NCBI GenBank assembly: GCA_017435045.1
Contig: JAFSFT010000042.1
Coordinates: 1-32,369, forward strand
DNA length: 32,369 nt
Source of the DNA: Oscillospiraceae bacterium
GTDB taxonomy: Bacteria > Bacillota > Clostridia > Oscillospirales > Ruminococcaceae
Direction: 5' to 3'
Made by a program: the position numbers and the translations under genes. Positions 1 to 32,369 of the stretch are shown one piece after another. The notes under the pieces are model-generated. The model saw only the letters and a list, made by a program, of their open reading frames with translations, was not told where the DNA came from and did not search any database. The number at the start of each line of letters is the position of its first letter. The first letter of the stretch is position 1.

Positions 1-873
1 AGAGTTGATAAGAGCTGTTTCTTCACCACAAACGAATGCACCTGCACCGAGTTTGATTTCCATATCAAATTCGAAGTCTGTGCCGAAGATGTTTTTGCCG
101 AGGAGGCCGTATTCTCTTGCCTGGTCGATAGCTCTCTGAAGTCTTTCAACAGCGATTGGATATTCTGCACGGATGTATACGAAACCTCTTGTAGCACCGA
201 TTGCGTAACCAGCGATAGCCATAGCTTCGATAACTGCGTGTGGGTCACCTTCGAGGATAGAACGGTCCATGAAAGCACCTGGGTCGCCTTCGTCAGCGTT
301 ACATGCAACGTATTTCTGGTCTGCATGATTCATTGCGCCGAGAGCCCATTTTCTGCCTGTTGGGAAGCCGCCGCCGCCACGGCCACGGAGACCGGAGTCG
401 AGCACGCATTTGATAACTTCATCAGGTGTCATTTCTGTAAGAGCTTTGCCAAGAGCTGCATAACCGTCGTATGCGATGTATTCTTCGATGTTGTCTGGGT
501 CGATTCTACCACAGTTTCTCAAAGCGATACGCTGCTGTTTTTTGTAGAAGCGTGTGTCGTTGAGGGATGTGATTGTATTGCCCTGAACTGTTTCGTCGTA
601 GATAAGGCGTGTAACCGGACGGCCTTTTACGAGATGTTCTTCAACAATTTCTTTAACGTCTTTTTCTTCAACCATTGAGTAGAAGATACCTTCTGGGTAT
701 ACTACAACGATTGGACCGAGAGCACAAAGACCGAAACAGCCTGTTTTGATAACTTTAACTTCTTCGTTAATGCCTGCTGCTGCAATTTCTCTGTTAAATG
801 CTTCGATGATTTTCTGTGAGCCTGAGGAGGTACAGCCTGTACCGCCACAAACCATAATGTGACTTCTGAACAT
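1..873 (-). CDS. hydB: NADH-dependent [FeFe]-hydrogenase subunit B / NuoF-like flavoprotein (3' part missing)
   Basis: This is the NADH- and FMN-binding subunit of an electron-bifurcating or NADH-linked hydrogenase, or a close NuoF relative. The 291 visible codons run off the left edge. Residues 1-60 form a thioredoxin-like [2Fe-2S] domain with Cys9, Cys14, Cys46 and Cys50. After that come the glycine-rich NADH-binding stretch (GLRGRGGGGFPTGRKW), the FMN-site stretch with NADEGDPGAFMDR, and near the edge GAGAFVCGEETAL, which is diagnostic of NuoF/HydB. The start at 873 follows a strong GGAGG site. It lies 18 bp after the preceding ferredoxin-like gene, so it is cotranscribed with it. NuoF-type proteins with this N-terminal domain are about 600 aa, so roughly half is missing. 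Assignment to a hydrogenase rather than another NADH oxidoreductase is inferred from the gene order; the catalytic subunit is outside the window. Confidence 0.9.
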   Translation of the reverse strand, partial: MFRSHIMVCGGTGCTSSGSQKIIEAFNREIAAAGINEEVKVIKTGCFGLCALGPIVVVYPEGIFYSMVEEKDVKEIVEEHLVKGRPVTRLIYDETVQGNTITSLNDTRFYKKQQRIALRNCGRIDPDNIEEYIAYDGYAALGKALTEMTPDEVIKCVLDSGLRGRGGGGFPTGRKWALGAMNHADQKYVACNADEGDPGAFMDRSILEGDPHAVIEAMAIAGYAIGATRGFVYIRAEYPIAVERLQRAIDQAREYGLLGKNIFGTDFEFDMEIKLGAGAFVCGEETALINS

Positions 874-891
874 TTATGTTACCTCCGTTTA

Positions 892-1263
892 TTATTTCTG
901 GATTGCACCGATTGTAAATTCTGTAACCGGTGTTTTGCCGATAAGATGTTCAACTACGATTCTTTCAACTTTTTCAGCATCAAGTTTTACATATGTAGTT
1001 TTTGTGTCGCCTTCGAAAACTTCAGCAACTGGTTCGTACTGGCAGATACCGATACAGCCTGTCTGACCAACCATTACGCCTTCAACGCCTCTTTTAGCGA
1101 TTTCTTCATTAAATGCGTTAAGAACAGGACGTGCGCCTGCTGCGATACCGCAAGTTGCCATACCAACAACAACTCTAACTTTTGCATCAGAATTGTCACG
1201 AGTTGTGCTGATGTTAGCTTTCATTTTGTCACGAATTGCCTGTAATTCCTGCAAACTTTTCAT
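892..1263 (-). CDS. Thioredoxin-like [2Fe-2S] ferredoxin subunit
   Basis: This 123-aa protein matches the small thioredoxin-fold [2Fe-2S] proteins found next to NADH-linked hydrogenases, where they pass electrons between subunits. The core is a VGMATCGIAAGA motif (Cys38) and GQTGCIGIC (Cys70 and Cys74). Only three cysteines are present, because the second cysteine of the N-terminal pair is absent. My recollection is that the CGIAAGA form is usual in this clostridial subfamily, so I do not read it as a defect. The gene sits 4 bp downstream of the HATPase gene and 18 bp upstream of the NuoF-like gene, within one minus-strand operon. It could alternatively be viewed as a detached N-terminal domain of HydB, but HydB here has its own copy. 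Confidence 0.85.
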   Translation of the reverse strand: MKSLQELQAIRDKMKANISTTRDNSDAKVRVVVGMATCGIAAGARPVLNAFNEEIAKRGVEGVMVGQTGCIGICQYEPVAEVFEGDTKTTYVKLDAEKVERIVVEHLIGKTPVTEFTIGAIQK

Positions 1264-1267
1264 AGCT

Positions 1268-1816
1268 TTAGTAACTCCTTTTTAAAATTTCTGTCTGATT
1301 TTCCCGTATAAACTCTTTAATCCACTGCACTACATTGAGGTCGCTTAAAGGCATACCCTCCATGATTTCTCTCAGTTGCCTTGTGTCGCACACAAATTCT
1401 TCACCATCTTTTCTGACAGTGTATACGAAATCTATGGTCTCGTTCATCTGAATAAGTATCGCAACTGTGTCCCACACCTCGCCCAAAGGAGTGTAATCGA
1501 TATTTGTAGTGTCAAACACCGCTTTTATAGTTGTACCTACACCAACCTGGGATTCAATGTGGAAAGAACCGCCTGTGTCTTCAGCCGCCTGTTTAAAGAA
1601 CGGAACGCCGAGACCCACCTTTCTTGTTGTGCGGGAGGTAAAAAACGGATTGATAACATTTTTTACACTCTCCTCGTCCATACCCTTGCCGTTGTCACGG
1701 ATGGTTATGGTAAGAAAGTCTTTTTCGTCTACCTCTACCCCGATTTCTATCAGTGTAGCGTTGGCAACTATAGAGTTCTGTGCAATATCAAGAATGTTTA
1801 AAGAAAGTTCCTGCAT
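1268..1816 (-). CDS. Orphan HATPase_c ATP-binding protein in the hydrogenase operon
   Basis: The 182-aa product is a histidine-kinase-type ATPase domain (GHKL fold) without a dimerisation/phosphoacceptor domain or sensor. The N-box is DIAQNSIVANATLIEI near residues 10-25, the G1 box is DNGKGM near 41-46, and the G2 region is GLGVPFFKQAAEDTGGSFHIES near 68-90. The C-terminal 60 residues resemble no domain I know. With no phosphoacceptor histidine region, it more likely acts like an anti-sigma or partner-switch kinase, or as an ATP-dependent assembly or regulatory factor. It lies between the NuoE-like gene (5 bp upstream) and the [2Fe-2S] gene (4 bp downstream), so it should be made in step with the hydrogenase. 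I recall similar ATPases in clostridial hydABC-type operons; their function is not established to my knowledge. Confidence 0.85.
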   Translation of the reverse strand: MQELSLNILDIAQNSIVANATLIEIGVEVDEKDFLTITIRDNGKGMDEESVKNVINPFFTSRTTRKVGLGVPFFKQAAEDTGGSFHIESQVGVGTTIKAVFDTTNIDYTPLGEVWDTVAILIQMNETIDFVYTVRKDGEEFVCDTRQLREIMEGMPLSDLNVVQWIKEFIRENQTEILKRSY

Positions 1817-1821
1817 AAGAC

Positions 1822-2322
1822 TTATGCTTTGTATTTAGCCAAGATGCCGTCAAGTTCGCTGCCGTCTTCTTTAACTCTGCCGTAAACGTCTTCGTTGATT
1901 GTGAAAACTGGTGCGAGACCGCAAGCACCGATACATCTGGATGCTTCAAGGCTGAATTCGCCGTCTTCTGTGCAGTCGCCGTTTTTGATACCGAGCTTTT
2001 CTTCAAGTTTAGCAAGGATTTTACCTGAGCCTTTTACGTAGCAAGCTGTACCAAGGCAAACAGCAATTTTGTATTTACCCTTTGGAGAAAGGGAGAACTG
2101 TGCGTAGAATGTGGAGATGCCGTAGATTTCTTCAAGTGGTCTGTTAACACCTTCAGCAACCATTCTCTGCACTTCGATTGGAAGGTAGCCGTAAATCTCC
2201 TGTGCTTTCTGCAATGCTGCCATTGCTGCGCCAGGTTTGTGGCCGTTTTCTGCCAACCAAGCTTTCAAAAGCTGTTCCTGTTCAGCTGTGCCTTTAAAAG
2301 GCAGTTTTGAAATGCGTTTCAT
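1822..2322 (-). CDS. hydC: NADH-dependent hydrogenase subunit C / NuoE-like [2Fe-2S] protein
   Basis: This is the 24-kDa-subunit family (NuoE/HydC), a thioredoxin-like [2Fe-2S] electron carrier that works with the NuoF-like flavoprotein. At 166 aa it has the usual family length. The N-terminal half is the helical NuoE domain (AALQKAQEIYGYLP, GISTFYAQF). The cluster ligands are in CLGTACYVKGS (two Cys) and ASRCIGACGLAPV (two Cys), giving the standard C-x4-C...C-x3-C pattern. It is the first gene of the minus-strand operon, and its ATG follows AGGAGGAAACTAA. A 330-bp divergent intergenic region upstream holds its promoter. Together with the NuoF-like gene downstream, this order (hydC, HATPase, [2Fe-2S], hydB) fits an NADH-linked [FeFe]-hydrogenase operon whose hydA would follow beyond position 1. 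Confidence 0.9.
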   Translation of the reverse strand: MKRISKLPFKGTAEQEQLLKAWLAENGHKPGAAMAALQKAQEIYGYLPIEVQRMVAEGVNRPLEEIYGISTFYAQFSLSPKGKYKIAVCLGTACYVKGSGKILAKLEEKLGIKNGDCTEDGEFSLEASRCIGACGLAPVFTINEDVYGRVKEDGSELDGILAKYKA

Positions 2323-2400
2323 TTAGTTTCCTCCTGTTTTAGTCCTCTAAGTTTTTTAATTTGTCAATCCGTGCCCCCTGGGCAAAGAGGCACAGTGAGA

Positions 2401-2418
2401 TTGTCAAAAATGTAACAT
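2401..2418. promoter_or_regulatory. Candidate Rex (NADH/NAD+ sensor) operator
   Basis: TTGTCAAAAATGTAACAT matches 11 of the 14 defined positions of the Rex consensus TTGTTAA-N4-TTAACAA. It lies about 16-33 bp downstream of the predicted start of the hydC transcript, where a bound repressor would block elongation or initiation. Rex control of NADH-linked hydrogenases is known in other clostridia. The assignment here is a visual match only. Confidence 0.35.
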
Positions 2419-2440
2419 GCCTGTGGCGTTACTTTTCATA

Positions 2441-2449
2441 ATTATAACA
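2441..2449 (-). promoter_or_regulatory. Extended -10 promoter of the hydC operon
   Basis: On the minus strand, TGTTATAAT (TGn plus a perfect TATAAT) lies about 120 bp before the hydC start codon. No good -35 is visible at 16-18 bp, which is acceptable for an extended -10. TTGTTA half-site-like repeats flank it. Confidence 0.5.
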
Positions 2450-2542
2450 AAAGCGTAACAATTTTTCTACTGTTTTTTATATAAAAAATATCTTTAAGAT
2501 GCATTTTTTTTACAAATCAGCATTTTGACTAATTATTACTAC

Positions 2543-2571
2543 TTGCACTGCCACAAAATATGCAATATAAT
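2543..2571 (+). promoter_or_regulatory. Promoter of the DRTGG/sensory-hydrogenase cluster
   Basis: TTGCAC at 2543-2548, a 17-bp spacer and a perfect TATAAT at 2566-2571 lie 85 bp before the first DRTGG gene. The -35 is weak (3 of 6), but the spacing is ideal. Confidence 0.55.
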
Positions 2572-2655
2572 TAAACCAGTATCTGTGCAGCAGATAACTT
2601 TCTGCTGTTTATCAGAAAGATTTTGCAGAAAATTTACGTTAAGAGGATTATGGGT

Positions 2656-2997
2656 ATGAACATTAAAGACATTATCAGACTTCTGGAGGCTGAAAACCTC
2701 ACACCAGATTTAGACTGCGAAAAGGAACTTCACTCTGCATGTGGTAGTGACATGATGAGCGATGTGCTGGCTTATGTCAAAGACCAGGCTGTTTTGCTGA
2801 CAGGTCTGAACAATCCGCAGGTTATCCGCACAGCTGACATGATGGATATGCTGTGTGTTGTATATGTAAGAGGCAAAAAGCCTGATGCACTTTCCCTGAA
2901 ACTTGCTGTGGAAAAAGACATCTGCGTGCTTACAACAGACAAGCCGCTGTTTACCTGCTGCGGCATACTTTATGACAATGGTTTGAGAGGTGCTTAA
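2656..2997 (+). CDS. DRTGG domain protein (first of two in the cluster)
   Basis: This small cytoplasmic protein (113 aa from the chosen start) resembles stand-alone DRTGG domains. These are ligand-binding-like folds seen next to CBS domains, in phosphotransacetylase-type proteins and beside [FeFe]-hydrogenase genes in clostridia. Visible features are an N-terminal helix (IKDIIRLLEAENL), the GSDMMSDVLAYV stretch and a C-terminal TTDKPLFTCCGILYDNGL. The start at 2656 is preferred over ATG 2650 because AAGAGG at 2641-2646 is 9 nt away rather than 3. The gene ends 2 nt before the next (HATPase) gene, so the two are translationally coupled. The ligand and role are unknown. The cluster suggests redox or H2 signalling. 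Confidence 0.8.
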   Translation: MNIKDIIRLLEAENLTPDLDCEKELHSACGSDMMSDVLAYVKDQAVLLTGLNNPQVIRTADMMDMLCVVYVRGKKPDALSLKLAVEKDICVLTTDKPLFTCCGILYDNGLRGA

Positions 2998-2999
2998 TC

Positions 3000-3419
3000 G
3001 TGGAAGCTATAAAATTTAGTTATACTGTCCCTGGAGATGATTTTACACGTGCCGGAGATGCTTCCACCGATTTAAAGAGCAAACTTAAAAAAATGGGGGT
3101 TACAGGTGCACCGCTGCGCAATATCTCCATAAGCCTGTATGAAGGCGAAATAAACCTTGCCATCCACGCAGGCGGCGGAGAAATCACCGCATTGGTTTAT
3201 CCTGAAAAGGTTGAACTGTACCTGGACGACAATGGCCCGGGTATTGCCGATATCAGCCTTGCTTTGCAGGAGGGCTACTCTTCTGCTACAGAGGAAATCC
3301 GCTCCCTTGGTTTTGGTGCAGGTATGGGCCTGCCTAACATGAAAAAATACGCGGACGAATTCCACATAGAATCGGAAGTGGGTAAAGGCACACATATCAA
3401 GATGGTTGTAAACCTTTAA
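3000..3419 (+). CDS. Small HATPase_c protein (anti-sigma-factor/RsbW-like)
   Basis: A 139-aa single-domain GHKL ATPase, with a GTG start two nucleotides after the DRTGG gene. Recognisable boxes are ISLYEGEINLAIHA in the N-box position, DDNGPGIAD as G1, and SLGFGAGMGLPNMKKYAD as G2 with a lid-like glycine pattern. It resembles the serine-kinase anti-sigma (RsbW/SpoIIAB) size class more than a sensor kinase, as there is no phosphoacceptor His region. In the N-box, Glu-Ile-Asn replaces the usual Glu-x-x-x-Asn spacing (EGEINLAIHA), so ATP binding is likely but not certain. It lies between DRTGG and hydrogenase-like genes and may relay a signal from them. The partner protein is not in the window. 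Confidence 0.8.
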   Translation: MEAIKFSYTVPGDDFTRAGDASTDLKSKLKKMGVTGAPLRNISISLYEGEINLAIHAGGGEITALVYPEKVELYLDDNGPGIADISLALQEGYSSATEEIRSLGFGAGMGLPNMKKYADEFHIESEVGKGTHIKMVVNL

Positions 3420-3429
3420 TTGTCCGCAG

Positions 3430-3457
3430 ATATTCCCTGCTGAAAACGCAGGGATAT
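3430..3457 (+). other. Intergenic hairpin without U-tract
   Basis: ATATTCCCTGC (3430-3440) pairs with GCAGGGATAT (3448-3457) with one bulged T. No U run follows, so this is more likely an RNA processing or partial-termination element than a full terminator. Confidence 0.4.
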
Positions 3458-3510
3458 TATCGTCCCATTATTTGTTAAAAATATATCAATATCTCTGACG
3501 GTATCCCGCT

Positions 3511-3642
3511 ATGAAAATCCACCCCAATGACAACACCGCCATTTGCAGAGCAAATAGACACATCGTTCTGCACCATAATGCAGAACATACACTGACAGCT
3601 TACGGAAAGGAAGGTTACGGATATGGCAATTAAATATACACA
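3511..3642 (+). CDS. Possible 43-codon-class small ORF overlapping the hydrogenase-like gene
   Basis: An ATG-initiated ORF begins MKIHPNDNTAICRANRH and ends GKEGYGYGN, with its stop codon 20 bp inside the next gene in another frame. It is His- and Asn-rich and hydrophilic, and has a single Cys. There is no clear ribosome binding site before it, and a stop codon lies just upstream in frame, so no longer version exists. The position, filling most of the gap between the HATPase and hydrogenase-like genes, is suggestive. On sequence alone it may be a chance ORF. Confidence 0.2.
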
Positions 3643-4888
3643 CTCTGTAACATTGGACAGCGATCTGTGCAAAGGCTGTATCAACTGTATCAAAAAATGT
3701 CCTACCCAGGCTATCAGGGTGCGTAACGGCAAGGCAATTATTCTTGAAGGCCGCTGCATAGACTGCGGCGAATGTGTAAAGGTTTGTCCGCACCACGCCA
3801 AAAAGGTTATCTGTCCAAGCATGGACGACTACAAGCAGTACAAATATCTTGTAGCCTTACCTGCCCCTGCACTGTATGCACAGTTCAACAACGTAACCGA
3901 GGTTGAACAAGTGCTTGCAGGTCTTAAGGGCTGCGGCTTTGACAGTTTTTTTGAGGTTGCAAAGGCCGCCGAACTGGTAAGCGATGCTACAAGAAGGCTT
4001 ATCGGTCAGACCCCGAAACCTGTTATCTCATCTGCCTGCCCTGCAGTTGTCCGACTTATCAAGGTGCGTTTTCCAAGCCTTATCGAACACGTGCTGCCTA
4101 TAGTAAGTCCTATGGAGCTTGCAGCCCGCCTTGCAAAGACAGAGGTTATGGAGGCTACAGGTCTTAAAGAGGAGGAAATCGGCTGTATCTTTATCAGTCC
4201 ATGCCCTGCAAAAATGACCTATATAAACAACCCTATCGGCAGTAAAAAAAGCTGGGTTGATGGTGTAATCTCCTTTAAGGATATCTACCCCGCACTTTGT
4301 CAGAGCATGAAAAATCCCGAACCTGATATCCTTGAAACTGCAGGCAGAATAGGCATATCCTGGGCTATAAGCGGCGGTGAATGTTCGGGTCTGTTCAATG
4401 TGGAAAACTATATGTCCTGCGACGGCATCGAACGTGTTATCAAGGTTTTGGAAGACCTTGAGGATGACAAGTTTGAAAATCTTGACTTTGTTGAGCTGAA
4501 CGCCTGCGACGGCGGCTGTGTGGGCGGTGTTTCCACTGTGGAAAACCCATATATTGCCAGAACAAAACTGCGTAAACTGAGAAAATATATGCCTGTTTCC
4601 CGCAACAGACTGGAAAAGAGCATCCCTGCAAATATGCTGTGGGACAAACACCTTGAATATGTGCCGGTTTTTGAAATGGAAGGCACAAGGATGGAAAAAT
4701 TCAAGGCATATGCAGAGGTGGAGGAACTGCTTAAAGAACTGCCCGGCCTTGACTGCGGCTCCTGCGGCAGCCCTACCTGCCGATGCTTTGCAGAGGACGT
4801 TGTACGCGGTTACAACACTGCCGACAAATGCGTTGTAAAGATGCAGAAAAAGATGGAAAAAATTCTGTCCACACTTATGCATGATTAA
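3623..4888 (+). CDS. Sensory-like [FeFe]-hydrogenase family protein with 2x[4Fe-4S] and C-terminal Fe-S domain
   Basis: The 421-aa protein is built as two ferredoxin-type [4Fe-4S] sites (Cys16/19/22/26 and Cys45/48/51/55), an iron-hydrogenase large-subunit domain (about 70-330) and a C-terminal Cys-rich cluster domain (Cys378, 381, 386, 388, 403). The three H-cluster loops are altered. The TSCCPxW motif reads SSACPAVV (Ala138, Cys139), MPCxAKKxE reads SPCPAKMTY (Cys194), and the third reads ELNACDGGCVGGV (Cys295, Cys299). All four cysteines that would hold the H-cluster remain, but the proton-relay cysteine is alanine. That is the pattern known from putative sensory (group C/D) enzymes. No PAS domain is fused. 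With DRTGG and HATPase neighbours, a regulatory rather than bulk catalytic role is inferred. The start follows GGAAAGGAAGG. Confidence 0.85.
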   Translation: MAIKYTHSVTLDSDLCKGCINCIKKCPTQAIRVRNGKAIILEGRCIDCGECVKVCPHHAKKVICPSMDDYKQYKYLVALPAPALYAQFNNVTEVEQVLAGLKGCGFDSFFEVAKAAELVSDATRRLIGQTPKPVISSACPAVVRLIKVRFPSLIEHVLPIVSPMELAARLAKTEVMEATGLKEEEIGCIFISPCPAKMTYINNPIGSKKSWVDGVISFKDIYPALCQSMKNPEPDILETAGRIGISWAISGGECSGLFNVENYMSCDGIERVIKVLEDLEDDKFENLDFVELNACDGGCVGGVSTVENPYIARTKLRKLRKYMPVSRNRLEKSIPANMLWDKHLEYVPVFEMEGTRMEKFKAYAEVEELLKELPGLDCGSCGSPTCRCFAEDVVRGYNTADKCVVKMQKKMEKILSTLMHD

Positions 4889-4943
4889 TATATACGCTAT
4901 CTGCGGCACAATTTCCGATTTACATAAAGTTTATAACAACACC

Positions 4944-4981
4944 GTATCGTAAGCTGCAGCCTTATGCCAAAGCCACGATAC
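4944..4981 (+). other. Inverted repeat before the second DRTGG gene
   Basis: GTATCGT (4944-4950) and ACGATAC (4975-4981) form a perfect 7-bp stem with a 24-nt loop, ending 26 bp before the DRTGG start codon. It may be a leader hairpin or a protein site; its function is unknown. Confidence 0.35.
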
Positions 4982-5006
4982 CGCTATAAAAACAAAAGAG
5001 GTCAAT

Positions 5007-5336
5007 ATGACAGTTAAACAGTTACAGGAATTACTTAATCTCAGATGCATTTCCGAAGGCAGCGAAGACAGACAGCTTGAAGGCGGATTCTGCGGTGACC
5101 TGCTGAGCTGGGTTATGGGCTATGGCCAGTATGGTCAGGCCTGGTTTACCATTATGGGCAATATAAACGCTGTTGCCGTTGCCGCACTGCATGATATCGG
5201 CTGTATGGTTCTTTGCCAGAACAGCACAATGCAGCCAAATGCCCTTGAAAAAGCAAAGGAAGAAGGCATATGGGTATTCACTACAGATATGCCCGTCTTT
5301 GAAGCTTGCGGAAAATATTACGAAGCAATAAAATAA
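5007..5336 (+). CDS. DRTGG domain protein (second copy)
   Basis: This 109-aa protein is similar in length and pattern to the first DRTGG protein of the cluster. It has an N-terminal helix (TVKQLQELLNLRCI), a central GGFCGDLLSWVMGYGQYGQAWFTI and a C-terminal VFTTDMPVFEACGKYY, which parallels TTDKPLFTCCGILY in the first copy. The GDLLSWVMG segment is closer to the classic DRTGG-domain signature than that of the first copy. It lies 118 bp after the sensory-like hydrogenase gene, on the same strand, and is closed by a strong terminator, so it is probably the last gene of the unit. A GAGGTC ribosome binding site precedes it. The ligand is unknown. Confidence 0.8.
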   Translation: MTVKQLQELLNLRCISEGSEDRQLEGGFCGDLLSWVMGYGQYGQAWFTIMGNINAVAVAALHDIGCMVLCQNSTMQPNALEKAKEEGIWVFTTDMPVFEACGKYYEAIK

Positions 5337-5347
5337 AGCAAACAGGA

Positions 5348-5382
5348 AACCCACCGGCAATTCAGTCGGTGGGTTGTTTTTT
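5348..5382 (+). terminator. Rho-independent terminator of the sensory-hydrogenase cluster
   Basis: AACCCACCG (5348-5356) pairs with CGGTGGGTT (5367-5375) and is followed by GTTTTTT. The minus-strand reading is also followed by a U-rich stretch, so it may also end the convergent tyrA operon. Confidence 0.85.
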
Positions 5383-5413
5383 ACGTAAATTAATTGCCTG
5401 CAGACAGGTTGCC

Positions 5414-6262
5414 CTATCTGTCAAAATATTTTCTGCGCTGTGTGGAGGTGATGAATTTCTGCTTCATCTTTTCGGTGTCCTCACTCTGCAGAGCATTGCG
5501 GAAATCACTTATTTCCTCCACAAAATCATCTATCTGCTGCACAAGATTTTCCTTGTTGAGCAGGAACAGCTCGGTCCAGAGGTGCTCATTGATTTTTGCA
5601 ATTCTTGTAAGGTCTCGGAAGCTGTCTCCCGTGTACTGCACAAGGTCCTTTGAATCGTTGGCGTTCATAAGGGAAACGGCGATAACGTGGGTAAGCTGCG
5701 ACAGATATCCTATCATTCTGTCGTGCTCTGCCACCGAAAGCTGACATATATTGTCAAACCGCAGTTCCTTGCCCATTTCGCAGATAAAATCTATCGCCTG
5801 CTGAGTATTCTTTTCCGTAGGTGTGATGATAAGGTTTGCAGGCAGAAAAATGGCAGGGTCGGCATACTGTACACCGCTTACCTCCTTGCCCGCCATAGGA
5901 TGAACGCCTATAAACTCGCAGTCAGGTCGGAGAATTGACTGTATTCTGTCCACAATTGCCCCTTTTACACCTGTAACGTCGGTAACGAGTGCACCGCTTT
6001 TAAAATATTTCTGATTTTCGGCTATCCAGTCCACTATAAGTGTGGGGTACAGTCCTGAAATTATCACGTCTGCCTTACCGATAAGCTGCGAGTCACACGC
6101 TGTGCCGCCCTCGTCTATGATACCGTTTTCAAGAGCATATCTGATAGTTTCAGGGTCGATATCGATGGCATAGATTTTGTGATTCCATTTTTTCAGTCCT
6201 TTGGCTATGCTGCCGCCCAGCAGGCCAAGGCCCACAATGAGAAAGCTTTTTCCTTTAATCAT
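5414..6262 (-). CDS. tyrA: Prephenate dehydrogenase
   Basis: TyrA oxidatively decarboxylates prephenate to 4-hydroxyphenylpyruvate, the Tyr branch point reaction. The 282-aa chain has an N-terminal Rossmann motif GLGLLGGSIA (11-20) with the acidic end of strand 2 at AIDIDP, which suggests NAD+ preference. It also has the family's IGVHPMAGKEVSGV stretch with a catalytic-region histidine, and a helical C-terminal dimerisation domain (SVAEHDRMIGYLSQLTHV). There is no C-terminal ACT domain, so classical Tyr inhibition through ACT is not expected. It is the last gene of the aromatic operon and overlaps the end of aroA by 8 bp, with a GGTGGAG site before its start. Confidence 0.93.
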   Translation of the reverse strand: MIKGKSFLIVGLGLLGGSIAKGLKKWNHKIYAIDIDPETIRYALENGIIDEGGTACDSQLIGKADVIISGLYPTLIVDWIAENQKYFKSGALVTDVTGVKGAIVDRIQSILRPDCEFIGVHPMAGKEVSGVQYADPAIFLPANLIITPTEKNTQQAIDFICEMGKELRFDNICQLSVAEHDRMIGYLSQLTHVIAVSLMNANDSKDLVQYTGDSFRDLTRIAKINEHLWTELFLLNKENLVQQIDDFVEEISDFRNALQSEDTEKMKQKFITSTQRRKYFDR

Positions 6263-7514
6263 AAAGCTCCACCTCTATTCCGGCTTTTTTCATATCTTCA
6301 AAGAATGACGGATAACTTTTGGTGATGGCTTCACAGCCGTCAATTTCGCCGCCCAGCACCGACAGTGCAACAGCACAGGCCATTACAATACGGTGGTCTT
6401 TCCAGCCGTACAATGTCTCTGTAGGTACAGAGTATCCGTTATGGATAATCATCTCATTATCATCGGAAGTTATTGTACAGCCGAACTTTGCACATTCCCT
6501 TTCCATAGCCTGTATTCTGTCGCTTTCCTTAAGGCGAAGACGACCTGCATTGTATACGCGTGTTGTGCCGTTGCTGAATGCCGCAAGGGTACACAGTACA
6601 GGACCCAGGTCGGGACAGTTTTTAAGATCAATGTCTGCTGATGTCAGCTTTTCCGCACTGATGCGGTAAATACCATTCTGGTAAGCAACATCACATCCGA
6701 ATTGGGATAAAATCTCAAGAATCTGCTTGTCCCCCTGCAGACTTTCGGGGTCCATTCCATATATATCCACAGGACTGTTGATGGCACTGAGCACCCCGAA
6801 AAACGCAAACTGTGAGAAGTCGCCCTCCACAGTTTCGTCGTGGGCTTTGTACTTCTGTCCGCCTTTTATGTACAGTGTAAGGTCATCTTCCCAAGCAATT
6901 TCTATGCCGAATTTTGCCAGCATCTGTATTGTAAGGTCTATGTAGCTGCGGCTTTCAAATGGAGGAAGAATATGGATTTTTGAATTTTCCGCCAGCATTG
7001 GCAGAGTAAACAGCAAGCCGCTGATAAACTGACTGCTTACTCCTCCCGAAAGGGTGTATTCTCCGCTTGGCAATGCACCCTGAATTTCAATTTTTTCTTC
7101 ATCCTGAGCAAAGTGCAGACCTGCATTTTTAAAGATATCTTCGTAAATTTTCTGTGGACGCTTAAGCAGGCGGTTTTTGCCTGTAAAGGTCACCCGCCTG
7201 TTTGTAAGCGAAAACACAGGGATTAAAAACCGCAGTGTGGAGCCCGACTCGTTGCATTGGATAAGACTGTCCTGCAGGCTGTCAAAGTTCTTTATGCCCT
7301 GCACGGTTACAGTGCTTTCCCCGCAGATTATCTGTGCCCCAAGCTTTCTCATACATTCTATTGTTGTGGTTATATCCACCGAGTAGTCTATGTTGGATAT
7401 AACACTTTTGCCGTCGGCAAGGGAGGCACAGATTATGGCACGGTGAGCCATACTTTTGCTTGGAGGTATTTTTACGCTTCCGCCCGCCTTTGATGGTCTG
7501 ATTACAGCTTTCAT
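6255..7514 (-). CDS. aroA: 3-phosphoshikimate 1-carboxyvinyltransferase (EPSP synthase)
   Basis: AroA transfers the enolpyruvyl group of PEP to shikimate-3-phosphate, the sixth shikimate step. At 419 aa it has normal length. The substrate-binding N-terminus is PPSKSMAHRA (Lys20, Arg25), the PEP loop is NESGSTLRF (88-96) and the C-terminal GRLRLKESDRIQAM and GWKDHRIVMA motifs are intact. In the PEP loop the residues equivalent to E. coli Thr97 and Pro101 appear to be Ser and Phe, as in other clostridial-type enzymes. That may lower glyphosate sensitivity, but this is inference. The upstream gap of 133 bp contains a strong hairpin, so expression relative to the DAHP synthases may be adjusted. 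The ribosome binding site is weak (AAAAGAGA). Confidence 0.94.
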   Translation of the reverse strand: MKAVIRPSKAGGSVKIPPSKSMAHRAIICASLADGKSVISNIDYSVDITTTIECMRKLGAQIICGESTVTVQGIKNFDSLQDSLIQCNESGSTLRFLIPVFSLTNRRVTFTGKNRLLKRPQKIYEDIFKNAGLHFAQDEEKIEIQGALPSGEYTLSGGVSSQFISGLLFTLPMLAENSKIHILPPFESRSYIDLTIQMLAKFGIEIAWEDDLTLYIKGGQKYKAHDETVEGDFSQFAFFGVLSAINSPVDIYGMDPESLQGDKQILEILSQFGCDVAYQNGIYRISAEKLTSADIDLKNCPDLGPVLCTLAAFSNGTTRVYNAGRLRLKESDRIQAMERECAKFGCTITSDDNEMIIHNGYSVPTETLYGWKDHRIVMACAVALSVLGGEIDGCEAITKSYPSFFEDMKKAGIEVELYD

Positions 7515-7563
7515 AGCTTATAATTCTCTTTTCTTTTTATTTGAGACAAAACATTAAACAGCA

Positions 7564-7600
7564 AAAGGGAGCAGATAACTGTGCACGTTATCTCCCCTTT
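7564..7600 (-). other. Intra-operon hairpin between DAHP synthase and aroA
   Basis: AAAGGGA-GC-AGATAAC and GTTATCT-CC-CCTTT form a long imperfect stem around TGTGCA. On the minus strand the stem is followed by only an interrupted U-tract (TTTTGCTGTTT). It could be a leaky terminator, an mRNA-stabilising 3' end or a processing site. Confidence 0.5.
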
Positions 7601-7647
7601 GTCTGCTGTGCCGCCTTTAAGCAGCACTGTTCTGAACAATATTTTTA

Positions 7648-8667
7648 CTATAAATCTCTGCCTATAACCTGTGCAATTTTTCGTGCCTTTTCGATAAGCT
7701 GTGCAAATTTATCAGGTTTCAGACACTGTGCACCGTCACTCCAGGCACATTCAGGCTGTTCGTGAACCTCGATAATAAGGCCGTCTGCACCTGCTGCAAC
7801 CGCTGCAAGGGACATTTTTTCGATGTATTTCCAGTTGCCTGTTGCGTGGGACGGGTCGATGATAATTGGCAGATGGGTACGTTCCTTGATAATTGGAATA
7901 ACCGAAAGGTCAAGGGTGTTTCTGGTATATTTTTCAAAGGTACGGATACCTCTTTCACAGAGAATAACCTTTTCGTTACCGTTTGCCATAATGTATTCGG
8001 CAGACATAATCCACTCTTCAATTGTGTTTGCAAGACCACGCTTTAAAAGGATTGGCTTTGTTGTACGCTTGCCCACAGCCTTCAGGAGTGTAAAGTTCTG
8101 CATATTGCGGGCACCAATCTGGATGATGTCCACATACTTTTCAAATTCGTCAATCTGGTCGGAATCCATAAGCTCACTTACAATAGGCAGGCCTGTGCGG
8201 TTGCGTGCCTCCACCATATCCAGAATACCCTCGGTTTCAAGGCCCTGAAAAGCATAAGGGGAGGTACGGGGCTTGTACGCACCGCCACGGAGCATAACCG
8301 CACCTGCTTCCTTTACCTTTTCGGCAAGGGAGCATATGTGGTCCATACCCTCAACAGAGCAGGGACCGCCGATAATAACGATTTTTTCATTTCCGCCGAT
8401 TTTTATACCGTTTACATCTATGATGGTATCTTCCGGATGGAATGCACGGTTTGCCTTTTTGTAAGGGGCCGCAATACGTGTAACATTTTCAACGATGGAA
8501 TTGGCTTTTATCTGTCTTTCATCAAGGTTGATTGTATCGCCGATAAGTCCGATAAGATGGTGGTTTTCGCCCACAGAATCGTGTACCTGAAAACCCTGTG
8601 CTTTAAAATCGGAAATAAGCTGTTCTATCTGTGCCGCATCGGCTGTTCTTTTTAATGTAATAATCAT
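7648..8667 (-). CDS. aroF: 3-deoxy-7-phosphoheptulonate synthase, type I-beta (promoter-distal copy)
   Basis: DAHP synthase condenses PEP with erythrose-4-phosphate to start the shikimate pathway. The 339-aa chain has an N-terminal ferredoxin-like regulatory domain (about 1-70, IITLKRTADAAQIEQLI), followed by the TIM barrel. Signature elements are IIGGPCSVEG, LRGGAYKPRTSPYAFQG, LLKRGL, LCERGIRTFEKYTRNTLDLS and IIDPSHATGNW. These provide the metal-binding Cys, His and acidic residues and the phosphate-binding Arg/Lys. It is adjacent and clearly paralogous to the next DAHP synthase, suggesting tandem duplication and different feedback specificity. It sits 119 bp downstream of its paralogue. The ribosome binding site is poor (AGGA at 11 nt). 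Confidence 0.94.
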   Translation of the reverse strand: MIITLKRTADAAQIEQLISDFKAQGFQVHDSVGENHHLIGLIGDTINLDERQIKANSIVENVTRIAAPYKKANRAFHPEDTIIDVNGIKIGGNEKIVIIGGPCSVEGMDHICSLAEKVKEAGAVMLRGGAYKPRTSPYAFQGLETEGILDMVEARNRTGLPIVSELMDSDQIDEFEKYVDIIQIGARNMQNFTLLKAVGKRTTKPILLKRGLANTIEEWIMSAEYIMANGNEKVILCERGIRTFEKYTRNTLDLSVIPIIKERTHLPIIIDPSHATGNWKYIEKMSLAAVAAGADGLIIEVHEQPECAWSDGAQCLKPDKFAQLIEKARKIAQVIGRDL

Positions 8668-8729
8668 ATATATTAATTCCTGACTTATGTTTTAAACTGT
8701 TTTATGGATTGAAATGCTGTTTTAAAGCA

Positions 8730-8760
8730 CCGTACCTATATTATTGTACTGATATTACGG
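8730..8760. other. Weak dyad between the two DAHP synthase genes
   Basis: CCGTA...TACGG arms with partly matching ATAT inner blocks lie in the 119-bp gap. It could be a weak stem-loop or binding site. No terminator-type U run or confident promoter was seen here. Confidence 0.2.
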
Positions 8761-8786
8761 AACATAATTTTAAACACAGCTGCATT

Positions 8787-9803
8787 TTATAAATCTCTGC
8801 CTACAACGTTGGCAATAACCCTTGCCTTGTCAATCATTTCCTTAAACTTTTTAGGCTTGAGGCTCTGTGCACCGTCGCTCCATGCTTCCTCCGGATTTGG
8901 GTGCACCTCTACGATAAGTCCGTCTGCACCCGCTGCGATAGCTGCAAGAGACATACTTTCCACAAGCTCCCAGTTGCCTGTTGCGTGGGACGGGTCGATG
9001 ATAATTGGCAGATGTGTCTTTTTCTTTACAATAGGCACAACCGACAAATCCAGAGTATTTCTTGTGTATTTTTCAAAGGTACGGATACCTCTTTCGCAGA
9101 GGATAACATTTTCGTTGCCGCCTGCCATGATGTATTCCGCACTCATAAGCCATTCTTCGATAGTATTGGAAAGACCGCGTTTCAAAAGGATTGGCTTGTT
9201 GATTTTGCCCAGAGCCTTAAGCAGGTCAAAGTTCTGCATATTTCTTGCACCAACCTGCAGCAGGTCCACGTGTTCCACAAATTCGTCAATTTTGTCTGCA
9301 GACATAATTTCGCTTACAATCGGCATACCTGTGCGTTTTCTGGCTTCCGCCATTGCAAGGATGCCCTCGGTGCCCATACCCTGAAATGCATAAGGAGAAG
9401 TTCTTGGTTTGTAAGCACCGCCGCGGAGCATACAGCCGCCTGCCGCCTTTACCTCCTCGGCTACAGAACAGACCATATCAAGCCCTTCTACCGAGCAGGG
9501 ACCGCCGATAACGACAATTTTTTCCTTGCCGCCTACTTTGATGCCGCCCACGTCCACAATTGTGTCTTCAGGATGGAAAAAGCGGTTTACCTTTTTATAA
9601 GGTGCTGCAACACGGGTTACATTTTCCACCCATGGGTTTGACATAAGCCTTTTTTCGTCCACAACGTGGGTGTCGCCTACAATGCCAAATACATTGTAGT
9701 TTGCACCGTGAATGATGTTCACCTGCAGGCCCTGACTTTCAAATGAATGTACTATCTTGTCAACCTCAGACTGCGGTGCGTCTTTTTTACAGGTTATAAT
9801 CAT
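8787..9803 (-). CDS. aroF: 3-deoxy-7-phosphoheptulonate synthase, type I-beta (promoter-proximal copy)
   Basis: This is the second DAHP synthase (338 aa). It has the same layout as its neighbour: an N-terminal ferredoxin-like domain (IITCKKDAPQSEVDKIV), then the barrel with VIGGPCSVEG, LRGGAYKPRTSPYAFQG, LCERGIRTFEKYTRNTLDLS and IIDPSHATGNW. The two copies agree closely in the barrel and diverge mostly in the N-terminal domain and mid-barrel helices, as expected if the regulatory ligands differ. Its ATG overlaps the stop of aroQ (ATGA, 9800-9803), and GGGAGAG precedes it, so translation is coupled. Which copy responds to Phe, Tyr or chorismate/prephenate cannot be read from the sequence. Confidence 0.94.
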   Translation of the reverse strand: MIITCKKDAPQSEVDKIVHSFESQGLQVNIIHGANYNVFGIVGDTHVVDEKRLMSNPWVENVTRVAAPYKKVNRFFHPEDTIVDVGGIKVGGKEKIVVIGGPCSVEGLDMVCSVAEEVKAAGGCMLRGGAYKPRTSPYAFQGMGTEGILAMAEARKRTGMPIVSEIMSADKIDEFVEHVDLLQVGARNMQNFDLLKALGKINKPILLKRGLSNTIEEWLMSAEYIMAGGNENVILCERGIRTFEKYTRNTLDLSVVPIVKKKTHLPIIIDPSHATGNWELVESMSLAAIAAGADGLIVEVHPNPEEAWSDGAQSLKPKKFKEMIDKARVIANVVGRDL

Positions 9804-10240
9804 AATTTATACTCTCCCTTTGCCAATGATTCTATGGCCATTACATAGCCGTTTATACCCTGACCTGTTATTGTTCTGTAACAGGCCTGTCTTATATACG
9901 ATATCTGGCGGAAGTCCTCTCTGTCCTCAACTTTGGAGATATGCACCTCCACTGTCGGAATGGAAACCGCCTTTACTGCATCCAGAATTGCCACCGAGGT
10001 GTGGGTATATGCGCCCGGATTGATAACTATACCGTCCACGCCGTTAAAATATGCCCACTGGATTTTGTCCACAAGGTCCCCCTCGTGGTTGGACTGATAG
10101 CATTCAATATCCACTCCAAGCTTTTCTCCTGTATTTCTGCAGGTTTCAATAAGTGTGTCAAAATTTTCGCTGCCGTAGATATGTTTTTCCCTTATGCCCA
10201 GCATATTGATGTTGGGCCCGTTAATAACCAGTATTTTCAT
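9800..10240 (-). CDS. aroQ: 3-dehydroquinate dehydratase, type II
   Basis: AroQ removes water from 3-dehydroquinate to give 3-dehydroshikimate (third shikimate step). Type II enzymes are about 145-150 aa dodecamers. From the chosen start this is 146 aa, beginning MKILVINGPNINMLG. The catalytic-loop Arg and Tyr lie in IREKHIYG, the imidazole in NPGAYTHTSVAI, and the substrate-binding stretch is VEVHISKVEDREDFRQ. A longer reading frame to 10303 exists, but its extra 21 residues look like read-through of the upstream gene in another frame. GGAGG lies just before 10240, inside the end of aroE-aroK, which it overlaps by 20 bp. Confidence 0.93.
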   Translation of the reverse strand: MKILVINGPNINMLGIREKHIYGSENFDTLIETCRNTGEKLGVDIECYQSNHEGDLVDKIQWAYFNGVDGIVINPGAYTHTSVAILDAVKAVSIPTVEVHISKVEDREDFRQISYIRQACYRTITGQGINGYVMAIESLAKGEYKL

Positions 10241-11465
10241 TCCATACCTCCAGCAGTTTTTCCAGTGCGGTGTTGAAGTGGCCGTTGTTTTCCACCACAG
10301 CATCGCTGTATTTTTTGTACAGAGGCTCCCGCTCCTGCTTTAATTTTTTAATTGTCTGTGCATCCTTCGACAGCGGTCTGTCCCCGCCGATTGCCAGTTT
10401 TTCCAGTCTGCGGTCGATATACACCACAAAACCATTAAGGCTTAAAGCGTGCATATTTATCTCGTTTTTTACAATGCCTCCGCCACAGCTGATAACCGTA
10501 TGGTTGCGTTTTGCCGTTTCTGTGGCAACTTCTGTTTCAATCTGACGGAAACCGCCTTCGCCGATTTCTTCAAAAATCTGCGGAATTTCTTTGCCCGCCG
10601 CTTTCACAATCTCGGCATCAAGGTCAACAAAATCCATTCCCAGCTTTTTTGCAAGTTTTCTGCCAAGGCTTGTCTTGCCGCAGCTTGGCATACCGATAAG
10701 TACAATATTCTGCTTGTCGTGATACAGCTGTGCGGTGATTTTCTTTATAACCGAATGGTCCGCTGCTTTATCCGTAAAAAACTCCACAGCGGAAACCGCC
10801 TGTCCGACAAGCATTTCAAGACCCGCAATATAGGGTATTTCCTTTTTCTTTGCCTGATAGCAGAGGCTGGTCATAAGCGGATTGTATACCACATCTATAA
10901 CACCTTTGCAGTCAGGAAAATCGTCAAGATTCACAATTGATGACATTATATCCGGCAGCATACCCACACTGGTTGTGTTGATGATAAATTCTGTATCACT
11001 GCGTTCCTTCATCTGATTGTAGGTTATAAAAGGCTCGCCTTTATTTCTTGCCACACGGATTATTTCTTTTGCACCAAGAGAAGCACACACTGCAAAAGCA
11101 GTTTTACTGGTGCCGCCCGAACCGCAGATGGCTACAGTCTTGCCCTTTATATCAAAATGGTTTTCAATCATCCATTTTAATCCGTCAAAGTCGGTGTTTG
11201 TTGCATAAAGCTTGCCGTCTGCATTCTTTATTGCGTTTACCGCACCGATTTTCTTTGCCTTTTCGTCGATAAAGTCACAGTACGGCATAACCATCTCCTT
11301 GTAGGGAATGGTTACATTGATTGCATCAAAAGCCTTGTTTTCCATAAAAACAGGAAATTCCTCACGGGTTAAAGGCATTATATCGTAAGTGTAATCCGCA
11401 ATCTGCTCGTGTATCGGTTTGGAAAAACTGTGCCCCAGTTTTTCGCCTATAAGTCCAACCTTCAT
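10221..11465 (-). CDS. aroEK: Fused shikimate dehydrogenase-shikimate kinase
   Basis: One 414-aa chain carries two consecutive shikimate-pathway enzymes. Residues 1-250 are AroE: GHSFSKP (11-17) binds shikimate, Lys56 in TIPYKEMV and Asp92 in NTDFDG form the catalytic pair, GSGGTSKTA (115-123) is the NADP+ Rossmann loop, and GLEMLVGQA (215-223) closes the site. Residues 251-414 are AroK: the P-loop is GMPSCGKTS (258-266), DLD (281-283) positions shikimate and Mg, GGG is at 328-330 and the lid contains GGDRPL with Arg363. Both halves look complete. The linker is short (about 245-252). The ATG at 11465 overlaps the aroC stop (ATGA), with AAAGGTGG upstream. An in-frame start 4 codons earlier is less likely. 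Fusion should channel shikimate to shikimate-3-phosphate. Confidence 0.94.
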   Translation of the reverse strand: MKVGLIGEKLGHSFSKPIHEQIADYTYDIMPLTREEFPVFMENKAFDAINVTIPYKEMVMPYCDFIDEKAKKIGAVNAIKNADGKLYATNTDFDGLKWMIENHFDIKGKTVAICGSGGTSKTAFAVCASLGAKEIIRVARNKGEPFITYNQMKERSDTEFIINTTSVGMLPDIMSSIVNLDDFPDCKGVIDVVYNPLMTSLCYQAKKKEIPYIAGLEMLVGQAVSAVEFFTDKAADHSVIKKITAQLYHDKQNIVLIGMPSCGKTSLGRKLAKKLGMDFVDLDAEIVKAAGKEIPQIFEEIGEGGFRQIETEVATETAKRNHTVISCGGGIVKNEINMHALSLNGFVVYIDRRLEKLAIGGDRPLSKDAQTIKKLKQEREPLYKKYSDAVVENNGHFNTALEKLLEVWNENTGY

Positions 11466-12547
11466 TCGCAAAGCCACCTTTCGCCATAACGCTGTACCAG
11501 CAAATCCAGCAGTGCCAGTGCTGTCATGCTGTCCACAACAACCCTTGCACGATGGAAAATTGCAGGGTCGTGACGTCCCTTTAAGCTGAGGGAAGCATCT
11601 TCCATTGTTTCAAGATTTACAGTATCCTGCTGTCTGAAAATCGACGGAGTCGGCTTTACCGCAACACGGAAAATCATAGGCATACCATTGGATATACCGC
11701 CGTTGATGCCGCCGTTGTTGTTGGTTTTTGTTACCACTTTGCCGTTTTTCATCTCAAAGGCATCGTTTGCCTCGCTGCCAAGACAGTCGGCAAAGCCGAA
11801 GCCAAGGCCGAATTCCACGCCTTTTACTCCGCCGATGGAGAACAGGTAGCTGCTGAGCACGCTTTCTATGGAGCTGAAATATGGCTCGCCAACTCCTGCA
11901 GGCATCCCCAGCACACAGGTTTCCAGCAGGCCGCCCACGCTGTCGCAGTCTGCACCGGTTTTTTCTATATGCTGCTGCATCTGTATACCTGCAGCTTTGT
12001 CCAGTGTTGCAAAGTATTCCGAGTTGCAGATGGCGATATCCTCTGCATAGTCTGCAAACTCTCTGTCAGAAATATGCTGACATTTTTTTATATGTGTACC
12101 AATTGTTATCCCTTTTTTGGCAAGGATACTGATGGCTATTGCCCCTGCCGCAACGATGGGTGCAGTAAGACGTCCCGAAAAATGTCCGCCGCCGCGATAA
12201 TCCTCAAAACCTGCATACTTTATATGGGCTGCATAATCTGCGTGGCCCGGACGTGGCAGCTGTGGCTGATAGTCACCGCTGCACTGGTTTTTATTCTCTA
12301 TGGTTATATGTATGGGAGTGCCTGTGGAAAAGCCGTTAAACACACCGCTGGTAATTACAAAATCGTCCGTTTCCCTGCGCTGTGTGGAGATTTTACCCTT
12401 TGGCTTGCGCTTGTCCAGCTGGCTCTGAATAAAATCTGTATCTATCTTTATCCCTGCAGGCAGGCCGTCCATAACAATGCCGATGGCGGCACCGTGACTT
12501 TCGCCATAGAGAGATACTGTAATATTTTTACCTGTTACGCTTTTCAT
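11462..12547 (-). CDS. aroC: Chorismate synthase
   Basis: AroC eliminates phosphate from EPSP to give chorismate, using reduced FMN. The 361-aa length is typical. N-terminal GESHGAAIG contains the conserved His18, GGGHFSGRLTA holds the second active-site histidine, and GGISNGMPM and RHDPAIFHRA are the FMN/phosphate-binding signatures. No flavin-reductase domain is attached, so it is a monofunctional enzyme dependent on cellular reduced flavin, as suits an anaerobe. The start lies 3 bp after the aroB stop, with CGGGAG inside the end of aroB. Its stop overlaps the aroE-aroK start. Confidence 0.96.
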   Translation of the reverse strand: MKSVTGKNITVSLYGESHGAAIGIVMDGLPAGIKIDTDFIQSQLDKRKPKGKISTQRRETDDFVITSGVFNGFSTGTPIHITIENKNQCSGDYQPQLPRPGHADYAAHIKYAGFEDYRGGGHFSGRLTAPIVAAGAIAISILAKKGITIGTHIKKCQHISDREFADYAEDIAICNSEYFATLDKAAGIQMQQHIEKTGADCDSVGGLLETCVLGMPAGVGEPYFSSIESVLSSYLFSIGGVKGVEFGLGFGFADCLGSEANDAFEMKNGKVVTKTNNNGGINGGISNGMPMIFRVAVKPTPSIFRQQDTVNLETMEDASLSLKGRHDPAIFHRARVVVDSMTALALLDLLVQRYGERWLCE

Positions 12548-12550
12548 GGC

Positions 12551-13570
12551 TTAACTCCCGAAATATTTTCTCATTTCTTCTATATCTGTTTTTTCGATAT
12601 ATGCCTGACCTATGCAGTCCACCTTAACTATATCTATAGTGCTGCCGCTGGCCTTTTTGTCGTTCTTCATAAATTCAATGCATTTATCCGTATCAAGGTC
12701 GGTTACAAATGGAATACGCATCTTTTCAAGGATATCGGCAAGGTCTTTTTTTATCTCCTCATTCTCCTCAATCATAATCATACCGTTTGCCACACATTCT
12801 CCGTGGTAGTAATCCTTTAAGTTATAAAGGCTTTCGATGGCATGACCGATTGTATGGCCGAAGTTAAGGATTTTACGCAGATTCTGCTCCTTTTCATCCT
12901 GCTGCACTACATCCCGCTTCATAAGCAGGCTGCGGGTGATAATTTCTTCAAGATAAGGGCTGTTTACATCCAGTTCTTCTGCGTGTGCTTTAAACAGGGA
13001 GAACAGCTCCGCATCTCTGATACACCCTGCCTTGAGTGCCTCCACAAGTCCGTTGTAAAAATGGCGTTTTTCAAGGGTTTTAAGGGTATCTGTATCCACA
13101 AAAACCGCTTCGGGATGGTAAAAATTGCCCACGCAGTTTTTAATGCCGTTCATATTTATTGCCACCTTGCCGCCGATGGAGGAATCTATCTGTGCAAGTG
13201 TGCTTGTTGGAATGGATACAAAGCGGCAGCCACGCTTATAGGTGGAAGCCACAAAGCCTGCAAGGTCACCTACAACACCGCCGCCGAGTGCGATGATAAA
13301 GTCTTTGCGGGAAAAACCATTTTCCAGCAGGTTTGCCAGCAGGTCGCCGTATACCTCAAAGCTTTTTGCCTTTTCCCCCTGAGGAACTTCGGCAAGTATT
13401 GCCCCGTCAAACTGGCTTAGAACAGCTTCTTTAAGGCTGTCCGGTATATTGTCATCGGAAACCACCATAACCCTGCCGTTAAAATCCATATAATCCTTAA
13501 GGTGAGTATGGCAGCCTTTTTGTATGATTACACGGCTTTGTGCATCGGTAAGCTTAACTGTAAATTCCAT
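12551..13570 (-). CDS. aroB: 3-dehydroquinate synthase
   Basis: AroB cyclises DAHP to 3-dehydroquinate using NAD+ and a divalent metal. At 339 aa it is a normal stand-alone enzyme. The NAD/metal region reads GGGVVGDLAGFVASTYKRG and PTSTLAQIDSSIGGKVAIN. The metal-binding glutamate lies near GLVEALKAG, and the histidines are in NFGHTIGHAIE and YYHGECVANGM. It is the first gene of the minus-strand aromatic operon and has a strong GGGAGGAG site. Upstream lies a TATAAT box with an adjoining palindrome, diverging from pheA. Confidence 0.96.
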   Translation of the reverse strand: MEFTVKLTDAQSRVIIQKGCHTHLKDYMDFNGRVMVVSDDNIPDSLKEAVLSQFDGAILAEVPQGEKAKSFEVYGDLLANLLENGFSRKDFIIALGGGVVGDLAGFVASTYKRGCRFVSIPTSTLAQIDSSIGGKVAINMNGIKNCVGNFYHPEAVFVDTDTLKTLEKRHFYNGLVEALKAGCIRDAELFSLFKAHAEELDVNSPYLEEIITRSLLMKRDVVQQDEKEQNLRKILNFGHTIGHAIESLYNLKDYYHGECVANGMIMIEENEEIKKDLADILEKMRIPFVTDLDTDKCIEFMKNDKKASGSTIDIVKVDCIGQAYIEKTDIEEMRKYFGS

Positions 13571-13602
13571 AATCTCCTCCCTTAATATACCTGTTGCGAA
13601 AT

Positions 13603-13616
13603 GGGTATATTTACCC
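13603..13616. promoter_or_regulatory. Palindrome overlapping the aroB transcription start
   Basis: GGGTATATTTACCC, extendable on both sides to AATAGGGTA...TACCCATT with one bulge, lies directly after the aroB -10 box and covers the expected start of transcription. This is a classic place for a repressor. The regulator is unknown. Confidence 0.4.
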
Positions 13617-13617
13617 T

Positions 13618-13623
13618 ATTATA
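13618..13623 (-). promoter_or_regulatory. -10 box of the aroB operon
   Basis: There is a perfect TATAAT on the minus strand 48 bp before the aroB start codon. The -35 region at 16-18 bp is A-rich and poor, which suggests an activator or weak basal use. Confidence 0.45.
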
Positions 13624-13712
13624 TTTTCTAATTGTAACTTTTTTTATAATTCAAATCAATGGACTATTGTCCCTTTTGAGAATTTTTTGCAATAATTTTT
13701 TCGCAAAAACAT

Positions 13713-13741
13713 TTAACATTTACCCTTATCTGTGCTATACT
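13713..13741 (+). promoter_or_regulatory. pheA promoter
   Basis: TTAACA (13713-13718), a 17-bp spacer and TATACT (13736-13741) with an extended TGC in front. It is a strong housekeeping-type promoter 40 bp before the pheA start codon. Confidence 0.75.
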
Positions 13742-13780
13742 TTTATATATTTATACTTACGGTTAAAAGAGGTGTGGTTT

Positions 13781-14854
13781 ATGACAAAGCTGGAAAAAGC
13801 AAGGGCTGTTATAAACGAGGTTGACGGGCAGATTGCACAGTGTTTTGAAAAGCGTATGCATGCCGCCGAGGATGTGGTGGCACACAAGATGGAACACCAT
13901 CTGCCGATTTTTGACGGTGTAAGAGAAAATGAAGTTATCGAAAGAAACCTTGCAAAGATAGAAGACGAAAAACTTAAGCCTTATTACAGGGATATGCTTA
14001 TACAGCTTATGCGTATAAGCAAGGAGTATCAGAACGCCATACTCCATCAGGGCATATACGGCTATCAGGGTGCACACGGGGCATTTGGCCATATTGCCAC
14101 AGGCAGGCTTTTCCCCAGCGGCCAGCAGAAAAACTACGCAAAATTTGAAGATGTTATAAAAGGTGTGCTGAATCATGAAATCGAAAAGGGTGTATTGCCC
14201 TTTGAAAATTCCACCACGGGAGAAATCGGCGAGGTTATGGACCTTTTGTACCGATACGATGTAAAGATATCCGCCTTTTATGACCTTAAGGTAGAGCATA
14301 ATCTGATGGGCATAAAGGGTGCACAGCTTTCCGATATAAAACGCGTGTACTCCAAGCTGCAGGCAATTGAACAGTGCGAGGATGTGCTGCGCCCCTTTGA
14401 TTTTGAGCTTATTCCTTACACAAACACCGCCCTTGCCGCAAAGCTTGTGGCAGAAAGCTCAGACAAATCCATCGGTGCAATTGCCGCAAAGGAAAGTGCC
14501 GCAGAGTACGGTCTTGATATACTTATGGAAAATATCAACTCTGCCCACGACAATGTAACAAGGTTTATTGTTATAGAAAACACCCTGCCCAAGCACAGCA
14601 ATCTGGTTATGGCAATATTTACCGTAAACCACGAAAGCGGTGCCCTGGCAAAAATTATGCACATTGTGGCAGAGTACAACCTGAATATGACCAGCATACG
14701 CAGCCGTGCCTGTAAAGACAAAAGCTGGCAGTATTACTTTTATATGGAAGTTGAAGGCGATATCGCCGATAAAAACATGACCGAATGTTTTGAAAAATGC
14801 CGTGAACACTGCGAGGAGTTCAAGGTTATAGGCTGCATAGAGGAGGCAGAATAA
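13781..14854 (+). CDS. pheA: Bifunctional chorismate mutase / prephenate dehydratase (P-protein)
   Basis: It converts chorismate to prephenate and on to phenylpyruvate. Residues 1-90 are an AroQ-type chorismate mutase helix bundle (VINEVDGQIAQCFEKRM). Residues 93-270 are prephenate dehydratase with GYQGAHGAFG, VLPFENSTTGEIGEV and the catalytic NVTRF (TRF 260-262). Residues 275-350 form an ACT domain with ESGALAKI (285-292). The usual ESRP effector motif reads RSRA (307-310), so Phe binding may be altered. An upstream in-frame extension is hydrophobic and A/T-rich and is promoter DNA; the start at 13781 follows AAAAGAGGTG. It provides the only chorismate mutase in the window, so tyrA depends on it. 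Confidence 0.94.
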   Translation: MTKLEKARAVINEVDGQIAQCFEKRMHAAEDVVAHKMEHHLPIFDGVRENEVIERNLAKIEDEKLKPYYRDMLIQLMRISKEYQNAILHQGIYGYQGAHGAFGHIATGRLFPSGQQKNYAKFEDVIKGVLNHEIEKGVLPFENSTTGEIGEVMDLLYRYDVKISAFYDLKVEHNLMGIKGAQLSDIKRVYSKLQAIEQCEDVLRPFDFELIPYTNTALAAKLVAESSDKSIGAIAAKESAAEYGLDILMENINSAHDNVTRFIVIENTLPKHSNLVMAIFTVNHESGALAKIMHIVAEYNLNMTSIRSRACKDKSWQYYFYMEVEGDIADKNMTECFEKCREHCEEFKVIGCIEEAE

Positions 14855-14855
14855 T

Positions 14856-16088
14856 ATGAATTTTATTAAAGAAAGTGCAGATAAAAATCCTATAGTTGAT
14901 ACAGTTTTTGCAATTGTAAGAAAAGCAATAGCCGCCAAAGAGGAATTCGGTGCAGAAAATGTAACCGACGCTACCCTTGGCAGCCTTTACAGCGAAGACG
15001 GCAATCTGGTGGCTATGGACAGCGTATACAGAAGTTTTGACGAAGTTACACCAAAACAGAAGGCAGGCTATGCCTCGGGCTTTCTTGGCAATGCTGACTT
15101 CCGCACACTCTGTACCGACTGGACAGTCCGCAATATCAGTCTGCCAAGCAGCGTTGTGGCAACTCCCGGCGGCACAGGTGCCGTAAGCCTTGGCATAGGC
15201 GAATTTCTGGAAACCGGCGAAAGTGTGGTTATTCCTGACATTGCCTGGACAAGCTATGCCATTATGGCACAGGACAAGCAGCTTGGTGCTGTGCGTTACA
15301 GTATGTTTGACGAAAACGACAACTTCAATCTTGCGGATATCAAGGAAAAGGTAAACAGCCTTAAAGGAAAACAGAACCGTATTGTTCTCGTTATCAACGA
15401 CCCTTGTCATAACCCTACAGGCTATTCCATGAGCCATGCTGAATGGGCAGAGCTTATCAGCTTTCTGAACGAAGTGGGCAAGACAACCCCTTGCATCATC
15501 CTCAACGACATCGCATACATCGACTACTCCTACGACCTTGCAAAAAGCCGCGATTATATGAAAAACTTTGAGGCCATGAGCGAAAACGTAATGGTGGTTA
15601 TTGCCATGAGCTGTTCCAAAACACTTACCAGTTACGGTATGCGCTGCGGTGCAGCAGTTATTGTGGCAAAGGATGCCGAAAGTGTAAAACAGGCAGAAAT
15701 TGTATTTGAAAAATCTGCCCGTGCAATATGGAGCAACGTGAACAACGGTGCAATGCACAACTTCTGCAATATAATCCGCAATCACTACGATGAATTTATG
15801 GCTGAAAAGGCAAAATATATCGGTTTGCTTAAAGAACGCAGCGATATCTTCAAGGCAGAGGCAGCACAGTGCGGCCTGCCGCTTTACCCTTACAGCGAGG
15901 GCTTCTTTATCACAATTAAAGTGGACAATGCCATCCGCCAGCAGTATCACGATGCACTTATGGAAAACAACATCTTTACCGTTCAGGTGGACAAAGGCAT
16001 CCGCGTTGCGGTTTGCAGCCTGCCTGTAAACAAGGCAAAAGGCCTTGCCGCAAGAATGAAGGAAATTCTTGACAGCATCGGTGCATAA
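14856..16088 (+). CDS. Class I/II pyridoxal-phosphate aminotransferase, probably aromatic
   Basis: The 410-aa enzyme has the fold-type I aminotransferase landmarks: TPGGTGAV phosphate loop (103-110), NDPCHNPTGY (181-190) with Asn186, ILNDIAYIDY with Asp218 and Tyr221, Lys255 in SCSKTLTSYG as the PLP Schiff base, and Arg263 following. It starts 1 nt after pheA with AGGAGG inside the end of pheA, so it is tightly coupled. The last step of Phe and Tyr synthesis is transamination of phenylpyruvate and 4-hydroxyphenylpyruvate, which the position strongly suggests. An aspartate aminotransferase role is the main alternative. A peptidase gene follows 49 bp later. Confidence 0.88.
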   Translation: MNFIKESADKNPIVDTVFAIVRKAIAAKEEFGAENVTDATLGSLYSEDGNLVAMDSVYRSFDEVTPKQKAGYASGFLGNADFRTLCTDWTVRNISLPSSVVATPGGTGAVSLGIGEFLETGESVVIPDIAWTSYAIMAQDKQLGAVRYSMFDENDNFNLADIKEKVNSLKGKQNRIVLVINDPCHNPTGYSMSHAEWAELISFLNEVGKTTPCIILNDIAYIDYSYDLAKSRDYMKNFEAMSENVMVVIAMSCSKTLTSYGMRCGAAVIVAKDAESVKQAEIVFEKSARAIWSNVNNGAMHNFCNIIRNHYDEFMAEKAKYIGLLKERSDIFKAEAAQCGLPLYPYSEGFFITIKVDNAIRQQYHDALMENNIFTVQVDKGIRVAVCSLPVNKAKGLAARMKEILDSIGA

Positions 16089-16137
16089 TATATACCGCAG
16101 ACACAGCGTTTTTATTCTTAACTAAAAGGAGACAACA

Positions 16138-17241
16138 ATGAATAACCAGAGACTTTTGGATACATTTTTGAAATATGTTCAGATTGACAGTGAAAGCTTT
16201 AACGAACTTGATATGGCAAAGGCTGTTATGGCAGACCTTGAAGAAATCGGCTGCGAGGTATATATGGACAGCTGCGGCGAAAAGTTCGGCAGTAATGCAG
16301 GCAACGTTTATGCCACACTTAAAGGTGACGAAAATGGCGAGCCAATCCTCTTTTCCGCACATATGGACACCGTTAAACCGGGTATCGGTGTAAAGCCTGT
16401 TATAAAAGACGGGGTTATTTATTCCGACGGCACAACAGTTCTGGGCGGCGACGACAAAAGCGGTATTGCCGCCGTAGTGGAAGCGCTGCGTACAATAAAA
16501 GAAGAAAATATTAACCATCCCACAATCGAGGTTGTGTTCTCAGTCTGCGAGGAGGTTGGTCTGCTTGGCAGTGCAAATCTTGACTACAGCCGTATTACAG
16601 CCAAAAAGGCCGCCGTGCTGGACTCCAGCGGTGATGCCGGCAGAATAATCACAAGTGCACCAGGTCAGGTTAAAATTGACGGTTGCTTTATCGGCAAAAG
16701 TGCCCATGCAGGCATTGCCCCTGAAAGCGGCATAAGTGCAATACAGATTGCGGCTGAAGCAGTTTCAAAGATGAAGCTGCTGCGTATCGACAAGGAAACC
16801 ACAGCAAATATCGGCACATTAAGCTGCGAGGGTGCAACCAATATCGTTGCTGAAAAGGTACATTTTATCGCCGAGGCACGCAGCCTTAACCGTGAAAAGC
16901 TGGCTGCACAGACACTGCATATGACACAGTGCATCGACAATGCCTGCAAAAAGTTTGGCGGTAAATTCGAAGGCAAGGTTATGGAACTTTACCAGCCTTA
17001 CTCCAAGGACAGCGATGACAGCTTTGTACAGCAGGTTGTATCCGCCTGCGAAGCTGTGGGACTTAACGCAGAAATTGCCTCCACAGGCGGCGGCAGCGAT
17101 GCTAACAATATGAACCAGAACGGTATATCCGCAGTTGTGCTGGGCACAGGTATGGCCAGTGTGCACACAGTAAATGAATATATCACCATAGAAAATCTAG
17201 AAAACACAGCAAAGCTTTGTCTGCAGCTTATGCAGATATAA
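16138..17241 (+). CDS. M20-family metallopeptidase, PepT-like
   Basis: This 367-aa cytoplasmic di-zinc hydrolase resembles the tripeptidase T-like branch of M20. Metal and catalytic residues are visible: HMDTV (His75, Asp77), GGDDKSG (Asp105 bridging), CEEVGLLG (general base Glu138 and ligand Glu139), VLDSSGD (Asp162) and VHTVNEY near the C-terminus. The inserted dimerisation lid (about 175-290) includes the KSAHAGIAPESG stretch typical of PepT. It has an AAGGAG site and lies 49 bp after the aminotransferase, probably in the pheA unit. Its natural peptide substrate is unknown, and the link to aromatic metabolism may be coincidental. Confidence 0.88.
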   Translation: MNNQRLLDTFLKYVQIDSESFNELDMAKAVMADLEEIGCEVYMDSCGEKFGSNAGNVYATLKGDENGEPILFSAHMDTVKPGIGVKPVIKDGVIYSDGTTVLGGDDKSGIAAVVEALRTIKEENINHPTIEVVFSVCEEVGLLGSANLDYSRITAKKAAVLDSSGDAGRIITSAPGQVKIDGCFIGKSAHAGIAPESGISAIQIAAEAVSKMKLLRIDKETTANIGTLSCEGATNIVAEKVHFIAEARSLNREKLAAQTLHMTQCIDNACKKFGGKFEGKVMELYQPYSKDSDDSFVQQVVSACEAVGLNAEIASTGGGSDANNMNQNGISAVVLGTGMASVHTVNEYITIENLENTAKLCLQLMQI

Positions 17242-17323
17242 TCTGTCCTGAATTTTGCCGATTTGAAGAAACGGCTTATAAATACCATTTTGGCAAAACA
17301 GCAATTATCCCGTAACAGACACA

Positions 17324-17355
17324 AAAAAGGAATGTTCAGCAGAACATTCCTTTTT
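17324..17355 (+). terminator. Terminator after the pheA-aminotransferase-peptidase unit
   Basis: AAAAAGGAATGTTC pairs perfectly with GAACATTCCTTTTT around AGCA. The run of T on the plus strand and of A at the other side makes it usable in both directions, for the convergent gene at 17404 as well. Confidence 0.88.
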
Positions 17356-17403
17356 ATTTTGTCATATCCGATTGTACAATTTATACCGATAAAGCTGCAC
17401 CCA

Positions 17404-18213
17404 TTAAGCTGCCGCATCCTCCTGTACAGCGTCATCTGCTGCTTCGGCAAGATTTTCCATTGCTTCGTTTACAATTTCCTCTGCAATTTCATCGGTTGCA
17501 ACACCTGTAATTTCGTCACGTCTTGCACAGAAAGAGCAAAGACGTGTGCGGTTTGCTGCAATTGCCTGTTCAACTGTGCCGTATGTAAGCTCGTCAGACT
17601 GGTTGAGAGACTGACAGTCGTCGTGTGTGTGGTATACCTTTCCGAATGGGCTCCAGTAAACATCGTCTGCAATGGCATTTATAGCCGCCTGCTGCATTTC
17701 TTCACTTACAGGGTTCCAGTCATAACTTGCAAGGCCGCCGATGATAAGTGCGATAACTGCAATGCCAACTGCAATTGCCTTTGTCTTTTTATCTGCATCT
17801 TTATTGAGAAGAGCAAGGATAACAAACGGAATAAAGCAGACCGCACATACAATAACGCCCATATTATTCCAAAGCCAGAATGTAAACTTGTTCTTTTCGC
17901 TTGCAGGTTTTATACGGTTTGCCTTTTTCCACAGCTGTGCACCAAGAATAACAAACACAAGGTCCAGCACAAGTGCACCGATAAGCTGATACATACTTGG
18001 CATAAAGGTCCAGTTAACCTTGCCTGCAAAAATCATAACCGCCAGAACTTCCAGACCAAGAGCAACCAGCCACAGTGCAACAGCACCTGCACGCAGACCG
18101 CCTGCATTGCCCACAGGGGCAGCTTCCTTCATTTTTGTCTGCTTGCGGGAGCCTGCCTCCACCTCAAGACCTGTATCTGCCGAAATTATCTTCTTTTTCT
18201 TTTTTTCTGCCAT
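17404..18213 (-). CDS. Four-helix membrane protein with a C-terminal His/Cys cluster, function unknown
   Basis: I do not recognise this 269-aa protein. The N-terminus is Lys-rich and cytoplasmic-looking (MAEKKKKK). Four membrane segments follow at about 42-63, 75-95, 113-136 and 146-163, then a soluble tail. The tail holds GKVYHTHDDCQSL and, 25 residues on, RTRLCSFCARRDE. His195, His197, Cys200, Cys226 and Cys229 could bind one zinc or a small iron site, as in short 'YHxxxC...CxxC' metal modules. The extreme C-terminus is acidic and Ala-rich. The gene is convergent with the peptidase gene and divergent from the DUF937 gene, with GGGAGG before its start. Confidence 0.75.
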   Translation of the reverse strand: MAEKKKKKIISADTGLEVEAGSRKQTKMKEAAPVGNAGGLRAGAVALWLVALGLEVLAVMIFAGKVNWTFMPSMYQLIGALVLDLVFVILGAQLWKKANRIKPASEKNKFTFWLWNNMGVIVCAVCFIPFVILALLNKDADKKTKAIAVGIAVIALIIGGLASYDWNPVSEEMQQAAINAIADDVYWSPFGKVYHTHDDCQSLNQSDELTYGTVEQAIAANRTRLCSFCARRDEITGVATDEIAEEIVNEAMENLAEAADDAVQEDAAA

Positions 18214-18250
18214 AAAAAATACCTCCCGTATTTTATATTATACTAATTTA

Positions 18251-18278
18251 ATTATACCCTATTTAATCTGTTATTCAA
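18251..18278 (-). promoter_or_regulatory. Promoter of the membrane-protein gene
   Basis: On the minus strand, TTGAAT, a 16-bp spacer and TATAAT lie about 38 bp before the start codon. A second TATAAT lies closer to the gene. Confidence 0.6.
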
Positions 18279-18308
18279 GGTATTTTACACAATTTTTTCC
18301 GCAAATCA

Positions 18309-18337
18309 TTGACTTTATTTGTTAAAAACAGCATAAT
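18309..18337 (+). promoter_or_regulatory. Promoter of the DUF937 gene
   Basis: TTGACT (18309-18314), a 17-bp spacer and CATAAT (18332-18337) lie 29 bp before the start codon. Confidence 0.7.
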
Positions 18338-18366
18338 TGTATTATCAAACAACAAGGAGATATTTT

Positions 18367-19146
18367 ATGGATCTTACAAGTATACTTATGTCTTCCCTTA
18401 TGAACGAAAGCAGCCTTAAAAGCCTGAGCAAAAAGACTGGCTCCTCCAAGGATGAGGTTTCCAGCGTGCTTGCTGCCGCACTTCCTGCACTTATCAAAGG
18501 GGCAGGCCAGCAGGCAGAGGACGAAAGCACTGCCGAAAGTTTTCTCAATGCACTGACAAAGCATGCCGAAAACGACACCAGCGATATGGACAGCTTTATG
18601 GATAATGTGGATATGGCTGACGGTGCAAAAATTCTTGCACATCTTCTGGGCTCCTCCACTGAAAGCACAACCAAAAAGATTTCCAAAACAAGCGGTGCCT
18701 CCAGCGACAGCACTGCACAGATTCTCTCTGCTGCCGCACCGCTGCTTATGAGTGTGCTTGGCCAGCAGAACAAAAAAAGCACAAAAAAATCCACAAAGAA
18801 AAAAGCTTCCGACGACCTTGTGGGTGCATTGCTTTCTGCCGCAATTGAAAATGTAAACGTTACCGATTTGCTTATGGGTGCACTGGCAGAAAGTCTGACA
18901 GATTCCGCTGCAGAAGAAGAAACAACATCAAAAAAATCCACCTCCAAAAAGACAACTGCAAAAAAGACAACCACAACAAAGAAAAAAGCGGCCTCCACTG
19001 CCAAGAAAACCACAACAAAGAAAAAAGCAGCCTCCACTGCCAAGAAAACCACAACAAAGAAGAAGGCTGCTTCCAAAAAGAAAGCCGCCGATGACGGCAT
19101 AGATGTGGGTGATGTGGCAAATCTGCTGACAAAGCTGCTCAAATAA
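18367..19146 (+). CDS. DUF937-family protein with a histone-H1-like lysine-rich tail
   Basis: A 259-aa protein from the ATG that follows AAGGAG. An upstream in-frame ATG at 18337 lacks a site and overlaps the -10. Residues 1-135 and 146-180 are Ala/Leu/Ser-rich helices (SSVLAAALPALIKGAG, AQILSAAAPLLMSVLGQQ) of the DUF937 type, apparently two related halves. Residues 185-241 are a low-complexity Lys/Thr/Ala/Ser tail with repeats of AKKTTTKKKAAST, like histone H1 or bacterial nucleoid proteins. A final LLTKLLK helix closes the chain. The tail suggests binding of nucleic acid or another polyanion. No enzymatic motif is seen. Confidence 0.75.
   Translation: MDLTSILMSSLMNESSLKSLSKKTGSSKDEVSSVLAAALPALIKGAGQQAEDESTAESFLNALTKHAENDTSDMDSFMDNVDMADGAKILAHLLGSSTESTTKKISKTSGASSDSTAQILSAAAPLLMSVLGQQNKKSTKKSTKKKASDDLVGALLSAAIENVNVTDLLMGALAESLTDSAAEEETTSKKSTSKKTTAKKTTTTKKKAASTAKKTTTKKKAASTAKKTTTKKKAASKKKAADDGIDVGDVANLLTKLLK
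18958..19074 (+). repeat. 39-bp in-gene tandem repeat encoding the Lys-rich tail
   Basis: About three units: 18958-18999 (42 bp, diverged), 19000-19038 and 19039-19074. The last two begin with an identical GCCAAGAAAACCACAACAAA and drift at their ends. The unit length is a multiple of three, so copy-number changes would keep the frame. Confidence 0.85.
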
Positions 19147-19202
19147 TGCTATCCTTCCTGCATAAACCGCTGAAATATCAGCAATGCAATCCATACAGCA
19201 CC

Positions 19203-19236
19203 AAATATCCCGGCAATTTCGTCGGGATATTTTTTT
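19203..19236 (+). terminator. Terminator of the DUF937 gene
   Basis: AAATATCCCG (19203-19212) pairs with CGGGATATTT (19223-19232), followed by more T. It lies 57 bp after the stop codon. Confidence 0.85.
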
Positions 19237-19362
19237 GTGCAGCGTTACAAAAGCACAATTTTTATAGCAAGAACTAAATAAAGTAAGTAATTATACAGCT
19301 TTTTGTTATTAAAATTTGTCAAGTGTTTTTTATGTAGAAAAATAGATAAAAATTTGTATCTT

Positions 19363-19378
19363 TTCACTATATATATTT
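19363..19378. promoter_or_regulatory. NrdR-box-like site 1 (upstream)
   Basis: TTCACTATATATATTT resembles the ACAC-(A/T)-ATATAT-(A/T)-GTGT NrdR box in its left half and centre. Its centre is 32-33 bp from site 2, about three helical turns, the arrangement known for paired NrdR boxes. Confidence 0.5.
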
Positions 19379-19391
19379 TACCTTTTTCCAC

Positions 19392-19420
19392 TTTACACAC
19401 AATATATTGGATAGTATAAT
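19392..19420 (+). promoter_or_regulatory. nrdD promoter
   Basis: TTTACA (19392-19397), a 17-bp spacer and a perfect TATAAT (19415-19420). The spacer is nearly filled by an NrdR-box-like site, so NrdR binding would block RNA polymerase. Confidence 0.75.
19397..19412. promoter_or_regulatory. NrdR-box-like site 2 (in the promoter)
   Basis: ACACAATATATTGGAT contains the perfect 10-bp palindrome CAATATATTG and matches the NrdR consensus except at the right end. It overlaps the -35 to -10 spacer of the nrdD promoter. Confidence 0.65.
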
Positions 19421-19481
19421 TAATAGTGCACCAAAATGTAGATATTTTATACAATTAAACATAAAGAGGAAGATTTAAAAA

Positions 19482-21800
19482 ATGCTTACAAGTATCATCA
19501 AAAGAGACGGCCGTGTGGTTATATACGACCGAAACAAAATCAAGATGGCAATACTCAAGGCTATGGAAGCAAGCGGCAGCACAGATTTTGAAAAAGCCGA
19601 CCTTGTAACACAGGCTGTTGAACAGCATTTCAATATGCAGAACAGCTATGCCACACCAAGTGTTGAAGAAATTCAGGACCAGGTTGAGCACGAGCTTATG
19701 GCAAGCGGTCTGGACAATGTTGCAAAAAGATATATCCTGTACCGTGCATCCAGAAACACAATCCGCGAAAGAAAATCCAAGCTGGTTAAAGTTTTTGACG
19801 AAATCACTTTCAGCGATGCTCTGGACAGCGATGTTAAGCGTGAAAACGCAAATATCGACGGCGATACACCAATGGGCACAATGCTTAAATACGGCAGTGA
19901 AAGCGCAAAGGACTATTTCCTCAAGTTTCTTTTAAGCCCTGACCAGGCAGAAGCACACCGTGACGGCTATATCCACATTCACGACTTTGACTTCTATGCA
20001 CTTACAATGACCTGCTGTCAGATTGACCTTATCAAACTGTTCAAAGGCGGCTTCTCCACAGGTCACGGCTTCCTGCGTGAACCAAACGATATCCAGAGCT
20101 ATTCCGCCCTTGCATGTATTGCAATCCAGTCCAACCAGAACGACCAGCACGGCGGCCAGAGTATCGTAAACTTTGACTACGGCCTTGCAGACGGTGTAAG
20201 AAAAACATACAAAAAGCTTTATCTCAAAAACATCGCAAAGGTTTGTGATGTGCTTGGTGAAAACGTAAGCTACGAACAGCTTAAAGAAATGAGTGCCGCA
20301 ATTACAGAAAGATGCGGTGCAATGCCAAAAATCACACCTGACAAAACTTATGTTGCACTTGAACTGGAAGAACTGAAAAAACTTTGCAAGGACCCTGCTG
20401 TTGCAGAAAAGGCACAGAAATTTGCCCTCGAAAAGACAGAGGACGAAACAGACAAGGCAACCTATCAGGCTATGGAGGCATTTATCCACAACCTTAACAC
20501 AATGCACTCCCGTGCAGGCGCACAGACACCTTTCTCCTCCATCAACTACGGTATGGATACTTCTGACGAGGGCAGAATGGTTATGAAAAACGTTCTGCTG
20601 GCAACAGATGCAGGTCTCGGCCACGGCGAAACACCAATATTCCCAATCCAGATTTTCCGTGTTAAAGAGGGCATCAACTACAACCCTGGCGAAAGAAACT
20701 ACGATTTGTTCCAGCTTGCCATCAAGGTTAGTGCAAAGAGACTGTTCCCTAACTTCTCTTTCCAGGATGCACCATACAACCTTAAATACTATAACCCAGA
20801 CGATGTAAGAACAGAAATCGGTTATATGGGCTGCCGCACACGTGTTGTGGCAAACACATACGACCCTAATAATGAAATTACATACGGCAGAGGCAACCTT
20901 TCCTTCACCTCAATCAACCTGCCAAGACTTGCTATCGAGGCAAAAGGTGATGAAGATTTGTTCTACCGCAATCTGAAAAAATATCTCGACCTGTGTGTAA
21001 AACAGCTTATGGACCGTTTTGCAATCCAGAAAAAGAAACGCGTAAGAAACTTTCCGTTCCTTATGGGTCAGGGCGTATGGATTGACAGTGAAAAACTTGG
21101 TATCGACGATGAAGTGGGCGAAGTAATCAAACACGGTACACTTTCCGTTGGCTTTATCGGTCTTGCAGAAACACTTACTGCACTGTACGGCAAACACCAC
21201 GGCGAAAGCGAAGAAGCACAGAAAAAAGGCCTTGAAATCATCGGCTTTATGAGAAGAATTCTTGACGAATACTCCGACAGATTCAAGCTTAACTTCTCCC
21301 TCCTTGCAACACCTGCAGAAGGTCTTTCCGGCAGATTTGTAAGAATTGACAAGAAACGTTTTGGCGAAATTAAAGGTGTTACAGACAAGGAATACTACAC
21401 AAACAGTTTCCACATTCCTGTATCCTTTGAAATTTCCGCCTATGACAAAATCAACCTTGAAGCACCTTACCACGCACTTACAAACGCAGGCCATATCACC
21501 TATGTTGAAATGGACGGCGATGTAAGCCAGAATCTTGAAGCCTTTGAGGCAGTTGTAAGATGCATGAAGGAAGCAGGCATCGGCTACGGTGCAATCAACC
21601 ACCCTGTTGACCGTGACCCTGTCTGTGGTTACAACGGCATTATCGGCGATGTTTGCCCTCGCTGCGGCAGACGTGACGGCGAAGGTGTGCCACTGGAAAA
21701 ACTGCACAGACTTGGACTTTACAAGCATCTTAATGCTGCAACTCTCGGTCAGTGCGGCAACCAGTTTGAAGAAGCAGACAGAATTCCAAACAAAATTTAA
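19482..21800 (+). CDS. nrdD: Anaerobic ribonucleoside-triphosphate reductase large chain, lacking the glycyl-radical motif
   Basis: Class III ribonucleotide reductase makes dNTPs without oxygen. The 772-aa chain has an N-terminal ATP-cone (1-100, IIKRDGRVVIYDRNKI) and the ten-stranded barrel. Its active-site features are a Cys pair MTCCQ (178-179), HSRAGAQTPFSSINYG (342-357) and the thiyl-radical Cys451 in YMGCRTRV. The C-terminal zinc region reads NHPVDRDPVCGYNGIIGDVCPRCGR (Cys715, 725, 728), with Asp712 where a CxxC would put its first Cys, and a late Cys758. After this the usual RxTGYL radical loop is absent. The chain instead ends LGQCGNQFEEADRIPNKI. The missing loop is encoded by the next gene. 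No nrdG activase lies nearby. An AGAGGAAG site precedes the start. Confidence 0.9.
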   Translation: MLTSIIKRDGRVVIYDRNKIKMAILKAMEASGSTDFEKADLVTQAVEQHFNMQNSYATPSVEEIQDQVEHELMASGLDNVAKRYILYRASRNTIRERKSKLVKVFDEITFSDALDSDVKRENANIDGDTPMGTMLKYGSESAKDYFLKFLLSPDQAEAHRDGYIHIHDFDFYALTMTCCQIDLIKLFKGGFSTGHGFLREPNDIQSYSALACIAIQSNQNDQHGGQSIVNFDYGLADGVRKTYKKLYLKNIAKVCDVLGENVSYEQLKEMSAAITERCGAMPKITPDKTYVALELEELKKLCKDPAVAEKAQKFALEKTEDETDKATYQAMEAFIHNLNTMHSRAGAQTPFSSINYGMDTSDEGRMVMKNVLLATDAGLGHGETPIFPIQIFRVKEGINYNPGERNYDLFQLAIKVSAKRLFPNFSFQDAPYNLKYYNPDDVRTEIGYMGCRTRVVANTYDPNNEITYGRGNLSFTSINLPRLAIEAKGDEDLFYRNLKKYLDLCVKQLMDRFAIQKKKRVRNFPFLMGQGVWIDSEKLGIDDEVGEVIKHGTLSVGFIGLAETLTALYGKHHGESEEAQKKGLEIIGFMRRILDEYSDRFKLNFSLLATPAEGLSGRFVRIDKKRFGEIKGVTDKEYYTNSFHIPVSFEISAYDKINLEAPYHALTNAGHITYVEMDGDVSQNLEAFEAVVRCMKEAGIGYGAINHPVDRDPVCGYNGIIGDVCPRCGRRDGEGVPLEKLHRLGLYKHLNAATLGQCGNQFEEADRIPNKI

Positions 21801-21933
21801 TCGATACCACTCACACAATTTCTGCATTGACCAACTTTAGGCATATATGTAGCATCCGATGCCGTAATATGTACCACAAAGCAGCAATTGCAGAATTATG
21901 ATAAAAACTTTTTAATATAAAGGAGGCACAATT

Positions 21934-22092
21934 ATGACATACAATCCAGATACACAGATGGTTGGCGAAGGCGTTAAATTCGAGAGAATCCGCCGCATTA
22001 CAGGTTACCTTGTTGGTACAGTGGACCGTTTTAACGACGGCAAACGTGCCGAAGAAAGAGACCGTGTAAAACACGACCCTACAAAATGTTAA
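21934..22092 (+). CDS. Separate glycyl-radical domain of class III ribonucleotide reductase (52 aa)
   Basis: The 52-codon gene encodes just the C-terminal part of NrdD: KFERIRRITGYLVGTVDRF (residues 15-33), then NDGKRAEERDRVKH to residue 47. Gly24 in RRITGYL is in the position of the radical glycine of class III reductases. The gene has a near-perfect AAAGGAGG site 7 nt before its ATG. It lies 133 bp after nrdD and in a different frame, and a strong terminator follows 34 bp later, so it is expressed on purpose and in the same transcript. It should dock to the large chain and receive the radical from an NrdG-type activase, much as YfiD supplies a spare domain to pyruvate formate-lyase. The N-terminal 14 residues look unstructured. 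Confidence 0.85.
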   Translation: MTYNPDTQMVGEGVKFERIRRITGYLVGTVDRFNDGKRAEERDRVKHDPTKC

Positions 22093-22126
22093 TTTTCGAC
22101 ACAGTTATACACTTTGTAATATAATA

Positions 22127-22174
22127 CAACAAAAATGACAGCCGTTATCCAGTTGGATAATGGCTGTTTTGTTG
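22127..22174 (+). terminator. Strong terminator after the radical-domain gene
   Basis: CAACAAAAA-TG-ACAGCCGTTATCC pairs with GGATAATGGCTGT-TTTGTTG over more than 20 bp. It has A and T runs on both sides, so it can also end the convergent gene at 22183. Confidence 0.88.
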
Positions 22175-22182
22175 TCTGTGGA

Positions 22183-22425
22183 TTATTTAAAATGGTTATA
22201 ACAGATTATGGCTGCAACAAATGCCGCAAGGGCAAGTATTGTTATCATTCCCGACATATTGCGTGTTTTAAAAGCCTTTGCAACATACAATGCCAGCAAA
22301 ATTGCCGTACCCGCAATAATAAATGGCATAGATGCGGACAGCATTGCAGGATTTACCAGACCTATAAGTATAAGTGCCGCCACCAGACAGCCTACAAGCT
22401 TCATTGCTATATCAAGTTTTTTCAT
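22183..22425 (-). CDS. Small three-helix membrane protein, function unknown
   Basis: An 80-aa hydrophobic protein beginning MKKLDIAMKLVGCLVAALI. Three membrane segments are visible at about 7-24, 34-50 and 59-76, with basic residues (KAFKTRN) in the second loop, suggesting a cytoplasmic loop there. It has a GGAGA site 8 nt before the ATG and lies between two terminators, so it is its own unit. No family is recognised. Confidence 0.65.
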   Translation of the reverse strand: MKKLDIAMKLVGCLVAALILIGLVNPAMLSASMPFIIAGTAILLALYVAKAFKTRNMSGMITILALAAFVAAIICYNHFK

Positions 22426-22519
22426 TGTTTTTCTCCGTACAAGACAAATGTAATATATCTTTATATTACCATATCAGAATATTTTTGTACATATATCAAA
22501 ATACAATAGCCGCATATCA

Positions 22520-22552
22520 AAAAATCTCCGTACATATAATACGGAGATTTTT
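22520..22552 (-). terminator. gltX terminator
   Basis: AAAAATCTCCGTA (22520-22532) pairs with TACGGAGATTTTT (22540-22552), just downstream of the gltX stop on the minus strand, where the A-run reads as the U-tract. Confidence 0.88.
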
Positions 22553-22561
22553 GTCGGTTTA

Positions 22562-24019
22562 TTAAGCAAGTTTTGCGATTGCAGCTTTAAGTCTGCTGAT
22601 TGTTTTTTCTTTGCCGAGGATAACTGCAAGTTCAATGCCGCCGCCCGGTGTAAATGCCTTGCCGGAGAGTGCAACACGGAGAGGATAGAGAACGATACCG
22701 TTTTTAACCTCCATCTGTGCGATAAGAGCAAAGAGTTTTTCGTGGATGTTTTCCATTGTCCAGTCTGCTTCGCTGATAGCTTCAAGAACAGGGAGAACTG
22801 CTTCGAGGCTTGTTTTGGAGTTTTCAGGGTTTGTTTTCATCTTCTTGTTGTTGTACATATCGATGTCATATTCAGGCATTTCATCGATAAAGTCAACCTG
22901 TTCAGGAATATCTGTAAGAATTTCGCAGCGTTTCTGCAGAACTTCTGCAAGCAGCATAAGGTTGCAGTCGCCTTTAACTGTCTGTGCAATGTATGGTTTT
23001 GCAGTTTCCAGGAACTGTTCAACGCTCATATCACGGATATATTCTGCGTTGAGGTGACGGAGTTTCTGCATATCGAAGATAGCAGGAGATTTGCTGATTC
23101 TGCTTGGGTCAAATTCTTTAACCAGTTCTTCAAGGGAGAATTTTTCCTGTTCGCCCTGTGGGTTCCAGCCAAGGAGAGCGATGTAGTTTACAACAGCTTC
23201 CTTGAGGTAGCCTGCTGCGATAAGGTCTTCGTAGCTTGCGTCGCCGTTACGTTTGGACAGCTTGTGCTGTGCATCCTTCATAACAGGTGGGCAGTGTACA
23301 TAGTCCGGGATATCCCAGCCGAATGCCTGATAAAGCAGGTTGTATTTTGGTGTGGACGCAAGGTATTCGCTGCCGCGGATAACCGGGTTGATTTCCATAA
23401 GATGGTCGTCAACAACGTTTGCAAAGTTGTATGTTGGCATACCGTCCTGTTTTACGAGAACCTGATCGTCCAGTTCTGCGTTGTCAACTTCGATAACGCC
23501 GTAAACCATATCATTGAAACTTGTTTTGCCGCCTTCAGGAATTTTCTGTCTTACAACATAAGGGATACCTGCTGCAAGGTTTGCATCGATTTCTTCCTGA
23601 GAAAGGTTGCGGCAGTGTCTGTCGTAGCCTGTAGGCTGACCGCTTGCTGCTTTGATTTTGTTAACTTCTTCCAGTCTTTCCTTTGTGCAGAAGCAGCGGT
23701 ATGCGTGGCCGGATTCGATAAGCTGGTCCACATATTCTTTATAAAGGCCTTTTCTTTCGCTCTGGATATATGGGCCGTAGTCGCCGCCTACGTCCGGGCC
23801 TTCGTCCCAGAGGAGGTTTGTTTCCTTAAGTGTATTATAGATGATGTCAATTGCACCCTCTACCTGACGGGACTGGTCTGTATCTTCAATTCTGAGCAGG
23901 AATTTGCCGTTGTGTGCACGTGCTGTAAGATATGCATACAAAGCTGTACGCAGGTTACCAACGTGCATATAGCCTGTTGGGCTTGGAGCAAATCTTGTTC
24001 TTACTTTTCTTTCTGCCAT
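22562..24019 (-). CDS. gltX: Glutamyl-tRNA synthetase
   Basis: It charges tRNA-Glu, and probably tRNA-Gln in organisms that use the amidotransferase route. At 485 aa it has standard bacterial length. The class I signatures are present: [14 protein letters not shown] (HIGH-type HVGN at 19-22) at the N-terminus and [10 protein letters not shown] (KMSKS-type) in the middle. The catalytic domain also shows [10 protein letters not shown] and the Cys-rich YRCFCTKE stretch, though only two of the zinc-site cysteines of some GltX proteins are evident. The C-terminal anticodon-binding helical region ends in LKAAIAKLA. It has its own consensus promoter and terminator, so it is a single-gene unit, with no T-box leader. 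Confidence 0.95.
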
Positions 24020-24079
24020 TTGTATATTCTCCTTGATACGTTTTTATAAACATATTAAATACATATTTATCTATTATAT

Positions 24080-24107
24080 ATTATAGGTATTAACAGGATT
24101 TTGTCAA
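24080..24107 (-). promoter_or_regulatory. gltX promoter (perfect consensus)
   Basis: On the minus strand, TTGACA (24107-24102), a 16-bp spacer and TATAAT (24085-24080). Both hexamers match the housekeeping sigma consensus exactly. Confidence 0.85.
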
Positions 24108-24136
24108 TTGAAAAAAGGATGTAGGTATGATAATAT
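24108..24136 (+). promoter_or_regulatory. ispE promoter
   Basis: TTGAAA (24108-24113), a 17-bp spacer and TAATAT (24131-24136) preceded by TGA. The -35 directly abuts the gltX -35 on the other strand. Confidence 0.55.
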
Positions 24137-24192
24137 AAAGTTATTATTGCACTTGTCTGCAGAGTATAAGTCATATTTTTCCGAGGTGTTTT

Positions 24193-25083
24193 ATGGAACA
24201 GGTAAAAGTTATCGCTCCCGCAAAGATAAATCTTAGTCTTGATATTACAGGCGTGGACGAAAAAGGCTATCATCTGCTGGATATGGTTATGCAGACCATC
24301 TCCGTTTTTGAAAGAATCACGCTGAAAAAGCAGGATGATATCACAATGTCCAGCAACGCCAAATTTATCCCAACCGACAGCAAAAACACCGCTGTAAAAG
24401 CTGCAATAAAGTTTTTTGAGTACACAGGAATAAATGGCGGTGTGCATATTCACATAAAGAAATCCGTCCCTATAAAAGCAGGTATGGCCGGTGGCAGTGC
24501 CGATGCAGCAGGAGTTATTGTGGGGCTTAACCATATGTACAAAGCAGGTCTTTCTGTTGACCAGATGTGCGAAATTGGCCTTATGTGCGGCAGTGATATT
24601 CCGTTTATGATACACGGCGGCACAAGACGTATTCAGGGCACAGGCGACATTATCCTGCCTGCGCCGCGTATGCCTCACTGTCATCTGGTAGTGTGCATGC
24701 CTACAAAGGGTGTTTCAACACCGCAGGCCTATGCAAACTACGATGCTATGGGTATAAAAACCATTGTGGAAAACGAAAAGCTTCTGCAGGCTATGGAAGA
24801 AAACAGCCTCAGCGATATGGCAAAATATATGGCCAACGACCTTGAAAAAGCCGCAGGCAGCGAAGAAACCGAACCTATTAAAAAGCTTCTTCTTGACCTT
24901 GGGGCAATCGGCAGTATGATGACAGGCAGCGGTGCGGCCGTTTTTGGCGTATTCAGTGATGAGGAAACCGCGGCAGCAGCAGTAAAAGCAATACGCAACA
25001 GAGAAATAAGCCTGCCCTGCCCTATCCGCAGTGTTTTCCTTGCAAAGCCTGTAAACTTTGGTGCAAGCATCAGCAAAAGATAA
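24193..25083 (+). CDS. ispE: 4-diphosphocytidyl-2-C-methyl-D-erythritol kinase
   Basis: IspE phosphorylates CDP-methylerythritol in the MEP route to isoprenoids. The 296-aa GHMP kinase begins with the substrate-binding APAKINLSLDI (Lys11, Asn13). It has the glycine-rich ATP loop PIKAGMAGGSADAAGV (93-108) with catalytic Asp104, and a C-terminal MMTGSGAAVFGVF motif. All three GHMP motifs are intact. It lies divergent from gltX with GAGGTG before the ATG, and no other MEP gene is adjacent, so it is transcribed alone. Its terminator is probably the shared hairpin at 25287. Confidence 0.95.
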   Translation: MEQVKVIAPAKINLSLDITGVDEKGYHLLDMVMQTISVFERITLKKQDDITMSSNAKFIPTDSKNTAVKAAIKFFEYTGINGGVHIHIKKSVPIKAGMAGGSADAAGVIVGLNHMYKAGLSVDQMCEIGLMCGSDIPFMIHGGTRRIQGTGDIILPAPRMPHCHLVVCMPTKGVSTPQAYANYDAMGIKTIVENEKLLQAMEENSLSDMAKYMANDLEKAAGSEETEPIKKLLLDLGAIGSMMTGSGAAVFGVFSDEETAAAAVKAIRNREISLPCPIRSVFLAKPVNFGASISKR

Positions 25084-25286
25084 AACAGCACTTTTATATC
25101 CGCAAAACCGCAGACTAAACAGCTTTTTTACAGATTGGATAACTGCATGCTGTTTTTATGTAACAATCTGCTGAAATCTGCTGCATATACAGTACCGCCA
25201 TCATACATAAGCTGTGCCAATTCAAAGCGGACACAGTTTTGTGCACATCAGATAAATTAAATTTACAACCCAAACAAGACATAAAC

Positions 25287-25321
25287 AAAAGTCATTCTGA
25301 CATCAAATCAGAATGACTTTT
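25287..25321. terminator. Bidirectional terminator between ispE and alr
   Basis: AAAAGTCATTCTGA pairs perfectly with TCAGAATGACTTTT around CATCAAA, with T runs on both readings. The rest of the 252-bp gap shows only short, overlapping dyads (AAACAGC/GCTGTTT at 25117 and 25149, CAGATTG/CAATCTG at 25131 and 25164) and no gene. Confidence 0.88.
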
Positions 25322-25335
25322 TTATTTTTACAATA

Positions 25336-26487
25336 TTACATATTATCTTCAACGTACACAATTTTACCATGTTCAAGATATACTTTTGGTACTCTGCGTT
25401 TAAGACCGCATGGAACCTCGTAGTTGATAGTGCCTGTAAGGGAAGCAACACGGTCAAAGCTCTGATTGCCTGTGCCACCCATAATAAGCACCTCGTCACC
25501 TACTGCAACGTCACCTCCGGTAACATCCAGCATACACTGGTCCATGCATACGGCAATAAGAGGATATTCCACACCATTGATTTTAAGGGAATATTTCTTG
25601 TTTTTGATAAATCTTGGCAAGCCGTCCGCATAGCCTGCAGCAATAGTTGCCACAGTAGCAGGATTTTCGGCTCTGTAAGCAAAGCCATAACCAATACACT
25701 GCCCTGCCTTTACCTCTTTGATATGGGTTACAATGGTTTTAACCTCCATTGCAGGGGTCAGGTCGCAGCCGCTTACCTCTTTTGACGGATTCATGCCATA
25801 AAGAATAATACCTGCACGCATTGTGTTAAATTTGCCGCTGAGCTTGCGCAGGATGCCTGCGGAGTTCTGTCCGTGTACAATTTTAAAATTAAACCCGTAG
25901 CGTGTAAGATATTCCACTGCATCATCAAACAGTTTAATCTGTCTTTCTGTGTACTCTATCTCCTCTGCACCAAGGCTGTCTGCCACAGGAAAATGGCTGA
26001 ACACACCCGTAAAACGCAGATTGGAAAGGGAAAGCAGTTCCTTCATCTCGCTGTATGCCTTTTCTTTATCGCCTACAAGGTCAAAGCCTATACGTCCCAT
26101 ACCTGTATCAAGTTTGAGGTGACAGTCGATCGGATAAAGGCTTGAACGCTGCAGCTGATGTGCATATTCAAGGCTGTACACACACTGGCTTATCTGATTG
26201 CGGGACAGCTGTGTGGCAAGATGCGGACTTGTATACCCCAGAATAAGTATAGGCAGCTTTACTCCTGTTTTTCTTATCTCCATCGCCTCTGCAAAAGAGG
26301 ATACCGCAATGCCAAAGGCTCCCAGTTCTTCGTACATCTTTGCAAGATATTTTGCACCGTGACCGTAAGCATCGGCCTTGAGTGTAACATAAAAAGGCTT
26401 GTTAAAGCTGTTTTTTATAAAGTTGTAGTTGCTTTTAATTGCATCAACAGAAACCTCTGCCCAGCAATGCTTTTCAACCAGATTCAT
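25336..26487 (-). CDS. alr: Alanine racemase
   Basis: Alr interconverts L- and D-alanine for peptidoglycan. The 383-aa fold-type III PLP enzyme has the Schiff-base lysine in VTLKADAYGHGA (Lys37), the phosphate/Arg region DTGMGRIGFD and the second catalytic region IAAGYADGLPR with its tyrosine. It also has VCMDQCMLDVT near the active-site mouth. No transmembrane domain is fused, so it is a housekeeping enzyme rather than a VanT-type one. It lies 34 bp downstream of a CotH-family gene on the same strand. A separate promoter is not obvious, so it may be cotranscribed with the cotH genes. Confidence 0.95.
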   Translation of the reverse strand: MNLVEKHCWAEVSVDAIKSNYNFIKNSFNKPFYVTLKADAYGHGAKYLAKMYEELGAFGIAVSSFAEAMEIRKTGVKLPILILGYTSPHLATQLSRNQISQCVYSLEYAHQLQRSSLYPIDCHLKLDTGMGRIGFDLVGDKEKAYSEMKELLSLSNLRFTGVFSHFPVADSLGAEEIEYTERQIKLFDDAVEYLTRYGFNFKIVHGQNSAGILRKLSGKFNTMRAGIILYGMNPSKEVSGCDLTPAMEVKTIVTHIKEVKAGQCIGYGFAYRAENPATVATIAAGYADGLPRFIKNKKYSLKINGVEYPLIAVCMDQCMLDVTGGDVAVGDEVLIMGGTGNQSFDRVASLTGTINYEVPCGLKRRVPKVYLEHGKIVYVEDNM

Positions 26488-26521
26488 ATATATTCTCCCG
26501 AATAGTAGTTGTTGTGTAATT

Positions 26522-28552
26522 TTATTTGAAAAGATTTTTAAACCAGTTAATTATACTGTCAAACAGACCTATGTCTTCCACTGTAGTCTGTACAGGCTTA
26601 TTCTGCTGATTCTGACGTGCCCACTGGGCGTAGAGGGTTACATCCTCAGTTATAACAAAGGTGTCTTCAGGGCGGTATTCCGTTCCGCTGCCGTCCGCTT
26701 TGGTATTCCAGCCGATAAACTCTATGCCGCCAAGCTCATCCTCGTTTTCATAGTCACAGTATCTGACCACTACAGTATCTCCCGGCATATAGCTGTTTTT
26801 GTCGCTGACAAATTCGCTGCCGCCGTTTGCACCGTATTTTACATAGACTGCATCTTCCGAAAGGAATTTATCCAGAAATTCCGCTCTTTTTTCTATATAA
26901 TCGGCCATCTTTTCAATCTCGTCAAGATAAAGCTGTGCAGCCTGTACGTTATCTATATATGCGGTTCTGCGCCATCTGTAGTAGTCTGCGACTGCAGAAT
27001 CGTAAATGCTGTCCGCCACATCCTGCTGCATATCAGAAAGCCATTCTATCTGCGGGCGGAAAACTTCCTTCCACTGTCTTGCCGCTTCCCTGCGGAATTC
27101 GGGGTGCTGCCACAGCAGAGAAAAGATGGTGTATGTATTTTTCTGATTATACAATGTACCTTTTGCCACCCATATGTTTTCGGGATTCGAGATATTTCTG
27201 TCTGCATCTGATACCTCGTCTCCAAGGGCGTGGTCAAAATCCCACGGGGAACACATTGCCAGTTTTCCGTTTACGTCCTTATAAAGAAACGCCGATGTAA
27301 GTGCCGCATCAAGATTCTGCACAAACTCCTGAACAATGTACATCCTTGCCATAGATTCCATATCTATATACTCGGTGTAATGTCTGCCCAAAGAGTTATA
27401 TCCATCTGCATTGAGCACTGCATCCTCAAACTCCTGATAATAACCGCTTATGTATTTTACCTGTGCTTCAGATGCGTATTCAGGACTTCTGACGGTGACA
27501 ATCTGTCCGTAGTTGCTTACAAAACCGGTCTTTGCAGCTGAATATCTCTCAAACAGATCCAATTCTATGAGATATCCGCCGTCAATGCCCTTTGCTATAT
27601 CGTTAGGCACCTCCAGCCATTTGCAGCTGCCCTTTTTCTTGTAGGCATCCTTGCCGTATTCACCACCCTGCGGCAGATTTTCAAGATCCGTGCCACGGTT
27701 GGATTCTTCGGTTATAATGTCAACATCAAATATTTCCACACGGCCATCTGCAACCTCTACCTTTTCTGTAAGCTGATAGATGCCAAGATATTCGTTGTTT
27801 ATATACAGTTCCGCAAACTGAGACTGAGTACAGTATTCCACTCCTGCCTTTTCAGCAAAATCTATGGTAACTTTGTTTCTTATAATAGCTTCATCTATAA
27901 AATTGGCAAGCAGATTGTATTTTCTGGAAGGCTCCATACCAAAAAGGCTTACCTTTTGGGAAAGCTTTATGCTGTATGGCTTTTTATCGGCATTCCAGCT
28001 TACGTTGCCTCTGCCTTTCAAAGTTTCCATACCGCCGCTGTAATAGATTTCAGTACCGTCTGTTATAACCATACTGCCTGCGGTTTCGTTTTCCTTGTCC
28101 TCGTGTATATAGCTGAGCGGCTGCTGTGTGTCTATATAAATCTGCGGCACGTCACTTGTATACATTACATTCAGATAACCTGTTGTGCCGCCGCATTCAA
28201 ACTGATGTACCCCTCTGCCGAGCACAGTTAATGTATTGTCGGAAAGCTGCCTGCCGTCCATAATCACGTCAGCTTCCGCCGATACAAGCAGAGATACCTC
28301 TTTGTTTTCAAGCACATACGGCAGTACAAGGGTGTATTCTTTGCCCATATATGTCTGCACTCCGTTTTCATCCGTGGCAGTCTTTTCCTTTTCAAATGCC
28401 TTTACTCCGTATTCAAAACCATTTGGCAGAGTAAAATTTACCGCAAAGTCAACACTTGCCTGCTCCGCAGAAGCTGCCACAGCAAACACGACAGTCGCTG
28501 CTGCCACTGCAAGCATTGTGAGTATTCTTTTTATGCCTGTATGTTTTTTCAT
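26522..28552 (-). CDS. Secreted CotH-kinase-family protein with Listeria-Bacteroides repeat (copy 1)
   Basis: CotH-type atypical protein kinases phosphorylate secreted proteins. This 676-aa protein has a signal peptide (about 1-29, ending AASA) and an N-terminal beta domain (about 30-150). The CotH domain (about 160-560) contains LKGRGNVSW...KKPYSIKL (178-197), KYNLLANFIDEAIIRNK (211-227), a Glu-rich ELYINNEYLGIYQLTEKVEV (249-267) and the metal-binding SPWDFDHALGD (435-445). A Flg_new/InlB-B-type repeat follows (about 575-650, GWNTKADGSGTEYRPED...LYAQW). It ends in the amphipathic LFDSIINWFKNLFK. No LPxTG anchor is seen. The substrate is unknown. Despite the family name, a spore-coat role is not implied. 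Confidence 0.88.
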   Translation of the reverse strand: MKKHTGIKRILTMLAVAAATVVFAVAASAEQASVDFAVNFTLPNGFEYGVKAFEKEKTATDENGVQTYMGKEYTLVLPYVLENKEVSLLVSAEADVIMDGRQLSDNTLTVLGRGVHQFECGGTTGYLNVMYTSDVPQIYIDTQQPLSYIHEDKENETAGSMVITDGTEIYYSGGMETLKGRGNVSWNADKKPYSIKLSQKVSLFGMEPSRKYNLLANFIDEAIIRNKVTIDFAEKAGVEYCTQSQFAELYINNEYLGIYQLTEKVEVADGRVEIFDVDIITEESNRGTDLENLPQGGEYGKDAYKKKGSCKWLEVPNDIAKGIDGGYLIELDLFERYSAAKTGFVSNYGQIVTVRSPEYASEAQVKYISGYYQEFEDAVLNADGYNSLGRHYTEYIDMESMARMYIVQEFVQNLDAALTSAFLYKDVNGKLAMCSPWDFDHALGDEVSDADRNISNPENIWVAKGTLYNQKNTYTIFSLLWQHPEFRREAARQWKEVFRPQIEWLSDMQQDVADSIYDSAVADYYRWRRTAYIDNVQAAQLYLDEIEKMADYIEKRAEFLDKFLSEDAVYVKYGANGGSEFVSDKNSYMPGDTVVVRYCDYENEDELGGIEFIGWNTKADGSGTEYRPEDTFVITEDVTLYAQWARQNQQNKPVQTTVEDIGLFDSIINWFKNLFK

Positions 28553-28684
28553 AAACCTGCTCCGTTCCCCATATCGTCAGGGAAACACTTTTCTGTATTT
28601 TATACAACAAAATATTATCTGACTGTCAGCCAGAACCATCTGTATCTATTGCACATATCTCCACTTCAGACTGGCATATCGGTG

Positions 28685-30694
28685 TCAATTCAAAAATAAA
28701 GACGCAAACCAGCCCTTTATCCTGTGCCACAATCCCAACGGCTGCACTGCTGCCGCTGTGTCCTGCACTTCAAGACCATTCCACTGTGCATAGAGTACAA
28801 CGCCGTCATCCTCTATTGTGATAATATCGCCAGGCTGATAGCTTTTTCCGCTGCCGTCCGCTTTTGTATTCCAGCCTGTAAAATCCGCATTGCCGCCGTC
28901 AAATCCGTTTTCCGCCACGACAACTTCACTGCCCGGCATATAGGAATACTTGTCCAGCACAACACCCTCTGCACCATTGCGTTTATAACTTACATACTGT
29001 GCCTTGCTGCTGAAAAATTCCGACATAAACTCTGCCCTGCGCTGCAGGAACTCCCTTAGCCACTCGTTGGCATCTGTAAAAATCTCAATACCGCCATTGT
29101 CCGGTATCCAGCGCAGCTGATTTGCCGCTGCGGAATCTGTAATAAGCACTTCAAGCTCTGCCGCCCTGCCAATCACTGTATCTATATGCGGTGCAAAATT
29201 TTCCTCCCAGCACTTTGCCGCAAGCTGACGGAATTCCTCGTGCTGACAAAGCAGGGTAAATATACATTTTTCCTGTTTTCGCTTCTGTGTGCTGACAGTA
29301 GCCCATATGGCCTCGGGGTCCTTAAGACTTATTCCGTCTATCTCCAGGTCCCTGCCGAAAGCATTATCCATATCCCACACAGTGCACATTGTCAGCTTGC
29401 CGTTTACATCCTTGTACATATATGCCGAGGACATTGCCGCATCAAGGTTCAGTGCATACTCCTGAAAAACATACATTTTCGCAAAGGATTCCACGTTTAT
29501 GTAATCGCTGTAGTGTTTACCGTATGCGTTGTATCCGTCATCACTCAGCAGTGCATCTTCAAACTGCTGATAATATTCTCTTATATATTCAACCTGCCCT
29601 TTTGTGGCATATTCGGGACTTTTTATTACCACAGGCTGTCCGTAATTAGAAACAAATCCCGATTTTTCCGCGTCATATCTCTTGTCCAGGTCATATTCCA
29701 GCAGATATCCGCCGCCAAGGCTGTCCGCCATGGTGTTTGGTATATCCACCCATTTGTAGCCACCCTTTATACTGTAGGAATCTTCGCCTGTATCCCCCAG
29801 ATTTTCAAGGGCTTCCATATCCACCTTTGGGTTAAGCTGCCCGTTTACATCCTCAAGGTCAAATATGCTTATCCTGCTTGGGTCTATTTCCACCCTTTCG
29901 GTAAGATAAAACAGGCCGCGGTATTCACCGTTGACATACATATCCACAAAGCTGCCGTCCATACAGTATTCTATGCCTGCCAGTTTTCCCAGCATTGCCG
30001 CAACAGGTTCACGCACGGAACTGAAGTCAAAATAAAACGGCATAACAGCATATTTTCTGGACGCACCCATACCGAACATATCGGTCTTTGCCGCCAGCTT
30101 TATATTGTAGGATTTCTTTGTCAGCAGAAAAGAGGAATTGCCTCTGCACTTTATATATTCAAGTGCGCCGTCATATTCCGTGGTGCTTCCGTCCTTTATA
30201 ACAATTTTTCCTTTTGTTTTAAGGCTTTTATCCGACTCTATATCAGACAGCTCGTCCTCTAACGTAAGATACATCTGTGGAATATCACTTGTGTATTTTA
30301 CTATGAGAGGGTGTTCTTTGCCGCCGGCAGATATGGTGTATTCCCCTTCCTCCAGCAGATAGCTTTTTCCGCTGTGATACTCTTTTCCGTCCTTATACAG
30401 CATATCAATATTGGAAAACTCCAGCACAACTTCCCTGCCCTTTATGCTGTGCGGAAATACAAAGCTGTACTGCTTGTAGTGGTCAATCAGCACATGGTTT
30501 TCATCGTAAATATATTTTCTTTCATCAATAATATCGGCAGTATACTCAAATCCGTCAGGCAGGGTAAAATGAGCCGCTGCAGATATCTGCTTTTTATCCT
30601 CTGCGGCTGATGACGGCAGTGCAAACAAGGCTACCAGAAAGACAGCCAACAAGGAATATATTACAATCCTTTCAAGTTTTTTAACCGCAATCAT
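28685..30694 (-). CDS. Secreted CotH-kinase-family protein with Listeria-Bacteroides repeat (copy 2)
   Basis: This is a paralogue of the preceding protein with the same layout: signal peptide (ending ALPSSA), N-terminal beta domain and CotH kinase domain. The CotH domain shows IKCRGNSSFLLTKKSYNIKL, KYAVMPFYFDFSSVREPV, DMYVNGEYRGLFYLTERVEI and the TVWDMDNAFGRD metal site. It ends with the GWNTKADGSGKSYQPGD...LYAQW repeat. The C-terminus is LWHRIKGWFASLFLN, matching the tail of copy 1. Start 30694 is chosen because AAAGGA lies 7 nt before it; a 16-codon extension upstream lacks a site and would precede the signal peptide. It differs from copy 1 at the RGN-W motif (Phe for Trp) and in the Leu-Ala-Asn segment, so activity may differ. 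The gap between the copies is 132 bp. Confidence 0.88.
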   Translation of the reverse strand: MIAVKKLERIVIYSLLAVFLVALFALPSSAAEDKKQISAAAHFTLPDGFEYTADIIDERKYIYDENHVLIDHYKQYSFVFPHSIKGREVVLEFSNIDMLYKDGKEYHSGKSYLLEEGEYTISAGGKEHPLIVKYTSDIPQMYLTLEDELSDIESDKSLKTKGKIVIKDGSTTEYDGALEYIKCRGNSSFLLTKKSYNIKLAAKTDMFGMGASRKYAVMPFYFDFSSVREPVAAMLGKLAGIEYCMDGSFVDMYVNGEYRGLFYLTERVEIDPSRISIFDLEDVNGQLNPKVDMEALENLGDTGEDSYSIKGGYKWVDIPNTMADSLGGGYLLEYDLDKRYDAEKSGFVSNYGQPVVIKSPEYATKGQVEYIREYYQQFEDALLSDDGYNAYGKHYSDYINVESFAKMYVFQEYALNLDAAMSSAYMYKDVNGKLTMCTVWDMDNAFGRDLEIDGISLKDPEAIWATVSTQKRKQEKCIFTLLCQHEEFRQLAAKCWEENFAPHIDTVIGRAAELEVLITDSAAANQLRWIPDNGGIEIFTDANEWLREFLQRRAEFMSEFFSSKAQYVSYKRNGAEGVVLDKYSYMPGSEVVVAENGFDGGNADFTGWNTKADGSGKSYQPGDIITIEDDGVVLYAQWNGLEVQDTAAAVQPLGLWHRIKGWFASLFLN

Positions 30695-30754
30695 CTTTAT
30701 TCCTTTACGGAAGAAACACTGTACTGAAATTATGCACGGCATTTACAGTTCCGT

Positions 30755-31495
30755 TTAAATCTTATTTTTTAGTCCCCAGCCATCCAGGTCTTTTTTCTGG
30801 AAGGCATTCAGGCTTTTGGCACGGAAGGATGTATCCTGACGGCATCTTTCCTGCACCCAGTTTTTCATGTTCTGTCGGTTTGTAACCCCGTCTGCAGGAC
30901 ACTTTGACTCCACCACAGGCATATCAATTTCGTTGACTGCTCGGATAACATCCTGCTCGATTGCCAGCACAAAAGGGCGTATCATTGTAAGGTCCTTGAT
31001 GGAAAGGTATGTAACAGGGCTGAAAGTGCCTATTCTGCCCTCGTTCCACAGATTCATATAGAAAGTCTCGATAGCATCGTCAAGGTGGTGTCCAAGGGCA
31101 ATTTTGTTGCACCCCAGCTCCTTTGTAACATCGTGCAGGGCACCGCGGCGCATACGGGCACACAGTGAGCACGGGTTTGCCTCCTTACGCTGTTCAAAGA
31201 TGATATTGCCTATATCGGTGCGTTTTACCACATATTCAATGCCGTGTTCCGCAAACAGCTTTTCCAGTGCGGAATAGTCGGTATCATTGCCGTCAAAACG
31301 CAGATCCAGCGTTACCGCCACCATATCAAAATCTATATTGATATACTTCTGCAGCTTTTTGAGCACAAGAGCAAGTGCAACAGAGTCCTTGCCGCCGGAG
31401 ACTCCCACGCAGATTTTGTCGCCGTTCTGTATCATTTCATATCCTGTTATTGCCTTGCGGGACAAGCCGCACAGACGCTGAAAATGCTGAGACAT
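30755..31495 (-). CDS. ttcA: tRNA 2-thiocytidine synthetase family ATPase (TtcA-like)
   Basis: TtcA thiolates cytidine 32 of certain tRNAs using ATP and an Fe-S cluster. The 246-aa protein has the PP-loop GVSGGKDSVAL (31-41), the cluster-binding NPCSLCARMRRGAL with Cys109 and Cys112, a third Cys199 in ESKCPADG, and LGHHLDDAIETF (134-145) near the active site. The C-x2-C plus distant Cys pattern is that of TtcA rather than TilS. The length is shorter than the E. coli enzyme, as in other Firmicutes. It is the first gene of the minus-strand group leading into the cotH genes, 60 bp before the copy 2 start. Confidence 0.88.
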   Translation of the reverse strand: MSQHFQRLCGLSRKAITGYEMIQNGDKICVGVSGGKDSVALALVLKKLQKYINIDFDMVAVTLDLRFDGNDTDYSALEKLFAEHGIEYVVKRTDIGNIIFEQRKEANPCSLCARMRRGALHDVTKELGCNKIALGHHLDDAIETFYMNLWNEGRIGTFSPVTYLSIKDLTMIRPFVLAIEQDVIRAVNEIDMPVVESKCPADGVTNRQNMKNWVQERCRQDTSFRAKSLNAFQKKDLDGWGLKNKI

Positions 31496-31619
31496 ATATT
31501 ATTCCTTTTCCGTTTATACTTTATGGCCCAAATGCCTTTTTGCCTATACAGACTGTGTAAAGCCAATCGGCTTTTCAAAAGGGCGGTTCAATAGCAAAAA
31601 TCCACAAATTTTCAATTGT

Positions 31620-31648
31620 ATTATATCTGTTTTACACATATAAAACAA
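31620..31648 (-). promoter_or_regulatory. ttcA promoter
   Basis: On the minus strand, TTGTTT, a 17-bp spacer and a perfect TATAAT, about 125 bp before the ttcA start. Confidence 0.5.
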
Positions 31649-31752
31649 GGCTTTTTCGCAAATTGCCAAAAGAGGAAAACAGAGGAAAAACGAGCAAAAC
31701 GCACGAAAACGAGAGATATTTAATTTTTGATTAATTTTTTTGCAAAAAATCG

Positions 31753-31780
31753 TTGACTTTTTGCATTGTTATGGTATACT
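31753..31780 (+). promoter_or_regulatory. rplM-rpsI promoter
   Basis: TTGACT (31753-31758), a 16-bp spacer and TATACT (31775-31780) with an extended TGG. It is a strong promoter fitting a ribosomal protein operon. Confidence 0.75.
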
Positions 31781-31855
31781 AAATCTTGCCTGTTAAGGGC
31801 ATTTAAATTTGTTTTTAATAATATATATCTAAAAAATTCTATCAGGAGGATTACT

Positions 31856-32284
31856 ATGAGCACATATCTTCAGAACCCTACAAAAGTAGAACGCAAATGG
31901 TACGTGATTGATGCTGCTGGCAAACCACTTGGCCGCGTTGCTGCTAAAGCTGCTGTTCTTTTGAACGGTAAACACAAAGTAACATACACACCAAACGTAG
32001 ACTGCGGTGACCACGTTGTTATCATCAACTGTGACAAAGCAGTTCTTACAGGTTCCAAACTTGACAAAAAATTCTACCACCACCACACAGGCTGGATTGG
32101 CGGTATGAAATCCGTTAACTACCGCACATTGATGGCTACAAAAGCTGACAAAGCTATGTACCTTGCAGTAGAAGGCATGCTCCCAGGCAACAAAATCGGT
32201 TCCAAAGCAATGACAAGACTCAGAGTTTACAAAGGTGCACAGCACGAACAGGCTGCACAGAAACCTGAAGTAATCGAACTTTAA
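31856..32284 (+). CDS. rplM: Large ribosomal subunit protein L13
   Basis: L13 is an early-assembly 50S protein. From the chosen start it is 142 aa, the normal length, with WYVIDAAGKPLGRVAAKAA at the N-terminus and the conserved GKHKVTYTP, HHTGWIGGMKS and AVEGMLPGNKIG stretches. An in-frame extension to 31766 covers the promoter and is not coding. An AGGAGGA site lies 6 nt before the ATG. rpsI follows after 21 bp, the usual pairing. Codons are strongly biased (for example AAA for Lys and GTT for Val), as expected for a highly expressed gene. Confidence 0.97.
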   Translation: MSTYLQNPTKVERKWYVIDAAGKPLGRVAAKAAVLLNGKHKVTYTPNVDCGDHVVIINCDKAVLTGSKLDKKFYHHHTGWIGGMKSVNYRTLMATKADKAMYLAVEGMLPGNKIGSKAMTRLRVYKGAQHEQAAQKPEVIEL

Positions 32285-32305
32285 TTTTTAGGGAGGATAA
32301 TTACT

Positions 32306-32369
32306 ATGTACGAAACAAAAGCATATTTTTACGGTACAGGCCGTCGTAAATCTTCCGTAGCAAGAGTTA
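32306..32369 (+). CDS. rpsI: Small ribosomal subunit protein S9 (5' end only)
   Basis: The first 21 codons read MYETKAYFYGTGRRKSSVARV, including the YGTGRRKSSVARV signature that starts every bacterial S9. The rest lies beyond the right edge. GGGAGGA precedes the ATG, and the gene follows rplM by 21 bp. Confidence 0.95.
   Translation, partial: MYETKAYFYGTGRRKSSVARV

Follow-up and report, generated by a model that had tools for sequence, protein, structure and literature searches.

The locus described here raises the question of how an anaerobic ribonucleotide reductase (RNR) could work when its catalytic chain lacks the glycyl-radical loop. Within the window, i.e. the whole stretch of 32,369 nucleotides analysed here (Oscillospiraceae bacterium, contig JAFSFT010000042.1), an initial annotation had described a class III RNR divided into a 772-aa chain and a separate 52-aa glycyl-radical protein, and both open reading frames (ORFs) were found where it had put them (Table 1). 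We consider it very probable that this locus encodes a two-polypeptide class III RNR.

The 772-aa ORF matches the NCBIfam model PRK07111 (anaerobic ribonucleoside triphosphate reductase) over residues 1–768 and Pfam NRDD (PF13597) over residues 121–732. As had been annotated, the chain carries an ATP-cone and Cys451 and no radical loop, the Pfam match stopping at NRDD position 531 of 562. Cys451 aligns with the cysteine of MGCRTRV in Prevotella copri NrdD, Asn472 was also located, and Cys178 is presumably the first active-site cysteine of class III RNR. Near the C terminus, Cys715, Cys725 and Cys728 are invariant across 61 aligned rows, fused rows included, and the first cysteine of the P. copri zinc-site stretch aligns with Asp712. 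Structure prediction of the large chain alone gave the fold of NrdD. With an NRDD catalytic core and a finger-loop radical cysteine in the chain, and with a glycyl-radical loop and NrdG both encoded in the same genome (G000), the system falls within class III RNR in the broad sense; it is not a single-chain NrdD, because the radical loop is absent from the catalytic polypeptide. Pfam gave no match to PF02867 (class I/II RNR) in the chain, and none was found in the window's genome. The chain, being NRDD and not class II, also differs from the split class II RNR NrdJa/NrdJb, a B12-dependent enzyme in which no glycyl radical is known to be involved. The promoter-like site upstream of both genes is not evidence of function, since 10 such sites were found against 7.3 in shuffled sequences. 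Two CAC..ATATAT-type motifs about 33 nt apart, at window positions 19365–19410 upstream of nrdD, were also seen, and we take them to recall NrdR boxes.

The small gene begins 133 nt past the stop of the chain, in another frame and with a Shine-Dalgarno sequence ahead of it, and a terminator-like stem of 14 pairs lies on its 3′ side, all in agreement with the first description. The PF13597 profile is divided cleanly between the two ORFs, positions 1–531 falling in the large one and 532–562 in the small one, where the match is above the cut-off. This was the only Pfam family matched by the small protein at E values up to 0.01. The absence of a Pfam match to PF01228 (the pyruvate formate-lyase-type Gly_radical domain) in the small protein places it outside the YfiD/GrcA family. 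For the small proteins tried, scans against Pfam, NCBIfam and PHROG returned NrdD families only, and no family for the small protein alone was found in them. Gly24 aligns with the glycine of RITGYL in P. copri NrdD; located in the sequence and aligned to this protein, both Gly24 and Cys451 stand at the positions given in the initial annotation. A profile of 12 small proteins also matches P. copri NrdD (E 5e-12). In the alignments to P. copri NrdD the chain extends up to chain index 706 and the profile of the small proteins takes over from 709 on, and because the two meet there, the cut can be placed between the zinc knuckle and the radical loop. At L046, L047, L048, L050, L051, L136, L151, L314, L319 and L325 the radical protein is longer, with about 50 extra residues at its N terminus; Pfam scans of three long proteins, L046, L047 and L052, the last of which differs, showed no match in the extra stretch.

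Table 1 Features of the split nrdD locus (window positions) and radical genes beside oxygen-defence genes (positions in their own loci)
Feature	Position	Strand	Evidence or remark
Promoter-like site upstream of both genes	19392..19420	+	Consensus scan, 11/12 matches
NrdD catalytic chain, 772 aa, without glycyl-radical loop	19482..21800	+	
ATP-cone, residues 4-92	19491..19757	+	PF03477, 75 bits
Cys178 codon	20013..20015	+	Invariant column, 61 aligned rows
Cys451 codon, predicted thiyl-radical Cys in MGCRTRV	20832..20834	+	Alignment to P. copri NrdD; invariant, 61 rows
Zinc-knuckle Cys715, Cys725, Cys728	21624..21665	+	Invariant in 61 aligned rows; putative metal binding
C-terminal tail of truncated chain, residues 733-772	21678..21797	+	Low pLDDT, 36-58
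Shine-Dalgarno AAAGGAGG of small gene	21919..21926	+	Sequence
Putative autonomous glycyl-radical subunit, 52 aa	21934..22092	+	PF13597 532-562, E 3.3e-8
Gly24 codon, predicted radical glycine (RITGYL)	22003..22005	+	Invariant in 12 small proteins
Terminator-like stem-loop, 14 pairs, after small gene	22137..22168	+	
Radical genes beside oxygen-defence genes	L239:5903-8324; L244:1837-3479; L235:6241-7004; L326:1654-3814		

At the loci examined, drawn from many assemblies, we found 89 distinct pairs of a truncated chain and a downstream radical gene. The gaps in these pairs measure 1–216 nt, their length modulo 3 being 0, 1 or 2 in 33, 34 and 22 pairs, respectively; in the window's genus alone, the 15 split loci have gaps of 13–155 nt and show all three frame relations. 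Both pieces are under purifying selection with pN/pS of about 0.10 (for the radical protein 0.102, over 38 codons; for the chain 0.097, over 40 codons from Cys725; 15 genomes, 105 pairs). Chance and assembly error, including the faulty assembly that the initial annotation had weighed against its own reading, are ruled out by the 89 pairs in many assemblies, the three frame relations and the low pN/pS. Recoding, splicing and sequencing error were rejected because the frame relations vary and synonymous change far exceeds non-synonymous change. Given that intron- or intein-interrupted nrdD genes are known from phages (available text of PMC3653736), a single polypeptide might be made here after all through programmed frameshifting, ribosome bypassing, an intron or an intein. 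We regard this as highly improbable in view of the varied gaps and frames, of the Shine-Dalgarno-like match ahead of the small gene in 87 of the 89 pairs (starts having been picked with this match as a criterion), of the selection that acts on the chain end itself in the window's genus, and of the genomes G030, G252 and G286, in which the radical gene and the catalytic chain lie on different contigs.

Many gut anaerobes encode their anaerobic RNR in this divided way, with a large catalytic chain and, apart from it, a tiny putative radical holder. When a split was called from a catalytic match ending at profile position 530–542 together with a separate radical match, a truncated NrdD with a separate radical gene was found in 26 of 61 genomes, a set made up of the window's genome and 60 relatives. 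Fifteen of the 16 genus members, the window's genome included, have the split form, the other one (G002) having full-length NrdD only; outside the genus it was found in G019, G021, G023, G027, G030, G033, G035, G039, G048, G052 and G059. In a wider sample of the class the split form was rare (2 of 98 genomes, G000 and G048), and a sample of the phylum gave 6 of 99 (G000, G232, G252, G271, G286 and G297). The radical part of G232 and G271 was read in a 101-aa ORF, in which Pfam does not report it, and in G297 a radical SAM gene stands between NrdD and the separate radical ORF, which reads YSRVVGYL. Among the best 80 of at least 576 relatives in the genome collection, 71 were split, 7 had no chain upstream and 2 were fused, counts from a scan that, like the viral one below, began from an alignment of autonomous radical domains and favours that type; the named hosts include Bacillota, Mycoplasmatota-named MAGs, Succinivibrionaceae and Desulfovibrionaceae.

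Conserved adjacency, which the initial annotation had left to comparison with other genomes, was observed, the chain and the small gene recurring side by side in relatives. Among the 61 genomes, ten from outside the genus have an adjacent pair, and in nine of these nrdG comes directly after the small gene (G019, G021, G023, G027, G033, G035, G048, G052 and G059; the exception is G039). A sequence pattern for nrdG was matched at 40 of 79 split loci, with two loci leaving no room for it, and this is a lower bound since the pattern misses cases such as L034. In G232 and G271, nrdD, the 101-aa radical protein and a radical SAM gene stand in a row (Pfam for L314 only). The window's genome has NrdG elsewhere, with a match above the cut-off at G000:C40:14885-15325. 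Beside the complete NrdD of this genome, described below, a further nrdG (L002:3364-3929) is broken into two frames of 88 and 118 aa, possibly by assembly error.

In searches for NrdD and PF02867, the split enzyme was the only RNR detected in 5 of the 26 split genomes (G019, G027, G030, G039 and G052); the listed completeness of G019 and of G030 is 100%. MAGs can miss genes, and as some genomes gave only weak, incomplete PF02867 matches, a distant class II enzyme could have escaped detection. The same result was obtained for 10 of 24 further genomes, which were chosen for holding the small radical gene and come without completeness figures: Succinivibrio dextrinosolvens DSM 3072 (G111), Massiliimalia timonensis (G112), G114, G117, G118, G119, G120, G124, G130 and G134. 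The initial annotation had called the detached domain obligatory, and this agrees with the 15 split genomes in which no other RNR is detectable but not with the window's genome, where a second, complete NrdD is encoded (G000:C39), as it is in 14 genus relatives with the split form. A second full-length nrdD had been named as an objection to the split reading, and it applies in part: because this gene is present, the split copy need not be essential in the window's organism. The complete NrdDs in these 15 genomes might even allow the pair to be a decaying pseudogene, tolerated thanks to the second enzyme. Such decay is hardly credible, since pN/pS is low for both pieces, the named residues of the catalytic chain are invariant over the 61 aligned rows, 15 other genomes have no other RNR detected, and in the window's genome the nrdG that looks broken is the one beside the second NrdD.

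In the two-polypeptide enzyme, the ATP-cone, the barrel, the zinc knuckle and Cys451, the predicted thiyl-radical residue, all belong to the large chain, and the 52-aa protein has nothing beyond the radical loop and the stretch at the C terminus. The small protein may dock at the site that the C-terminal loop occupies in ordinary NrdD, NrdG would put the radical on Gly24 in trans, and the radical would then pass to Cys451 for nucleotide reduction, the predicted contact between Gly24 and Cys451 resting on homology. Oxygen cuts glycyl radical enzymes at the radical glycine. Because the oxygen-cleavable part would be a separate and cheap protein, the cell could renew it and keep the catalytic chain that it already has. 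We read the small protein as a candidate autonomous, exchangeable radical subunit for class III RNR, similar to YfiD and Y06I and not of that family, which supports the comparison with YfiD already drawn in the initial annotation.

A refinement, which does not exclude the two-chain reading, is that the selected role of the small protein is replacement after oxygen damage. It would then be a spare part in the manner of YfiD, and the split organisms would have lost the fused loop later; we put the chances of this at about even. G025, G029, G034 and G043 have long separate radical genes in addition to complete NrdDs, and a separate radical gene accompanies a complete NrdD in G197 and G209 as well, which speaks for this role. 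Further support comes from 4 of 30 radical-gene loci away from a catalytic chain, in three lineages, where superoxide reductase, rubredoxin, rubrerythrin or flavodiiron genes are neighbours (Table 1). With Pfam support, desulfoferrodoxin, rubredoxin, the radical gene and a flavodiiron protein form a row in G117, and the radical gene adjoins a flavodiiron gene in G118 and G197 and a rubrerythrin gene in G119. Against the refinement stand the other 26 of the 30 loci, which have other neighbours, and the fact that the oxygen-defence link was noticed after the fact; in addition, no oxygen-defence gene was identified beside the window's own pair. Some stand-alone radical genes lie in prophages, e.g. 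L238, where a tail-tube gene directly precedes.

A scan of viral contigs that began from the same alignment of autonomous radical domains gave 412 stretches encoding relatives. Among the best 80 of these, 78 have a small radical frame with no catalytic chain within 1.5 kb upstream (3 of the 78 lie within 1.5 kb of the contig start), one is split and one lies in a longer frame. No catalytic chain match was found anywhere in 46 of 50 viral records of 15.6–76 kb taken from the best 80 (six others above 15 kb are outside this set), the other four having a match; such records may be fragments, and as near-copies exist (L202/L203, L227/L233), they are not equivalent to independent events. The viral radical proteins are of the autonomous type, as judged from their sequences: the motif G-x-[GNDAET]-[VITKQARY]-x before the loop is present in 69 of 69 distinct viral and 74 of 77 distinct small genomic proteins and in 1 of 35 fused ones, and 79 of 79 viral rows were closest to small genomic proteins, counts that are inflated because the search began from the autonomous type. 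The small part that phage sequences carry alone is possibly a plug-in spare.

Eight viral loci were picked because their neighbours resembled lysis genes or nrdG; a holin or endolysin was clearly matched beside the radical gene in five (L155, L165, L173, L179 and L215), L199 gave a weak lysis match, L160 none, and L230 an nrdG. A single weak holin match was seen among nine further viral loci, and other viral neighbours are tail-fibre, terminase, methyltransferase and reverse-transcriptase genes. At L230 (L230:4475-6291) an nrdG-like gene (phrog_626) directly precedes the radical gene, and no catalytic chain was found in the 48-kb record. A reverse transcriptase follows the L230 radical gene, and in L204 one lies two genes upstream of the radical gene. 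As several radical genes stand beside holin and endolysin genes, which suggests late expression, the phage domains might instead inhibit or hijack the host NrdD, for instance by faulty exchange. This is improbable in our estimation, since each of the 79 viral rows retains the radical loop (the search motif itself requires the loop) and the nrdG-like gene at L230 speaks for activation.

Changes between the fused and the split form are repeated. On a FastTree tree of 141 catalytic cores (57 fused and 84 split, split rows being over-represented since the scans began from autonomous radical domains), 19 changes of state are needed compared with about 44 for shuffled labels, and at least 6 of the 19 are forced by starred branches. 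In G209 a complete NrdD, a separate longer radical gene and an nrdG-like/radical SAM gene stand in a row, and the starred sister of G209 in the tree, L151, combines a long radical protein of this kind with a chain without the fused loop. In G286 the chain breaks off within the loop (FERIHRITE), and a different contig carries a long radical gene. These three look like steps from fused through fused plus spare to split, the direction being our inference, and suggest a path from spare part to obligatory subunit. A separate radical gene with RRITGYF was seen in G322 and G292 (L322:4243-4503 and L323:3667-3924, both on the minus strand), where alike neighbour genes suggest conserved synteny.

Considering all these occurrences, we lean somewhat towards a common scheme, in which host operons, oxygen-defence clusters and phages would all encode one autonomous radical subunit fitting the same host catalytic chain. 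A phage would thereby supply or renew the radical, once by means of an NrdG that it encodes, and make use of the host's synthesis of DNA precursors with no enzyme of its own, and lineages would have passed repeatedly from fused through fused plus spare to an obligatory split.

Compared with single-chain NrdD (P. copri, T4, S. thermophilus and T. maritima), the ATP-cone, the core fold, the finger-loop cysteine, the zinc-knuckle region and the radical loop are all recognisable, whereas the radical loop is a separate product of 46–90 aa (89 pairs) and the large chain has its own terminal tail. YfiD (GrcA) of E. coli and Y06I of phage T4 are likewise small autonomous glycyl-radical proteins, phage-carried too (available text of PMC8683613), but the protein described here has another target enzyme and no Pfam Gly_radical match. 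According to the same text, YfiD repairs a complete but cleaved enzyme, whereas the catalytic chain here is made without the loop. YfiD and Y06I, both for pyruvate formate-lyase, are the only validated spare parts named there, with the remark that others might exist (PMC8683613). An RNR made as two chains is also seen in the class II enzyme NrdJa/NrdJb (PMC9669993 and PMC4520616). The nrdD genes of phages phiAS4, c-st and 949 are in pieces as well; introns, inteins or an unknown process are given as the cause of their interruptions, which the available text does not present as a conserved cut ahead of the radical loop (PMC3653736). In the literature covered, which takes in few subscription papers or bioRxiv preprints, neither a split radical loop of NrdD nor an NrdD spare part was found described. 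The locus provides concrete candidates for spare parts of class III RNR, which is the sole RNR detected in several anaerobes, and makes testable the loading of a radical by NrdG on a detached loop, the safekeeping of a free radical protein, and the steering of host DNA synthesis by a phage via a 50-aa part.

Elsewhere in the window, on the minus strand, two adjacent DAHP synthase genes (PF00793 with a ferredoxin-like domain) lie at 7648-9803 in an apparent aromatic amino-acid cluster, and one ORF at 10221-11477 carries both shikimate dehydrogenase and shikimate kinase domains. Two adjacent large look-alike ORFs occupy 26522-30742 of the same strand, the first with CotH kinase and Listeria-Bacteroides repeat domains.
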